The position numbers and the translations under genes were made by a program. Of a stretch of 52,489 nt of DNA, positions 1-52,489 are shown piece by piece. Position 1 is the stretch's first letter; every line of letters begins with the position of its first letter. The stretch comes from a virus: positions 1 to 52,489 of IMG/VR virus record IMGVR_UViG_3300032242_002525; one strand, given 5' to 3'. Below the pieces are notes generated by a model. That model searched no databases and was not told the DNA's origin. It saw only the letters and a list, made by a program, of their open reading frames with translations.

Positions 1-30
1 AAAAAAACCATTAGATAATAGAACCATTTT

Positions 31-1044
31 TTAAAATATATCATCCCAATTTTCACCCTCACCTGGTTTTGAATAATCGGTAGGTCTCATTGCAAAGAAA
101 TCAGTCCATGTAACCCCTCCAGTTAGATTATAAAACCAATCTAATTCAGAAGCTTTTTCTTCATTAAATTCAAAATAGTTATCACTTCCTTTAATTGGGT
201 TATATCCTAATTCCGCCAATTTTTCATTAACTCTTTTAGTAATAAATTCTTTTAAATCATTCTTTTTAAGATTCTCCAAATCACCCATCTCAAAAATCTT
301 GTCAATGAATTTATGTTCTAAATCTCTTATGATTTCTGCCGCTTCATAAATTGCCGGCTTAGCTTCATTTAATAATTCAGGAAACTCTTCACACATATGT
401 CTAAATAATTGACAACCCATCTTTGAATGTAAAGATTCATCTCTAACACTCCATTTCATTTGTTGTCCAATTCCTTTCAATAGATTTCTCATTTGGAAAG
501 AATACAATACTGCGAATGATGAATATAATGCAACACCTTCCGCAAATGCTGAAAATATTGCAAGTGAACGAGCAACCTCAACTCTTGCTTTATGATTTTT
601 TTGTAAATCTTTAGGAGTCCAATCTGCTGTCGTATTTGTCAACAATTCGAATCTTTCTTTCATAACCTCATCATGCATAAATCCTGCAAAATCATCTAAA
701 CCTAATGTTTCATTAAGATATGAATATGCAATTGAATGGATCGTTTCTTGTGAACCAAAAGCCATTGCCATTTGTCTAATCTCATGTTTTGGAAACCACT
801 TAGTAACCATACCCGTCCAATAATCCGATACCGCACATTCTGTCTGTGCAAACCCTAATAGGATATTACCAACTAAATGTTTTTCAGATTCACTTAAATT
901 TTCATTCCAATCTTTAACATCACCTTGCATAGGTATTTCGGTATGTAACCAAAATGCTTGCATTTGCTTTAACCAACCTTCATTATAATAATCCGGATAT
1001 TCGAATGGTTTGAAAGGCACTCTTTCTGTAAATAATTTGCTCAT
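31..1044 (-). CDS. nrdB: Ribonucleotide reductase class I small (beta, R2) subunit
   Basis: This 337-residue ferritin-like protein holds the diiron/radical centre that activates the large subunit for making deoxyribonucleotides. Candidate metal ligands keep R2 spacing: E69, E100, H103, E169, E203 and H206, and the radical tyrosine is Y107, four residues after H103 as in E. coli R2 (H118/Y122). The first ligand is Glu, where class Ia proteins usually have Asp. The protein is shorter than T4 NrdB. It lies at the downstream end of the minus-strand replication block, 21 bases after the helicase stop; a large subunit is not in the window and would be expected further left. No Shine-Dalgarno precedes the ATG. 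The family call is secure; the metal type is not determined. Confidence 0.95.
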   Translation of the reverse strand: MSKLFTERVPFKPFEYPDYYNEGWLKQMQAFWLHTEIPMQGDVKDWNENLSESEKHLVGNILLGFAQTECAVSDYWTGMVTKWFPKHEIRQMAMAFGSQETIHSIAYSYLNETLGLDDFAGFMHDEVMKERFELLTNTTADWTPKDLQKNHKARVEVARSLAIFSAFAEGVALYSSFAVLYSFQMRNLLKGIGQQMKWSVRDESLHSKMGCQLFRHMCEEFPELLNEAKPAIYEAAEIIRDLEHKFIDKIFEMGDLENLKKNDLKEFITKRVNEKLAELGYNPIKGSDNYFEFNEEKASELDWFYNLTGGVTWTDFFAMRPTDYSKPGEGENWDDIF

Positions 1045-1065
1045 TTTTGTTCTGATTTTTTTTGA

Positions 1066-2448
1066 TTAAATAACGACAACCTTTTTCTCTTGTGCCTTTT
1101 TATATACTTCAGCAACTCTATTTGCTCTCTCTTGAGTTACTTGCTTTTCATGACCAAGTAATGTATTAACTGTGTCTGTATTGATAGTCAAGAACTGATT
1201 GTTAAATGTACAGTTTTGGAATATAATACCATCTTTACCAATACGAGATTTTAATAAGGTCAATGTCGCTAAATTATGTTCTTTTTGCTCTAATGTTTTA
1301 CCAATAGATAAAATAACGTGAGCAATTTGTGCTTTCTTAATTGAACCACCCATTTGATCACCAGTTACAACTTCTGAAGAAATTGATTCACGGTTACCTT
1401 GTGTTGCTGTCCAAACAGCTATTTCAAATTCACCTGTCATTGATTCTAATTGTCTCATGATCGAACCTTCACCTTTCCACTCTTCGCCATTTGTTGCACG
1501 TTCAGGTGAAATACAATCTACATAGTCAATAAGTAACATATCCACCTTGAAACCGTCAGAAATCATCTTTCTAAGTTTGTTTTTAATTTCTGATATTGTT
1601 ACACCATCACTAGGTAATTTTAATAACTTAATAGCTCCTTTTGATCTATCTTCAGCACCTTTTACCGCAGCTTTAACCGCTTCTACATTCTCTGGTTGTT
1701 CATCTGAGGATATACCTGACCAAATAGTGTAATGCTTTCTTTTGATGTCACCTGCGTTATCCTCGAAGAAGATTTGAACCACATTATGACCTTCATTGTA
1801 AGCTGTGTTAGCAAACTTAGTCAACAAGGTTGTTTTACCTGTTCCTGTCGGTGCTAATACGATACCCAATTCACCACGACCCAAACCACCTTTTAATAAG
1901 TTATCGATACCAACAATACCTGTTGGAATTGGTAAACGATAATCTTTCTCCAAAGCAGCATCAATGTCTTGGAATACATCTGTTGCTTCATCACCATCAA
2001 GACCAACTTGCATTGCTTTTTGGATGATTTCTTCAATCTTGTTGTACTCCTCAAATTTACCATTATCAATGATATTTTGAACTAATTTAAGCTCTTTTTT
2101 AAGATTTTGTTGCTTACAGAAGTTCAAAGCCGTTTGTTTTACAAACTCATAATCAGCTTCCATTTTGGATAATATCTCCAAAGTATCAATGTGCTGGTTA
2201 TTAGAGTTTTCCTTACTACCACCTTCAAGCTTCAATTTTTGTGCGATTGTCTCGTAGGTAGGGATTTTATCATGGGCTTTGTAAAGCTCTTTTACGTTCT
2301 CCATGATATATCTGAAAGAATTGTTATCAAAATATTTGCTATCGATTACATCGATTATTGTTTCACCGTACTTTCTATCCTCAACGATAGCTTTGATTAG
2401 GGATTGTTGAAACGAAAACCCCAAATGCCCAAAATTTCTTTCTTCCAT
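1066..2448 (-). CDS. Replicative DnaB-family DNA helicase (T4 gp41-like)
   Basis: This 460-residue RecA-fold helicase probably unwinds the fork ahead of the phage polymerase. A helical N-terminal domain (about residues 1-150) precedes the ATPase core. Walker A is seen as APTGTGKTT at about 199-207, and Walker B as DMLLIDYVD at about 303-311. The length matches T4 gp41 (475 residues) and DnaB. It sits between nrdB and an unknown small gene in a minus-strand run that also contains exonuclease, UvsX and gp32, which is the expected replication company. No primase or helicase loader is recognisable next to it. Confidence 0.93.
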   Translation of the reverse strand: MEERNFGHLGFSFQQSLIKAIVEDRKYGETIIDVIDSKYFDNNSFRYIMENVKELYKAHDKIPTYETIAQKLKLEGGSKENSNNQHIDTLEILSKMEADYEFVKQTALNFCKQQNLKKELKLVQNIIDNGKFEEYNKIEEIIQKAMQVGLDGDEATDVFQDIDAALEKDYRLPIPTGIVGIDNLLKGGLGRGELGIVLAPTGTGKTTLLTKFANTAYNEGHNVVQIFFEDNAGDIKRKHYTIWSGISSDEQPENVEAVKAAVKGAEDRSKGAIKLLKLPSDGVTISEIKNKLRKMISDGFKVDMLLIDYVDCISPERATNGEEWKGEGSIMRQLESMTGEFEIAVWTATQGNRESISSEVVTGDQMGGSIKKAQIAHVILSIGKTLEQKEHNLATLTLLKSRIGKDGIIFQNCTFNNQFLTINTDTVNTLLGHEKQVTQERANRVAEVYKKAQEKKVVVI

Positions 2449-2473
2449 AGTTTATTTTAAATCAGTTAAAAAA

Positions 2474-2920
2474 TTATAATTCGTATTCTAAATAGTTAGT
2501 TTCCAATTCCTCAGATGATAATATGTCAGTTAAATCAGCCAATATTGTCTTCAGTCTTGGACGAATATCAACAGTGTATCTTACCTTTGGATGGTAGTAA
2601 TATGCTGGAAATATTCTTGAAATAAATACCTCATCTCCTAACTTAATTTCTAACAAAAATTCTTCTTTTTGCTCCGATTTTGATTCTTCCACATTTTCAA
2701 AATTGAGGATATAATTCATATTTTCGCATAGATAATCGGAACTTTTTATTTTTAAATCTTCCGCTATTTGACCACAAATATTTTTGACATAATAGTGAAG
2801 GTCCATTGATCTACGGGACTGCTCAACGTGGTCTTTTACATTAAAAAATCGTTGGCAAATGATATTACCATCTAATGATAATAGGAATTCAAATTTGGTG
2901 ATGTCTAATTGTTCTCTCAT
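2474..2920 (-). CDS. Unknown protein in replication block
   Basis: This 148-residue protein is not recognised. It is acidic, has no predicted membrane segment or signal peptide, and mixes beta-rich stretches with a charged linker near residues 78-88 rich in Glu, Lys and Ser. Its ATG overlaps the stop of the upstream exonuclease gene by four bases (ATGA type), so the two are probably translationally coupled. Its place between exonuclease and helicase suggests a replication accessory role, such as a loader or fork factor, but that is only inferred from position. Confidence 0.75.
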   Translation of the reverse strand: MREQLDITKFEFLLSLDGNIICQRFFNVKDHVEQSRRSMDLHYYVKNICGQIAEDLKIKSSDYLCENMNYILNFENVEESKSEQKEEFLLEIKLGDEVFISRIFPAYYYHPKVRYTVDIRPRLKTILADLTDILSSEELETNYLEYEL

Positions 2921-3939
2921 ACATTTTGTATTTTTATTGTTCTTTTATTGATTATGTTTTTTTCTTTTCTTGTTAATCTCAAGAAAGGGTTTAAAAAATT
3001 TATCCAGCTATCATCAGATTTTGGTAGTAAATTAAAAAGACCGTCTTGTTGCATCATTTTCATTGCATTTTTATAAGAGCGTCCTTCTTGATCTAAATTT
3101 TCTGTAATTAGTAGGTCAATTGTTTGTTTTGCTTCGTCAGTAAGAAATGGTTGGTCCAAACTAACAATACGATTGTTCACGTCAAAAAATTCTTCTCCTA
3201 ATACACCGTGTTTTGTTACGCCTGTGAGTAAATTAGCAACAGTTTTATTGTGCTTATCTTGTTTAAAGATTTCCTCAAATTTGTCTTTTATTTGATTTAC
3301 AGAAAGATGTTCTGTCTTTAGTTCAGGGACAAGAGATAAAAATCTTTTAATTCCCATTCCTCTTATACCAGCGATGTTGTCGGAACTGTCACCACAAATT
3401 GTTTTAACCACCTTAATATTTTCTATTAAGATTTCTTCATGGTGGTAAACAATCGTATCATTTTGTTTGTAAAGTTTTTGATGAGAGGGATTATATAATT
3501 GAGTTGTTTTAGAAACAAGCTGCGCTAAATCCCCATCGGATGAATAAATAATTTTGTTTTCATTGGATTTTTGTGAATAATATGCAATACAATCATCAGT
3601 TTCGCAATATTCAAATTCTCCTTGTCTTACATATAGCTCTTCAAGATATTCTTTAACTCGTTGTCTTTGGTAGCTATGTGAATTAAGTTCTTCTTCTGTT
3701 CTAATTCTTTCCTTACGATTTTCTTTGTAATAAGCATATATTTTTCTTCTAGTTTGTGAACCATCTTTACCATCCCAGAAGACTACAATTTTATCTAGTT
3801 GATGTTTTTCGAATTCTTTGCGAAGTGTATTAAGGAAATGAAAAATACCTCCAATATGTTGTCCTTTATAAAAGGCATTTTTAAAACCATAAAACCCAAT
3901 CGTAAGTAAATTATCACCATCAACTAGTAAAACCGACAT
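2917..3939 (-). CDS. rnh: 5'-3' exonuclease / RNase H (FEN-like, T4 rnh family)
   Basis: This 340-residue flap-endonuclease-fold protein probably removes RNA primers and 5' flaps during lagging-strand synthesis. The metal-binding acidic residues of the family are visible in order: D7 and D9 in LLVDGDN, D56 in VVFWDGKDG, E113/D115/D116 in CETDDC, D135/D137 in SSDGDLAQ, and D184/D187 in CGDSSDNIAGI, followed by the helix-hairpin-helix-like GIRGMGIKRF (192-201). Length is near T4 RNase H (305 residues). It is followed by a four-base-overlapping unknown gene and preceded by uvsX with a 14-base gap, so it is part of one replication operon. Confidence 0.9.
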   Translation of the reverse strand: MSVLLVDGDNLLTIGFYGFKNAFYKGQHIGGIFHFLNTLRKEFEKHQLDKIVVFWDGKDGSQTRRKIYAYYKENRKERIRTEEELNSHSYQRQRVKEYLEELYVRQGEFEYCETDDCIAYYSQKSNENKIIYSSDGDLAQLVSKTTQLYNPSHQKLYKQNDTIVYHHEEILIENIKVVKTICGDSSDNIAGIRGMGIKRFLSLVPELKTEHLSVNQIKDKFEEIFKQDKHNKTVANLLTGVTKHGVLGEEFFDVNNRIVSLDQPFLTDEAKQTIDLLITENLDQEGRSYKNAMKMMQQDGLFNLLPKSDDSWINFLNPFLRLTRKEKNIINKRTIKIQNV

Positions 3940-3953
3940 TTAAATTATGTTTA

Positions 3954-4961
3954 TTATTCTTCAATATTTTCCTCTTCGTTTTCAAACAATTCAAGTGGGG
4001 TTATATTACCCAAACTATCTTTCCAATTTTTGGAATATTCTTTTTTGTATTCTTCCAAAGCTTCTTTTGTGTCGTCGATATAACCAGTTGGTACAGCAAT
4101 TACTTTACCATCTTTGTATTGTATTCCATTAACATGGTTTTTCAATACTGAGATTTTAGTTCTAATAGCAAAACCAACTTTTCTACCATCTTTAGTTGCA
4201 TCAATGTGATTGATACCTGCTTTCTTTTGGTTACCAAATAAAAATACAAATGATGATGCTAACCATAATGCTTCTCCACCTTTTGCTTTAATTTCAGGTT
4301 GACCAAATGGATTATCAGGCAAATCTACCCAAGGTTGGTTAACCACAATCAATGTGATATATAATGGGTTTTCTTTTGTTGGGTAATCTTCTTTCTTAGA
4401 TTTAGAAATTTTTGAATGTAAACCCATACCAATTTTATCCGCTAAGGCAGCTGCATTATGTTGCTTTCCACCTTTACCTTCATACGTCATCTTACATGGA
4501 ACAGAACCAACTGAATCCCATAAGAATAATATTGATTGGTCAAGATCACCTTTTTCTTGTGCGTCAATAACCTCATTCATAAAATCAGTAATTTGTTCAA
4601 TGTATTCAAAACTATCATTGAAAATAAAATCACCTACCCATTCACCGTTTTCATCTTTCTCCGCTTGTAAACCCAATTGAACAGCATGTTCCCAATTCCA
4701 TTTCTTTTCAGTAATGATAAAAACAGGAAGATGACCTTTCTTTTGTGCATCTGCAGCAGCTAAAATTAATGCGGTTGTTTTAGATGTATTTGAATGACCT
4801 AACAACATATTAATACCACCCATAATTGGTCCTGGTAAACCTGTTGCCTTTAAAAAAGCATCTCCACAATAATAAAAACTTGGTTCTTTATATTTTGTTG
4901 TAGAAGAAAATTTCTTCTTAAAATCATCTGAATTAAACCCTTTTTTCTTTATACCTGCCAT
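3954..4961 (-). CDS. uvsX: UvsX-like RecA-family recombinase
   Basis: This 335-residue RecA-fold strand-exchange protein is predicted to form filaments on single-stranded DNA and drive recombination-dependent replication. Walker A is GHSNTSKTT at about 55-63, a T4 UvsX-like form rather than bacterial GPESSGKT. Walker B is ILFLWDS at about 144-150. A conserved Gln sits in IVVNQPW, in the position of the DNA-binding loop boundary. It lies directly downstream of gp32 and upstream of the exonuclease. The C-terminus is acidic, as in many recombinases. Host RecA is less likely given the Walker A sequence and the neighbours. Confidence 0.9.
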   Translation of the reverse strand: MAGIKKKGFNSDDFKKKFSSTTKYKEPSFYYCGDAFLKATGLPGPIMGGINMLLGHSNTSKTTALILAAADAQKKGHLPVFIITEKKWNWEHAVQLGLQAEKDENGEWVGDFIFNDSFEYIEQITDFMNEVIDAQEKGDLDQSILFLWDSVGSVPCKMTYEGKGGKQHNAAALADKIGMGLHSKISKSKKEDYPTKENPLYITLIVVNQPWVDLPDNPFGQPEIKAKGGEALWLASSFVFLFGNQKKAGINHIDATKDGRKVGFAIRTKISVLKNHVNGIQYKDGKVIAVPTGYIDDTKEALEEYKKEYSKNWKDSLGNITPLELFENEEENIEE

Positions 4962-4984
4962 ATAATATAATATTTCATTTCATT

Positions 4985-5016
4985 AAAAATGGGGCTTATG
5001 ACGTTATCTCCACCCC
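4985..5016 (-). terminator. Possible weak terminator after gp32 gene
   Basis: On the minus strand a GGGG/CCCC stem (4991-4994 with 5013-5016) with an 18-base loop is followed by a run of five T. It lies in the 61-base gap between the gp32 stop and the uvsX start. The stem is short and the loop large, so it may only attenuate. Confidence 0.3.
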
Positions 5017-5022
5017 GTAAAA

Positions 5023-5865
5023 TTAGAATGGAAGATCCCCATCCACATCATCTTCCTCTTGTGGGTCAGCAATCACAGTTGTTGTTTTAGTAGCACCAAT
5101 TGTTTCTTCTGACTTAGAATCAGATACAAATTTTTTACTATCTGAATCCCAACGTGGAACTTCACCTCTTGCAACCATGTCTAAATATTCTTCTGGTTTT
5201 TTAGAATAAACATCAGACCAAGTCAATTCATCATTAACCCATGAGTTAGCTAAATCAGCATCAACGTTTAAAGGTGACGCATCTTCAGGCATAATTGAAT
5301 TTATTGCTGTGTATTCTTTACCTGTACCTGATTTAGTTAAAGATAAGAATAATGTTAAATCACGTCCTGTTTCAGGATTTGTGATATCACCTTTCTTTTG
5401 CCAAACTGGAATGATTTTATCTAAGATACCATCTTGTTTAGCGTTGTGTTTAAATCTCCAAAATTTAACACCATCAGCTTCATTATCGCGGTCAATAACC
5501 TTAACGATATAAAACTTACGAGAGCGGTAGTTACGTGCCAATTCACGATCTGCTTCAACACCTGTAGCATATAAAGCATCTTTAACTTCGTTTAATGGTG
5601 AACGCTTACCTTCTTGTTGTGGGTCATATAATTTAACCCATTTTCCATCCACTTGAACTTCGTGGAAGTAAACCTCTGTAAATGGTGAAGAACCATCTTT
5701 TGTAGGTAAAATTCTAATTCTTCTTTCTTCACCCTTACTACCTTTAGGTAATACTGTGGTGAAATACTTTTTTAGGCGGTCTTCACTAGACACCTTGTTT
5801 GCGTTGCTGCTTGCAGCGTTTTTGTTTTTTTCGTACTGTGCAAGTACTGCATCAAATGTACTCAT
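5023..5865 (-). CDS. 32: Single-stranded DNA-binding protein (T4 gp32-like)
   Basis: This 280-residue protein resembles gp32: a basic N-terminal arm, an OB-fold core (about residues 35-215) with the RRIRILPTKDGSSPF and WRFKHNAKQ stretches typical of the family, and an acidic C-terminal tail. It contains no cysteine at all, so the zinc site of T4 gp32 is absent. The tail ends DGDLPF, closely resembling the C-terminal tip of bacterial SSB proteins (DDIPF/DDLPF). The start is preceded by an unstructured A/U-rich leader, which in T4 is the kind of region gp32 binds to repress itself. It lies first in the replication run, just downstream of a terminator that isolates it from the 5964-7160 unit. 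Confidence 0.9.
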   Translation of the reverse strand: MSTFDAVLAQYEKNKNAASSNANKVSSEDRLKKYFTTVLPKGSKGEERRIRILPTKDGSSPFTEVYFHEVQVDGKWVKLYDPQQEGKRSPLNEVKDALYATGVEADRELARNYRSRKFYIVKVIDRDNEADGVKFWRFKHNAKQDGILDKIIPVWQKKGDITNPETGRDLTLFLSLTKSGTGKEYTAINSIMPEDASPLNVDADLANSWVNDELTWSDVYSKKPEEYLDMVARGEVPRWDSDSKKFVSDSKSEETIGATKTTTVIADPQEEDDVDGDLPF

Positions 5866-5908
5866 AATAATAATTTTTTAATTTTTAAAATTCGATATTA
5901 AAATATAC

Positions 5909-5937
5909 AAAAAAAAACCCGGATAAAAAAATCCGGG
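5909..5937 (-). terminator. Rho-independent terminator
   Basis: A perfect 7-bp stem CCCGGAT/ATCCGGG (5918-5924 with 5931-5937) with a six-base loop is followed on the minus strand by nine T (5917-5909). It ends the unit 7160 to 5964 and separates it from gp32. Confidence 0.9.
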
Positions 5938-5963
5938 CTTAATTATTTTAAAAAAATTATAAA

Positions 5964-6335
5964 TTATTCCAATGTAAGTAGATAACTTAGCTTGTTGAAC
6001 AAACCTAAAATTTCATCACGCACATTTAACAAATTTGTATCTTTTTCGTCAAATTGTTCGGTGAATTGATTTAATGCTTCAACCACTTTTTTAATCATTA
6101 TTTTAGTATTAATATCATTTACATTAAATAATTTAATAGTATCTGTTTCATCATCTAAAGTAAAACGACCATATTTTCCCATAGCTTCTTCTACAAAAGT
6201 ATCTGTTAAATCTAATAATTCATCAAAAGTTTCATCCAATGCTTTATGTTTAGCATATCCTTTAGTTTGCCAATGCATAATTTTAACTTGACAAGCTAAA
6301 CCTAATAAGAAATTTACATTAGTATTTATATTCAT
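5964..6335 (-). CDS. Small helical protein with Dps/ferritin-like motif
   Basis: This 123-residue, almost all-helical protein contains KIMHWQTKGYAKHKALDETF early on (about residues 18-37), which resembles the HW...H..LDE.F helix pair of Dps/ferritin-type proteins and of a phage family annotated as DUF5856. The usual full set of ferroxidase ligands is not evident, so iron binding is unproven. Its start overlaps the end of the preceding gene by 17 bases. It is last in a three-gene unit ended by the strong terminator at 5909-5937. A virion-associated or DNA-binding role is possible; function is unknown. Confidence 0.7.
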   Translation of the reverse strand: MNINTNVNFLLGLACQVKIMHWQTKGYAKHKALDETFDELLDLTDTFVEEAMGKYGRFTLDDETDTIKLFNVNDINTKIMIKKVVEALNQFTEQFDEKDTNLLNVRDEILGLFNKLSYLLTLE

Positions 6336-6954
6336 CTTGAGTATCGTTTGCAGGATTAAATGTATCCTTAATCATATTATTTGTATAATCCTGTACATCA
6401 TTCTTAGTTAAAACATATTCGTTCTTACCAGCTGCTTGCATTTCAGGTAATTTACTATTGAAAAATTGTTGAGGATTTTGACTAAATGGGTATGAATCTA
6501 ATGAACGCATTTCTAATTTTTCTTCAGGGGATTTAGGTTTCATTTCTTGAACCTTTTGTCCCAATTCATCAATTTTAGATATAATTTGGTTCATTTCACC
6601 TAACTTAGATTCTAAATCATTTAATTTGGTAAAAACATCATCCATTTTACTAACAACTGTTGAGTTGTTATTTTGGCTATCTTCTTGACCTTTTTTAACG
6701 CTTTTTACCATATCAACTAAATCCGTAATATCAATTTCTTCAGTTGTATCCATTTCAGGTGCAGGTGCAGCATCTGGTGCTGGTGCGTCTGTTGGTGGTG
6801 GCACATCTCCACCTGGTGCAGGTGGTATGTCAGTTGGTGGCGCATCTCCTGCTGCTAGTGCAGGTGGAGCATCTTGTTCCATTATCATCGTTTTACCATA
6901 TTTGTTTATGGATCTATAACGATTTAATTCTTCTTGTAATTTTTGTTCTAACAT
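6319..6954 (-). CDS. Pro/Ala-rich coiled-coil protein, probably virion associated
   Basis: This 211-residue protein has three parts: a charged N-terminal helix containing LNRYRSINKYGKTMIMEQ (residues 11-28), a Pro/Ala/Asp-rich linker (about 29-70), and a heptad-like coiled-coil region (about 80-145) with many Leu/Ile at a/d positions. The final third is polar. No enzyme motif is seen. The N-terminal peptide loosely resembles short helices found at the ends of structural proteins encoded at 38261-40851. It is in a late-type unit (promoter motif at 7174-7183), so a head-core, scaffold or internal protein is a reasonable guess, not established. Confidence 0.75.
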   Translation of the reverse strand: MLEQKLQEELNRYRSINKYGKTMIMEQDAPPALAAGDAPPTDIPPAPGGDVPPPTDAPAPDAAPAPEMDTTEEIDITDLVDMVKSVKKGQEDSQNNNSTVVSKMDDVFTKLNDLESKLGEMNQIISKIDELGQKVQEMKPKSPEEKLEMRSLDSYPFSQNPQQFFNSKLPEMQAAGKNEYVLTKNDVQDYTNNMIKDTFNPANDTQDEYKY

Positions 6955-6956
6955 GA

Positions 6957-7160
6957 TTAATCTTGTAATAATTGTCTACCGTCTTCGGTAATGTATTTTT
7001 TATTTATTCTTTCAACGATACCATCTTTGGAACGGATAACATAACATTCACCTGTTACTAAATCACATTCTTCTCTTTCCATACCATCGTTTGACGTTCT
7101 TTTAACCTGTTTAGGAGCTAAAAATTGGTCTACGGTACTATTAATTCTATTATTTTCCAT
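6957..7160 (-). CDS. Small unknown late protein
   Basis: This 67-residue protein has a CDLVTGEC stretch (residues 32-39) with two cysteines, then a beta-like SKDGIVERINKKYITEDGR segment. The family is not recognised. It is the first gene of a short minus-strand unit: a TATTTATA promoter motif lies 13 bases upstream and the following gene starts two bases after its stop. Short length leaves some doubt, but codon use and position favour a real gene. Confidence 0.65.
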   Translation of the reverse strand: MENNRINSTVDQFLAPKQVKRTSNDGMEREECDLVTGECYVIRSKDGIVERINKKYITEDGRQLLQD

Positions 7161-7173
7161 ATTTGGTTTTTTA

Positions 7174-7183
7174 TATAAATATC
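7174..7183 (-). promoter_or_regulatory. Putative late promoter motif (GATATTTATA)
   Basis: GATATTTATA reads in the coding direction of the 6957-7160 gene and ends 13 bases before its ATG. It is one of a set of matching motifs in front of virion genes. Confidence 0.5.
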
Positions 7184-7202
7184 TTGTTATAGTGTATTAT
7201 TC

Positions 7203-10200
7203 CTAGGATATACTAAAATAGACTACTTGTCCATCATATAATCCCAATTTTGACATTAAAGCCGGTGATAATGCTACACCATATCCATCAACTCCTGGTC
7301 CTGAACCTATTGGTCCTTTTATATCACTAAATGAAGAAACTAAATTGTGGTTTATTGTTACAGGTGGATTTCCATTATTAGGGTTTAAGAAAGTTGTTTT
7401 TAAATTATTTAAATATCTGTATGGGGTGTCGTCTATTTGAAATTTAGATGTATAATAATATTGATTGGTATTCTTTAACAATCCCCAAGCATTTGGTATG
7501 TTTAATTTACTTAATATGTTAAATTGTAACTTATCATCTAATTTATTATTTTTACCACCCATCGTACAAGCAACAGCTCTTAAGTAAGTTTGTCCATTAA
7601 CTTGTATTTTTTGTACATACTTTTCACCTTTGTAACCATTGTATGCTATACCATAAAGATTAAATGAATCTGATAATAATTTTTCTTTAACTCCTTTAGG
7701 CGCTATACTTGATGAACCCATATCAATAGTCTTAGATTCACCTTTTGAAGTTGTTAATGTTTTTTCATTTTGTTTAGCAATATTTGTTGCACTAGCAATA
7801 TTAGTATTTGCTGAATTTACTTTAGCTAATGCTCTTTCAGTTACCATATCAAACAATGCTCTATATGCTGTTAAGAAAGTATCTTTTGGATCTGGTAAAG
7901 CAGCAAATGGCATTCTTACACCCGTAAATGAAGTTTCAATATTACCATTTTTTATATTATGTGAAACTTCCGTAATCCAATATGATCCTCTAAACATTGG
8001 TATATTCTTTAAGTAAAAGAACATAGTTGGTTGTATCATCATATTACCCATCATAGACACATGACATGTATACGATACTTGTCTAAAAATATCATATAAT
8101 CCAACGTCAATTTGATATGCTCCTGCGCCAGATTCTGAACGACCTATATTTTCGTTTACTACTTGTGATGCATATGTGTTCTTTAAACTTGTTTGGTCTA
8201 ATTGTACACCTTTAAAAATACCTTGTGCTTGATCACCAACATTAACTTCAAACGCAACGACCTTATTTGCTTTTGCCAAGTCACCTGTACCAATTATTGT
8301 ACTATTTGTAATCAATAAAGGACTACCTGGTGAAGTAAATAAATTACCACTATCATCCTTAAATTTCATTTTTTCTTGAATGTCGCTTAAGTCTAATGTT
8401 TTAGAACTTGGACCAACATATTGTAAAATAATTTTAGGCGATGATTCTTGTGTATCAACTTCTAAGAAAGTACCAAATACACTTTTAGCTAAATCAGCTG
8501 AAGTATTCTTTTTACTTTTGGTATTATAATTTGTTCCATAGAAATTAATATATGATGGTAACGCTCTAAATAAGAAATTTGAACCTTCAATGATTGTACC
8601 AATTATACTATACAAAGATGTTGTATCATCCACAGGACCATCTAAATCCATTATTTTTTGTAAACTTATATATGCTCTGTTACCAATATCTTGATTAGCT
8701 TTATCTAAAAATAAAAACTCTTCTAATAATAATCTTTGACCTATTGAATTACCTGCAATCCATTTATCGTTAAACGATTTGAATTGACTATACATTTCTA
8801 ATTTTAATGGATCTTCATTGTAACCTGGGTAGAATGTTACCTGTGGTTTTACATCAACAATATTTAATGTTTTTAACTTTTTAACCAATTGAGTCATAAA
8901 AACATCTTGTCGATTTAATATACCTGAATACGTACCAAATGTTCCTGATTTACTATAGTTTAATACATTATTTAATAAGTAAGCTTTAAATGTATTTAAA
9001 TTTGTGAATAAACCTTCTTGGTAACCACCTGCAAATATTTGTGCTAATGCTCTGAATTGTAAAACGTTTTCTTCAGTTAATTCAACATTACATAATTGGA
9101 AAAATCTTAAATAGTTACCATCAATATCTTGGCCTAAATGTAATGTTATATATTTTGCATTGCTATTATTTATATATGGATTATATTTTAATCTATTATC
9201 TTTAACACCTAAAAATCCTTTAAGAACATATAAATCTAAATTTTTAGGATTAGCTAATGTTAATTTAACATAATTATTTTTACTTAAAATATCTCCCGCT
9301 ACGTTAGATAAAATTGTTGCTTGATTTGTTGATAATTGTGTTATAATAGCTTCAGGTGTAGTAGCAGTTATTTTTGACTTTGGTACCGTAACCATAGCCT
9401 TTAATAAATCTTGAAAATTAGTATATTTCAAATTACCATTTAATGGTGTGGTTGGTATTTCATAAGTTGCTCTTTCGCTAGCAAAATCTAAAAATAAATT
9501 TTCAAATTCTTCTAATACATCTGGTGTAAATGTACCAATCAAATCTAATATCTTTCTATACTGATGTTTATTTACATCAAATAAATCACCTGTACTGTCT
9601 TTACAATATTCATAATACGATGCAAATGTTTTACCACTATACACATCATTAAATGTATTTCCTGTTTCCCAAATTATTCTAAATGCATTTTGTTCAGCAT
9701 CATTTACATATAAATTTGATTCAGGATAATTTGCACCATCACAAGGTAATAACGTATAATATTCATTCGTACTAACAATTTTGGATTCATCAACAAAATT
9801 TGTCCAGTAATTTACGCCTCTATTATTTCTTTTTCTATTATTGATTGCACCACTCGTTATATTGCTTTCGTATGATGTAAAACCATTACTATATGAATAT
9901 AATTCATAGTCATTTACAACACTATGGAATATATCATCATAGAATGGATGAATACCAATATTGTTACCATCATATGAAACATAGTTATTATCAATGAATA
10001 TTTGATCACCTGTTTCGCCACTATATATTGCACTATTTCTATCATTGTAGAAATATGTTTCACCGTCAATACCTTGTGTTACATTACTAGTATTTAAAAA
10101 TCCTGATAATATATCAGTATTATTTAATATGTAGTTCTTGTATCTATGGTAAATTGCACCCCATTTCAAAATTAGATGATATGGAATACCATGTGTTGCA

Positions 10201-12935
10201 CCAACCTCTTTAATCATTGTTGATAATAAAGTTGTACCAAATAATTCATCATTTGAAACAATATTATCTAAATCAATAAATCCCATTGAAGTTAATAGTA
10301 AATAAGCTGAACCGGCATATTTTGCTGTTTTAGCATTGTTATTAAAATCAGAAAATAATTGTTTATGAAAATATGGCGTGTTTAAAATATACACAGAACT
10401 ATTTGAACCAAAATCAATTGTAGCATTAAAAAATAATTCATTAGCTGAATATGTGTTCCAATGAATATTAAGAGGTGTTGTTATATATCCTTGTGTTGAA
10501 TTAAAATTATAGAAATTTAACAATTTTAAATTAGATTTATCAACATTTGTTTCACCTAAATATGAAAGATATTCAGGCGAATTAAAAGGATATATATAAT
10601 GTCTATATTCCTCTACGGTATAGTTAAGTAAATTTTTTGTTAATTCACTATATGTTGTATCTGTTGCATTTTGTGGTTTTGCTGTACTAGTATCATATTG
10701 AGATATGCTATATGGTTTACTAACTATATCTTGAATATATGGTACTGTTGGTAAATCATCAACATAATAAGGATACCTTTGATATGGTGAAAATTTTTGT
10801 AATGATACTAAAAATTTAGATACAGCATTTGTAATACCATTTGCGGTATCAATATTTGTTGGATTTGCAATATTCAATAACGAATTAACAATATCAATAT
10901 CATTAATCGTTTTAACCTTAATATTGTTAAATTCAAGATCAGCTAATTGTACCAATGTTGAATTTGTGAATGTATCATATAACGTAATATATCTCATTCT
11001 TTCAATAATCTCATAAAGAATTGAACTTAATGATTTTTCGATATACGGGCTTACAACTGAAACTTTGGAAAATGTGCTTACACTATTAGTATTTACAGCA
11101 TCACCATTTTTTTCAAATAAATAATCTATCTTATTAACACCGCCTTCTTTATTTGCTAATGGATCAACTCTTTTAGTTGATATCGCTTGATATGTTTCTA
11201 CGAATTCAACTTCAGGCCATAATCTTGAGTCATCTGATTTAAGTTTAGTAATCATATCTGGATTACCTGGATAAACAACAACGTTTTGACTATTGGCTGT
11301 TTGTTTCTTAATATCTGGCCAAGGATATATATTTTTATTATCAGTAGATTCTTTACTAAATCCTTTAAGTATTTGGTTTCTTTCGTCCGCCACATTAAAT
11401 GCTCTTTGGTGAACATCTTTTAATAATCTAATATAAACATCTGCATTGGCTAATAAAACACCCATCATGTTTCTTAATGTTGGGTCAAAACCAATACCAT
11501 TTTCGGGACGACTTACTATTTCATTTATTAAGTCTTGTGTTTTTTTCTCAAATTTATTTTTTTGTATAATAAATTGATTATACATATCATAAAAATCTTT
11601 CAATATTTGGTGTATCGCTATTCCAAAATTTGATGTGCCGTTTGTGTCTTTTTTAATGTAATTACCAACGTCCTGTATCTTATTAACAATATTAAATTTA
11701 AAATCTTTTAACTTATCATTTTTAATAAAATTTTGTGTAGTTAAAGCCGATTTTTGTAATGTTTTAGTATATGTTGTTAAAATCCATTCTAATGTTGTAG
11801 TTGTTGTTGCACCGGTTACAGTTGATAAATCATTTTTATTTTGGCCTGATAATGCAAAATAATCAATTGGATTGGTTGGATTTGAATTATCAGTAAATAA
11901 AACAGTATTCAATAAATGATTTAATGACCACCCACGAATGCCTTGTTCAAAATCGTCTAGATATCCAGAATATTCTTTAATTGATGAAAACAATTTTGGA
12001 TCAAATGATTCATCAAAAATTGCTTTTTCTAATCTACCATCTAATCCTTTTGCTTTTGTTATTAATTCTCTTACTGTTATCGTAGGGAAATTTTCAGGTA
12101 ATAATCCTTTGCTAATATATTCTTTATAAACACCGTTTAATATTTGATATCCTTTCGTTGTTTTATAACTAGTTTGATTAGTATTATTTGTATTTGTATT
12201 TGTGTTACCTGGTTTTGTAATTTCAATTGGATACATATACGCAGCATTTAAAACACCATTAAAAGGTATGTCATTTAAATAAGCGTATGTTGAACCAACA
12301 AATGTTGTTGCTACTTCAAAGTTACCATTAGATTCATTGTACTTTGTTGATAGGTCAACCAAGTGTAATCTAAATTTAATTGCTTTACCATATTGACCTT
12401 TTACTGTTAAATAAAATATAGGCCAAGGTAAATGGAAGAAAGCTGAATAAGGTGAGTTGTGCGGTGATTCAAATAATGTTTTACCTCTAACATCAATAAA
12501 GTTAATATTGATTGATGGTACAAAGTTTGTTCCTTTAATATTGATATTAACACTATCAATACCAAATGATTGACCACTACTATCCGTAAATAATGTTGTA
12601 TTTAGTGTTGTGGCGTTTTTTACTCCACTTGGTGTAAACGCCTCAGACCACATTGTATCGTAATCCTTACCAGAACCATTTTTTAAAAAGCTCATTGTAT
12701 TACTTGCAATTGATACTAATGTAGGTGAATTTGGTGTAACATCCGGTTGTAATAATGTAGTTCTTGGTACCAAATCAGCTTCAAGATTTACATATATAAC
12801 TAATTCTTCTTGTCTGACATTTCTTGGTTTTACTTCACCATTAGAAACAACGCTATTGGGATCAATAAAAATGATGTTATTTTGATCTACTTTAACTAAA
12901 ATATTCTCATTGTTATCAATGTTATTGTTCGCCAT
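7203..12935 (-). CDS. Giant baseplate/tail hub-like structural protein
   Basis: This 1910-residue protein is the largest in the window. An N-terminal region (about residues 105-210) contains INFIDVRGKTLFESPHNSPY and FYLTVKGQYGKAIKFRLHL, which I associate with baseplate hub proteins of marine T4-like phages. Near residues 1655-1720 it has MFFYLKNIPMFRGSYWITEV followed by SHNI and SFTGVRMP, typical of phage hub/late-control D-type domains where the protein meets the tail tube. A C-terminal segment (last 40 residues, GVALSPALMSKLGLYDGQVV) may be a small beta-barrel. The centre is Asn/Tyr/Thr-rich. It overlaps the gp53-like gene by 14 bases. No lytic motif is recognisable. Calling it hub rather than wedge is tentative. 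Confidence 0.8.
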   Translation of the reverse strand: MANNNIDNNENILVKVDQNNIIFIDPNSVVSNGEVKPRNVRQEELVIYVNLEADLVPRTTLLQPDVTPNSPTLVSIASNTMSFLKNGSGKDYDTMWSEAFTPSGVKNATTLNTTLFTDSSGQSFGIDSVNINIKGTNFVPSININFIDVRGKTLFESPHNSPYSAFFHLPWPIFYLTVKGQYGKAIKFRLHLVDLSTKYNESNGNFEVATTFVGSTYAYLNDIPFNGVLNAAYMYPIEITKPGNTNTNTNNTNQTSYKTTKGYQILNGVYKEYISKGLLPENFPTITVRELITKAKGLDGRLEKAIFDESFDPKLFSSIKEYSGYLDDFEQGIRGWSLNHLLNTVLFTDNSNPTNPIDYFALSGQNKNDLSTVTGATTTTTLEWILTTYTKTLQKSALTTQNFIKNDKLKDFKFNIVNKIQDVGNYIKKDTNGTSNFGIAIHQILKDFYDMYNQFIIQKNKFEKKTQDLINEIVSRPENGIGFDPTLRNMMGVLLANADVYIRLLKDVHQRAFNVADERNQILKGFSKESTDNKNIYPWPDIKKQTANSQNVVVYPGNPDMITKLKSDDSRLWPEVEFVETYQAISTKRVDPLANKEGGVNKIDYLFEKNGDAVNTNSVSTFSKVSVVSPYIEKSLSSILYEIIERMRYITLYDTFTNSTLVQLADLEFNNIKVKTINDIDIVNSLLNIANPTNIDTANGITNAVSKFLVSLQKFSPYQRYPYYVDDLPTVPYIQDIVSKPYSISQYDTSTAKPQNATDTTYSELTKNLLNYTVEEYRHYIYPFNSPEYLSYLGETNVDKSNLKLLNFYNFNSTQGYITTPLNIHWNTYSANELFFNATIDFGSNSSVYILNTPYFHKQLFSDFNNNAKTAKYAGSAYLLLTSMGFIDLDNIVSNDELFGTTLLSTMIKEVGATHGIPYHLILKWGAIYHRYKNYILNNTDILSGFLNTSNVTQGIDGETYFYNDRNSAIYSGETGDQIFIDNNYVSYDGNNIGIHPFYDDIFHSVVNDYELYSYSNGFTSYESNITSGAINNRKRNNRGVNYWTNFVDESKIVSTNEYYTLLPCDGANYPESNLYVNDAEQNAFRIIWETGNTFNDVYSGKTFASYYEYCKDSTGDLFDVNKHQYRKILDLIGTFTPDVLEEFENLFLDFASERATYEIPTTPLNGNLKYTNFQDLLKAMVTVPKSKITATTPEAIITQLSTNQATILSNVAGDILSKNNYVKLTLANPKNLDLYVLKGFLGVKDNRLKYNPYINNSNAKYITLHLGQDIDGNYLRFFQLCNVELTEENVLQFRALAQIFAGGYQEGLFTNLNTFKAYLLNNVLNYSKSGTFGTYSGILNRQDVFMTQLVKKLKTLNIVDVKPQVTFYPGYNEDPLKLEMYSQFKSFNDKWIAGNSIGQRLLLEEFLFLDKANQDIGNRAYISLQKIMDLDGPVDDTTSLYSIIGTIIEGSNFLFRALPSYINFYGTNYNTKSKKNTSADLAKSVFGTFLEVDTQESSPKIILQYVGPSSKTLDLSDIQEKMKFKDDSGNLFTSPGSPLLITNSTIIGTGDLAKANKVVAFEVNVGDQAQGIFKGVQLDQTSLKNTYASQVVNENIGRSESGAGAYQIDVGLYDIFRQVSYTCHVSMMGNMMIQPTMFFYLKNIPMFRGSYWITEVSHNIKNGNIETSFTGVRMPFAALPDPKDTFLTAYRALFDMVTERALAKVNSANTNIASATNIAKQNEKTLTTSKGESKTIDMGSSSIAPKGVKEKLLSDSFNLYGIAYNGYKGEKYVQKIQVNGQTYLRAVACTMGGKNNKLDDKLQFNILSKLNIPNAWGLLKNTNQYYYTSKFQIDDTPYRYLNNLKTTFLNPNNGNPPVTINHNLVSSFSDIKGPIGSGPGVDGYGVALSPALMSKLGLYDGQVVYFSIS

Positions 12936-13248
12936 AATATAATTTATACAAATCTATTTGATTTTTGTAATCTTGTAAAGACGTAACCAAAGGATATGGT
13001 ACTCTTAATAGGTAATTATCCGGAATTAAAAATTCAATGCTACCTGCAGATGGATTTGCTTGTAATATTAGCCAACCAAATAATGGTGAACCATAATTGT
13101 CCTGTGAAACTTTATCCAATCTAGATGTTCCTTTTTTATAATAAACATATCTATCAGTTCCTTTAATAGGAATGTCAAGTCCTGGGACAATTCTAAATGA
13201 ACCATCCACTTCAAAATATTGATATCTATCTAAATAATTTCTACTCAT
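12922..13248 (-). CDS. Baseplate wedge protein, gp53 / LysM-like
   Basis: This 108-residue protein carries one LysM-like or tail-protein-X-like unit: DRYVYYKKGTSRLDKVSQDN (about 32-51) then YGSPLFGWLILQANPS and IPDNYLLRVPYP. In contractile phages such small proteins (T4 gp53, P2 gpX) fasten baseplate wedges around the hub. It is shorter than T4 gp53 (196 residues). It is packed between the two giant structural genes, overlapping the downstream one by 14 bases and the upstream one by one base, which supports a stoichiometric baseplate role. Confidence 0.7.
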   Translation of the reverse strand: MSRNYLDRYQYFEVDGSFRIVPGLDIPIKGTDRYVYYKKGTSRLDKVSQDNYGSPLFGWLILQANPSAGSIEFLIPDNYLLRVPYPLVTSLQDYKNQIDLYKLYYGEQ

Positions 13249-16200
13249 TATTTTTTAACTTTATAGTAGTTTAATTTACTGTTGGTTGGTCCGTTATTTT
13301 TATCCACAAATAATATGTTCAATATTGGTTTCTTACCTAATGGATCAGTAACATCTATAAGATTAGGTGTAGCCGCATTATATGATATGCTACTAGTGCT
13401 TGATCTAACTGGTGGTTCAACTAAAGTTACTTTTGTATCAGTAATTTCTTTAGGTGCATTAGAATTAAAATTTATTTTTAAAACTTCACTATAAGGTGTA
13501 CCATTACTATTACCAACTTCAGATAAGCCATCCTTTTTAAATTCTGTTATCATATCATTTATACTATCTTTCAATATATAAGGTATGATTTCAAGTATTA
13601 TTTGTGGTGTTAATGTGCTCACATTACTCCAATCAATACTTGTGTCCAAATTAGTATTAAATAAATTATTTAAACCACCTAAATAATTTACATCATTAGC
13701 ATAATTTACATAAAAATTAGTAGCATCAAAACCATCTATTGCAACCTCATAATATGTTGTTCCTGTGATATATGCATCGTATGCTGTTGAACCGCTAGAA
13801 AACTTTTGTATATAATTTAAATTATCTAAATTACTTATGATATCGTTTCTTTTAGCTTCTAAGTCTTTTAAATTTTTATTTGATAAAATTGAATTCATCT
13901 TTGTATCAAGAGCATTCTTAATAATTGGCTTAAATATATTTTCTAAATCTGTTGCTGCTTGATCATCACGATCAATTACCTTAAAAATATCTGTTAACAT
14001 ATTAGTATTATCAACGCTATCATGTAAAACATCTCTTACTTTTGAAACTAATGTAGATAAATCTAAAGATGGATTGTATAACCCAAGTAAACCAATTGTT
14101 TGAGAAGTAGATGATGTAGTTAAAACATCATAACCATTCAAAGGTCTGTAATTTGATGAAAATACTATTGTTGGTATTTTAAAACCAAATGTTTTTACTA
14201 AACTATCGTATACTGATTTATATGTTTTTGCGTATATATTAGTATTTTTAAATAAAGTATCAATTAATGGCGCATAATCTATTGTCTGTCCTACTGTTTT
14301 CCCAATTGTTGTACCTTCAGTTAATGTTCCCGGTACTTGTGTATCTTTTGCTAATTGTAGCTCAGGTTTTTTCATCATCTCATCAATGAATTTTTGCGTG
14401 AACTCAGCTGTTGTCATACCGCTTATTGATGTTGCGGTATTTTCCGATCTAGGATCGTACATTTCAGTATTAGCAAAGAAATTAGATGATAAAGCATTTT
14501 GTAATCTTTCTACAGGTTTTTCTAAACCTTGACCACCGATGAATGAAATTTGCATTGTTACATCAGCAAGCATTGGTTGAACACCAATACCTTCTGGGTT
14601 TAAATCCCATGTAGCATTTTCATATGTAATATTTACGTCTCTAATAATAATTTTAGAGTGGTAAAAATCACCAATTCTTAGCACACAAATTGGTGGTGGA
14701 CCAAATGTAGTATTTCTTGCATTTATTCCTTGAGTATCTTCTGAACTCTTAATTGGTATTGTATCACCAGGTCTTACACATTGAAGTAAGAATGTCAATC
14801 TACTATTCAAACCTTCTGGTGTTGTAGAGTGAAACGCTGGGTGAAAATATTTTAATTTTTTAGTAATTGTATCAAATACAAATGGGTCCGTATCTTCAAG
14901 TTTTTTAAAGTAATAACATTCACCCAATGTTTTCATTACAATTCTTTTTAATGTATCTAAACTTGGTTTTGGTTTTTTGATTGGTGGTGTATCATCAGCT
15001 GTAACTTTTAATGTTGTTGGTGAACCATCAGGTTTAGGAGCTGATTGATCATTTAGTTTATCATATGTTAATTTTAATTCACCTTGTCTACATGAAATTG
15101 CAATTGGTGCGTGTAAATTTAAATCGCCACCATTTGCAGTATGTGAAAAACTAACATTACAACCTGTTGTTGTTGGCGTTTTTTCGCCATATGTATCCCA
15201 AGTAATTGTGATACTATCAGGGTTATTTTCGTAACCTAATTCTTTAAATGTATATGTTGTTGTATATGTTGGTGTTCCTGTTTGTGTTAACGCTTTTAAA
15301 TCATTTGCATTTTTCCATTTTACACCTTTAACAGTTCCATCACTAGAAATTTGTTTTAAAAATTCATAAACAATACTATATGCTCTTCTTACTCCTAAAT
15401 AAAAATTTGCACCTGTTTCACCTGCAGGTGTACATGTTGTTGTAACATGAAATACACCATTTTTAACTTTATTTATTTTTATTAGTTCTTTTAAGGAAGC
15501 TATTTCAGTTATAAATTTATTGTAATCATTTGTTAAACCAGAAAATATTGTATCAACATCTGAAAGTTTCTTATTTACAATATCACTTATTTTTGTAATA
15601 TCAATTGTTTTAGTACCAAATACAGAATTTCTATCACTTATATTTGCTGCAGTTGTTCCTGTTGAAACAATAGACAAATCTGTTTGTAATGCCGTTTTAT
15701 AAGATGAAGAAACACCACTATAAGAACTATAAACTGATGAATAAGAATCTTGTGTTGTTGTTACAGATGAACCAAATGTTCCTGGTACCGCATTAGGAAA
15801 ATAAAACGTTCCACTATAAGAAACAGATGTTGTTGCATTTGTATCTGTGTTAGATTTATTTTCTTTTACTACAGGTACACTCAGATATTTGTTTTGCGCA
15901 ACTGAATCTGGATTTTTATTTGCATTAAGATATTGTAATAAAGTATCAATATCAGTTTTATCTAATACGGTATATGTTTGTATTAAATTATAAAAATCAA
16001 AGTTTTCTGTACCAGCAAAAAAAGCATTTATATGTTCTTCAGCAGTTACATCATCCATATTTTTAAAATGCTCTCTAATTAATAAATTCAATACACTTGG
16101 ATGATCAACAACTACCTTAAATGATAATTGACCACTTCTTTCAGTATTTTGATATGTATATATTGGTTCAGGTCTTCCTAAGAAAGCATTACTTTCCCAT

Positions 16201-17930
16201 CTAGCCTGATTTTGTTCTGAAACTTTTAAGTCGTATGGTGGAAACCACATAACACGACCACCATTTGGACCTCTTTCGCAAATTGGTAAATCTTGTACTG
16301 TGAAACCAGCTAATGTAGATGTTTTCCAAGCAAGGTTTTCGATTGAAAACATATATTTCTTTGCTTGACCATCTTTAATATTTGTTGAATTAGCAAATGA
16401 ACTTCCACCTGTTATACCATTATCATTTTGTCCATTTGACATTGGGGCATAGTTCAAATTCCAAACTCTACTATTACCACCTAAAACACTACCATCAAAT
16501 TTTCTAACATTTGATCCTTGTCTCATGGTGTTTGTATATGTACCATATGTTCCTGCCTTTGTCCAAACTCTTCCAAATTCTGCGCCAACAGGATTAGTAT
16601 TTTTATCAACCAATGTTTTAACTGCAGAACCTTTTGAAATTTTCACACCGCCATCAACAAAAAATCTTGACGTTTGGTCAATTACTTGTGAAACATGCGA
16701 TGCCGCTTCACCATTATTAGATGGTTTAGTGTTTAATATAAATTGCGTCTTACCTAAAAGTGAATCTGGCCTAAATGTAACACCTGTTGATATAACATTT
16801 CTAGTATCATATGATAAACCTGCTGTATTATTTTTTGTATTCTTACTAACCCATACTAATTCTTTACCTGTATGATCAATATCAGCTGTTACATCATCAA
16901 ATGCTTTTGCTAAATAATATGGACTTCTTATTTGGTTATCCCAAAAGTCACCCATAGCATATTTTACATCATCATATCTATCATCACCAATATATGTTGT
17001 TCCAGGTATTTGTAAAAAGTTATTTATGTTTAATGTGTTAAATAATGTATTTTCAATTTGTGAAACTACAGTATAGTTTGGTGAATATTTTGAACGACCA
17101 ATTAAATCAAATAATATACTTTTTTGACCATCACCCATATAGTTTATTAAAACATCAGATGGTCTTGGACTAATTTTTGGTTTACCATTTATACCAATCA
17201 TAGAAGCAATTACACCTGTAGCATCATTTAAAATGGTTCCAAGTTGTAATGGGTTTTGAGGATTATTACTTAATATGTCATTTGGATTTGTTAAGTAATT
17301 TCCAGGAATAATACTGATTGGTGAACTTTCTGCTGTAATAGCATCTAAAAAATTTTTTGGTACACCTGAACGATTTGATGGGCTAACAGTTACACTATAA
17401 TTTCTTTCAACTAAAGGTTCTCTTCCTGTAATTAAATTCAATGCTGTGGCTGTATTACCATTTAACGCATCTAATAATCTATTTCTACCATTAGTTGTTT
17501 TTTCTATATTTTGTGCGATTCTAGCATATACTGGACCTTTTTTTGTTGTGTCTTTAATATATGATGCAGCAAATTTAAATAACTCAGATTCAGTACTAAA
17601 ATTATTATTAGTCATTATACTAACTAATGTATTATCAGAACTAACAAAATATGGATATAATTGTAAATTTGCTCTTCTAGGTAAATTACCTAAATCTGTA
17701 TATGTTTCAAAATCTGTTGGTTTATAAACATTTACGTTTGATGTTTGTGTTAATTCATTTGGAACATTTGCATCGATAGCAGGTTGTGCTACGTTAGCAA
17801 AATCACTTAAATTTTGTACACCATAATTTGAACTAGTGAACTCAATAGGTCCATTAGCTGGTTTTAATGTTTTAGAAAGAATGAACTTTCTAAAATTGTT
17901 TGTTGTATCAAAATCTAAATATGCTGGCAT
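13248..17930 (-). CDS. Giant tail/baseplate structural protein
   Basis: This 1560-residue protein is Asn/Thr/Ser-rich and likely beta-rich. A recognisable block near residues 510-620 contains MFSIENLAWKTS, CERGPNGGRVMWFPPYDLK, FLGRPEPIYTYQNTERSG and KVVVDHPSVLN, which I recall from large structural proteins of T4-like phages of marine bacteria. A later stretch (about 1080-1170) with VLRIGDFYHSKIIIRDVNITY looks like a tube- or baseplate-type beta domain. No enzymatic motif is seen. A CTATTTATAG motif lies three bases before the ATG. It precedes the gp53-like gene with a one-base overlap, so it belongs to the baseplate. The exact T4 counterpart is unclear. Confidence 0.75.
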   Translation of the reverse strand: MPAYLDFDTTNNFRKFILSKTLKPANGPIEFTSSNYGVQNLSDFANVAQPAIDANVPNELTQTSNVNVYKPTDFETYTDLGNLPRRANLQLYPYFVSSDNTLVSIMTNNNFSTESELFKFAASYIKDTTKKGPVYARIAQNIEKTTNGRNRLLDALNGNTATALNLITGREPLVERNYSVTVSPSNRSGVPKNFLDAITAESSPISIIPGNYLTNPNDILSNNPQNPLQLGTILNDATGVIASMIGINGKPKISPRPSDVLINYMGDGQKSILFDLIGRSKYSPNYTVVSQIENTLFNTLNINNFLQIPGTTYIGDDRYDDVKYAMGDFWDNQIRSPYYLAKAFDDVTADIDHTGKELVWVSKNTKNNTAGLSYDTRNVISTGVTFRPDSLLGKTQFILNTKPSNNGEAASHVSQVIDQTSRFFVDGGVKISKGSAVKTLVDKNTNPVGAEFGRVWTKAGTYGTYTNTMRQGSNVRKFDGSVLGGNSRVWNLNYAPMSNGQNDNGITGGSSFANSTNIKDGQAKKYMFSIENLAWKTSTLAGFTVQDLPICERGPNGGRVMWFPPYDLKVSEQNQARWESNAFLGRPEPIYTYQNTERSGQLSFKVVVDHPSVLNLLIREHFKNMDDVTAEEHINAFFAGTENFDFYNLIQTYTVLDKTDIDTLLQYLNANKNPDSVAQNKYLSVPVVKENKSNTDTNATTSVSYSGTFYFPNAVPGTFGSSVTTTQDSYSSVYSSYSGVSSSYKTALQTDLSIVSTGTTAANISDRNSVFGTKTIDITKISDIVNKKLSDVDTIFSGLTNDYNKFITEIASLKELIKINKVKNGVFHVTTTCTPAGETGANFYLGVRRAYSIVYEFLKQISSDGTVKGVKWKNANDLKALTQTGTPTYTTTYTFKELGYENNPDSITITWDTYGEKTPTTTGCNVSFSHTANGGDLNLHAPIAISCRQGELKLTYDKLNDQSAPKPDGSPTTLKVTADDTPPIKKPKPSLDTLKRIVMKTLGECYYFKKLEDTDPFVFDTITKKLKYFHPAFHSTTPEGLNSRLTFLLQCVRPGDTIPIKSSEDTQGINARNTTFGPPPICVLRIGDFYHSKIIIRDVNITYENATWDLNPEGIGVQPMLADVTMQISFIGGQGLEKPVERLQNALSSNFFANTEMYDPRSENTATSISGMTTAEFTQKFIDEMMKKPELQLAKDTQVPGTLTEGTTIGKTVGQTIDYAPLIDTLFKNTNIYAKTYKSVYDSLVKTFGFKIPTIVFSSNYRPLNGYDVLTTSSTSQTIGLLGLYNPSLDLSTLVSKVRDVLHDSVDNTNMLTDIFKVIDRDDQAATDLENIFKPIIKNALDTKMNSILSNKNLKDLEAKRNDIISNLDNLNYIQKFSSGSTAYDAYITGTTYYEVAIDGFDATNFYVNYANDVNYLGGLNNLFNTNLDTSIDWSNVSTLTPQIILEIIPYILKDSINDMITEFKKDGLSEVGNSNGTPYSEVLKINFNSNAPKEITDTKVTLVEPPVRSSTSSISYNAATPNLIDVTDPLGKKPILNILFVDKNNGPTNSKLNYYKVKK

Positions 17931-17933
17931 TAT

Positions 17934-17943
17934 CTATAAATAG
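17934..17943 (-). promoter_or_regulatory. Putative late promoter motif (CTATTTATAG)
   Basis: CTATTTATAG on the minus strand ends three bases before the ATG of the 1560-residue structural protein. If it is a -10 element, the transcript would be leaderless or nearly so. Confidence 0.45.
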
Positions 17944-17945
17944 AA

Positions 17946-19895
17946 TTAATTAGTTTTTATTGCGTTATTAGTGTATAATCTAGCGTTTCTTGAAGTTAAA
18001 TTAGTTAAGAAACTTGAATCTTTTGCAATGCCTCTTCCCATATCATCTAATAATGCTGGAACCTTTATATTAACAGTATGTTCAATTTGTTGAGTACCAT
18101 TATTTGTATTATTGTTTTGTGCAGTAGTATTATTACCGCCGTTCATGCTATTAGTTAATGTTTGTTGATTTGTTCCAGAATTTACCGATTTTGGTTTAAC
18201 TCCTGTTGTTTTTTTACCGTCAATTCCATGTCCAGTAATTAAGTTCATAACTCTATCCGCTGTACCTTTAGAGTCTTCACCCATATTTTTTAAACTTTCA
18301 GTTATTTTATTTGCAAGTGAATTATTAATTCCAAATAAATTAGCAATTTCAGAGACGCCTTTACCACCTTGTAATCTAGCATTTGCAGCTAAAAATTCAA
18401 CATATCTCATAATTTGTTGAACATTAGTCGCTTGATTTTTAATTATATCTTGTGGTGACATATCTTTTAATTGTTCCTGATTATTTAATAATACTTTTAA
18501 AATTTCAGGATTATTACTTAAATCAGATAATGCAATTTTATTACCTTGAATTAATTGATCTTGTAATTTAGTACCAGTTAAATCAATGGTCATTTTACCA
18601 CCTTCCATTCTAGCTAGGTTAGTTAAAAATTCCTTTTGGTCTTTATTAACACCTGAACCTAAACCAAGTAAATCTGTTTTTGCTTTAGATCTTTCTTGGA
18701 ATGCAATTGCGGATTTTGTTAAATCATCAACACTCATACCCGTTTCTTTAGCCATGTCTCTAACTCTTCTTATGTTAAGAGAATTGATTTCAAATTTACC
18801 TTGTTGAGCATTATATGTTGCCAAAGAACCCGCTGCTTTAATAAATGCTTCTTGTAAACCTTCAACATTATTTGTAGCCATATACATCAACTTAAGTGGA
18901 TCACCAAAGTCACCTATAGCACCACCAATTACTTGTAGTTTAGCAGAAAATTCTAATGCACCTTGTGGGTCCATAACTTTATCTGCAATATCTAAAACAC
19001 CTTGTAATGAACTTCTAAATTCAATTGATTTACGAACCATTTCACCTAATCCTTGTATACCATCTTTAAATCCATATGAATTTAATTTACTAAGATTTGC
19101 ACCAACCTCTTGTGTTACCTTTTGTGTATTTAAACCTAAACTTAATGTTCTTTGACCTATAATACCAATTTCTCTTGAAGCTGATACTGCGCCATAACCA
19201 ACTTTTTCAAATTCAGGAATAAGATTTGTGAAAGCTTCCAAACTACCCATGTAAGCTTGTCCTGTTTTTGCAAATTCCGTAAATGATTCTTGGTTAAAAA
19301 TTAAAAACCTTCCAGATTTTTGTAAAATATCTGTTGCAGCTCTACCTAACTCATCGAAATGGATACCATATTTTAATAATTCAACATTTGTATCTGTTAA
19401 TGTTTTTCTGTAATCTTCTGAAATTTGACCCGTTAACCCACCTGCTTTGTTGATATCATTTAATAAACCAGCTTGTTGTTTATAATAATTTCCAATTCCA
19501 TTAACAGCTGTTTTCAAAATACCAGAAACAATATCACCAGTATTTTTTATGTTATTATTACTATCTAATATTAAATCTTTTAAATCTTGTACTTTTACTT
19601 TATCAGCATCTAAACCTTGTAATGTTGTTGTTTCACCTGCAGCAAATAAATCAGCTGACATACCTAATATACCACCACCAATTTTTTGAAATTGATTTGG
19701 ACTACTATTGTTGCTACCACCACTATTTGAATTATAGGTTGCACCATGTTTTATGGTGTTAAAATCTCTATTTATAACTGCAGTGTAGTCGGTTTTGTCC
19801 TTTAAGGGGTCAATGTTTTTACTTTTATACCATTCACTAACAACATCACTGTCGACTTTGTTTTTTCTACCAACAATATCGTCAAATTTACTCAT
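17946..19895 (-). CDS. Tail tape measure protein
   Basis: This 649-residue, mostly helical protein has the low-aromatic, Gln/Asn/Lys/Leu-rich composition of tape measure proteins. It sits exactly where one is expected: tube, then chaperone with frameshift extension, then tape measure. A hydrophobic central segment (about residues 225-265, including GYGAVSASREIGIIGQRTLS) could span a membrane on ejection. The C-terminus (about 560-610) is Asn/Gln/Gly/Thr-rich. The length is similar to T4 gp29 (590 residues), so a tail of T4-like length, roughly 100 nm by the 0.15 nm per residue rule, is inferred. No peptidase or lysozyme domain is visible. Confidence 0.8.
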   Translation of the reverse strand: MSKFDDIVGRKNKVDSDVVSEWYKSKNIDPLKDKTDYTAVINRDFNTIKHGATYNSNSGGSNNSSPNQFQKIGGGILGMSADLFAAGETTTLQGLDADKVKVQDLKDLILDSNNNIKNTGDIVSGILKTAVNGIGNYYKQQAGLLNDINKAGGLTGQISEDYRKTLTDTNVELLKYGIHFDELGRAATDILQKSGRFLIFNQESFTEFAKTGQAYMGSLEAFTNLIPEFEKVGYGAVSASREIGIIGQRTLSLGLNTQKVTQEVGANLSKLNSYGFKDGIQGLGEMVRKSIEFRSSLQGVLDIADKVMDPQGALEFSAKLQVIGGAIGDFGDPLKLMYMATNNVEGLQEAFIKAAGSLATYNAQQGKFEINSLNIRRVRDMAKETGMSVDDLTKSAIAFQERSKAKTDLLGLGSGVNKDQKEFLTNLARMEGGKMTIDLTGTKLQDQLIQGNKIALSDLSNNPEILKVLLNNQEQLKDMSPQDIIKNQATNVQQIMRYVEFLAANARLQGGKGVSEIANLFGINNSLANKITESLKNMGEDSKGTADRVMNLITGHGIDGKKTTGVKPKSVNSGTNQQTLTNSMNGGNNTTAQNNNTNNGTQQIEHTVNIKVPALLDDMGRGIAKDSSFLTNLTSRNARLYTNNAIKTN

Positions 19896-19899
19896 ATCC

Positions 19900-19909
19900 T
19901 AATAAATAG
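19900..19909 (-). promoter_or_regulatory. Putative late promoter motif (CTATTTATTA)
   Basis: CTATTTATTA on the minus strand ends four bases before the tape measure ATG and lies between the end of the chaperone frameshift extension and the tape measure. Confidence 0.45.
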
Positions 19910-19910
19910 A

Positions 19911-20060
19911 TTATTTCTCATTTTCTATCTCAATTAGGTAGTTTACATAATACCTTCTAATATAGATTGGCATTGATAAAATGTCCCCATAAGAGAAACC
20001 TCTTTTAACAAGGAAAAGAATTTCTGTAAGCTGTGTTTTCTTATAATCCGTAGAAAGGGC
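19911..20060 (-). CDS. +1 frameshift extension of tail chaperone (GT-like), no own start
   Basis: An open frame in the +1 register overlaps the end of the chaperone gene and runs 49 codons past a candidate slip site to a TAA at 19913-19911. It encodes ALSTDYKKTQ followed by LTEILFLVKRGFSYGDILSM and a conserved-looking PIYIRRYYVNYLIEIENEK. It has no usable start codon near its beginning. The frame is blocked upstream by a TAA at 20120-20118, so the shift must occur between there and the 0-frame stop. The best site is GAA TTT TTT CGC (20070-20059): a P-site UUU could slip +1 to UUC while the uncommon CGC codon waits. The fusion would be 292 residues. Position just before the tape measure matches the G/GT chaperones of other tailed phages. 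Confidence 0.7.
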   Translation of the reverse strand, partial: ALSTDYKKTQLTEILFLVKRGFSYGDILSMPIYIRRYYVNYLIEIENEK

Positions 20061-20790
20061 GAAAAAATTCCACCCCAAAACCAATTGTGAAATTGACTTC
20101 TTCTCCTGATGGGGCGATTACTTTTTGTGTCAAATCGACACCTGGTTTATTATCTCTAACGTATTTTCTAAAATCTTGTGAATCTTTAATTGGCATCTTT
20201 TCAATGAAATTTCTAAGATTCATAGGGTCTTTATTACCCGCAACAGATTTAATCATGAATTCAAGTCTTTTGGTAACAATTGGTGCAACACCAATACCAT
20301 TCCAACTTCTTTGAATTTCTTCCAATTCTCTTTCTTGTTTTTGGGTTAAGAAATTGAAGGTTATTTCAACATTAGATTTTTCCATCGTATATGGATAATC
20401 ACCATTTGGGTCGGCAACCAATGTAAAATCTTTATATGTTAAAGAACTTAAGTCAATTGTAGCTTCAAATTCTTTATCATCTTTAGGATCACTTAGGGTT
20501 ACTTTGTATTCAGTACCAAAAGCAGTATTTCTTAAAAATATTAAAATTGCTTGTTTATCTTCTTCCAATAATTCATCAACAGTAATATCCTTATCAAGAA
20601 TTTTTCTTTTAAGTAATTCTGTAACAATTTCACTTGTTTGAATAAGATTTGGTGATGATAATATATTCTCATCTGATGCCGTTAAATAGGCTATTTTCAA
20701 TGATTTCTTCTTACTTGTGTACATAATTCCTCTTGAAGGTAATTCAACAACGTCGTAAGCTATTGTGGGGTCTATTCTATATTCTTCCAT
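20041..20790 (-). CDS. Tail assembly chaperone, T4 gp26/gp51 baseplate family
   Basis: This 249-residue protein starts with the family signature VVELPSRGIMYTSKK (about residues 15-29) and ITYLTASDENILSSPN-like text (seen as IAYLTASDENILSSPNLIQ, 33-51), as in the T4 gp26/gp51 Pfam family. It then has a helical region and TAFGTEYKVTLSDP (about 93-106). Between tail tube (upstream) and tape measure (downstream), this is the classic place of tail assembly chaperones, proteins that coat the tape measure before the tube polymerises. The last codons overlap a +1-frame extension, so both a short and a fused product are predicted. The start abuts an 8-bp-arm inverted repeat. Confidence 0.85.
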   Translation of the reverse strand: MEEYRIDPTIAYDVVELPSRGIMYTSKKKSLKIAYLTASDENILSSPNLIQTSEIVTELLKRKILDKDITVDELLEEDKQAILIFLRNTAFGTEYKVTLSDPKDDKEFEATIDLSSLTYKDFTLVADPNGDYPYTMEKSNVEITFNFLTQKQERELEEIQRSWNGIGVAPIVTKRLEFMIKSVAGNKDPMNLRNFIEKMPIKDSQDFRKYVRDNKPGVDLTQKVIAPSGEEVNFTIGFGVEFFRPFYGL

Positions 20791-20807
20791 AGTATAAGTT
20801 TATACTA
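20790..20807. repeat. Inverted repeat at chaperone start (possible operator)
   Basis: TAGTATAA-GT-TTATACTA: two 8-bp arms around a two-base centre, directly touching the chaperone ATG. It could be a repressor site or a small RNA hairpin masking the start. All bases but two are A/T, so chance is possible. Confidence 0.35.
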
Positions 20808-20835
20808 TAACTACGAGAAAGTAAAGAATTTAAAT

Positions 20836-20870
20836 AAAAAAACCGATACTCCTTTCAAAGAATATCGGTT
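20836..20870 (-). terminator. Rho-independent terminator of tail tube gene
   Basis: An 8-bp stem AACCGATA/TATCGGTT (20841-20848 with 20863-20870), 14-base loop, followed on the minus strand by a T run overlapping 20842-20836. It lies 22 bases after the tube stop codon. Confidence 0.85.
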
Positions 20871-20892
20871 TATATGAATAAAAATTATAATA

Positions 20893-21381
20893 TTAGTAAA
20901 CTTGAATACATCTATCCATTCTTAAAGTACATTGGATAGTTGCTAAATCTTCTCTACTGTAATCTAACTCTTGGAAGTTCAAATCAGTAATCCAAGCACC
21001 TTGGATAATCCATTTTTCAACAACCACACCTGTTGGATCAAGCATTTCTAACTCAATGTCTTTTTTGTAACCTGCTGCATATCCCATTCTACCTGTAACT
21101 GATTCAGCATGTAAACGGAACCATTCCATTAAAGCTTGAGAAGCTGAAGGACCAATTGGGTCTCTGAAAGTTATTCTCATTTCTTGCCATTCAAATCTAC
21201 CAGCTACATAAGTTGATGTATTTAAAAAAGGAATTGGAGTTGAGTTGATTTTAACACTAGGTCTAGCACCAGCACTTACGTACCATTCGTTAATTCCTAG
21301 AGAAGATGGGAAACGGAATATAAATCTGTTGACCCTTTTTGGTTCATATGGAACCGGCATTTTCATTAGTAAATCTGCCAT
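20893..21381 (-). CDS. 19: Tail tube protein (T4 gp19-like)
   Basis: This 162-residue protein matches T4 gp19 in length (163 residues) and pattern: an N-terminal FIFRFPSSLGINEWYVSAGA stretch, the central WQEMRITFRDPIGPSASQAL, and the C-terminal GAWITDLNFQELDYS common to gp19/Hcp-like tube subunits. It stacks as hexameric rings to form the inner tail tube. It is a single-gene unit: the promoter motif lies 34 bases upstream of the ATG and a terminator follows directly, which suits a high-copy structural protein. Upstream is the tail sheath and downstream the chaperone. Confidence 0.92.
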   Translation of the reverse strand: MADLLMKMPVPYEPKRVNRFIFRFPSSLGINEWYVSAGARPSVKINSTPIPFLNTSTYVAGRFEWQEMRITFRDPIGPSASQALMEWFRLHAESVTGRMGYAAGYKKDIELEMLDPTGVVVEKWIIQGAWITDLNFQELDYSREDLATIQCTLRMDRCIQVY

Positions 21382-21415
21382 ATTGTGTTGTTTGTGTTTT
21401 AATTATTTATCTTCT

Positions 21416-21427
21416 TATAAATATATC
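21416..21427 (-). promoter_or_regulatory. Putative late promoter motif (GATATATTTATA)
   Basis: GATATATTTATA followed by AGAAG on the minus strand, ending 34 bases before the tail tube ATG. The arrangement matches the sheath gene promoter (GATATTTATAAGATAAG). Confidence 0.55.
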
Positions 21428-21659
21428 AGTATTGTAAATAATTTTTTTTATCCCCAACTACTTGTTTTTGTCATTTTTTTTTCGTAGTTTTTTACAGACA
21501 CTAAAATCATTTAATTACTTCTATAATAAATACTATATACTACAAAATATCTAAATAATTAAAAATAAACCAATAAAATATAATAAAAATCTACTATTCG
21601 TAGAAGCCCATACTATATCTATTACTTAATAGAATAACCTATTTAACATAATGTAGTGT

Positions 21660-21671
21660 TTCCACGTGGAA
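21660..21671. repeat. 12-bp palindrome TTCCACGTGGAA, parS-like
   Basis: A perfect palindrome with six G/C bases in strongly A/T-rich DNA. The right half GTGGAACA matches the right half of the bacterial ParB site (TGTTYCACGTGRAACA); the left half is offset (GTTTCCAC). It is eight bases from the sheath terminator. Confidence 0.45.
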
Positions 21672-21678
21672 CAATAAT

Positions 21679-21704
21679 AAAAAAAGGACTGATTTCTCAG
21701 CCCT
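21679..21704 (-). terminator. Rho-independent terminator of tail sheath gene
   Basis: On the minus strand GGGCTGA-GAAA-TCAGTCC (21703-21686) forms a 7-bp stem with one G-U pair and a GAAA tetraloop, followed by seven T (21685-21679). It lies 28 bases after the sheath stop. Confidence 0.9.
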
Positions 21705-21731
21705 TTTCCTTTTAATATATCTCCTTTTAGA

Positions 21732-24191
21732 TTAGATATTTTCGAATGAAGCACCTGTTGGAGTGATTACGAATTCCAAATCAATGAATTCTAATGCTCT
21801 TGTAGGTTTAACGTATATTTTACCTCTCATTGTGTTTGCATCAATATCAGCAGGATCGCTAGATACTGTTACTTTAAAGTCATACAAACCTCTTTCTTTC
21901 TTAATTGAATCCAAAATTGGATTTACTAATCTTAAGAATTCTTGTCTAACTTGATCATCATTTTGTTCAAATAACAATCTTACAGCTACAGCAGAAATTA
22001 ACTTTCTAGCTTGTAATAACAATCTTCTTACGTTAATTCTATCCAATGCAGATTCTTTAACTTGAAGTGTTTTGTTACCCCAAATGATTGTACCTGTATC
22101 AGAGAAAGTTGCAATTGGGTTAATTCTATTTTTATATAATAAATCTCTATCGTCTAAAGTTAATTTCTTTTGAGCTTTAATAGCATTTACTAAACCTCTA
22201 GAATAACCTGCAGGAGCAAACCATGGATAAGCTACATTATCTGTTAATGCAATGTTCTTACATACTTCACCTGTTGGTGGAATATACAATTGAGTTGCAT
22301 TGTCAGTATCTCTTACTTGAATCCAAGGCCAGTATGTTGCAGAATAGTTACTATCAATAGAAGCAGTATCTAAATCATCAACAGCTGATTGAGCATCCAT
22401 TTCGTTTGGAGCACCAATGATGTATAATGAATCTGCTCTTTCATTTTCAATCATATCAATTGCTTGAGAAACTAATGAACTATTGTTTAAGAAATCTAAA
22501 CCTGGTGTAGCAAATAAGTTAATGTTTACTGCTTCAGGATTAGCAAATGTTTGAATACCTTTTAAGTAAGCATAATAATCAGAATTAGGAACATCAGAAT
22601 TAAATACACCAACTGTTGTACCTGAAACATATGTACTCTTACCATAAATGTATTGATCAGTATTAGTTTTTACATTTCTGTAGATATCCCAACCATCAAA
22701 ACCACCTGCTACTGTAAATGTGAATTTACGGTAGTTAATATTCAATAATGGGTTACTTGTAGAATCACCTGTTTGTCCTTCTAAATCATATGATGTTGTA
22801 TAGAATGCATAACCAGTTTCTGTATCACCTGTAATTGAACTAGCATTTGTAGATAAGTGGAAACCTGGTGTAACTGTTGTTGAGTTACCTTTGTATTTGA
22901 ATAAATCAGCATCATATTTGAATGTATCTTGAGTTGATAAACCAAGCATAACTTTTCTTACTTTATCACCATTTGATGTTACATCTTCCATAGTTACTGG
23001 ATCAACATAAATTGTTTCACCTGCATTAAAATATGATGTTTTGTAAACTACTGAACCTACTTTATGTCCAATATCACTTACATTAAAACCTTTGAAACCT
23101 GAAGGAATAGCATCAGTTGGAGCATTTAAAGCCATATTCAACATGATGTATTTAGAATTTAATGTGTATTCACCATCTGAAGTACCAACTTTAACTGCAA
23201 TATATCCAGGAACATCAGGGTTCATAGAACATCTTGAAAATCTTTCTAATATTACAATATTATCATCAGTATCATAGAAATCACGAACTACTAAATCAAA
23301 TTCACCTGTGTTCACATCAATGTTTTGAATAGTAATTTTAATTTGTTTGTTTGCTGCATCACCATCAGCTATAGAAATAACGTTGAATAAATCTTGTACT
23401 TTACCACCACGTACTTCAGAAACCACCATTGGTGAAGACGTCGTATCCCATTGATTTAAGAAATTATCACCTTCACTATTAACAACTTCGTTAATACTTA
23501 AACCTGATATATAACCTTGACGATATAATGATAATAATAAATTAGGATAAGCTTCATTTACATAAATTGGAAAATCTGCATGGTTCATATCATAAACTCC
23601 AGTACCCAACACTTTAGTGATGTATTTGCTTGAAGTTTGATCCATAGTACATGTGAATACTTTAGAACCACCTGTTTTACCAGTAACATGAATGTCAAAT
23701 TCAGCTAAAGGATTACTTTGTAAAGTTGTACCTGTTGCAATTGCAAATTGTGTGTTACCTGTTACTTCAAAAGTTAATGTTTGACCGCTATAAAATCCTC
23801 TTGATCTGAAAGAAGCTACAACAATACCATCAAAACCAGTGTTACCTGATGTTGCGATTGTTTTAATTGCATATGTTTTACCTGCTTTATAACCTGTCAA
23901 ACCTAATACTCTTGTTACAAATAATTGATTTGATTGTTGCAAATAAGATTTTGCTACATAAGGTAATTCATACTTTGGATTACCGGCACCATCTTTTTCA
24001 GGTGAAGTTGCACCAAAATATGTTTTATATTCATCGTAATTACTTACTAAAATTGGTTCGAAAGCTGGTCCTTGTAAAGTTTCACCAACTACTCCCAATG
24101 TTGTAACTCCGACACTTTGTGCTACGAATGTTAAGTCTAATTCAGATGTGTAAACACCTGGAGAGACGAATACTTTGTTTTGAGTTGCCAT
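21732..24191 (-). CDS. 18: Contractile tail sheath protein (T4 gp18-like)
   Basis: This 819-residue protein has the sheath N-terminus FVSPGVYTSELDLTFVAQSV and GVTTLGVVGETLQGPAFEPI (residues 8-47), an extended variable middle, and the conserved C-terminal sheath domain: GYSRGLVNAIKAQKKLTLDD, YKNRINPIATFSDTGTIIWG, and RINVRRLLLQARKLISAVAV with the final FDFKV/FVITPTGASF-type strands. Polymerised sheath contracts to drive the tube into the host. It is about 160 residues longer than T4 gp18 (659), so extra surface domains are likely in the middle. Promoter motif, 36-base leader and terminator make it a single-gene unit. Confidence 0.95.
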   Translation of the reverse strand: MATQNKVFVSPGVYTSELDLTFVAQSVGVTTLGVVGETLQGPAFEPILVSNYDEYKTYFGATSPEKDGAGNPKYELPYVAKSYLQQSNQLFVTRVLGLTGYKAGKTYAIKTIATSGNTGFDGIVVASFRSRGFYSGQTLTFEVTGNTQFAIATGTTLQSNPLAEFDIHVTGKTGGSKVFTCTMDQTSSKYITKVLGTGVYDMNHADFPIYVNEAYPNLLLSLYRQGYISGLSINEVVNSEGDNFLNQWDTTSSPMVVSEVRGGKVQDLFNVISIADGDAANKQIKITIQNIDVNTGEFDLVVRDFYDTDDNIVILERFSRCSMNPDVPGYIAVKVGTSDGEYTLNSKYIMLNMALNAPTDAIPSGFKGFNVSDIGHKVGSVVYKTSYFNAGETIYVDPVTMEDVTSNGDKVRKVMLGLSTQDTFKYDADLFKYKGNSTTVTPGFHLSTNASSITGDTETGYAFYTTSYDLEGQTGDSTSNPLLNINYRKFTFTVAGGFDGWDIYRNVKTNTDQYIYGKSTYVSGTTVGVFNSDVPNSDYYAYLKGIQTFANPEAVNINLFATPGLDFLNNSSLVSQAIDMIENERADSLYIIGAPNEMDAQSAVDDLDTASIDSNYSATYWPWIQVRDTDNATQLYIPPTGEVCKNIALTDNVAYPWFAPAGYSRGLVNAIKAQKKLTLDDRDLLYKNRINPIATFSDTGTIIWGNKTLQVKESALDRINVRRLLLQARKLISAVAVRLLFEQNDDQVRQEFLRLVNPILDSIKKERGLYDFKVTVSSDPADIDANTMRGKIYVKPTRALEFIDLEFVITPTGASFENI

Positions 24192-24227
24192 TTAAAATGT
24201 TTAATTAATTTTTTTTATTACTTATCT

Positions 24228-24237
24228 TATAAATATC
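24228..24237 (-). promoter_or_regulatory. Putative late promoter motif (GATATTTATA)
   Basis: GATATTTATA on the minus strand followed by AGATAAG, ending 36 bases before the sheath ATG. Same layout as the tube promoter. Confidence 0.6.
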
Positions 24238-24306
24238 TTTGTTTTTATCAAAGATTTCGGGGTTTTTCTTAAAAAGATAGTTATTTATCTTTTAATATCT
24301 TTTACC

Positions 24307-24465
24307 ATGAAAAACGAACAGAAAAATGTAAAAATTGGCGCTAAGCACCATGAAATGTTAAAAAACCATTGTGATAAAAATGGATTAAAAATCTACAAAG
24401 TTTTAGAAAAATTTATAGAAGAATTTTGTAAACCGAAAAAAAAGGATATATATGGTGAATCTTAA
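24307..24465 (+). CDS. Tiny ribbon-helix-helix-like protein
   Basis: A 52-residue open frame on the plus strand begins at an ATG and encodes MKNEQKNVKIGAKHHEMLKN then HCDKNGLKIYKVLEKFIEEF and a lysine-rich tail. The pattern beta strand (NVKIG), helix (AKHHEMLKNHCDKNG), turn, helix (KIYKVLEKFIEEF) is that of MetJ/Arc-type DNA-binding proteins. It is the only plus-strand gene between the minus-strand sheath and neck genes; its stop overlaps the stop of the facing gene by four bases. TTATTTATC lies about 18 bases upstream. A transcription regulator is plausible but unproven. Confidence 0.65.
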   Translation: MKNEQKNVKIGAKHHEMLKNHCDKNGLKIYKVLEKFIEEFCKPKKKDIYGES

Positions 24466-25694
24466 TACAAATAAGTAATACCAATTTTTGATCCTAAACC
24501 TGGTGCACCTGTCAAAGTAATGTCTTGTGGGCCAGTTATCATATAGCCTCTACCTTCATCTTCAACAAGACCATTGATATCAAATGTAACAACACTGTTT
24601 ATAATTTGATTTACATGGAAGGTTAAATTACCTTCAAATATATAATTTTCAGTTGTTGTGTTTACAAGTGTACCAAAATTATCAACAAGCATCTTAGTTT
24701 GACCCTTGTAATATGTAATTGTTACAACACTACCTTCTAATGGCGGGCTGTCAAAAGTTATTCTAGGTGAAAATGGTATAAAATAATAATCTACGTTTCT
24801 TTCTTGTAATAAACCATTTATTGCAACACTAAATAAAGTACCGATAGGTTCACCAACACTAAAGATAGTTTGTGTACCATCCGCAATAAAATTAACAACT
24901 GTAATGTTGATATATTTGTTAGTATAGTGTTTTGTGTAATTGTTTCCTTTTATAAACTCATTCATCAAGAAAAATCTACTAATAGCAGGTTTTACCTCAA
25001 ATTCATCGCTATCAATTAAAAAACCAAGCATGATGAAAGTATAATTTTGGATATAGAATCTACGACCGTCCAATGTATCCATTGGTGTATTATCTTCAAT
25101 TCTATCGAGAATTATAGGAATATAATGACCTTTAACTTGTGTATAATCTTGTCTAGACGCAAACCTTTGAAGAACAATTTTATTAAATCTATTAAGATCT
25201 CTAAATTTATTACACACAATCGTTACCTCAAAAGTAATGTCAACAGGAACTGGTTGCGGAATTTTGTATATATCGGCACCCATTTGAGTTCCATTCCAAG
25301 TTGGTACTGAAGAATAAAAGAATTGGTGTCTGTCAGGAACAGTTCTTTGTATGGAAGGATTTGTACCTGGTTGAACATCCGGTTTTCTAATTGTTACAAT
25401 AAAAGGTAGTTGTGTATTACCATCATCATCAGCAAATTCCCAATTGTTTGAAAATTCGCCCCATCTTTGGACAGTTAATATCTTATCAACAACAGGAACT
25501 GTTTTACCATCGGAAACAATAACAAAGTTTTTCTTTACATAATCAAGCATACCTTTATCAAGATCGTCATGTAATATGGAATCTGGTAAATAGGTATCGT
25601 TTTTTGTTATATCATCAAGTAACTCTTGGCGTCTAGCTGTAAGTTCCTTTTCATGATATATTTGAATATTATTTTTTCTTTTAGGTATTGGCAT
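24462..25694 (-). CDS. Probable tail terminator/completion protein (gp15-like)
   Basis: This 410-residue protein has a polar N-terminal arm, then a domain with LTVQRWGEFSNNWEFADDDG, PFIVTIRKPDVQPGTNPS, IYKIPQPVPVDITFEVTIVC and NKFRDLNRFNKIVLQRFASR (to about residue 190), followed by YIQNYTFIMLGFLIDSDEFE. The layout (beta strands, then a helix counting neighbours, then GHYIPIILDRI) resembles tail terminators such as T4 gp15. The last 130 residues look like a separate beta domain with repeated YYFIPFSPRITFDSPP-type strands. The gene is three bases from the 25698-26207 gene, and neck proteins are adjacent, which supports the call. Confidence 0.55.
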   Translation of the reverse strand: MPIPKRKNNIQIYHEKELTARRQELLDDITKNDTYLPDSILHDDLDKGMLDYVKKNFVIVSDGKTVPVVDKILTVQRWGEFSNNWEFADDDGNTQLPFIVTIRKPDVQPGTNPSIQRTVPDRHQFFYSSVPTWNGTQMGADIYKIPQPVPVDITFEVTIVCNKFRDLNRFNKIVLQRFASRQDYTQVKGHYIPIILDRIEDNTPMDTLDGRRFYIQNYTFIMLGFLIDSDEFEVKPAISRFFLMNEFIKGNNYTKHYTNKYINITVVNFIADGTQTIFSVGEPIGTLFSVAINGLLQERNVDYYFIPFSPRITFDSPPLEGSVVTITYYKGQTKMLVDNFGTLVNTTTENYIFEGNLTFHVNQIINSVVTFDINGLVEDEGRGYMITGPQDITLTGAPGLGSKIGITYLY

Positions 25695-25697
25695 AGC

Positions 25698-26207
25698 TTA
25701 AATTCCTCTAAATTCACCCTCTTGAGCAATTGCACAAGTTATTGTTCTGTAAAATGGTTTATAGCCCCACATATTGTGTTTGTTATCTGTAACCACCTTA
25801 CCATCGTTTATTACGGTATAATATCTAGTTCTATCTTCTGTTTCAGGATAACCAATAAAGTCACCATATCTAATATCTATCTTCAAATCCTCTAGTTGTT
25901 TTAGATAAACCTGCAATGTTAAATTTCCTGGTTCATTGTAACGCATTAAACCATTTTTATATGATTTGTTACTTGGTGCGTCCACTTTTACAATAGCATT
26001 AAACTCAACGGGTGGAAAATATCTAATTTCATCAGCACCCACTTCAGCATAAACACTGTCATTTTCAGTTTTACTTCTATCAACTCGATATAAAACAAGT
26101 TTCATGTTAAGGTCACCCAACATGTATTCTGACCCAATTTGTATGTTCAAATCGAAGTCGTCTTGTCCGAAAAATTTGGAAATTCTAGTTATAGGTAATT
26201 TGGCCAT
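25698..26207 (-). CDS. Probable neck protein (gp14-like)
   Basis: This 169-residue protein contains MKLVLYRVDRSKTENDSVYA, EVGADEIRYFPPVEFNAIVK and YGDFIGYPETEDRTRYYTVI, matching the layout of T4 gp14-type neck/head-completion proteins (a conserved RYFPP, a strand-rich middle, and a YGDFI...YY pair). It would help join head to tail. It is followed three bases later by the gp15-like gene; the gp13-like gene lies on the other strand at 28233. A CTATTTATTA motif ends four bases before the ATG. The T4 equivalence rests on pattern and location, not on an alignment. Confidence 0.55.
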   Translation of the reverse strand: MAKLPITRISKFFGQDDFDLNIQIGSEYMLGDLNMKLVLYRVDRSKTENDSVYAEVGADEIRYFPPVEFNAIVKVDAPSNKSYKNGLMRYNEPGNLTLQVYLKQLEDLKIDIRYGDFIGYPETEDRTRYYTVINDGKVVTDNKHNMWGYKPFYRTITCAIAQEGEFRGI

Positions 26208-26211
26208 ATTG

Positions 26212-26221
26212 TAATAAATAG
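26212..26221 (-). promoter_or_regulatory. Putative late promoter motif (CTATTTATTA)
   Basis: CTATTTATTA on the minus strand ends four bases before the gp14-like ATG, inside the 58-base divergent gap shared with the plus-strand helicase gene, which lacks the motif. Confidence 0.45.
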
Positions 26222-26265
26222 TTTAGTTTTTTATTCTAATTACTTATATTATACTAATATTTAAG

Positions 26266-28008
26266 ATGATACCAGAAATTGAAGCAAGAGAAATATTGGA
26301 AACCTATGAAGGAGGTAACAATTATTTACTAGAATTTAAAAGAAAATTTATTGACGTTAAGAATTTTAAACTTACACGTCCACAGGCGGAGTATGTTTTA
26401 AAATATAAAGATGTTACACCAAAAGTGGCTAAAAAGTACATTAAAATTGTTAACACATTTGCTGAAAAAATAATGGAAGAACGCTTGTTAGTTAAACCAT
26501 TGGAACAAATTTGGTGCGAAAAGCTATTATGTGAATCTGATAAAGCTTACCATATTTGGGGTAGATATTTTGAATCGGAGCAAATGAATGCATTTTGGTT
26601 ACCTAAAGCAGCTATTGTTCAACCGGAAAAAAAATTAAATAGAGTTATTGATTATACACCATATAATTCTAGACCACCATTGGATCATCAAAAAATAGCG
26701 ATTGAAAAATTACTAGCAAATGATAAGTTTATTCTTGCTGATGATATGGGATTGGGTAAGACGACGTCGGCAGTCATAGCTTCTTTAGAAAGCGGAGCTA
26801 AAAAGGTTTTAATTGTGTGTCCTGCATCATTAAAGATCAATTGGGAGCGTGAAATTAAGAATTACACAGATAGACGTGTTTTGATAATTGAAGGTCGTAA
26901 ATGGGGTTCTACGTTCGATTTTTACATTATCAATTATGATATTATTAAAAATTATCATACAACTGATAAATCAGAAGATAGTGACGATTATAAATTATTA
27001 GTAAACGCGGGATTTGATTTAGCTATTGTGGATGAAGCACATTATATTTCAAATAACACAGCAAATAGAACACGTTTATTAAATGATGTTTTAGAACAAA
27101 TACCTAAAGTGTGGTTATTAACCGGTACACCAATGACATCAAGACCAATCAATTATTTTAATTTATTAAAAATTGTGGATTCACCTTTAACATTGAATTG
27201 GCAATCTTATGTACGTAGATATTGTAAAGGATTTCAATTTAGTGTTGGTAATAGAAAAGTATGGAATACAAGCGGAGCAAGTAATTTAGATGAATTACGT
27301 GAGAGAACTAAGAATGTTGTGCTTCGTAGAATGAAAACGGATATTTTAGATTTACCCGAAAAAATTATTACCCCAATCTTTGTTGAATTAACTAGTAAAA
27401 TGTATGATGAAGAATTGGAAGAATTTACAAGAATTAGTAAAGAGAATAAGGAAAACGAAACAATATCTGTTACGTTAAATCGTTTAATGAAAGTTCGTCA
27501 ATTAATTTCATATGAAAAAATATCATATACCTGTGAATTGATTGATCGATGTATTGACCAAGGAAAAAAAGTTATTGTGTTTACGAATTTTACAATGACT
27601 TTGGATATGTTACATGAAAAATATAAAAAGAATTCTGTTGTAGTCGATGGTCGTATGTCTAAAGATAGGAGGCAAGAATCGGTTGATAGGTTCCAAAAAG
27701 AAGATAAGATTAAAATATTCATAGGTAACATTAAAGCTGCAGGTGTTGGTTTAACATTGACTGCTGCAGAAGTTGTTATAATGAATGATTTATCGTTTGT
27801 TCCTGCTGATCATTCACAAGCAGAAGATAGAGCTTATAGATATGGTCAAACTAAAGGTGTTCTTGTTTATTACCCAATATTTGATAATACGGTAGAAAGA
27901 ATAATCTATAACATCCTTCAAAAGAAGAAGAATAATATTGATCAAGTTATGGGTGACGGAGAATATTCACAATCATTTAGTAGTGACCTGATCAAGGAAC
28001 TTTTGTAA
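26266..28008 (+). CDS. SNF2-family DNA helicase/translocase (UvsW-like role)
   Basis: This 580-residue protein has a two-lobed SNF2 ATPase: an N-terminal region to about 130, Walker A DDMGLGKT (159-166), DEAH box IVDEAHYI (254-261), LLTGTPM, and the second lobe with VIVFTNFTMTLDMLH and the arginine-finger motif QAEDRAYRYGQTKGV near 533. The motif order resembles SMARCAL1-type annealing helicases. In T4-like phages UvsW, a related SF2 helicase, remodels forks and R-loops late in infection. It diverges from the gp14-like gene and its end overlaps the facing small gene by 36 bases. Confidence 0.9.
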   Translation: MIPEIEAREILETYEGGNNYLLEFKRKFIDVKNFKLTRPQAEYVLKYKDVTPKVAKKYIKIVNTFAEKIMEERLLVKPLEQIWCEKLLCESDKAYHIWGRYFESEQMNAFWLPKAAIVQPEKKLNRVIDYTPYNSRPPLDHQKIAIEKLLANDKFILADDMGLGKTTSAVIASLESGAKKVLIVCPASLKINWEREIKNYTDRRVLIIEGRKWGSTFDFYIINYDIIKNYHTTDKSEDSDDYKLLVNAGFDLAIVDEAHYISNNTANRTRLLNDVLEQIPKVWLLTGTPMTSRPINYFNLLKIVDSPLTLNWQSYVRRYCKGFQFSVGNRKVWNTSGASNLDELRERTKNVVLRRMKTDILDLPEKIITPIFVELTSKMYDEELEEFTRISKENKENETISVTLNRLMKVRQLISYEKISYTCELIDRCIDQGKKVIVFTNFTMTLDMLHEKYKKNSVVVDGRMSKDRRQESVDRFQKEDKIKIFIGNIKAAGVGLTLTAAEVVIMNDLSFVPADHSQAEDRAYRYGQTKGVLVYYPIFDNTVERIIYNILQKKKNNIDQVMGDGEYSQSFSSDLIKELL

Positions 28009-28194
28009 ATCCCTTTTCAAATCATTTAAAATAACATCTAAAACCTCATCTGTTGGATCACCGATGGATACTGTGATAATTCTATTATCCGTATCTAAGG
28101 TAGCCACGTTTTCTAAGGTTTCAGTGTTTTTATACCTGAATTCAAAGTTATTTTTACCGCCTAACTCAAAAAGTTCTAATAATGGTTTGTTCAT
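27973..28194 (-). CDS. Small unknown protein facing the helicase gene
   Basis: This 73-residue acidic protein starts MNKPLLELFELGGKNNFEFR and has a strand-rich middle (RIITVSIGD) and a C-terminal helix (LDVILNDLKRDLQKFLDQV). No family is recognised. It fills the gap between the helicase and the gp13-like gene on the opposite strand, overlapping the helicase 3' end by 36 bases tail to tail. Balanced composition favours a real gene; no promoter motif of the late type is seen. Confidence 0.55.
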   Translation of the reverse strand: MNKPLLELFELGGKNNFEFRYKNTETLENVATLDTDNRIITVSIGDPTDEVLDVILNDLKRDLQKFLDQVTTK

Positions 28195-28218
28195 ATAATC
28201 AAATATAAGAAAAAATCA

Positions 28219-28228
28219 AATATTTATC
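28219..28228 (+). promoter_or_regulatory. Putative late promoter motif (AATATTTATC)
   Basis: AATATTTATC ends four bases before the gp13-like ATG. It is the only late-type motif upstream of the bilin cassette on that strand. Confidence 0.45.
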
Positions 28229-28232
28229 AAAT

Positions 28233-29348
28233 ATGAGCGAAATAATTTCACCAACAGATAGAGACAAATTATATACCCAGGTATTTCACCTTTTGGGTAT
28301 GCCTGTTAGAGGCATTGAATTGACTGAAGAGCAAATGGATACATTCCTAGAGCTTTCTTTGTCAGAATATGAACAATACGTAAATGATTGGTTAATTGAA
28401 TCACAATGGTCCTCATTAGCGGGACTTAACGTTGATACTCAATCATTATCTAGAGCATTTACAACTAGAAGCTTAGATTATGAAACCCAATTTACATACT
28501 CATATTCTAAAATTGTGGGTTTACAAGCGGGTGGTGATTGGGAACTTAAAAAGGATTATTTCGATTTGGTTAATAATCAGCAAGTTTATGAAATTCCTGC
28601 TGGTCGTGAAATTAACGAATTATTATGGTTTACACGCGCGACATTAACAGATTCAATTGTTGACCCTTTCTTGGGTGGATTTGGTGGTCTTGGTGGTGTT
28701 GGATTTGGTGGTGTGGGTGGTTTTGCTCAAGTTGGAACATCAGGTTCTTACTTTATGCTTCCTGCATATGATCTTTTATTAAGAATGGGTGATAGAAACT
28801 TAAAAAACCGTATGATTGGTGGTGATTTAACATATAGAATCACAGCAGGTCCTGAAGGTAAAAAATTGATTCACTTATTAAATGTTCCAGGTGGTAGATA
28901 TGATTTTGGTTCAACACAAAACAATAACCAAAGAGTTTGGTATTGGTATTATGATACAATGGATAGAGATAGTTGTTTAAAAGCTAACCAAGATGTAATT
29001 AAATTACCATCTGATGTTATGACTGATACATTATCTTGGGATAAATTAAATAGCCCATCACAAAACTGGGTTAGAAAATATCTTATTGCATATTCAAAAG
29101 AAGGTTTAGGAAGAATTTGGGGTAAATTTTCAGGTGATATTCAAGTTCCTGATAATGCCGTTAAATTGGATTACCAATCTTTAATCACTGAAGCAAAAGA
29201 TGAGAAATCTAAATTGGTTGAGGAGCTTATGGCTCGTTTAGAAAGATTACGTCCAGACAAATTACTTGAAAGAAAAGCAGGTGAAGCGGATAATCTTAAC
29301 AAATCACTTAAATTTAGAGCTATGCCTTCACAAATTATAGTAATTTAA
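28233..29348 (+). CDS. 13: Neck protein (gp13-like)
   Basis: This 371-residue protein begins with a helical region, SPTDRDKLYTQVFHLLGMPV and DWLIESQWSSL (about residues 6-62), which I recognise from gp13-type neck proteins of T4-like phages of marine bacteria. Then YFDLVNNQQVYEIPAGREIN (109-128) and a C-terminal helical pair ending RAMPSQIIVI. A Gly-rich loop (147-164, GGFGGLGGVGFGGVGGF) is inserted; it may be a flexible surface element. Neck proteins seal the head after packaging and dock the tail. Neighbouring gp14/gp15-like genes agree. The heme oxygenase gene follows after 13 bases. Confidence 0.7.
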   Translation: MSEIISPTDRDKLYTQVFHLLGMPVRGIELTEEQMDTFLELSLSEYEQYVNDWLIESQWSSLAGLNVDTQSLSRAFTTRSLDYETQFTYSYSKIVGLQAGGDWELKKDYFDLVNNQQVYEIPAGREINELLWFTRATLTDSIVDPFLGGFGGLGGVGFGGVGGFAQVGTSGSYFMLPAYDLLLRMGDRNLKNRMIGGDLTYRITAGPEGKKLIHLLNVPGGRYDFGSTQNNNQRVWYWYYDTMDRDSCLKANQDVIKLPSDVMTDTLSWDKLNSPSQNWVRKYLIAYSKEGLGRIWGKFSGDIQVPDNAVKLDYQSLITEAKDEKSKLVEELMARLERLRPDKLLERKAGEADNLNKSLKFRAMPSQIIVI

Positions 29349-29361
29349 GTATCTTTACTAT

Positions 29362-29892
29362 ATGAGTTTAAGAGAAGCAACCGCAGAATTACACAGCAAG
29401 GCTGAAAAAATGACCTTTAATCAAAGAATGTTTAGAGGTGAATTATCTAATCTAGAATATGTAAATTATCTACTTCAACAAATGACTATTTTTGATCAAT
29501 TTGAAACTAGAGATTTGGTTATCAAAGGATTAGATAGAAAAGAAAAAGTAATAGAAGATATTTTAGAATTAAATAATGGTATACTTTTAGAAGAAAATAA
29601 AATTTGTCCTGCTACAGTATACTATGCCACTTATTTAAAAAATTTAAACGATGTTGATATTTTACCACATGTTTATTTAAATTATTTAGCATTGGCTTAT
29701 GGTGGACAAATGATGAAAAAAGTAACACCTGGTAGCGGTAAAATGTATGATTTTGATAACATGCAAGAATTAGTTGGTAGTATTCGTGCAATTCAAAAAG
29801 ACGAATGGGCTAATGAAGTTAATAAAGGTTTTCAATTCTTAATTACAATATTTGATGAATTACAAAGAGACTCTGAACTTAGTAGCAAATAA
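29362..29892 (+). CDS. ho: Heme oxygenase (HO-1/HemO family)
   Basis: This 176-residue all-helical protein should open heme to biliverdin, Fe2+ and CO. The N-terminus LREATAELHSKAEKMTFNQR (3-22) matches the HO proximal helix; H11 is the likely heme ligand, followed by the family's AE...F....F.G pattern. The distal helix is NYLALAYGGQMMKK (107-120): the GGQ motif is kept (G114, G115, Q116), but the positions equal to human HO-1 Gly139 and Asp140 are Ala110 and Leu111. It is shorter than cyanobacterial HO (about 240 residues). It overlaps the bilin reductase gene by 38 bases, so the product can be handed on directly. Electron donor is probably host ferredoxin. Activity is not proven because of the changed distal pocket. 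Confidence 0.85.
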   Translation: MSLREATAELHSKAEKMTFNQRMFRGELSNLEYVNYLLQQMTIFDQFETRDLVIKGLDRKEKVIEDILELNNGILLEENKICPATVYYATYLKNLNDVDILPHVYLNYLALAYGGQMMKKVTPGSGKMYDFDNMQELVGSIRAIQKDEWANEVNKGFQFLITIFDELQRDSELSSK

Positions 29893-30487
29893 ATTTGAAA
29901 AAATTATTTTAGAAGAAACTAACGGAACAATTATTCCTACGGAAGATTTTGGTTGGGATAATCGTAGGTTTATTTCTGATGTTTTTAGAATTGCACATAT
30001 TGAAAGATATAGTGACAACAATTTAGAAGTTTTACACTTTACATGTTTTCCTAGTAATGTAAATCCGGAACCAATTTTTGGTTTTGATATTATTACAACA
30101 CCTAATAAATGTTTAGCAGCATTTTTAGATTGGAGCCCTGTGATTAGTAATGATACATATGTTTCACCTTACGATTTTAAAACACCATATAAATTACCTG
30201 AATGGGCAAAAGAAATCTTTTCAAAAGATGCTATTGCTATTGTTCCTAATGATGAAGAGTTTGATATTATTGCTAATATAGCTATTAGATGTTTTGAAAG
30301 TTATATTGAATTATTATCTAGTGCGGAACAATTCCCACATTTAGCAAATGATATTAAAAATTCACAAAATAGATATTGTGAAAATCAACAAAAGAATGAA
30401 AGAACATACAATGTCTTAAAAGCTAAACTTGGAGAAGCTAAAGCTAAAGAATTTATGACTTCCATTCTTTTCCCAATGATATATTAA
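29855..30487 (+). CDS. Ferredoxin-dependent bilin reductase (PcyA/PcyX/PebS family)
   Basis: This 210-residue protein should reduce biliverdin to a phycobilin using ferredoxin. Family landmarks are clear: FRIAHIERYSDNNLEVLHFT (44-63), IFGFDIIT (74-81), LDWSPV (91-96), and the C-terminal YCENQQKNERTYNVLKAKLG then FMTSILFPMIY, which parallels PcyA's [20 protein letters not shown]. E50, H61 and D78 align with PcyA Glu76, His88 and Asp105. The spacing His to Asp is 17, as in PcyA. I chose ATG 29855 rather than the TTG just before it. The reduction product (phycocyanobilin, phycoerythrobilin or other) cannot be told from motifs. Its end overlaps the DNA polymerase 3' end by four bases on the other strand. 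Confidence 0.92.
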   Translation: MNYKETLNLVANKFEKIILEETNGTIIPTEDFGWDNRRFISDVFRIAHIERYSDNNLEVLHFTCFPSNVNPEPIFGFDIITTPNKCLAAFLDWSPVISNDTYVSPYDFKTPYKLPEWAKEIFSKDAIAIVPNDEEFDIIANIAIRCFESYIELLSSAEQFPHLANDIKNSQNRYCENQQKNERTYNVLKAKLGEAKAKEFMTSILFPMIY

Positions 30488-33381
30488 ATTTCTACAGCAT
30501 GAAACGCATAATCGTGTCCGTTATTTTCAATAATCTCTTCTTCATTACTTACGGTACTATTTTCTTGTAATGCCACAACCTTTCTATTATGTTCAACCCA
30601 AAATTGATCAACTAGTTCAAGGCTATTTTCAACATACATAAAGAACGGATCACGTTGAACACGATTCCAAAATAATACTTCACTATCGGATAATGTCATA
30701 ACTTCATCAAACTTATCTTGTCCATCTTCTTTTAATGGATAACCATTTACCAATTCACATTGTATTTTAGTAAAGAACTGTCTATCAGCAGGATTATCAA
30801 TAATGATATCATTTCTAATTTCAGGTTTAAATACAACTAACAATGGTTCAACACGTTTATTAAAAATACTTAAATAACGAGGTACGTTATAATCACCTGT
30901 TAAATCAGGATTTGCTTGTAATTCTTTTTCAGAAATCATATAACAATTAATTTCTATAAAATCATTAGGCATTTCAACACCATGTTTTTCAAGGTATTCT
31001 TCTTTTTGTTTCTTAGTTGGTTTTGTTATTTTTTGTACGTCACCAGAAGTTTTTTTAGTTCCATTGTTTATATAATAAATTGTTTCACCTAAAGACACCG
31101 GTTGTTCACTATTTAAAACCAATTCCATGTGTGCTTGACGCGACATTAATGAACCAGATTTAGTTGTTTTCTTAATATACTTTTTATATTCTTCAATGCT
31201 TTGTTTAATACGTGCTTTATTTGCAATTTTAGCTAAAGGAATTTCTTTATTATAAATCTTATTAACATATTCATAATATTTCTCAATGAAAGAAACACCA
31301 TCACCATTTAACAAATATTTTAAACCCTCATCTAAGAATTCCACAATATATTGTTGCAATTTTTTAGATTTAATTGTGTTACCCGTTAATTTAATTTTCT
31401 CTTTACCTTTCTTCATCATCTTAATGATATAGTTTTTACGTGAAACATTAATACATGCAGGTGCAACATAGTCAATATCTAATCCCATTTCATTTCGCAT
31501 AAAGATATCGTTGAACTCAGCTGTATCAGCTTCAATACCTGTATATTCTTCACCTTCAATAGATAATTCATTTAATCCTTTACCAACATATTTGTGTTCA
31601 TTGATTGTTTCAGGTGTTTCAAAGTTAACACCATCAGTATCCATTACTAGAGGTTTATAACCTTTCTTCATAAAAAACATAATCATCATACGTAAACATT
31701 GACGACCAGTACATGTAATAGTTTCACCCATATTCATATCACCCCATGGGAATACGTGTGGTGCAGATAAACTACCAAAATAAGCGTTAATAAAAATCTT
31801 AATTGGTAACTGCTTACGATCATACATTTCTGATTGTATAGGATCACTTTTTGCTAGTTCAGCCGTAAGTCTTTTATATTTAATACGAATGTTACGGAAA
31901 TATTTTAACATTGATTTTTGTACCCCCATTATATCACATTCTGGGAAAACATCATACATAAGTTGTATTGATGGATAAAGTGAAGCATAGTCAAATTTAA
32001 CAATGTTCTTTGAATAACCTACATTAAGTAATCTTGATAAACCACCTGTAATAGCACGTTTTTCATCTTTAGCAGGAATAGCCAAACCATTTTCATAAGA
32101 CCACGCTAACATTATAATTTTCCATAATGTAGCTGTACCCATAGTAGCGATTCTTTCATATGTGGTAGGTACCAATTTAGAAAGTAAAAAAGTTGATTGT
32201 GAAAAACTATCATCAACAATCATTGTTTCGTACAAGTCATCATCTAGATATTGTTCAACAATTTTACTACCGCTCCATACATCAAATTTACCTGGATACT
32301 TTATTAATAAATCTTCTGTACCAGGTTCACCAACTTTTTTATAATTACCCGTTTTAGGATTAATATAATGTGGTGCATCTTCCAAATATATTTTAGAAAT
32401 TTGCCCACCATCAACATACACACGATTTGGTTTTTCTTTCTCCAAATATTTTGTGATATATTTTAAGCCCCACGATTTGATTTCACTGTTGATTGCTTGC
32501 GCTCTACGAACAGAATGCGCAATGTCCACAATGTTAAATCCCCAAATGACATGCTGTTTGTATGGTTCAACTTCATTAGCAAGTTTAAGCATACCTTCTT
32601 TTTCTGTAATACCTTCATTTGATAAAATTTTAGTAAGTCCTTGTGTATCAACACCTAATATTTCAGCTCGTCTTAATATAAATGGCCAGTCAAAAGATGC
32701 TGAGTTATATCCACCAATAATAGTTGGCATTGTTTCTCTAATTGATTCAAAAAATTCTTCAATACATCTTTTCTCACCATCTTCACCAAATGCTGAAAAC
32801 GTTTTATTTAAACCTTTATTATCCTTAACACCAATAAGAATTATCACATCAGTTTCAGGACTTAAACCTGTTGTCTCAATGTCGAATACAAATCTATGTA
32901 CTCCTGAATAATCATCAATACCTTTAAATAATCTTTTTCTTTTATCTATAAGGTATTGTTCAACAGGTGATAATACTGAAAAATATTGTCTATATCCTTC
33001 TGTCCATGGATCAATACCACCTTCTCTAAAAAAACTTGTAAGATTGGTATAAGATTTAATACTTTTTACTAAAAACTTTAAACCATCTTCAAGACGTTCA
33101 TTACCACCTGTATTTAATTTTTCAATTAAAATACCGTGCTTCTGCATAGCTTTTTTCTGTGCAGATTTAGAATTTTGATAGAAATTTAATCCTGTTAAAT
33201 CACCTACCCATAAGAATGGACTAAAGGTATCTTGTTTAACTATTTTACCTTCAATAGGATCTTGGATTATTTTATAGATAACATTTTTGCGATAATCGTA
33301 TTCAACACCTACGATATACTCTTCCGGATCACCTCCGTTAAGGAAATTTTCAATAACTTCCTGAGAAATTACTTCTTTCAT
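30484..33381 (-). CDS. 43: Family B DNA polymerase (T4 gp43-like)
   Basis: This 965-residue replicative polymerase has an intact proofreading domain: Exo I FVFDIETTGL (164-173), Exo II GYNSASFDWPFI (224-235) and a likely Exo III Y378-x3-D382. The polymerase domain shows motif A KFDYASLYPSIQ (462-473), motif B KQLPIKIFINAYFGS (523-537) and motif C VMDTDGVNF (579-587), where T4 has DTDS. It is a little longer than T4 gp43 (898). It faces the bilin reductase gene with a four-base overlap at 30484-30487. A short hairpin (33411-33428) precedes the ATG and could be an autoregulatory site. Confidence 0.96.
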   Translation of the reverse strand: MKEVISQEVIENFLNGGDPEEYIVGVEYDYRKNVIYKIIQDPIEGKIVKQDTFSPFLWVGDLTGLNFYQNSKSAQKKAMQKHGILIEKLNTGGNERLEDGLKFLVKSIKSYTNLTSFFREGGIDPWTEGYRQYFSVLSPVEQYLIDKRKRLFKGIDDYSGVHRFVFDIETTGLSPETDVIILIGVKDNKGLNKTFSAFGEDGEKRCIEEFFESIRETMPTIIGGYNSASFDWPFILRRAEILGVDTQGLTKILSNEGITEKEGMLKLANEVEPYKQHVIWGFNIVDIAHSVRRAQAINSEIKSWGLKYITKYLEKEKPNRVYVDGGQISKIYLEDAPHYINPKTGNYKKVGEPGTEDLLIKYPGKFDVWSGSKIVEQYLDDDLYETMIVDDSFSQSTFLLSKLVPTTYERIATMGTATLWKIIMLAWSYENGLAIPAKDEKRAITGGLSRLLNVGYSKNIVKFDYASLYPSIQLMYDVFPECDIMGVQKSMLKYFRNIRIKYKRLTAELAKSDPIQSEMYDRKQLPIKIFINAYFGSLSAPHVFPWGDMNMGETITCTGRQCLRMMIMFFMKKGYKPLVMDTDGVNFETPETINEHKYVGKGLNELSIEGEEYTGIEADTAEFNDIFMRNEMGLDIDYVAPACINVSRKNYIIKMMKKGKEKIKLTGNTIKSKKLQQYIVEFLDEGLKYLLNGDGVSFIEKYYEYVNKIYNKEIPLAKIANKARIKQSIEEYKKYIKKTTKSGSLMSRQAHMELVLNSEQPVSLGETIYYINNGTKKTSGDVQKITKPTKKQKEEYLEKHGVEMPNDFIEINCYMISEKELQANPDLTGDYNVPRYLSIFNKRVEPLLVVFKPEIRNDIIIDNPADRQFFTKIQCELVNGYPLKEDGQDKFDEVMTLSDSEVLFWNRVQRDPFFMYVENSLELVDQFWVEHNRKVVALQENSTVSNEEEIIENNGHDYAFHAVEI

Positions 33382-33410
33382 TATAATTTTTTTAAATATG
33401 ACGTATTAGC

Positions 33411-33428
33411 TTGTGGGTTATTCCACAA
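33411..33428 (-). promoter_or_regulatory. Hairpin in leader of DNA polymerase gene
   Basis: TTGTGG-GTTATT-CCACAA, a 6-bp stem and six-base loop, lies 30-47 bases upstream of the polymerase ATG. In T4-type phages gp43 binds a hairpin in its own mRNA leader to repress translation. The equivalence here is inferred. Confidence 0.35.
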
Positions 33429-33471
33429 TTTGCCTTGTTTACATTTATAATTATACGGAAAAAAGCTGAGA

Positions 33472-33828
33472 TTACGAAATTACGTTGATAAATAATTTTT
33501 CGGCAAGTGGAACAATAAGAACATTACCATCATTGAATGTAATGGTTATTTTGCCTTCATACCTACCAACAACTGATGTATCATCTGTAGTAAATCTATA
33601 AACGATATAATATTCATTAGAAGTGTAATTAAATTTGGTTGTTCTAGTTGTAACTGTACAAGGTTGATTTAAAACCGCATATTCATTATTTTTAATATCA
33701 AACATATCAAAAACAATATTTGCACTTTCAAGCATGTCATTAATTGATGATTTATCGTTTTTACCGTCATCTATTAACCTCATCTTTAATATTGGGTCAG
33801 TTGCACCTTGTCTTATAAAAAATTCCAT
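33472..33828 (-). CDS. BppU-like virion protein (baseplate/fibre attachment)
   Basis: This 118-residue protein starts EFFIRQGATDPILKMRLIDD and ends NVLIVPLAEKLFINVIS, the pattern of small BppU N-terminal-like beta domains found next to fibre genes. Such domains attach receptor-binding proteins to the baseplate. It begins one base after the stop of the collagen-like fibre gene, so the two are likely co-translated. It is the last gene of the minus-strand fibre cluster before the polymerase. Function is inferred from pattern and neighbours. Confidence 0.65.
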   Translation of the reverse strand: MEFFIRQGATDPILKMRLIDDGKNDKSSINDMLESANIVFDMFDIKNNEYAVLNQPCTVTTRTTKFNYTSNEYYIVYRFTTDDTSVVGRYEGKITITFNDGNVLIVPLAEKLFINVIS

Positions 33829-33829
33829 A

Positions 33830-36229
33830 TTAATATAATCTTTCTATTGAAATAAAGTTATTGTTGTAAGCACCGCCAATTATCAGTGTAATACGATATA
33901 CTTTGCTGTAATTATAATTTAGTGTATAAATTGAGGTGTCACCTTCACTTGAAAATTGCCAGTTAAAAATTGAAGTACTTGAAGATGTTGTTAATGAAAA
34001 TCCAGCAGATGATCCGCCGTAACCACCTCCATAAGCATTATAATTACCAGCTATATAACAACTTGTTGTTCCTGATACTGATGCTAAGCTCAATCCACGA
34101 TTTGCACTTGTTGTTACTGTTGCTTTGATGTTATCCAATGTTACAAATGTTCCTGCGTTTACAAATCCACTTGTTTTCCATAATAATTCACCACCAACAT
34201 TATTAGGTGCTTTGGATAAATCAAGATAAACACCCCTACTATTACCACCACCTTCAAACATTCTCAATCTATCTTGATAAACATCCACCACAACAAAACT
34301 ACCCGTCAATGTACTACCTGATTTTGCGTATGCTAAATCTAATTCACCACCTTCATATCCTCCTTGCGCACTAATAACTACCGAACCACTTAATGTGGTT
34401 GGACCTTTGATATCCATATTCCCACCAACATTCAAATCACCCGTTGAAGTTACACCGCTAACAATCGTCAATACCGATGTACCGCTAGTTCCCGAAGTTC
34501 CAGAAGTACCTGACCATCCATTTATTTGTTTAATATCAACATAACACATTGCAGTTTGTAAACCACCTGTTGAATTACTAAAATCACATTTAAGTGCAAC
34601 TTGGGTAGTTTCTGTTGTGGTAATAATTGTATCCGCAACTGGTTGCCAAGCCGCGGGTGCGATACTTGAAACTATTAATAAACCACCTGTATTACTTATT
34701 TGGTTATTTCCGCTAGTTACATTAATCCAATAATAATTTAATTCACTATTACTAGAACTATTTGCAAGTGCGAACGATGCATTCAAATTATATGTTTTAT
34801 TCGCGGCAAGTGTAAAAATACCAGTACTACTATTATATGAAATTGAACCGTTACTTGTTGTTGTACCTGATAAAATAAATTTATTACCTGTAGTTGGTAC
34901 TGTCGTTGTTGTTGGCCTAAAATATAACCAATCGTTATCAACATAACCTGATGTACCACTTGTACCTGCACTACCTGATGTACCACTTGATCCAGAAGAA
35001 CCATTCGTACCAGAAGAGCCAGAAATACCAGCTTGTCCATCATTACCTTTTGATACAAATAAATTCCATCTTATAGAATCACCATCAGGACTACTTCCTG
35101 AATTACCATCACCTATTTTAATGTAATTACTACCATCATATGAAACAATATCAACATTTGAAATATAATATCCTGATGGATTCCATGGGCCTTGCCACAT
35201 AAAACCACTACCTGAACTTCCTGAAGAACCACTAGTACCAGCAACACCACTTGTTCCTGATGAACCAGAAGTACTCATACTCCAAGTTAAATTACCAAAA
35301 CCATCTGTAACAATTGTTTGCCCCGCACTACCATCACTTGATGGCAATGTGTAATTATCAGTACCAATTGTTCCAATAACTTTAATATCATTATCAAAAA
35401 TAACACTTCCACTTATTTCAACAGTATATCCTGATGTCGGTATTGTATTTGCTGTGTTATTGAATTTATCTGTATTAATACCAATAGTTCCGTCGTTATA
35501 AATTGAAATTGAAGATGAATTCCATAAATTACCACCAAATATATGCACATGACCATGATTACCTGTACCTATTGAACCGATATACATGTCATTTGATTGG
35601 TTAAATAAATAACCATCACCACCATAACCAACTTGTCCACCGGTATAATTTGATGAGTTTATACCCAAATCAACAAATGATGAACTTTCTGTTGCAACAT
35701 CATTCCAAAGTACTAAATCAGCTGATGAATTAGAACCACTTCCGTAGTTTTTAATGTTTACCTCAGCATATGTATCCTGTTGTGTTGTTTGAAATGTCGC
35801 AATATTGAATGATCCACTAGCATCAACTATAAATCTTTCAGGAAAATAAGAATTAACAACTGAATTACCAACTGATACTGTAAAACCTGAATTTGTTATA
35901 TGTAATAAATCTGATCCGCTAACATAGTTAGATCCTGAAAAATATGCGAATTGTAAATTACTACCACTAATATGTGCATTTGGGCTAGTACCTGATGTAC
36001 CTGAAGAACCCGCTTGACCTGTTACACCACTTGTTCCTGATGTACCACTACTACCTGAAGTTCCTGCTGAACCCGCAGAACCAGCATTACCAGTAAAACC
36101 AGATGTTATTACTGTTTTTAAATCATGTAAAGTTACATTATATGTTGTATTACCATCATCATAAATTGTTTTACCTGTTAAACTAGGATATGGTAGATTT
36201 GGTAATTGAGAGATTCTTCTTAGTGCCAT
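33830..36229 (-). CDS. Collagen-like tail fibre protein
   Basis: This 799-residue protein begins MALRRISQLPNLPYPSLTGK, a common fibre start, and carries at least four Gly-X-Y tracts of Gly-Thr-Ser type: about residues 47-82, 315-340, 395-430 and near 570. These would form trimeric collagen-like shafts without proline. Between them are Ser/Asn/Gly-rich beta regions, and the C-terminal third (after about 580) is probably the receptor-binding or chaperone part. A TATTTAT motif overlaps the gap with the upstream lectin-like gene. It most likely adsorbs to host glycans or surface protein. Confidence 0.75.
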   Translation of the reverse strand: MALRRISQLPNLPYPSLTGKTIYDDGNTTYNVTLHDLKTVITSGFTGNAGSAGSAGTSGSSGTSGTSGVTGQAGSSGTSGTSPNAHISGSNLQFAYFSGSNYVSGSDLLHITNSGFTVSVGNSVVNSYFPERFIVDASGSFNIATFQTTQQDTYAEVNIKNYGSGSNSSADLVLWNDVATESSSFVDLGINSSNYTGGQVGYGGDGYLFNQSNDMYIGSIGTGNHGHVHIFGGNLWNSSSISIYNDGTIGINTDKFNNTANTIPTSGYTVEISGSVIFDNDIKVIGTIGTDNYTLPSSDGSAGQTIVTDGFGNLTWSMSTSGSSGTSGVAGTSGSSGSSGSGFMWQGPWNPSGYYISNVDIVSYDGSNYIKIGDGNSGSSPDGDSIRWNLFVSKGNDGQAGISGSSGTNGSSGSSGTSGSAGTSGTSGYVDNDWLYFRPTTTTVPTTGNKFILSGTTTSNGSISYNSSTGIFTLAANKTYNLNASFALANSSSNSELNYYWINVTSGNNQISNTGGLLIVSSIAPAAWQPVADTIITTTETTQVALKCDFSNSTGGLQTAMCYVDIKQINGWSGTSGTSGTSGTSVLTIVSGVTSTGDLNVGGNMDIKGPTTLSGSVVISAQGGYEGGELDLAYAKSGSTLTGSFVVVDVYQDRLRMFEGGGNSRGVYLDLSKAPNNVGGELLWKTSGFVNAGTFVTLDNIKATVTTSANRGLSLASVSGTTSCYIAGNYNAYGGGYGGSSAGFSLTTSSSTSIFNWQFSSEGDTSIYTLNYNYSKVYRITLIIGGAYNNNFISIERLY

Positions 36230-36231
36230 TT

Positions 36232-36243
36232 ACATAAATATTT
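36232..36243 (-). promoter_or_regulatory. Putative late promoter motif (AATATTTATG)
   Basis: AAATATTTATGT on the minus strand, about two bases before the fibre ATG and overlapping the stop codon of the preceding gene. Weaker match than the sheath motif. Confidence 0.35.
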
Positions 36244-37435
36244 AAAATGTTAGTATACTTCCATTATCAACAAGGATAAATGAATTGTTATCTTGTATTA
36301 TTGCGTTATTTGAATATATTGATACATTAGTTGTACATGGATCATAGCATTCTGTAATATTATTATTAGGTTTTATAACAGATTTATAATGTTGATTTAT
36401 CTGTGGAAATGATAACGGTTGTTCATAATATTCAATACTTTTTAACTCAAATAATGTGTCATTAATGTGTAAATTATTCGACCCTGTTGTACCTCCACCC
36501 CAAATTTGAACCATTTGATTTACAGAACTTCTTTGAGAAGGGATAATTTCTTCCCAATCATCTAATTTATATATTCTCTCACCGTTTAGATAAATCTTAA
36601 GTGTACCTAATCTTTTTTCTTGGCTTGCAGCCCATTTTTTATTTAATTCCTCAACATATGTGTATTGCGTGTCACCTGTAAGCCAATTTAATGAACCGGT
36701 TGTCATTGTGTAACCTGTTGCAATTAAATCAGCATGTCCAATAACTGAACCTGATAGAAAACCTGTTGTATCACCACTAGGTAAAAAAACGGGATCATAT
36801 GTTATTGGAACTAAATGTGGACCTTGTATCATATCATTTGAACCACCTTCATTTTCAATTTGACAATTGTGTAAAAAATAGTTTCTTTCAAATGAAATTG
36901 TTAAATAGAAATCAGCACTAGTACCATTTGTACATAGTTGTTCTGTTTGACCTGAAGAAATATAATAACTTGATGTATAACCTGATGATGGGTCGCAAGA
37001 ACCTGAATATCTATTGCTTACCCATTTAACACAACCGTCATTTGTAAATTGAAAGGATAAATTATTGTCTATATAATTCAATGGGTCAGTTTCGTCACTA
37101 ATACCCCAATAATAAAAAGTGTTAGCATCACTCCAATTATGTCCTTGTTTATTAAATACAAATCCTGCTGTCCAACCTTTTTCAGTTCTTTTTCTTATAT
37201 TAAAATCACAATCACCATATGTGTTACCTGTATTTATAACAAATGTTGTTGGAGTCACTAAACTACCACTACAATTACTATCAAATAAGGTATTATCATA
37301 TGTAATAACATGATTTGATAATAATTCAAGATCATAATCACCTTCATTTGAGAGTGTATAATCGTAATATTCCGAAAAATCGAGTTTTAAATCAAATTTT
37401 GGGGTACTTTTTGTTAAAATATTCTGTCCAGCCAT
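36242..37435 (-). CDS. Lectin/LamG-like fibre or baseplate protein
   Basis: This protein of about 397 residues starts MAGQNILTKSTPKFDLKLDF. I place the start at ATG 37435 rather than 37456 because a promoter motif (GATATTTATA) occupies the extra codons. A concanavalin/laminin-G-like domain is suggested by GWTAGFVFNKQGHNWSDANT, NLSFQFTNDGCVKWVSNRYS and, later, GTLKIYLNGERIYKLDDWEE plus VQIWGGG. Such domains bind sugars on fibres. Seven or more cysteines are unusual for a phage fibre. It directly precedes the collagen-like fibre gene, so a host-recognition role is likely. The binding target cannot be predicted. Confidence 0.65.
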   Translation of the reverse strand: MAGQNILTKSTPKFDLKLDFSEYYDYTLSNEGDYDLELLSNHVITYDNTLFDSNCSGSLVTPTTFVINTGNTYGDCDFNIRKRTEKGWTAGFVFNKQGHNWSDANTFYYWGISDETDPLNYIDNNLSFQFTNDGCVKWVSNRYSGSCDPSSGYTSSYYISSGQTEQLCTNGTSADFYLTISFERNYFLHNCQIENEGGSNDMIQGPHLVPITYDPVFLPSGDTTGFLSGSVIGHADLIATGYTMTTGSLNWLTGDTQYTYVEELNKKWAASQEKRLGTLKIYLNGERIYKLDDWEEIIPSQRSSVNQMVQIWGGGTTGSNNLHINDTLFELKSIEYYEQPLSFPQINQHYKSVIKPNNNITECYDPCTTNVSIYSNNAIIQDNNSFILVDNGSILTF

Positions 37436-37440
37436 ATTTG

Positions 37441-37450
37441 TATAAATATC
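37441..37450 (-). promoter_or_regulatory. Putative late promoter motif (GATATTTATA)
   Basis: GATATTTATA on the minus strand ends five bases before ATG 37435. It forms a back-to-back pair with the plus-strand copy at 37464-37473. Confidence 0.5.
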
Positions 37451-37463
37451 TTTCATATCATTT

Positions 37464-37473
37464 GATATTTATA
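37464..37473 (+). promoter_or_regulatory. Putative late promoter motif (GATATTTATA)
   Basis: GATATTTATA followed by TAAAAAG, ending 15 bases before ATG 37489. It begins the long plus-strand structural run. Confidence 0.5.
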
Positions 37474-37488
37474 TAAAAAGTGTTTTTA

Positions 37489-38268
37489 ATGGACAATTTT
37501 GTAAAACAGGTTATTGAAGAGAAATTTGCGTCAAAAGCGCAACAAAGATTTTTCTATGCTAAAGCCAAAGGTGGTAAAAATAAGAAGTGGGCTAAATGGG
37601 CTAAAGAATTTTCTGATAAAACAGACTATAGTAAAATCCCAAATAAAGTAGAAAAGGAAGAAGAAGTTGATGAAATAGTTGATGCTCAAGGTAATTTTGC
37701 ACATAGCAAAAGACCAGCTAATTTAGCAACTAAAGGAATTACATCAAATTCTACTACCGACCAAGTTGTTAGAACAGGTGCTGGTGAAATGGGTATTCAT
37801 GGTGTTCACGGTACACACACATCATTAAGGTATTGGGCTGAAGGTAAAGTAATATCTAAAGGTGAAATCATGGAAATTGCTATGGATGATGCTTTGGGTT
37901 ACGAAGAAACATTAGGTGATGATGAGAGTTTTAAAAAAGCTTACAAGCATTTTACTAAAGATTTAAAATTATCAGATGAAGAAGCAATGGATAGATTAAA
38001 GCAAATGGGTTACGATCCTGAGCTTCCGGGTGATATGGTTAGATTGATTGAAAATCCAATGAAATTCATGGAAGAATATATTGAAGATATTTTAGCTAAA
38101 AAGAAGCGTAAAGATTCTGATATTGTTAGCCGTAATGAAGAACCAATGGAGAAAAAAGAAATTAACCCAATAGTTAGAAGACAATTAATGTCATTAAAGG
38201 ATAGTTTGAAAAGCCATGGTTTATCTTCAAAAGATGTTTTGGAGTACCTAGAAGGAGAAGATGAATAA
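37489..38268 (+). CDS. Unknown protein heading plus-strand structural run
   Basis: This 259-residue, strongly charged protein starts MDNFVKQVIEEKFASKAQQR followed by FFYAKAKGGKNKKW, a lysine-rich stretch seen in several small phage proteins, then a His/Gly patch GEMGIHGVHGTHTSLRYWAE (about 95-114), and an acidic helical C-terminal half. I chose ATG over an upstream in-frame GTG because the promoter motif leaves room only for the ATG. Its 3' end overlaps the next gene by eight bases. A head, scaffold or packaging-linked role is possible; no family is recognised with confidence. Confidence 0.65.
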   Translation: MDNFVKQVIEEKFASKAQQRFFYAKAKGGKNKKWAKWAKEFSDKTDYSKIPNKVEKEEEVDEIVDAQGNFAHSKRPANLATKGITSNSTTDQVVRTGAGEMGIHGVHGTHTSLRYWAEGKVISKGEIMEIAMDDALGYEETLGDDESFKKAYKHFTKDLKLSDEEAMDRLKQMGYDPELPGDMVRLIENPMKFMEEYIEDILAKKKRKDSDIVSRNEEPMEKKEINPIVRRQLMSLKDSLKSHGLSSKDVLEYLEGEDE

Positions 38269-38752
38269 GGAATTAAAAGATAGAATATTTGATGTTCCTG
38301 AACACGTTTTGGAAAAAATAAGTCATACTGTTATGCACTTAAATGGAAAATACGTACATGGTAAAGATAGAGCTGAAAAATTATTAAAGGATAGAAAGGT
38401 TAAATACGGTCAATTAAAAAGAATCATTCATGATTTAAGTACAATTGATAAGGTTAGGGATCAAGTTAGATATAATTTATATGGTGGTGAGGTCATGGAA
38501 AAATGGGCTAACACTTATTTACAAGGTGAAAGGGATTTAGTTAGTAATAAAAAAGATTCTAAAATGAGAGCTGATAATATAGCGGGTGCAGGTGGTAGAA
38601 GTAATTCTCATTTAAAATCACATTCAAAAAAATTTAGCTTTGTTCCTAAATTAAATTTCATGAAAAGTAATTCACATAAGAATACCGCATCTGCAATGTC
38701 TTCTATGAAATTATTTGAGGAAATAAATAAAATAAAAAATTTAATGTTATAA
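38261..38752 (+). CDS. Unknown protein with C-terminal INKIKNLML helix
   Basis: This 163-residue basic protein has a helical N-terminal region (HVLEKISHTVMHLNGKYVHG), a lysine/serine-rich middle, and a C-terminal peptide KLFEEINKIKNLML that closely matches the C-terminal end of the WYL-domain protein at 39428 (KLQESINRIKTLML). It overlaps the previous gene by eight bases and is followed one base later by the repeat protein. No known domain is recognised. The shared tail suggests a common partner, such as the prohead core, but this is inference. Confidence 0.7.
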   Translation: MNKELKDRIFDVPEHVLEKISHTVMHLNGKYVHGKDRAEKLLKDRKVKYGQLKRIIHDLSTIDKVRDQVRYNLYGGEVMEKWANTYLQGERDLVSNKKDSKMRADNIAGAGGRSNSHLKSHSKKFSFVPKLNFMKSNSHKNTASAMSSMKLFEEINKIKNLML

Positions 38753-38753
38753 T

Positions 38754-39428
38754 ATGGCTCAATTTAATGAAACATATGATATAAGCGGCACAGGACCTAG
38801 TCCATTGCAAGTTATGTCACAACAATATCTTAATCAAGCAATCACTAGAAATAGATATGAATACGATAATGAATATGGGTCAACCAATAAAGATGCAATA
38901 TCACCATTAGGTGAAGGACAAAGTGAATATGGCCAAATAGGTAGAATGTCAGATATAAACGAAAGAAATAGTTTAATGGCCACAAACAAATTTGGTGAAA
39001 ACAACCAATATGGTTTATCTAATCCTGCTGCTATATCACCATTGGGTGAAGGTCAAAATGAATATGGACAAATTGGTACATTAACAGATATTAACACTAG
39101 AATAGGCATTGTTAGTGCAAATAGATATGGTGAAAATAACCCATACGGTTCAAATAATAAAGATGCTATATCACCATTAGGTGAAGGTCAAAATTCACAA
39201 ATGCAGGTTGGTAGAACATCAGATATAAATGAAAGAATTGGATTATTAGCATCCAATCAATTTAGTGAAAATAACCCGTATGGCTCAACTAATAAAGCAG
39301 CAATATCACCAATAGGTGAAGGTGAAAATAGCTCAGGTCAAGTTGGTACTTTAATAGATATTAATACTAGAACAACAGTTGTTGCTAAAAATAAATTTAA
39401 CGGTAGTAAAGTTTACCCAGATTTTTAA
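38754..39428 (+). CDS. Tandem-repeat structural protein (four 45-residue repeats)
   Basis: After about 32 residues this 224-residue protein consists of four repeats of exactly 45 residues, beginning at N33, N78, N123 and N168, with a partial fifth (N213). Each reads roughly N-aromatic...NN.YG..NK.AISPLGEG....G.xGxxxDIN.R. Repeats 1 and 3 share SDINER, while 2 and 4 share GTL.DINTR, so a 90-residue pair was duplicated. Low cysteine, high Asn/Gly/Ser content and regular period point to an elongated virion component. It overlaps the following gene by one base. No family is recognised. Confidence 0.7.
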   Translation: MAQFNETYDISGTGPSPLQVMSQQYLNQAITRNRYEYDNEYGSTNKDAISPLGEGQSEYGQIGRMSDINERNSLMATNKFGENNQYGLSNPAAISPLGEGQNEYGQIGTLTDINTRIGIVSANRYGENNPYGSNNKDAISPLGEGQNSQMQVGRTSDINERIGLLASNQFSENNPYGSTNKAAISPIGEGENSSGQVGTLIDINTRTTVVAKNKFNGSKVYPDF

Positions 39429-40222
39429 TGACATCTTTAACCAACATATTATTAAATGAGTTGATGAGTGATAAAAGATTGAATGCTATTCAATTAAAAA
39501 CCACTCAAACAAAGCCAATAGCAGATGCTGTTGTTAATAGGAATCCTATTAGCTTTATGTATTATGGTATAAAAAAAGGTAGAGATAGTGTTAAGCAAGG
39601 TAAAAGAATGAATGTTGAACCTTTTGCAATTGGTATGAGTAAGAAAGGTAAATTATTATTAAGAGCATATGTACCATCGCCAAATACATCCAAAAAAGGA
39701 TTTAACGATGGTAATCATTGGAGAACTTTTCAAATGAGTAATATGCGTAATGTTGTTATCAATACTGAAAGCACATTTGGTGAAAGACCTGGTTATCATC
39801 CTGGTGAAGAAGATAAACGTGGACCAATGGCATCTATATTAGTGTCAACTGATTTTAATGCGGTACCAAAACCAAAGAAACAAGCAAAACCAAAAGCAAC
39901 TAAATTAAAAGTTGCAAAGGAAAAGCCTGTTAAACCTGTTGCTGAACCAGAAGTTAAACCAACTGAGCCAACAGCACAGCCAACTGCGGAACCAACAACA
40001 CCAGAAACATTACCACAACCAACGCCTAAACAAAAACCTTCTGCGACACCGCCGACAGCAAAAACACTAGCGGAGCCAAAACCAGAAGAAACACCAACAC
40101 AGGAACCTGCTGCAGAAGTTCAACCAACAGAACCACCTGCTCCGGAAGTAAATCCTGAAGAAGAAAACAATAACAAACTACAAGAATCTATAAATCGAAT
40201 TAAAACTTTAATGTTATTTTAA
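39428..40222 (+). CDS. WYL-like domain protein with Pro/Lys-rich linker
   Basis: The N-terminal 125 residues look like a WYL (Sm-like beta-barrel) domain: NPISFMYYGIKKGRDSVKQG, KRMNVEPFAIGMSKKGKLLL and HWRTFQMSNMRNVVINTEST. WYL domains usually sense ligands or nucleic acid in regulators. Here it is followed by about 100 residues of Pro/Glu/Lys/Thr-rich linker and a C-terminal helix KLQESINRIKTLMLF like that of the 38261 gene product. There is no helix-turn-helix. It sits among structural genes, so a head-associated adaptor is more likely than a repressor. Its 264-residue length and linker are unusual for the family. Confidence 0.6.
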   Translation: MTSLTNILLNELMSDKRLNAIQLKTTQTKPIADAVVNRNPISFMYYGIKKGRDSVKQGKRMNVEPFAIGMSKKGKLLLRAYVPSPNTSKKGFNDGNHWRTFQMSNMRNVVINTESTFGERPGYHPGEEDKRGPMASILVSTDFNAVPKPKKQAKPKATKLKVAKEKPVKPVAEPEVKPTEPTAQPTAEPTTPETLPQPTPKQKPSATPPTAKTLAEPKPEETPTQEPAAEVQPTEPPAPEVNPEEENNNKLQESINRIKTLMLF

Positions 40223-40241
40223 TTTAATTTATATTATTAAA

Positions 40242-40251
40242 AATATTTATC
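40242..40251 (+). promoter_or_regulatory. Putative late promoter motif (AATATTTATC)
   Basis: AATATTTATC ends three bases before ATG 40255, identical in form to the motif before the gp13-like gene. Confidence 0.45.
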
Positions 40252-40254
40252 AAT

Positions 40255-40851
40255 ATGTCAGAGCAAGGAAAAGGAGTAATATCACAAAACGATTTAATGC
40301 ACAAATTAGTTCAAGCTAAAAAAGTTATGAATAAAGTTGATGGTGGAAATTACGAAAGAGGACACATAAATGAAAATATCATTAGAAGTGCACCTGAAGA
40401 TATTGATATGTCACAAATACAATCTGCACCAAATGTAAATAGACCTGTGAGTGGTCCTGTAAATGTTGATAGAATTAATAATTCTAAATTACCTGATGCA
40501 ATCAAACAAGCAATGATTAATCATCCAATAGAACAAATGCCATCTATATCTTTAAATGAAACATTAGATATGGATTTTATTAAAGGTGCTAAACGTTTAA
40601 TGGAACAAGAAGGTGTTGCACCATCAAAATCAAATAATACACATCAAAGAGCTTCTGTACCAATGTCATCTAATATTGACATGAATGCATTATCAGTTCT
40701 AATTGAAAATACTGTTCGTAAGGTTATGGATGAAAAATTAAATCAAATTCTTACCGCACAACAAACCCAATCTATGAATGAAAGTTTAGTACTTAAGGTT
40801 GGTGATTCTATATTCAAAGGAAAAATTACTGGCGTAAATAAATCAAAGTAA
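40255..40851 (+). CDS. Unknown structural-type protein
   Basis: This 198-residue protein has a polar N-terminal half with NHPIEQMPSISLNETLDMDF and IKGAKRLMEQEG (the latter resembles the INRIKxLML peptides of neighbours). Its C-terminal third contains a coiled-coil-like ENTVRKVMDEKLNQILTAQQ and a short beta end LVLKVGDSIFKGKITGV. No enzyme motif is seen. Independent promoter motif and isolated position between WYL-type and glycosyltransferase genes suggest a separately expressed virion or assembly protein. The family is not identified. Confidence 0.65.
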   Translation: MSEQGKGVISQNDLMHKLVQAKKVMNKVDGGNYERGHINENIIRSAPEDIDMSQIQSAPNVNRPVSGPVNVDRINNSKLPDAIKQAMINHPIEQMPSISLNETLDMDFIKGAKRLMEQEGVAPSKSNNTHQRASVPMSSNIDMNALSVLIENTVRKVMDEKLNQILTAQQTQSMNESLVLKVGDSIFKGKITGVNKSK

Positions 40852-40900
40852 TTTTGTTTTTTAAAAAAAATTTCGTATCATTAGACTATAATGAAATGTA

Positions 40901-42121
40901 ATGTCTAAGATAAGAGTTTTAGTTGTACCCCCAGATAAGCACGGCGTTGGTAAATTTAGGATGAATGATCCATATATCTATATTCAAGATAATTATCTTG
41001 ATGATTTCCAAATAGATATAAATTTTGAAGTACCGTCTAGTAATGAGTTTTTTTTAAATTACGATATTGTAATATTCCATAGCTTTATTCACCCAACAAC
41101 CCATGAAGAAAATTTACAAAGAATTTCTTGGTTGAAGAATAGAGGTATAAAAGTTATTATGGATATCGATGATTTATGGTTTGTTGATCAAAGACATCCA
41201 ATGTATGCGCATGTTAAAGCAAATAAAATCGGTGAAAAGAAAGTTGAATTTTTAAAAGCAGCTGATTACATCACAACAACTACACCAATTTTTGCTAATA
41301 CAATAAAAACTAAATTAAAATTAACAAATGTTTCTGTATTTCCTAATGCAGTAAATGAAGACGAGCCACAATTCAAAAGTAATCCAATAAAATCTGATAA
41401 AATTAGATTTGGTTGGTTAGGCGGTTCATCACATTTACATGATATCGATTTAATGAAACAAGGTATTTCTTCAATACATAACGAATTTAAAAATAAAATT
41501 CAATTTGTTTTATGTGGATTCGATTTAAGAGGTAATGTTCATGAAATTGACCAAACAACAGGTCAAGTTAGACAAAGACCAATTCAACCATTGGAAACTG
41601 TTTGGTACCAATACGAAAGAATATTCACTGATGATTATAAAACATTAGATGATGTATATAAAAAATATTTAATGGGTTTCCAACAGATTCCTTTTAATGA
41701 TTTAGATATGCCATATAGAAGAGTTTGGACACAAGAAATTACGAAATATGCTAGTAATTATAATACCTTTGATGTATCATTGGCACCATTAGTTGAAACA
41801 GAATTCAATGCTAATAAATCACAATTAAAAGTAATTGAAGCTGGTTTCCATAAAAAGGCTATTATTGCAAGTGAAACCGTGCCATATACGTTAGATTTAA
41901 TTTCAGCTGTTAATGAAGGTAAATTTAATGATAAAGGTAATGCCTTATTAGTTGGTCCTAAAAAGAACCATAAAGATTGGGCAAAACATATGAAACGTTT
42001 GGTTGAAAATCCTAATATGATTGAAGACCTTGGAAATCGTTTATATGAAACAGTTAAAGACACATACTCGTTAAAAAAAGTATGTCAAGATAGAGTACAA
42101 TTTTTAAAAACAATAAAATAA
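40901..42121 (+). CDS. Glycosyltransferase, GT-B fold
   Basis: This 406-residue protein starts with a Rossmann strand SKIRVLVVPPDKHGVGKFRM and later shows MDIDDLWFVD, NVSVFPNAVNEDE, RFGWLGGSSHLHDIDL and FVLCGFDLRG (about residues 86-205), the pattern of GT4-like enzymes. The C-terminal lobe has SLAPLVETEFNANKSQLKVI with a donor-sugar Glu region and ends in helices. It transfers an activated sugar to an unknown acceptor; in T4-like phages such enzymes modify DNA bases or host/virion surface. Two other glycosyltransferase genes lie at 44860 and 45932. Substrate is not determinable. Confidence 0.8.
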   Translation: MSKIRVLVVPPDKHGVGKFRMNDPYIYIQDNYLDDFQIDINFEVPSSNEFFLNYDIVIFHSFIHPTTHEENLQRISWLKNRGIKVIMDIDDLWFVDQRHPMYAHVKANKIGEKKVEFLKAADYITTTTPIFANTIKTKLKLTNVSVFPNAVNEDEPQFKSNPIKSDKIRFGWLGGSSHLHDIDLMKQGISSIHNEFKNKIQFVLCGFDLRGNVHEIDQTTGQVRQRPIQPLETVWYQYERIFTDDYKTLDDVYKKYLMGFQQIPFNDLDMPYRRVWTQEITKYASNYNTFDVSLAPLVETEFNANKSQLKVIEAGFHKKAIIASETVPYTLDLISAVNEGKFNDKGNALLVGPKKNHKDWAKHMKRLVENPNMIEDLGNRLYETVKDTYSLKKVCQDRVQFLKTIK

Positions 42122-42127
42122 AACAAC

Positions 42128-42364
42128 ATGTATTATTTAGTAACTATCGGTTATGAAACCGAACAAATGGACAGAGAAGGAAATCCACGTATTAAAAAAG
42201 TAAAATACGTATTACAAGCTGAATCAGTAGAAGAAGCTACAATTGTTGCCGCTAATTATCGTTCTGGTGATATTAGAGGTAGTGAAAGTTTAAGCGTCGT
42301 TAAAATGCCAATTGAGTGCGTTATCGATGAAAAAAACACACCAGAATATTACAAAAGTAAATAA
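42128..42364 (+). CDS. Small protein, DUF4494-like
   Basis: This 78-residue protein begins MYYLVTIGYETEQMDREGNP and contains VKYVLQAESVEEATIVAANY, resembling the start-to-middle pattern of DUF4494 proteins (an N-terminal strand, a kinked VDA/ESVEEAE helix). DUF4494 is mostly found in Bacteroidetes and their phages. Function is unknown. It lies six bases after the glycosyltransferase and before two small genes that lead into dUTPase. Resemblance is by eye and moderate. Confidence 0.65.
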   Translation: MYYLVTIGYETEQMDREGNPRIKKVKYVLQAESVEEATIVAANYRSGDIRGSESLSVVKMPIECVIDEKNTPEYYKSK

Positions 42365-42380
42365 TAATTAAAACCAATAG

Positions 42381-42599
42381 ATGGAATTTTATAGCAAGGA
42401 TATACAAATAATGAGGCAATCACAAAGTAAACTTGCTGTAGAGTATATTTCATCTATTGGTATTACTATTAGTGTTGAAGAATTACAAAGAATAACGGAT
42501 ATTTTAGTTGAGTGTTGTTTACGACCTCAAGATGATGCTTTAAAAAATAGAATTAAAGCGTTAGATAAATGGATAGAAGAAAAGAAACAAAATGGATAA
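42381..42599 (+). CDS. Small helical unknown protein
   Basis: This 72-residue helical protein contains MRQSQSKLAVEYISSIGITI followed by SVEELQRITDILVECCLRP. No family is recognised. It overlaps the dUTPase start by eight bases, so it is in one operon with it. It ends in a Lys-rich tail. Confidence 0.6.
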   Translation: MEFYSKDIQIMRQSQSKLAVEYISSIGITISVEELQRITDILVECCLRPQDDALKNRIKALDKWIEEKKQNG

Positions 42600-43194
42600 C
42601 AAAGAATTAGAAGAATACTTAAAGCAATTAAAAGAATTTGAAGAAGAAATAAATTCTGATAAACCTATTGACGAAGATTTCTTTAAACAAGTTGATACTT
42701 TAATTGGCACAATATCAAAAGATTTAGGTTCAACACAATCAGTTGACACATCAGGTGTGCTTGATGGTACATTAGTTAAAGTTAAAAGATTAAATCCAAA
42801 TGCGGTTATACCACATTATTCAAAAGCTGGTGATGCAGGTATGGATTTAACAATCACAAGTATTGTTGAAAATACATCATTTAGTGTTTCTTATGGATTT
42901 GGTATTGCAATGGAGATTCCACAAAATTTTGTTGGATTAATTTTCCCAAGATCATCGGTTAGAAATCAAGATTTAATATTATCAAATTGTGTTGGCGTAA
43001 TCGATAGCGGTTATAGAGGCGAAATTCAAGCTACATTTAAGAAAACTAATGGTTTAGACTCATTAGCTTATAAAGTAGGTGATAGAGGCGCTCAAATCCT
43101 TATTTTACCTTACCCAACAATATATATGACCGAAGTACCTGAATTATCGAATTCAGAAAGAGGTACAGGCGGGTTTGGAAGTACTGGTTTATAG
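42592..43194 (+). CDS. dut: dUTP diphosphatase (dUTPase) with N-terminal extension
   Basis: Residues about 60-200 carry all five trimeric dUTPase motifs in order: I AGDAGMDLT (79-87), II PRSSVRNQDL (119-128), III GVIDSGYRGEIQ (135-146), IV GDRGAQIL (163-170), and V ERGTGGFGSTG (189-199). The enzyme hydrolyses dUTP, keeping uracil out of phage DNA and feeding dTMP synthesis. The first 58 residues are an acidic helical extension (starting MDNKELEEYLKQLKEFEEEI) not found in typical dUTPases of about 145-150 residues; it may bind a partner. It follows two small genes, with an eight-base overlap to the previous one. Confidence 0.93.
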   Translation: MDNKELEEYLKQLKEFEEEINSDKPIDEDFFKQVDTLIGTISKDLGSTQSVDTSGVLDGTLVKVKRLNPNAVIPHYSKAGDAGMDLTITSIVENTSFSVSYGFGIAMEIPQNFVGLIFPRSSVRNQDLILSNCVGVIDSGYRGEIQATFKKTNGLDSLAYKVGDRGAQILILPYPTIYMTEVPELSNSERGTGGFGSTGL

Positions 43195-43204
43195 ATAAAT
43201 TAAT

Positions 43205-43214
43205 GATATTTATA
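43205..43214 (+). promoter_or_regulatory. Putative late promoter motif (GATATTTATA)
   Basis: GATATTTATA followed by AACAAT, between dUTPase and the PhoH-like gene, 32 bases before the TTG start used here. PhoH is not a virion gene, so this is an exception to the late pattern. Confidence 0.4.
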
Positions 43215-43246
43215 AACAATAAACGGAACAATTAAAACTATCAATT

Positions 43247-43975
43247 TTGGCATATAAAGCAAAAACCAAAAGTCCCCAACCACCCGTATTAGTAGAAGAT
43301 AAGAAGATATCACATAAAGATAGAATTAGACAAATCATCAAACGCCCTAAAGAAAAATTCCTTACAAAGAACCAAGAAGAATATTGGAGAATCCTTGGTG
43401 AAAATCAAATTACATTATGTTTTGGTCCTGCGGGTGTTGGTAAGTCATATATTGCTATGAAGCGTGCTGTAGACCTATTATATGACGATTCTAACAAGTT
43501 TGAGAAGATTATTATAGTTAGACCTGCAGTTGAAGCTGAAGAGAAATTAGGTTCACTTCCTGGGGGTTTAGAAGAAAAATTAGACCCATACATTTATCCA
43601 TCATATTATCTTTTAAATAAGATTATTGGTAAAGAAGCTAGAGAAGAATTAAAAGACCAAGGTTATATTGAAGTTGCTGCTTTGGCATATATGAGAGGTT
43701 GGAACGTAGACAATACAATCCTTGTTTTTGAAGAAGCACAAAATGCTACTCCTGCGCAAATTAAGTTATTGTTAACACGTATTGGTTTTAATTCAAAATT
43801 CTTCTTATCGGGTGACCTTGAACAATCTGACAAATATAGAGACAAAACAAAATCAGGTCTTTATGATGCAAAGAAAAGATTGCAAGATGTTAAAGGAATT
43901 GGCATATTTGAATTTGGTAACCAAGATATTGTGAGAAATCCAATTATTGGTGAAATTTTGAATAGGTACGATTAA
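43247..43975 (+). CDS. phoH: PhoH-like ATPase
   Basis: This 242-residue protein has a P-loop, CFGPAGVGKSYIA (58-70), and Walker B LVFEEAQNATPAQIKLLLTR (159-178), followed by FLSGDLEQSD, the PhoH signature. PhoH proteins are common in marine phages; an RNA helicase/ATPase role under phosphate stress is proposed but unsettled. The best start by reading frame is TTG at 43247; the next Met codons lie too deep. It lies between dUTPase and an unknown gene. A TTG start is unusual here and could instead reflect a missed upstream codon. Confidence 0.9.
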   Translation: MAYKAKTKSPQPPVLVEDKKISHKDRIRQIIKRPKEKFLTKNQEEYWRILGENQITLCFGPAGVGKSYIAMKRAVDLLYDDSNKFEKIIIVRPAVEAEEKLGSLPGGLEEKLDPYIYPSYYLLNKIIGKEAREELKDQGYIEVAALAYMRGWNVDNTILVFEEAQNATPAQIKLLLTRIGFNSKFFLSGDLEQSDKYRDKTKSGLYDAKKRLQDVKGIGIFEFGNQDIVRNPIIGEILNRYD

Positions 43976-44013
43976 CCTTTACTTATTGTTATTCTAAGGT
44001 TATATTTTCCAAT

Positions 44014-44664
44014 ATGGAAATATACATTAGCATTGACGGTGTTTTAAGAAACACTATACAAAAATTTGATTACCATTACCAAGACGCGTATTTAAATTCT
44101 GAAATTGAAGGCGAAGAAACTTTTGAATATAATATTCAAGGTGACGTCCAAAATGATAATTTATTAAATTATTATAAATTTCAATCACAAGAAGAATTTG
44201 AATATTTTACATTCATTGAATATCCTATTGAAATTTTTGGTCATGCTGGATTAAGTTATTCAACTACATTTACTGATTTACATAAAATTATCTTCGATAA
44301 TAAAGAACATAATTTTACACTTATTGGTTTAGATGAATTAGGTAAAGCTAAACCAGCAACATTATTCTTTTTATCAAAAAATGGTTTTTTAGGTAACAAC
44401 ATCAAATTTTCAAGAACAGAAAATATTGATGAGCTATGGAACCAATGTGATATGTGGATTACGGATAATAAAAATATCATCAACGCTTGTCCTGAAAATA
44501 AAATTGCCTACAAATTTAATACCACTTATAATCAATACTTTACTAATAATAAAGAAATATCTAAATTATCTGAAATAACAGAATTATGGTCGAATTCCTT
44601 GGAAAATACTACTACATCGATCTTGACGAAATCACAGACAAATGTAGAACCGGAAACAAAATAA
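44014..44664 (+). CDS. HAD-like protein with altered motif I
   Basis: This 216-residue protein begins MEIYISIDGVLRNTIQKFDY, very like the HAD superfamily DxDGVLR motif I, except that the first Asp (the nucleophile) is Ser6. Further on, NFTLIGLDELGKAKPATLFF and MWITDNKNIINAC could be equivalents of motifs III and IV. Loss of the nucleophile suggests it is not a phosphatase in the usual way, or that the family is only distantly related. Its 3' end (about 79 bases) overlaps out of frame with the next gene. The final 25 residues may be the less reliable part. Confidence 0.6.
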   Translation: MEIYISIDGVLRNTIQKFDYHYQDAYLNSEIEGEETFEYNIQGDVQNDNLLNYYKFQSQEEFEYFTFIEYPIEIFGHAGLSYSTTFTDLHKIIFDNKEHNFTLIGLDELGKAKPATLFFLSKNGFLGNNIKFSRTENIDELWNQCDMWITDNKNIINACPENKIAYKFNTTYNQYFTNNKEISKLSEITELWSNSLENTTTSILTKSQTNVEPETK

Positions 44665-44867
44665 TTGAAGAAGATAGCGAAGACGCGCTTGAAGTAAATA
44701 TTTTCAAATATGAAGTTATTAAAATGTGTCTAGAAACTGTTTTATCTGAAATTCGCGAAGTTGATGAAGAGCTAGGTGCTTTTGGTAATAAAGATACCAC
44801 AATAGCATTTAAATTAGCTTTCAACACACTAATAAAAAACAATATTTTAAAAGAAGAAGATGAATAA
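44586..44867 (+). CDS. Small acidic unknown protein overlapping previous gene
   Basis: This 93-residue protein starts MVEFLGKYYYIDLDEITDKC and contains NIFKYEVIKMCLETVLSEIR and FKLAFNTLIKNNILKEEDE. I recall similar small proteins in phages of marine bacteria, but the function is unknown. Its first 79 bases overlap the HAD-like gene in another frame, and its last eight overlap the next gene. The well-formed N-terminus supports the start. Confidence 0.65.
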   Translation: MVEFLGKYYYIDLDEITDKCRTGNKIIEEDSEDALEVNIFKYEVIKMCLETVLSEIREVDEELGAFGNKDTTIAFKLAFNTLIKNNILKEEDE

Positions 44868-45930
44868 AGAAAACATAGAAAAATTAGAACTTGCATTAGG
44901 TAGAATTTTAAATGACGAAAATGTTATTTATTTTTTAGTCTATGACACAAAAAATAATCCAAGAGCATCTGTTAAATACATTTATGATTTAGCACTTACT
45001 TTAAAAGCAAATGGTAAAAATGCTAAAATTTTAGTTGAGGATAGTACATATACTGGCGTTGAAAGTTGGTTAGGTGATACATATACAACGCTTGAAGTAT
45101 TATCAATTAAAGACGTTAAAATTGACCTTAATTTAGACGATATTATTGTTATCCCAGAGTACTATTCAAATATTTTACAACAAATGTCAAATGTTAGATG
45201 TACTAAAGTAATGTTAATACAACAAAAGGAATATATGTTTGAAACATTACCAATTGGTAGCAGATATAGTGATTATGGTTTTGATAGAATTATCACAACA
45301 ACTAATTCGGCTAAAAAATATATACAAGAATATTTCCCAGAATCACTTGTGTTTATTATACCACCAATCATTAGTGATAATTTTAAACCAATTGAAACAC
45401 CTAGAAAACCTTTGATTGCTATTAGTTGTCGCGATAGAGTTATAAACAAAAAAATTATCTCTGAATTTTATTTGAAATTCCCACAATTAAGATGGATTAC
45501 ATTTAGAGATATGGTACAAACATCATATGATGAATTTGCAACTAATTTAAATGAATGTATTGCATCCGTTTGGGTTGATGATGAGTCTACATTTGGTACA
45601 TTCCCATTAGAATCAATGAAATCTAATGTTCCGGTAATTGGTAAAATTCCAAAAACTGAACCTGATTGGTTATCTGAAAATGGTATGTGGACATACGATG
45701 AAAATAAAATCGTTGAAATATTAGGTACATATGTTTTAGCTTGGTTAGAAGGTGTTGAAATCGGAGATGATGTTAAAGAAAAAATGGTTGAAACTCTTTT
45801 ACCTTATGATACCGAAAAAACAAAAGAAGATATTTCATCAATATTTGCATCAATAAATAATAAAAGGAAAGAATCAATTGAAAAAGCAATTGATAACTTA
45901 AAACAAGAAGTTGAAACTGAAACAGAATAA
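44860..45930 (+). CDS. Glycosyltransferase, GT-B fold (GT4-like)
   Basis: This 356-residue protein has an N-terminal Rossmann-like half (VIYFLVYDTKNNPRASVKYI, a common start of GT4-type enzymes, then NAKILVEDSTYTGVESWLGD) and a C-terminal donor-binding half including KPLIAISCRDRVINKKIISE, then FGTFPLESMKSNVPVIGKIP (about 245-264), where the Glu and following residues match the ExFGxxxxEAM-type nucleotide-sugar site. It ends in a Lys/Glu-rich tail. It overlaps the previous gene by eight bases and precedes a GT-A enzyme by one base, so these two probably act in one pathway. Acceptor unknown. Confidence 0.75.
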   Translation: MNKENIEKLELALGRILNDENVIYFLVYDTKNNPRASVKYIYDLALTLKANGKNAKILVEDSTYTGVESWLGDTYTTLEVLSIKDVKIDLNLDDIIVIPEYYSNILQQMSNVRCTKVMLIQQKEYMFETLPIGSRYSDYGFDRIITTTNSAKKYIQEYFPESLVFIIPPIISDNFKPIETPRKPLIAISCRDRVINKKIISEFYLKFPQLRWITFRDMVQTSYDEFATNLNECIASVWVDDESTFGTFPLESMKSNVPVIGKIPKTEPDWLSENGMWTYDENKIVEILGTYVLAWLEGVEIGDDVKEKMVETLLPYDTEKTKEDISSIFASINNKRKESIEKAIDNLKQEVETETE

Positions 45931-45931
45931 T

Positions 45932-46720
45932 ATGAAAAAAACAACAATTATATTACCAATACATAAATTAGAAGGCATATACGTTGATATGTTCCTAAAT
46001 GCGTTAGCTTCTGTTCAACCTTTTTACGAAGAAGTTAAATTAGTAATAGTTTGCCCTAATGAAGTAAAGTTAATTGTAGAATCAATTGATTTAGGTGAAA
46101 ATAAATTAGAAATTATTTTCCAAATAAATAATGGTCAAACAGATTTTTGTAGCCAAGTAAATTTAGGTATTGATAATACGGATACTGAATGGTTTTCAAT
46201 TTTAGAAATTGACGATGAATACACACCAATTTGGCTTAAGTCAATGAATGAATATGTTAATACATATTCTGATGTGGATGTGTTTTTACCAATCACAAAA
46301 GACGTAACAGATGAAGGTAAATTTTTAAGTTTTGTTAACGAATCAGTTTGGGCATATGGGTTTTCTGAAAACCAAGGATATTTAGATAATGAAGTTTTAT
46401 TAGATTTTCAAAACTACCAAACAAGTGGCGCATTGTATAGAACTGAAGTGATTAAAGAACAAGGTAAGCTAAAGGAAAATATCAAATTAACATTTAGCTA
46501 TGAATTTTTATTAAGACTTACACATAATGGCGTAAAAATTATGACCGTTCCAAAAATTGGTTATCAACATGTTACGTTAAGAGATGATTCATTATTTGCT
46601 TTATATCAAGATGATGAAACACTTAAATTAAGTGAAAAAGAAGTTAAGTTTTGGTTAGAAACCGCAAAGAAAGAATTTTTCTTTAAAAATAAACGAGATA
46701 TTACTTACACCGAAGCATAA
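45932..46720 (+). CDS. Glycosyltransferase, GT-A fold (GT2-like)
   Basis: This 262-residue protein begins MKKTTIILPIHKLEGIYVDM, the GT2 start. The metal/donor motif is EIDDEYTP (92-99), after a QVNLGIDNTDTEWFSI stretch that lines up with the GT2 N.G...A..E. helix. It ends with the acceptor-side region QTSGALYRTEVIKEQGKL and YEFLLRLTHNG. I moved the start from 45911 to ATG 45932, one base after the preceding stop, which matches the family start better. The sigma factor gene begins directly after its stop. Substrates are unknown. Confidence 0.8.
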   Translation: MKKTTIILPIHKLEGIYVDMFLNALASVQPFYEEVKLVIVCPNEVKLIVESIDLGENKLEIIFQINNGQTDFCSQVNLGIDNTDTEWFSILEIDDEYTPIWLKSMNEYVNTYSDVDVFLPITKDVTDEGKFLSFVNESVWAYGFSENQGYLDNEVLLDFQNYQTSGALYRTEVIKEQGKLKENIKLTFSYEFLLRLTHNGVKIMTVPKIGYQHVTLRDDSLFALYQDDETLKLSEKEVKFWLETAKKEFFFKNKRDITYTEA

Positions 46721-47419
46721 ATGCCGAGAAAAAGAACCCAAAAAATTTACTTTGGTGAGGATCAAGAGAAGGCGGTAGTCGACTATCTTAGTAGTTCAGA
46801 CGAAGCAGAAAGAAACAAGATATTCAACGAATATTTACGAGAACCCTTAATCATCATGGTGGAAAGTATTATCCGCCGTTATAAATTGTATAGAAAAGAT
46901 ATGGAATTCGATGAAATTCATACCGATACCATGTCTTTTTTAATTACAAAAATAAACAAATTTGACCCAACGGCTAACCATAAAGCCTATTCTTACTTCG
47001 GTACAATATGTAAGAATTATTTAATGGGTGCAATTCAAAAAGATACGAAAGAACAAAATCGCCAAGTTTCTTATGATGATATATCATCTGATATAGAAGA
47101 AAGAAATGATTTAACATATGTTATTGACGAATTTGTTATTGATTATCGAGATGTTATTATTAAATTAACCATCTCCTTGGAAAACTTTATGGAGGCTGAA
47201 AACTTAACCGAAAATGAACAAAAATTAGGTTATGCTTTATTAGAGATTTTTAGCAATTTTGATACAATCTTCCAGGTTGGTGAAGGTAATAAATTTAACA
47301 AAAACCTCATACTACTCTCATTACGAGAAATGACCTCATTATCAACAAAAGAGATCAGGATATCTTTAAAACGCTTTAAAAAGATGTATGATGGTATTTT
47401 GGCAGGATTTTTAGAATAA
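46721..47419 (+). CDS. 55: RNA polymerase sigma factor (T4 gp55-like late sigma)
   Basis: This 232-residue protein has a sigma region 2-like core: NEYLREPLIIMVESIIRRYK (about residues 42-61), FDEIHTDTMSFLITKINKFD and YSYFGTICKNYLMGAIQKDT (about 67-110). A helical C-terminal part (about 140-232) follows, with SLREMTSLSTKEIRISLKRF at 205-224. This matches T4 gp55, which directs host RNA polymerase to short late promoters without a -35 box. It would read the TATTTAT motif found before virion genes here. It follows the GT-A gene immediately. Confidence 0.8.
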   Translation: MPRKRTQKIYFGEDQEKAVVDYLSSSDEAERNKIFNEYLREPLIIMVESIIRRYKLYRKDMEFDEIHTDTMSFLITKINKFDPTANHKAYSYFGTICKNYLMGAIQKDTKEQNRQVSYDDISSDIEERNDLTYVIDEFVIDYRDVIIKLTISLENFMEAENLTENEQKLGYALLEIFSNFDTIFQVGEGNKFNKNLILLSLREMTSLSTKEIRISLKRFKKMYDGILAGFLE

Positions 47420-47421
47420 AT

Positions 47422-47431
47422 CTATTTATTG
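47422..47431 (+). promoter_or_regulatory. Putative late promoter motif (CTATTTATTG)
   Basis: CTATTTATTG ends two bases before ATG 47434, immediately after the sigma factor stop. Same form as the motifs at 19900 and 26212. Confidence 0.45.
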
Positions 47432-47433
47432 AT

Positions 47434-47811
47434 ATGAGACACCAAAGAAACAACATTAGTTTAGACGTAGAATCTGCTCTAGCTTTAATGCAAGAGATCT
47501 ACAACGATATTGTGGAAAACCGCAATACAGCCTCTATTATCATGAAAAAAATGCTTACTTTCATGAAGGATGCTGAAGACATGAGTACAATTGGTCCGGT
47601 AATTAAGGAACAACAAAAAGTTTTAAACGAACTTACTGAAAAGAAAATTTCATTAGTTAAGTTACAAGGTGCGTTATTAAAACAAACCCAAGGTGCAGGT
47701 GGAAAAGGTATGCCAATGGGTAAATTAGAATTATCTGATGAAGATAGAGAATTATTGGACAAAATGATAAATGATGGTTCCGATAAAAGCAACGCAAGTT
47801 ATTCAATATAA
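47434..47811 (+). CDS. Small helical protein, coiled coil, unknown
   Basis: This 125-residue protein is almost all helix: SLDVESALALMQEIYNDIVE and a long heptad stretch VIKEQQKVLNELTEKKISLV to about residue 80, followed by a Gly/Gln patch and an acidic end. Such small coiled-coil proteins near tail or packaging genes include small terminase subunits and baseplate parts, but I cannot decide. Its last base overlaps the next gene's ATG. It starts right after a late-type motif. Confidence 0.65.
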   Translation: MRHQRNNISLDVESALALMQEIYNDIVENRNTASIIMKKMLTFMKDAEDMSTIGPVIKEQQKVLNELTEKKISLVKLQGALLKQTQGAGGKGMPMGKLELSDEDRELLDKMINDGSDKSNASYSI

Positions 47812-49721
47812 TGGCAGAGAATATCCAAGATACGGTCAATAAGTTAAAGCTTAGGTTAAAATCTTTAAAAGATAGCGAAAAGCTAATTGGTGATTCTTTA
47901 AAAAATAAAATCACTAGTGGCGTTCATATACCATCTAAAGATAATTTAGGTAAAAAATTATCAGCATATGGGAGTAAGTTATCTAAGAAAAATGAAAATA
48001 AGCAAGATGTTTTTAAACATTTAATTGAAGTTGTTGAAATTTTTTTAAAACAACACAAACCAACTACAACAAATCCCAATTCACCAAACAATCATAAAAG
48101 TAGATTGGTGGAATTATCAAAACAAGCTATTAAAAAAACAGTAAAGGATTCTAGACAAATTGTTATGGATTCCGCTGCTGAAATTTTATTTGTTGGTGAT
48201 GGTATTTGTGGAACAGATCAAACATTTAGTTTAGATTCACTTGAGATTAGCCCTAAAGATTTTGATTTTTTAAATATTTTAATGACCGAACCTTCAAGTG
48301 GTACAGGTCAAATTTATTATGAATCAAGTAAGAATACTGGTTATGTTAAAATGAATACTAACCTATTCAATTGCTTTAGTCAAAATGGTATTAAATCTTT
48401 TTACACTAGAAACGATACAAAATTATTTGATTATTCATTTGATTCAAATTCACAAAAATTTCATGTCACAAATTTAGCAGGAATTAGTGGGACAACATTA
48501 TTACGTGATTTTATGACCGGTTATTATTCGTCAATTGAACACGTTGATTTTGAATTAGTTTTAAAAACTGCGATGATGATGACATTAAATGGTGATGGTT
48601 CTGAACCAGTTGGTTTGAATATTGCTATGAATGATTTAAATAGAATATTATCTAAATTATGTGCATTTTGTGGTAATTCCCAAACGGCTGTTAAGAACAT
48701 GAATCAAACAACTAGCACTCAGTTCAATGAAAATGATGAGGATATTGAAGCTTATTTTGATTTTAATGATATTGAAGGGATTGATTTAGATTCTGAATCA
48801 GATAGATTAAATAAGGTATTAAGATTTGCTGATTGTAATAATTTTACAGTACCGGTAAACACAACACACATGGAAGATTTTATATATCTTCCTAAAAACA
48901 TTGATAAAGGAATAAACGATACATTATATAATGCAGCTGTTGATGCTCATAATCAATCAGATAGCTCAATACCATTACAAAATTTTCATATAAATTTATT
49001 AAATTCATTTGTATTAAACTTACCGAAAGCTTTAATTGCAGCAGTATTATCACCAAAATATTTCTTCCCAATTTTAATTGTTTACAAAGCAATTACAAAT
49101 GGGACTAACGTAGTTGTTAATGGCGCTAAAGATTTAATGAGAAAACTTTATAAATTATTTAATGCAATTATTAAAAAATTACTTTGGAAATTTAGAGATT
49201 ATTTTTGGCAATTAGTTAAACCAGATTTAATAGCGTTTTTAATTGGGATTGGTAAAAAAATATTAACAAATAAAATTAAAAGATATTTGGCGATTATTAA
49301 AGGTTTAATTGCGTTGTTAAGTAAAATCATATCAATTGGTATAGCAAGTTGTAAAGGTTTATTTGGAACAATTAATTCATCCATTGATGGTTTATTAAAT
49401 CTTGGTCAAATAGCCGGTACACAAGTTCCGCCAGGGTTTTTATTAAGTATGTCATATCTTTTAGGTGGTGAAAGTGCGGACATTTTAAAAATTCAAATAT
49501 TACAAGACTTACAACAAAGAGGTGTAAATACAGGTGCGATATATGGTAAACAGGTAACTAATTTACAACATTTAGTTAGTTCAACAGCAGAACAATCAAT
49601 AAGTCATAGAGATCAATTTGGGTTTGTATCTGTTGGTAATGAAGGATTCCAAATACCAACACCTTTTGGTAAATTAACTATGCCCGGAGGCATATTAGTA
49701 TCTCATGGTAAAAACTTCTAA
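47811..49721 (+). CDS. Large virion structural protein, hydrophobic C-terminal half
   Basis: This 636-residue protein has a basic helical N-terminus (to about 125), then a mixed region with VMDSAAEILFVGDGICGTDQ and TFSLDSLEISPKDFDFLNIL (about 120-165), and a C-terminal half rich in helical hydrophobic stretches: NFHINLLNSFVLNLPKALIA, KAITNGTNVVV, IKKLLWKFRDYFWQLVKPDL, then LAIIKGLIALLSKIISIGIA. These could act in membrane insertion or hub packing. It ends IPTPFGKLTMPGGILVSHGK. No T4 homolog is evident. Neighbours are a coiled-coil protein and the gp5-like spike, so baseplate or tail tip is most likely. Confidence 0.6.
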   Translation: MAENIQDTVNKLKLRLKSLKDSEKLIGDSLKNKITSGVHIPSKDNLGKKLSAYGSKLSKKNENKQDVFKHLIEVVEIFLKQHKPTTTNPNSPNNHKSRLVELSKQAIKKTVKDSRQIVMDSAAEILFVGDGICGTDQTFSLDSLEISPKDFDFLNILMTEPSSGTGQIYYESSKNTGYVKMNTNLFNCFSQNGIKSFYTRNDTKLFDYSFDSNSQKFHVTNLAGISGTTLLRDFMTGYYSSIEHVDFELVLKTAMMMTLNGDGSEPVGLNIAMNDLNRILSKLCAFCGNSQTAVKNMNQTTSTQFNENDEDIEAYFDFNDIEGIDLDSESDRLNKVLRFADCNNFTVPVNTTHMEDFIYLPKNIDKGINDTLYNAAVDAHNQSDSSIPLQNFHINLLNSFVLNLPKALIAAVLSPKYFFPILIVYKAITNGTNVVVNGAKDLMRKLYKLFNAIIKKLLWKFRDYFWQLVKPDLIAFLIGIGKKILTNKIKRYLAIIKGLIALLSKIISIGIASCKGLFGTINSSIDGLLNLGQIAGTQVPPGFLLSMSYLLGGESADILKIQILQDLQQRGVNTGAIYGKQVTNLQHLVSSTAEQSISHRDQFGFVSVGNEGFQIPTPFGKLTMPGGILVSHGKNF

Positions 49722-49722
49722 T

Positions 49723-49923
49723 ATGGAAAAGAATAAAATATTAGACATAGCAAATGATGTTGAAAATAAATCAAATAAAGATTTATTAAACGTGTTGGGT
49801 GAACTTCATACTGAATACGAAAAAACAAAAGATTTGATAATTAGTTTAACAAGACATTTAGATAGTGTTGAAATCTTGTATAATAAAGTGAATGAAGAAA
49901 TAGGTAAAAGAAATATTAAGTAA
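49723..49923 (+). CDS. Small coiled-coil unknown protein
   Basis: This 66-residue protein starts at ATG 49723 (MEKNKILDIANDVENKSNKD), one base after the preceding stop; an earlier in-frame start at 49705 would overlap the preceding gene needlessly. It is a single helix/coiled coil with ELHTEYEKTKDLIISLTRHL. Its stop overlaps the start of the gp5-like gene by one base. Probably a baseplate assembly partner, by position only. Confidence 0.6.
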   Translation: MEKNKILDIANDVENKSNKDLLNVLGELHTEYEKTKDLIISLTRHLDSVEILYNKVNEEIGKRNIK

Positions 49924-51482
49924 TGAAAATAATTGATATTGGTATATGTGTTGATAATATGGACCCAAAACATATGGGTAGAATCCGTATAAACAGATAT
50001 AGTGATCAAACGGGTGTAACTGAAGGTGCTTTCCCAGACTACGAAAAATGGGGTGATAGAGATTTATTTGTTGCATCACCATTTTTACCATTGAATTCTA
50101 ACTTTATTCCTGAAATAGGACAAGCTGTTAAAATTATCAATTATAACACAGAAAAGGATGTTGTAAATATGGAATATATTTCTGGTCCTTTTACTAATAT
50201 GCATGACTTTAATGGTCAAAACCATACAGGTCAATTAAAAAATACATCTTATGGGTCAGTTGTAAAAGCAGGTCCAGATGTGATTGATTCAAATGGTAAC
50301 TACATTAATCCAAAATCAGAAGGTGCTTTTGCAAAACATAAAGATCATGGTATCTACGGAAAATATGGCTCTGACGTAATCTTCACCGAAAATGGTGTGA
50401 TGATGAGAGGCGGTAAATTTAGAAGTAAAAAAGCCCAAACAACAAATGAAAGGTTAGTTTCAATCAACCAACCTATCATGGCTAATAAATCTGCTAACTT
50501 ATATCTTAAAAAATTTCCAACAACCATTCAAAATGTTGAGGATGTTGTTAAAGATGTTATTTTACCTACAGGTGAATTAAAATATATCGTGGAATATGAA
50601 TTAGATCCATCATGTTTTGACAGCGATGGTAACTTTGTTACAAATGCTACTTCATATATTAATTTTTACATTTATCAAACATCACAAGATTATTCAGGTT
50701 CATATAGAATAGAGAATGGTAATTTAAGCAGTATTCCATTATATTCAGGTTACACAAAACTTATTACCAATATATCAGATGAATATATTGTTCAAAATCA
50801 ATCTGGTAGAACTGATTTAACAATTTCGATACCTGTTACTAGTATGAAACAAGCGCAATCTTGGGTACGTAATTTTATAAAATCATTACATACACATGGT
50901 TTAGATAATAATATAACTGATGATAAAAATAAATTTAGTTACACAGGTGATATCCATCCGTTTTTTTATAGACCAGTATTAGGTTTTGAATCAACTACAG
51001 GTACAACAAAATTAGCAACAATTAAAACATTTTTGAATGGAATTGATGTTTACGGTACCACATCTAAAGGCTTAATTTATAGTAAAAATCAAATTACACC
51101 ACAACCTTTTACCAAAAAGGTATTGAAAAACAATATAAAAGAATTTAATGGTGAACAAACGTTTTCAGCGTTAAAATCTGATAAAGTTTATTTATTATCA
51201 ACTGATACAAACTTAGCAGATAAAAGTGTTGATTTCTTTAAATTAGATCCATACGAATTATCCCAAATGGATTATATTGATAACATTGATAAAAATACAT
51301 ATTCAACCGTAAGAGGTGAAAATTTGGTTAGTATCTTATATGCTATGCGTGATTTACTTGAAAGTCATATTCACGATATCGGTGAAACCCTTGAACAAAG
51401 TGATCCAAATTTCCAAAAATTAGATAAATTATTTAAAACACTAGAAAACGACATCCTTAATAACTCGATTAGAATAAACTAA
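49923..51482 (+). CDS. Baseplate central spike/hub protein with OB-fold (gp5/VgrG-like)
   Basis: This 519-residue protein has an N-terminal OB-type domain: IDIGICVDNMDPKHMGRIRI (5-24), DLFVASPFLPLNSNFIPEIG (42-61), QAVKIINYNTEKDVVNMEYI (62-81) and GPFTNMHD. It resembles the gp5/VgrG spike N-domain that caps the tail tube. YGSDVIFTENGVMMRGGKFR may begin a beta-helix or spike section. There is no lysozyme domain as in T4 gp5. C-terminal residues include a long helical segment (MRDLLESHIHDIGETLEQSD). Its end is 23 bases before another structural gene with its own promoter motif. Confidence 0.65.
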   Translation: MKIIDIGICVDNMDPKHMGRIRINRYSDQTGVTEGAFPDYEKWGDRDLFVASPFLPLNSNFIPEIGQAVKIINYNTEKDVVNMEYISGPFTNMHDFNGQNHTGQLKNTSYGSVVKAGPDVIDSNGNYINPKSEGAFAKHKDHGIYGKYGSDVIFTENGVMMRGGKFRSKKAQTTNERLVSINQPIMANKSANLYLKKFPTTIQNVEDVVKDVILPTGELKYIVEYELDPSCFDSDGNFVTNATSYINFYIYQTSQDYSGSYRIENGNLSSIPLYSGYTKLITNISDEYIVQNQSGRTDLTISIPVTSMKQAQSWVRNFIKSLHTHGLDNNITDDKNKFSYTGDIHPFFYRPVLGFESTTGTTKLATIKTFLNGIDVYGTTSKGLIYSKNQITPQPFTKKVLKNNIKEFNGEQTFSALKSDKVYLLSTDTNLADKSVDFFKLDPYELSQMDYIDNIDKNTYSTVRGENLVSILYAMRDLLESHIHDIGETLEQSDPNFQKLDKLFKTLENDILNNSIRIN

Positions 51483-51484
51483 TT

Positions 51485-51494
51485 GATATTTATA
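51485..51494 (+). promoter_or_regulatory. Putative late promoter motif (GATATTTATA)
   Basis: TTGATATTTATAAAATAAAAG ends the core 11 bases before ATG 51506. One of the best matches to the sheath promoter. Confidence 0.5.
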
Positions 51495-51505
51495 AAATAA
51501 AAGAG

Positions 51506-52489
51506 ATGTCATATTTTCGTTCGTATTTCGCTAAAAACAACACTATTATCAAAGGTACATCAACAAACACGGCCAAAAACCCTGTTACACAGATATACTA
51601 TGGTTCTAGCTTTTCCAAATATCTTTTTCAAGTAGATTTTACTGAGTTACATTCTAAAGTCAATAATAACGAATTAATTATTGATGGTAACACCAAACAT
51701 TATTTAAACATGACCAACTGTGTATTTGGTGATCCTAGCTTTTTAGGTCAAGATACAACTAGTGGTATGCAACGTGCTACATCTTTTGATTTAATTATAT
51801 TTGAAATACCTGAATTCTGGGATGAAGGTGTTGGATTTGATTATACAAACGGCGGATTTGATTATACAACAGGTAATAATACATATGATGTTAGACCATC
51901 AAACTGGTTCTATAAAGATACTTTACATCAATGGACATCTAATGGTGTTTATGGAACAGACCCAAATATTGTTGCAACAGTTCATTTTGATAATGGTAAT
52001 GAAAATCTTAGAGCTGATATAACAGATTATGTAAATGGTATTTTATCTGGAAACACTAATAATGGTTTAGGTATAGCATTTGGCGTTGAATACCAAGATT
52101 TGGTTTCTGAAGTAGAAAAATCTATAGCATTTTTTAGCAAATATACACAAACATTTTACGAGCCTTTTGTTGAAAGCATATTCCAAGATAGAATTGTTGA
52201 TAATAGATATGATTTTACAGAAAAATTACAACAAAATTTGTTGTTATATGTAACACAAGGCGGTCAATTTGTTAATTTAGATACATTACCTTCTGTTGAC
52301 ATTTTAGATGCCTCTAGAAGCGTTATTTCAGGTTTAAATAACATTACTGCAACACAACTTAAAAAGGGCGTATATCAAGTTACATTTGGTATTTCGGGTG
52401 TAACATGTAATGGTAAATCATTTTTCTACGACACTTGGAAAAATTTATCAATTGACGGAATATCATTAGATGATGTAACACAAAAATTT
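51506..52489 (+). CDS. Structural protein, partial, runs off window end
   Basis: From ATG 51506 (MSYFRSYFAKNNTIIKGTST) the frame stays open for 328 codons to the last base of the window, so the gene is cut at the 3' end. The visible part is Asn/Thr/Gly-rich with YLNMTNCVFGDPSFLGQDTT and WDEGVGFDYTNGGFDYTTGN, typical of beta-rich baseplate or fibre-attachment proteins, and contains no enzyme motif. It follows the gp5-like gene by 23 bases and starts behind a late promoter motif, so it probably continues the baseplate cluster. Confidence 0.75.
   Translation, partial: MSYFRSYFAKNNTIIKGTSTNTAKNPVTQIYYGSSFSKYLFQVDFTELHSKVNNNELIIDGNTKHYLNMTNCVFGDPSFLGQDTTSGMQRATSFDLIIFEIPEFWDEGVGFDYTNGGFDYTTGNNTYDVRPSNWFYKDTLHQWTSNGVYGTDPNIVATVHFDNGNENLRADITDYVNGILSGNTNNGLGIAFGVEYQDLVSEVEKSIAFFSKYTQTFYEPFVESIFQDRIVDNRYDFTEKLQQNLLLYVTQGGQFVNLDTLPSVDILDASRSVISGLNNITATQLKKGVYQVTFGISGVTCNGKSFFYDTWKNLSIDGISLDDVTQKF

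Follow-up and report, generated by a model that had tools for sequence, protein, structure and literature searches.

The window (the whole stretch of 52,489 nucleotides that was analyzed) encodes two proteins, A and B, that end in a common peptide, and a third, the 6319 protein, that carries a version of this peptide at its N-terminus. The features are the following:

38261..38752, + strand: protein A, 163 aa, with no family match and a predicted fold over approximately residues 1-100
38711..38719, + strand: LFE of protein A, a candidate prohead-protease site with the cut after E153 (sequence conservation)
38720..38749, + strand: C-terminal tag of protein A, EINKIKNLML (sequence and family conservation)
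38754..39428, + strand: untagged repeat protein between both tagged genes (ORF)
39428..40222, + strand: protein B, 264 aa, with a WYL-like domain, a long Pro-rich linker, and a C-terminal tag
39512..39862, + strand: WYL-like domain of protein B, residues about 29-145 (weak Pfam match, AF2 model, Foldseek)
39863..40171, + strand: Pro-rich linker of protein B, residues about 146-247 (low AF2 confidence)
40178..40186, + strand: LQE of protein B, a candidate prohead-protease site with the cut after E253 (sequence conservation)
40187..40219, + strand: C-terminal tag of protein B, SINRIKTLMLF (family conservation and predicted helix)
40255..40851, + strand: neighbor gene, whose segment IKGAKRLMEQEG was judged not to be a tag
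6877..6954, - strand: N-terminal version of the tag on the 6319 protein, MLEQKLQEELNRYRSINKYGKTMIME followed by Q, with the candidate site IME (family conservation)

A sequence-only reading had proposed a common end on the 38261 and 39428 proteins, and the ORFs confirmed it: protein A ends in LFE-EINKIKNLML and protein B in LQE-SINRIKTLMLF. The rest of the two proteins is unrelated, as had been stated, and belongs to separate blastp families. The consensus, LxExIxRIKxLM, is a short terminal segment predicted to be a helix with modest confidence. In the AF2 models, both proteins have this helix at the terminus after a low-confidence linker, at residues 145-162 in protein A (pLDDT about 46-65) and 248-263 in protein B (pLDDT about 70). 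The fold of protein A had no match (best E 1.5). Pfam WYL aligned to protein B with 17 bits (E = 0.0058), below the cut-off of 21.8, and a WYL-like fold was assigned from Foldseek, in which ranks 1-12 were all PafBC or DriD; the best E value was 4.3e-4, the single hit with E ≤ 0.001, and TM was 0.20-0.29 over the full query length. Homologues of the untagged repeat protein occupy the same location in related contigs. In the window, A and B are set among tail, fiber, and other non-head genes.

[LIV]xE followed by the tag formed the C-terminal end of 56/56 distinct sequences of the protein A family and 64/64 of the protein B family, the latter including two truncated copies of other members. The L and E of LFE were invariant in the 56 protein A sequences. 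In LQE of protein B, E was present in 64/64 sequences and L in 62/64 (I in one, V in one), the same two truncated copies being counted; these residues are fixed despite a Pro-rich linker just upstream that is hypervariable across relatives.

Among the 312 ORFs of at least 30 aa in the window, a number that counts spurious ones, the strict pattern IN[RK]IKxLM matched A and B only. The composite motif was counted in another 1,258 proteins of at least 100 aa from the loci collected, from which gp21, gp22, the capsid protein, and the 6319 family had been excluded beforehand: it occurred at the C-terminus in none, internally in none, and at the N-terminus in four. Across 5,094 distinct proteins, some of them from loci that had been selected for their tags, the tag pattern was N-terminal 140 times, C-terminal 127 times, and internal 22 times; some of the internal matches are mis-called starts, because the gene calls were simple. 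Family counts result from single-linkage blastp together with these calls. The tag is also C-terminal in a few families besides A and B. A scan for the C-terminal tag gave 12 stretches, eight with a stop codon within the pattern and four in frame (one N-terminal, two C-terminal in one family, and one in a short ORF). The C-terminal pattern also caught chance matches (for example, the 40255-family end KVTKIKKLS, L386, L051). A DNA- or RNA-level element was dropped as the explanation of the shared motif because it occurs at either protein end.

A looser copy had also been proposed in the 40255 protein. We rejected this segment as a tag: it is internal, conserved among the 65 members of its own family, and has neither a terminal position nor the LxExIxRI spacing. 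The N-terminal copy claimed for the 6319 protein held. LxEE[IL]xR[YH] and a downstream [IL]xE were kept in 7/7 distinct members of this family, the window included, and a further member, in G023, has LIEEVARF.

In uncultured phages, the N-terminal form of the tag is MNLQENIxRIKxMMG..[ILV]xE. Its scan revealed at least 157 sites in at least 137 distinct proteins, at least 127 of which had 60 aa or more and fell into at least 55 blastp-unrelated clusters headed by the tag. Among the matches listed, 49 of the 55 cluster representatives had [LIV]xE with the E at residues 13-22; for the three ten-residue windows that follow, the numbers were 8, 10, and 8 of the 55. The six representatives that lack it at residues 13-22 count against clipping of the tag at this motif. 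Bacterial and archaeal genomes gave four pattern matches, none of them a plausible gene start, in keeping with a tag restricted to viruses. Pfam was searched with 20 of the 55 tagged cargo representatives; 12 had no match, and the remaining ones were ADP-ribosyltransferase-like, kinase/AAA, acetyltransferase, ParB-like, phosphatase-like, or SprT-like.

No relatives of A, B, or the 6319 protein were found among cultured phages, the 23-aa tag peptide had no match in them, and protein B as a query returned no relative from IMG/VR. The cultured phage whose gp21 match ranked best, Microcystis phage Mel-JY01, had a loose N-terminal tag match in one of 248 proteins. Tags are almost absent from this phage, and therefore the tag is not a feature of T4-like phages at large. 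The similarity of its protein ends was near background in a comparison whose C-end pair counts were inflated by ends of the type YNRALS..NYNA. This is the common C-terminus of LamG-like proteins (named by eye), and it is unrelated to the tag.

Tags were found to be exchangeable. In three families the same cargo was found behind different, unrelated tag types, with [LIV]xE 0-16 residues before it. In the clearest of them, the cargo GLHDTSW.. follows three tag types, and [LIV]xE abuts it in 10/11 cases; the one without a conforming site at the junction counts against clipping. The site lies 1-2 residues upstream of the second exchanged cargo (4/4) and 4-16 residues ahead of the third (19/19), a gap that likewise counts against clipping. 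Exchange between protein ends was seen in a single pair with a common domain (39% over 133 columns), which has the tag at the C-terminus in G019 and at the N-terminus in G020. Four large contigs of the comparison were chosen because they bear tags.

According to published work on T4, L/I-X-E is the cleavage motif of gp21. Peptidase_S77 (the T4-type prohead protease) was present in 14 of the 16 large tag contigs tested and in 6 of the 15 protein-A contigs, many of which are fragments; it was not found in the 52-kb window, in 2/16 tag contigs, or in 9/15 protein-A contigs. The capsid protein of the clade has LINE|A at residue 60 in 17/17 sequences, near the T4 position (FLTE|A at 65 in gp23). 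A RMKxLM-like core similar to the tag lies at the C-terminus of the scaffold, gp22 (26/26), and a similar core at the C-terminus of gp21 (21/21), as counted with a loose gp21/gp22 pattern written after their ends had been seen.

We propose, with a probability of roughly 0.7, that the common peptide is a modular, cleavable head-loading (capsid-targeting) tag of a T4-superfamily phage, which can be placed at either protein end. The earlier suggestion of a targeting tag like the T4 capsid targeting sequence (CTS), processed by the prohead protease, is supported by the comparison, the 40255 copy excepted. This reading is favored because the tag has a near-exclusive terminal position on dozens of unrelated proteins, because homologues have swapped whole tags at [ILV]xE or close to it, because Peptidase_S77 is present in related contigs, and because the scaffold C-terminus has a similar core. 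Counting against it are the negative Peptidase_S77 results for the window and some of the contigs, the near-absence of tags from Mel-JY01, and the single pair in which end exchange was seen. From these sequence comparisons we infer targeting, cleavage, and injection of the tagged cargo. The tag helix would bind the prohead core or the scaffold, perhaps at the site of the scaffold's own C-terminus, and through this binding the flexibly tethered cargo would be enclosed during shell assembly. After shell closure, gp21 would cut after [LI]xE, so that the tag would be clipped and the cargo freed; the cargo would then be ejected along with the DNA and affect the host. The domain brought in by protein B would be WYL-like, of the type that the transcription activators PafBC and DriD contain.

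A considerably less probable explanation is that the tag docks and is not clipped: the whole LxExIxRIKxLM would bind the core, the scaffold, or another assembly partner, and [LI]xE would only contribute to the binding face. An amphipathic helix would fit the way in which L, I, I, and L/M are spaced, and the AF2 helices of both A and B extend through the C-terminal LxE. The N-terminal tags, too, begin with this motif (MNLQE..), and a cut at that point would leave the helix attached. For these last two reasons LxE may belong to the binding helix, instead of or besides being a cut site. The [LIV]xE motif is also short and common, which counts against reading it as a cut site. Docking without clipping is, however, disfavored by the second [ILV]xE, at variable spacing, that follows the N-terminal tags in most representatives among the matches listed, by the unrelated tag types, which have [ILV]xE at their ends as well and are exchanged there or nearby, and by the conserved site of the capsid protein.

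It is improbable that the peptide directs proteins elsewhere (to tail or baseplate assembly, a replication compartment, or regulated degradation) and is head-tag-like only in appearance. The non-head genes around A and B would agree with this, as would some tagged proteins that by eye resemble cell-wall hydrolases, unlike classical head proteins, which counts against the head-tag reading. Yet gp21 and the scaffold have a similar C-terminal core, the junction fits the prohead protease motif, and the ADP-ribosyltransferase-, ParB-, and peptidase-like cargo resembles proteins that available accounts describe as head-packaged and injected. That the ends agree by chance, or because one gene end was recently duplicated, is highly improbable. 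A short peptide in low-GC genomes rich in K, I, and L might suggest it, but it is already contradicted by the terminal bias, the breadth of at least 55 clusters, and the retention of the peptide in every one of the 120 sequences of A and B while their linkers diverge.

The modular head-loading tag may be part of something wider, a proposal that we consider about as likely as not. Uncultured T4-superfamily jumbo phages would have a general head-import system, in which a few interchangeable tags (LQENI-, LTESDL-, and ITESQL-type), at either end and clipped by gp21, would imitate the scaffold C-terminus and in this way recruit numerous effectors in each phage. If this is true, the tag would therefore be a sequence key predicting the injected arsenal of never-grown phages. 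The tag also provides a simple rule for listing candidate head-packaged, injected proteins of uncultured phages and, if the head-loading reading is correct, would offer a C-terminal handle to load proteins into T4-like heads of laboratory phages. What C-terminal propeptides do in head proteins such as T4 Alt and gp21 is described as an open question in the literature consulted; a C-terminal tag whose fixed consensus recurs in N-terminal tags and, in similar form, in the scaffold would make this role directly testable.

Parts of this proposal have precedents. In P1, a terminal signal of DarB is reported as sufficient for loading a reporter into the head, resembling the role proposed here; it is a single N-terminal signal, of which the first 30 residues suffice, and the available account describes no module common to other proteins. 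Polyvalent proteins are described as containing ART, ParB-like, and peptidase domains for which packaging and injection are predicted, as for the cargo here; they are multidomain chains, whereas the tagged proteins are mostly small. In SPN3US and phiKZ, several head and ejection proteins are reported to be cut after E by a gp21 relative, and the SPN3US protease loses a C-terminal propeptide, which resembles the tag removal proposed here. Their motif is given as A-X-E or S/A-X-E, unlike L/I-X-E, and 13 of the 14 SPN3US sites described release N-terminal propeptides, the other being the protease's own C-terminus. In T4 Alt, both of whose ends are processed, and in gp21 autocleavage, a C-terminal propeptide is reported to be removed at LxE (LTE-619 in Alt), as proposed here. 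Alt loses 63 residues, compared with about 10 here, and differs from our system, in which the consensus is common to unrelated proteins and an N-terminal tag also exists. The CTS of the T4 IP proteins is also a short terminal peptide with an L/I-X-E end on otherwise diverged proteins; it is cut by gp21, and a gp21-type protease is encoded in the related contigs. In the accounts available, the CTS is N-terminal and reported on IP proteins, not on other core proteins, whereas the tag is C-terminal in all 120 collected sequences of A and B and, taken over all families, is found at both ends, in at least 55 clusters, and in several exchangeable types.

The 52,489 bases of the window make up the complete IMG/VR virus record, which we read as a fragment of a virus genome. 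They encode T4-like tail tube, sheath and baseplate genes, a DnaB-type helicase, a ribonucleotide reductase and PhoH, together with the following features:

29362-30487 (+): a T4-like phage's gene pair for making bilins, with heme oxygenase (Pfam E 2.1e-10) ahead of a ferredoxin-dependent bilin reductase (Pfam E 4.5e-26)
33830-36229 (-): putative fibre protein with collagen-like GxSGTSG repeats
38261-38752 (+): protein A, 163 aa, C-terminal end ..LFE-EINKIKNLML
38754-39428 (+): untagged repeat protein between the A and B genes, ~50-aa units with AISPLGEG, kept across the cluster
39428-40222 (+): protein B, 264 aa, C-terminal end ..LQE-SINRIKTLMLF

The sequence-only reading held that A and B share an end peptide. 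Both ends were read from the ORFs, and IN[RK]IKxLM was found nowhere else among the window's 312 ORFs (≥30 aa), which bears this out.

Fifteen loci came from an IMG/VR scan with protein A; its alignment as query gave 128 confirmed loci, of which 80 were kept. These and the head loci provided 56 distinct A and 64 distinct B sequences, two of the latter being truncated copies of other members. [LIV]xE lay directly upstream of the C-terminal tag core in 120 of 120. In A, the L, E, K and L at positions 0, 2, 8 and 10 were invariant (56/56); at the B site, E was present in 64/64 and L in 62/64 (I and V once each). The eight residues immediately upstream of the B site were variable (entropy 1.8-2.9 bits), and four B sequences had a one-residue insertion within the tag (SESFVHRVKKLISYF).

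The composite motif occurred in 4 of 1,258 other proteins, all four N-terminal. A DNA-pattern scan for M-N-L-x-E-N-I-x-R-I revealed at least 120 stretches, with at least 157 sites in at least 137 distinct proteins; at least 127 N-tagged proteins of ≥60 aa formed at least 55 clusters unlinked by blastp (E 1e-3) past residue 32. Among the matches listed, at least 10 contigs exceeded 250 kb. The scan found four stretches in bacterial and archaeal genomes. One is internal to its protein, at residue 193 of 323, and the other three belong to ORFs of 20, 29 and 23 codons. In 49 of the 55 representatives, the E of a post-helix [ILV]xE fell within residues 13-22, compared with 8, 10 and 8 for the three ten-residue windows that follow; 38 had it within residues 15-20, vs 3 within 21-26. 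Counting E12, inside the helix, [ILV]xE was present in 52.

A census of 5,094 distinct proteins, which takes in tag-selected loci, placed the motif N-terminally in 140, C-terminally in 127 and internally in 22, several of these being mis-called starts. Two cargo proteins (L296:4217-4819 and L265:2931-4133) had a second, internal tag copy, as would result from a fusion of two tagged genes. A looser 8-residue regex was run on five large contigs, four picked for having at least one tag. For G016, G019, G020, G023 and G005 it gave 8, 4, 9, 2 and 2 N-terminal matches, some chance-like in appearance, where internal rates predict 0.70, 0.50, 0.51, 0.57 and 0.30. C-terminal matches numbered 4, 1, 1, 3 and 4, with 7 of the 13 tag-like by eye.

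Protein starts were also compared within each genome, unguided. Similar pairs were far over background in G016 (102 vs 13), G019 (58 vs 7) and G020 (134 vs 10); G023 (38 vs 10) and G005 (19 vs 8) had top pairs mostly of other families, and Microcystis phage Mel-JY01 was near background (10 vs 6). In the latter, ~105-143 kb is a long run of hypothetical genes alike in size, a few of which share an EIDFKFN start. Besides LQENI, LTESDL-type and ITESQL-type starts were present. Tags of three types (LQENI, LTESEL and ISESQY) preceded the GLHDTSW.. cargo, which [LIV]xE directly adjoined in 10 of 11; DPKxGTGKK (four proteins) and NYMFF (19 proteins) cargoes also followed different tag types, 1-2 and 4-16 residues past the site, respectively. 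In one pair the tag is at opposite ends: the two proteins share an M23-peptidase-like domain (named by eye; 133 columns at 39% identity), and the tag is C-terminal in G019 and N-terminal in G020.

Additional C-terminal tag families were few. One comprises loci L383/L384 and G016_133370; another is an acidic core-like protein present in G005, G016, G019 and G023; the rest are isolated examples, among them G020_210383, G020_211041 and G020_213070. Another C-terminal sequence, YNRALSxxEIxQNYNAxKxRFGL, is common to several proteins of G005, G020 and G023 and is unrelated to the tag.

Pfam matches above the cut-off to Peptidase_S77 (gp21, the T4-type prohead protease) were present in 14 of the 16 large tag contigs and in 6 of the 15 contigs with protein A; the 52,489-base window had no Pfam match to it. 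One phage contig, G020, had two (31291 and 233494). In G014, dUTPase and DnaB-type genes (17227-19110 and 66038-68907) look by eye as though intein-like or homing insertions interrupt them. Published work gives L/I-X-E as the motif after which gp21 cuts (PMC9026906) and 65 residues as removed from the T4 capsid protein gp23 (PMC9958956). The clade's capsid protein has LINE|A at residue 60 in 17 of 17, and T4 gp23 has FLTE|A at residue 65. The scaffold gp22 ends in an LxE-xKAYExPQFxRMKDLM-like sequence (core in 26/26), and gp21 ends in a similar core (21/21 by loose regex; [LIV]xE in 20/21). [RK][MI][KRS]xLM within the last 27 residues occurred in 8 of 1,594 proteins of five genomes: four gp22 or gp22-like, one gp21, one B, one other C-tagged and one unexplained.

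AlphaFold2 modelled A confidently to ~residue 100, followed by a low-confidence linker and a helix of modest confidence (145-162, pLDDT ~46-65); the fold had no structural match. The B model has a beta domain (~29-145), ~100 low-confidence residues and a helix (248-263, pLDDT ~70). The WYL proteins PafBC and DriD held Foldseek ranks 1-12 for this domain (TM 0.20-0.29 by full query length; best E 4.3e-4, the sole match <0.001), in agreement with a sub-threshold Pfam WYL match. In both proteins LxE falls inside the predicted terminal helix; because of this, and because LxE also opens the N-terminal tags, it may belong to a binding helix, a point against reading the peptide as a clipped tag.

What is seen of the tag is consistent with head loading and clipping by gp21. 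The sequences themselves show a conserved, terminal tag that is exchanged as a module, a site at or near the junction, and the accompanying protease and scaffold. Tagged cargo would be packaged into the head, clipped from its tag by gp21 and ejected, and the tag would imitate the scaffold. Pfam was run on 20 of the 55 N-tag representatives: ART-PolyVal matched three, below the cut-off (E 1.9e-5 to 2.6e-4), a kinase/AAA-type P-loop and an acetyltransferase matched one each, and ParB_N, phosphatase and SprT-like weakly matched one each; 12 had no Pfam match. Proteins that phages package and inject are reported to include ART, ParB-like and peptidase domains (PMC5512222). By eye, the cargo includes metallopeptidase HExxH, ParB-like GxHR and cell-wall hydrolases. 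Part of it looks lysin-like, which counts against head loading.

Terminal head signals are known. The signals described for T4 and P1 are N-terminal, as are the propeptides released at 13 of 14 SPN3US sites (PMC10052503); for the C-terminal propeptide of T4 Alt, a role is raised as a question (PMC5694885). Text searches of the PMC open subset gave no match for the tag words, and 'C-terminal targeting' was absent from the ten papers listed for a C-terminal head signal.
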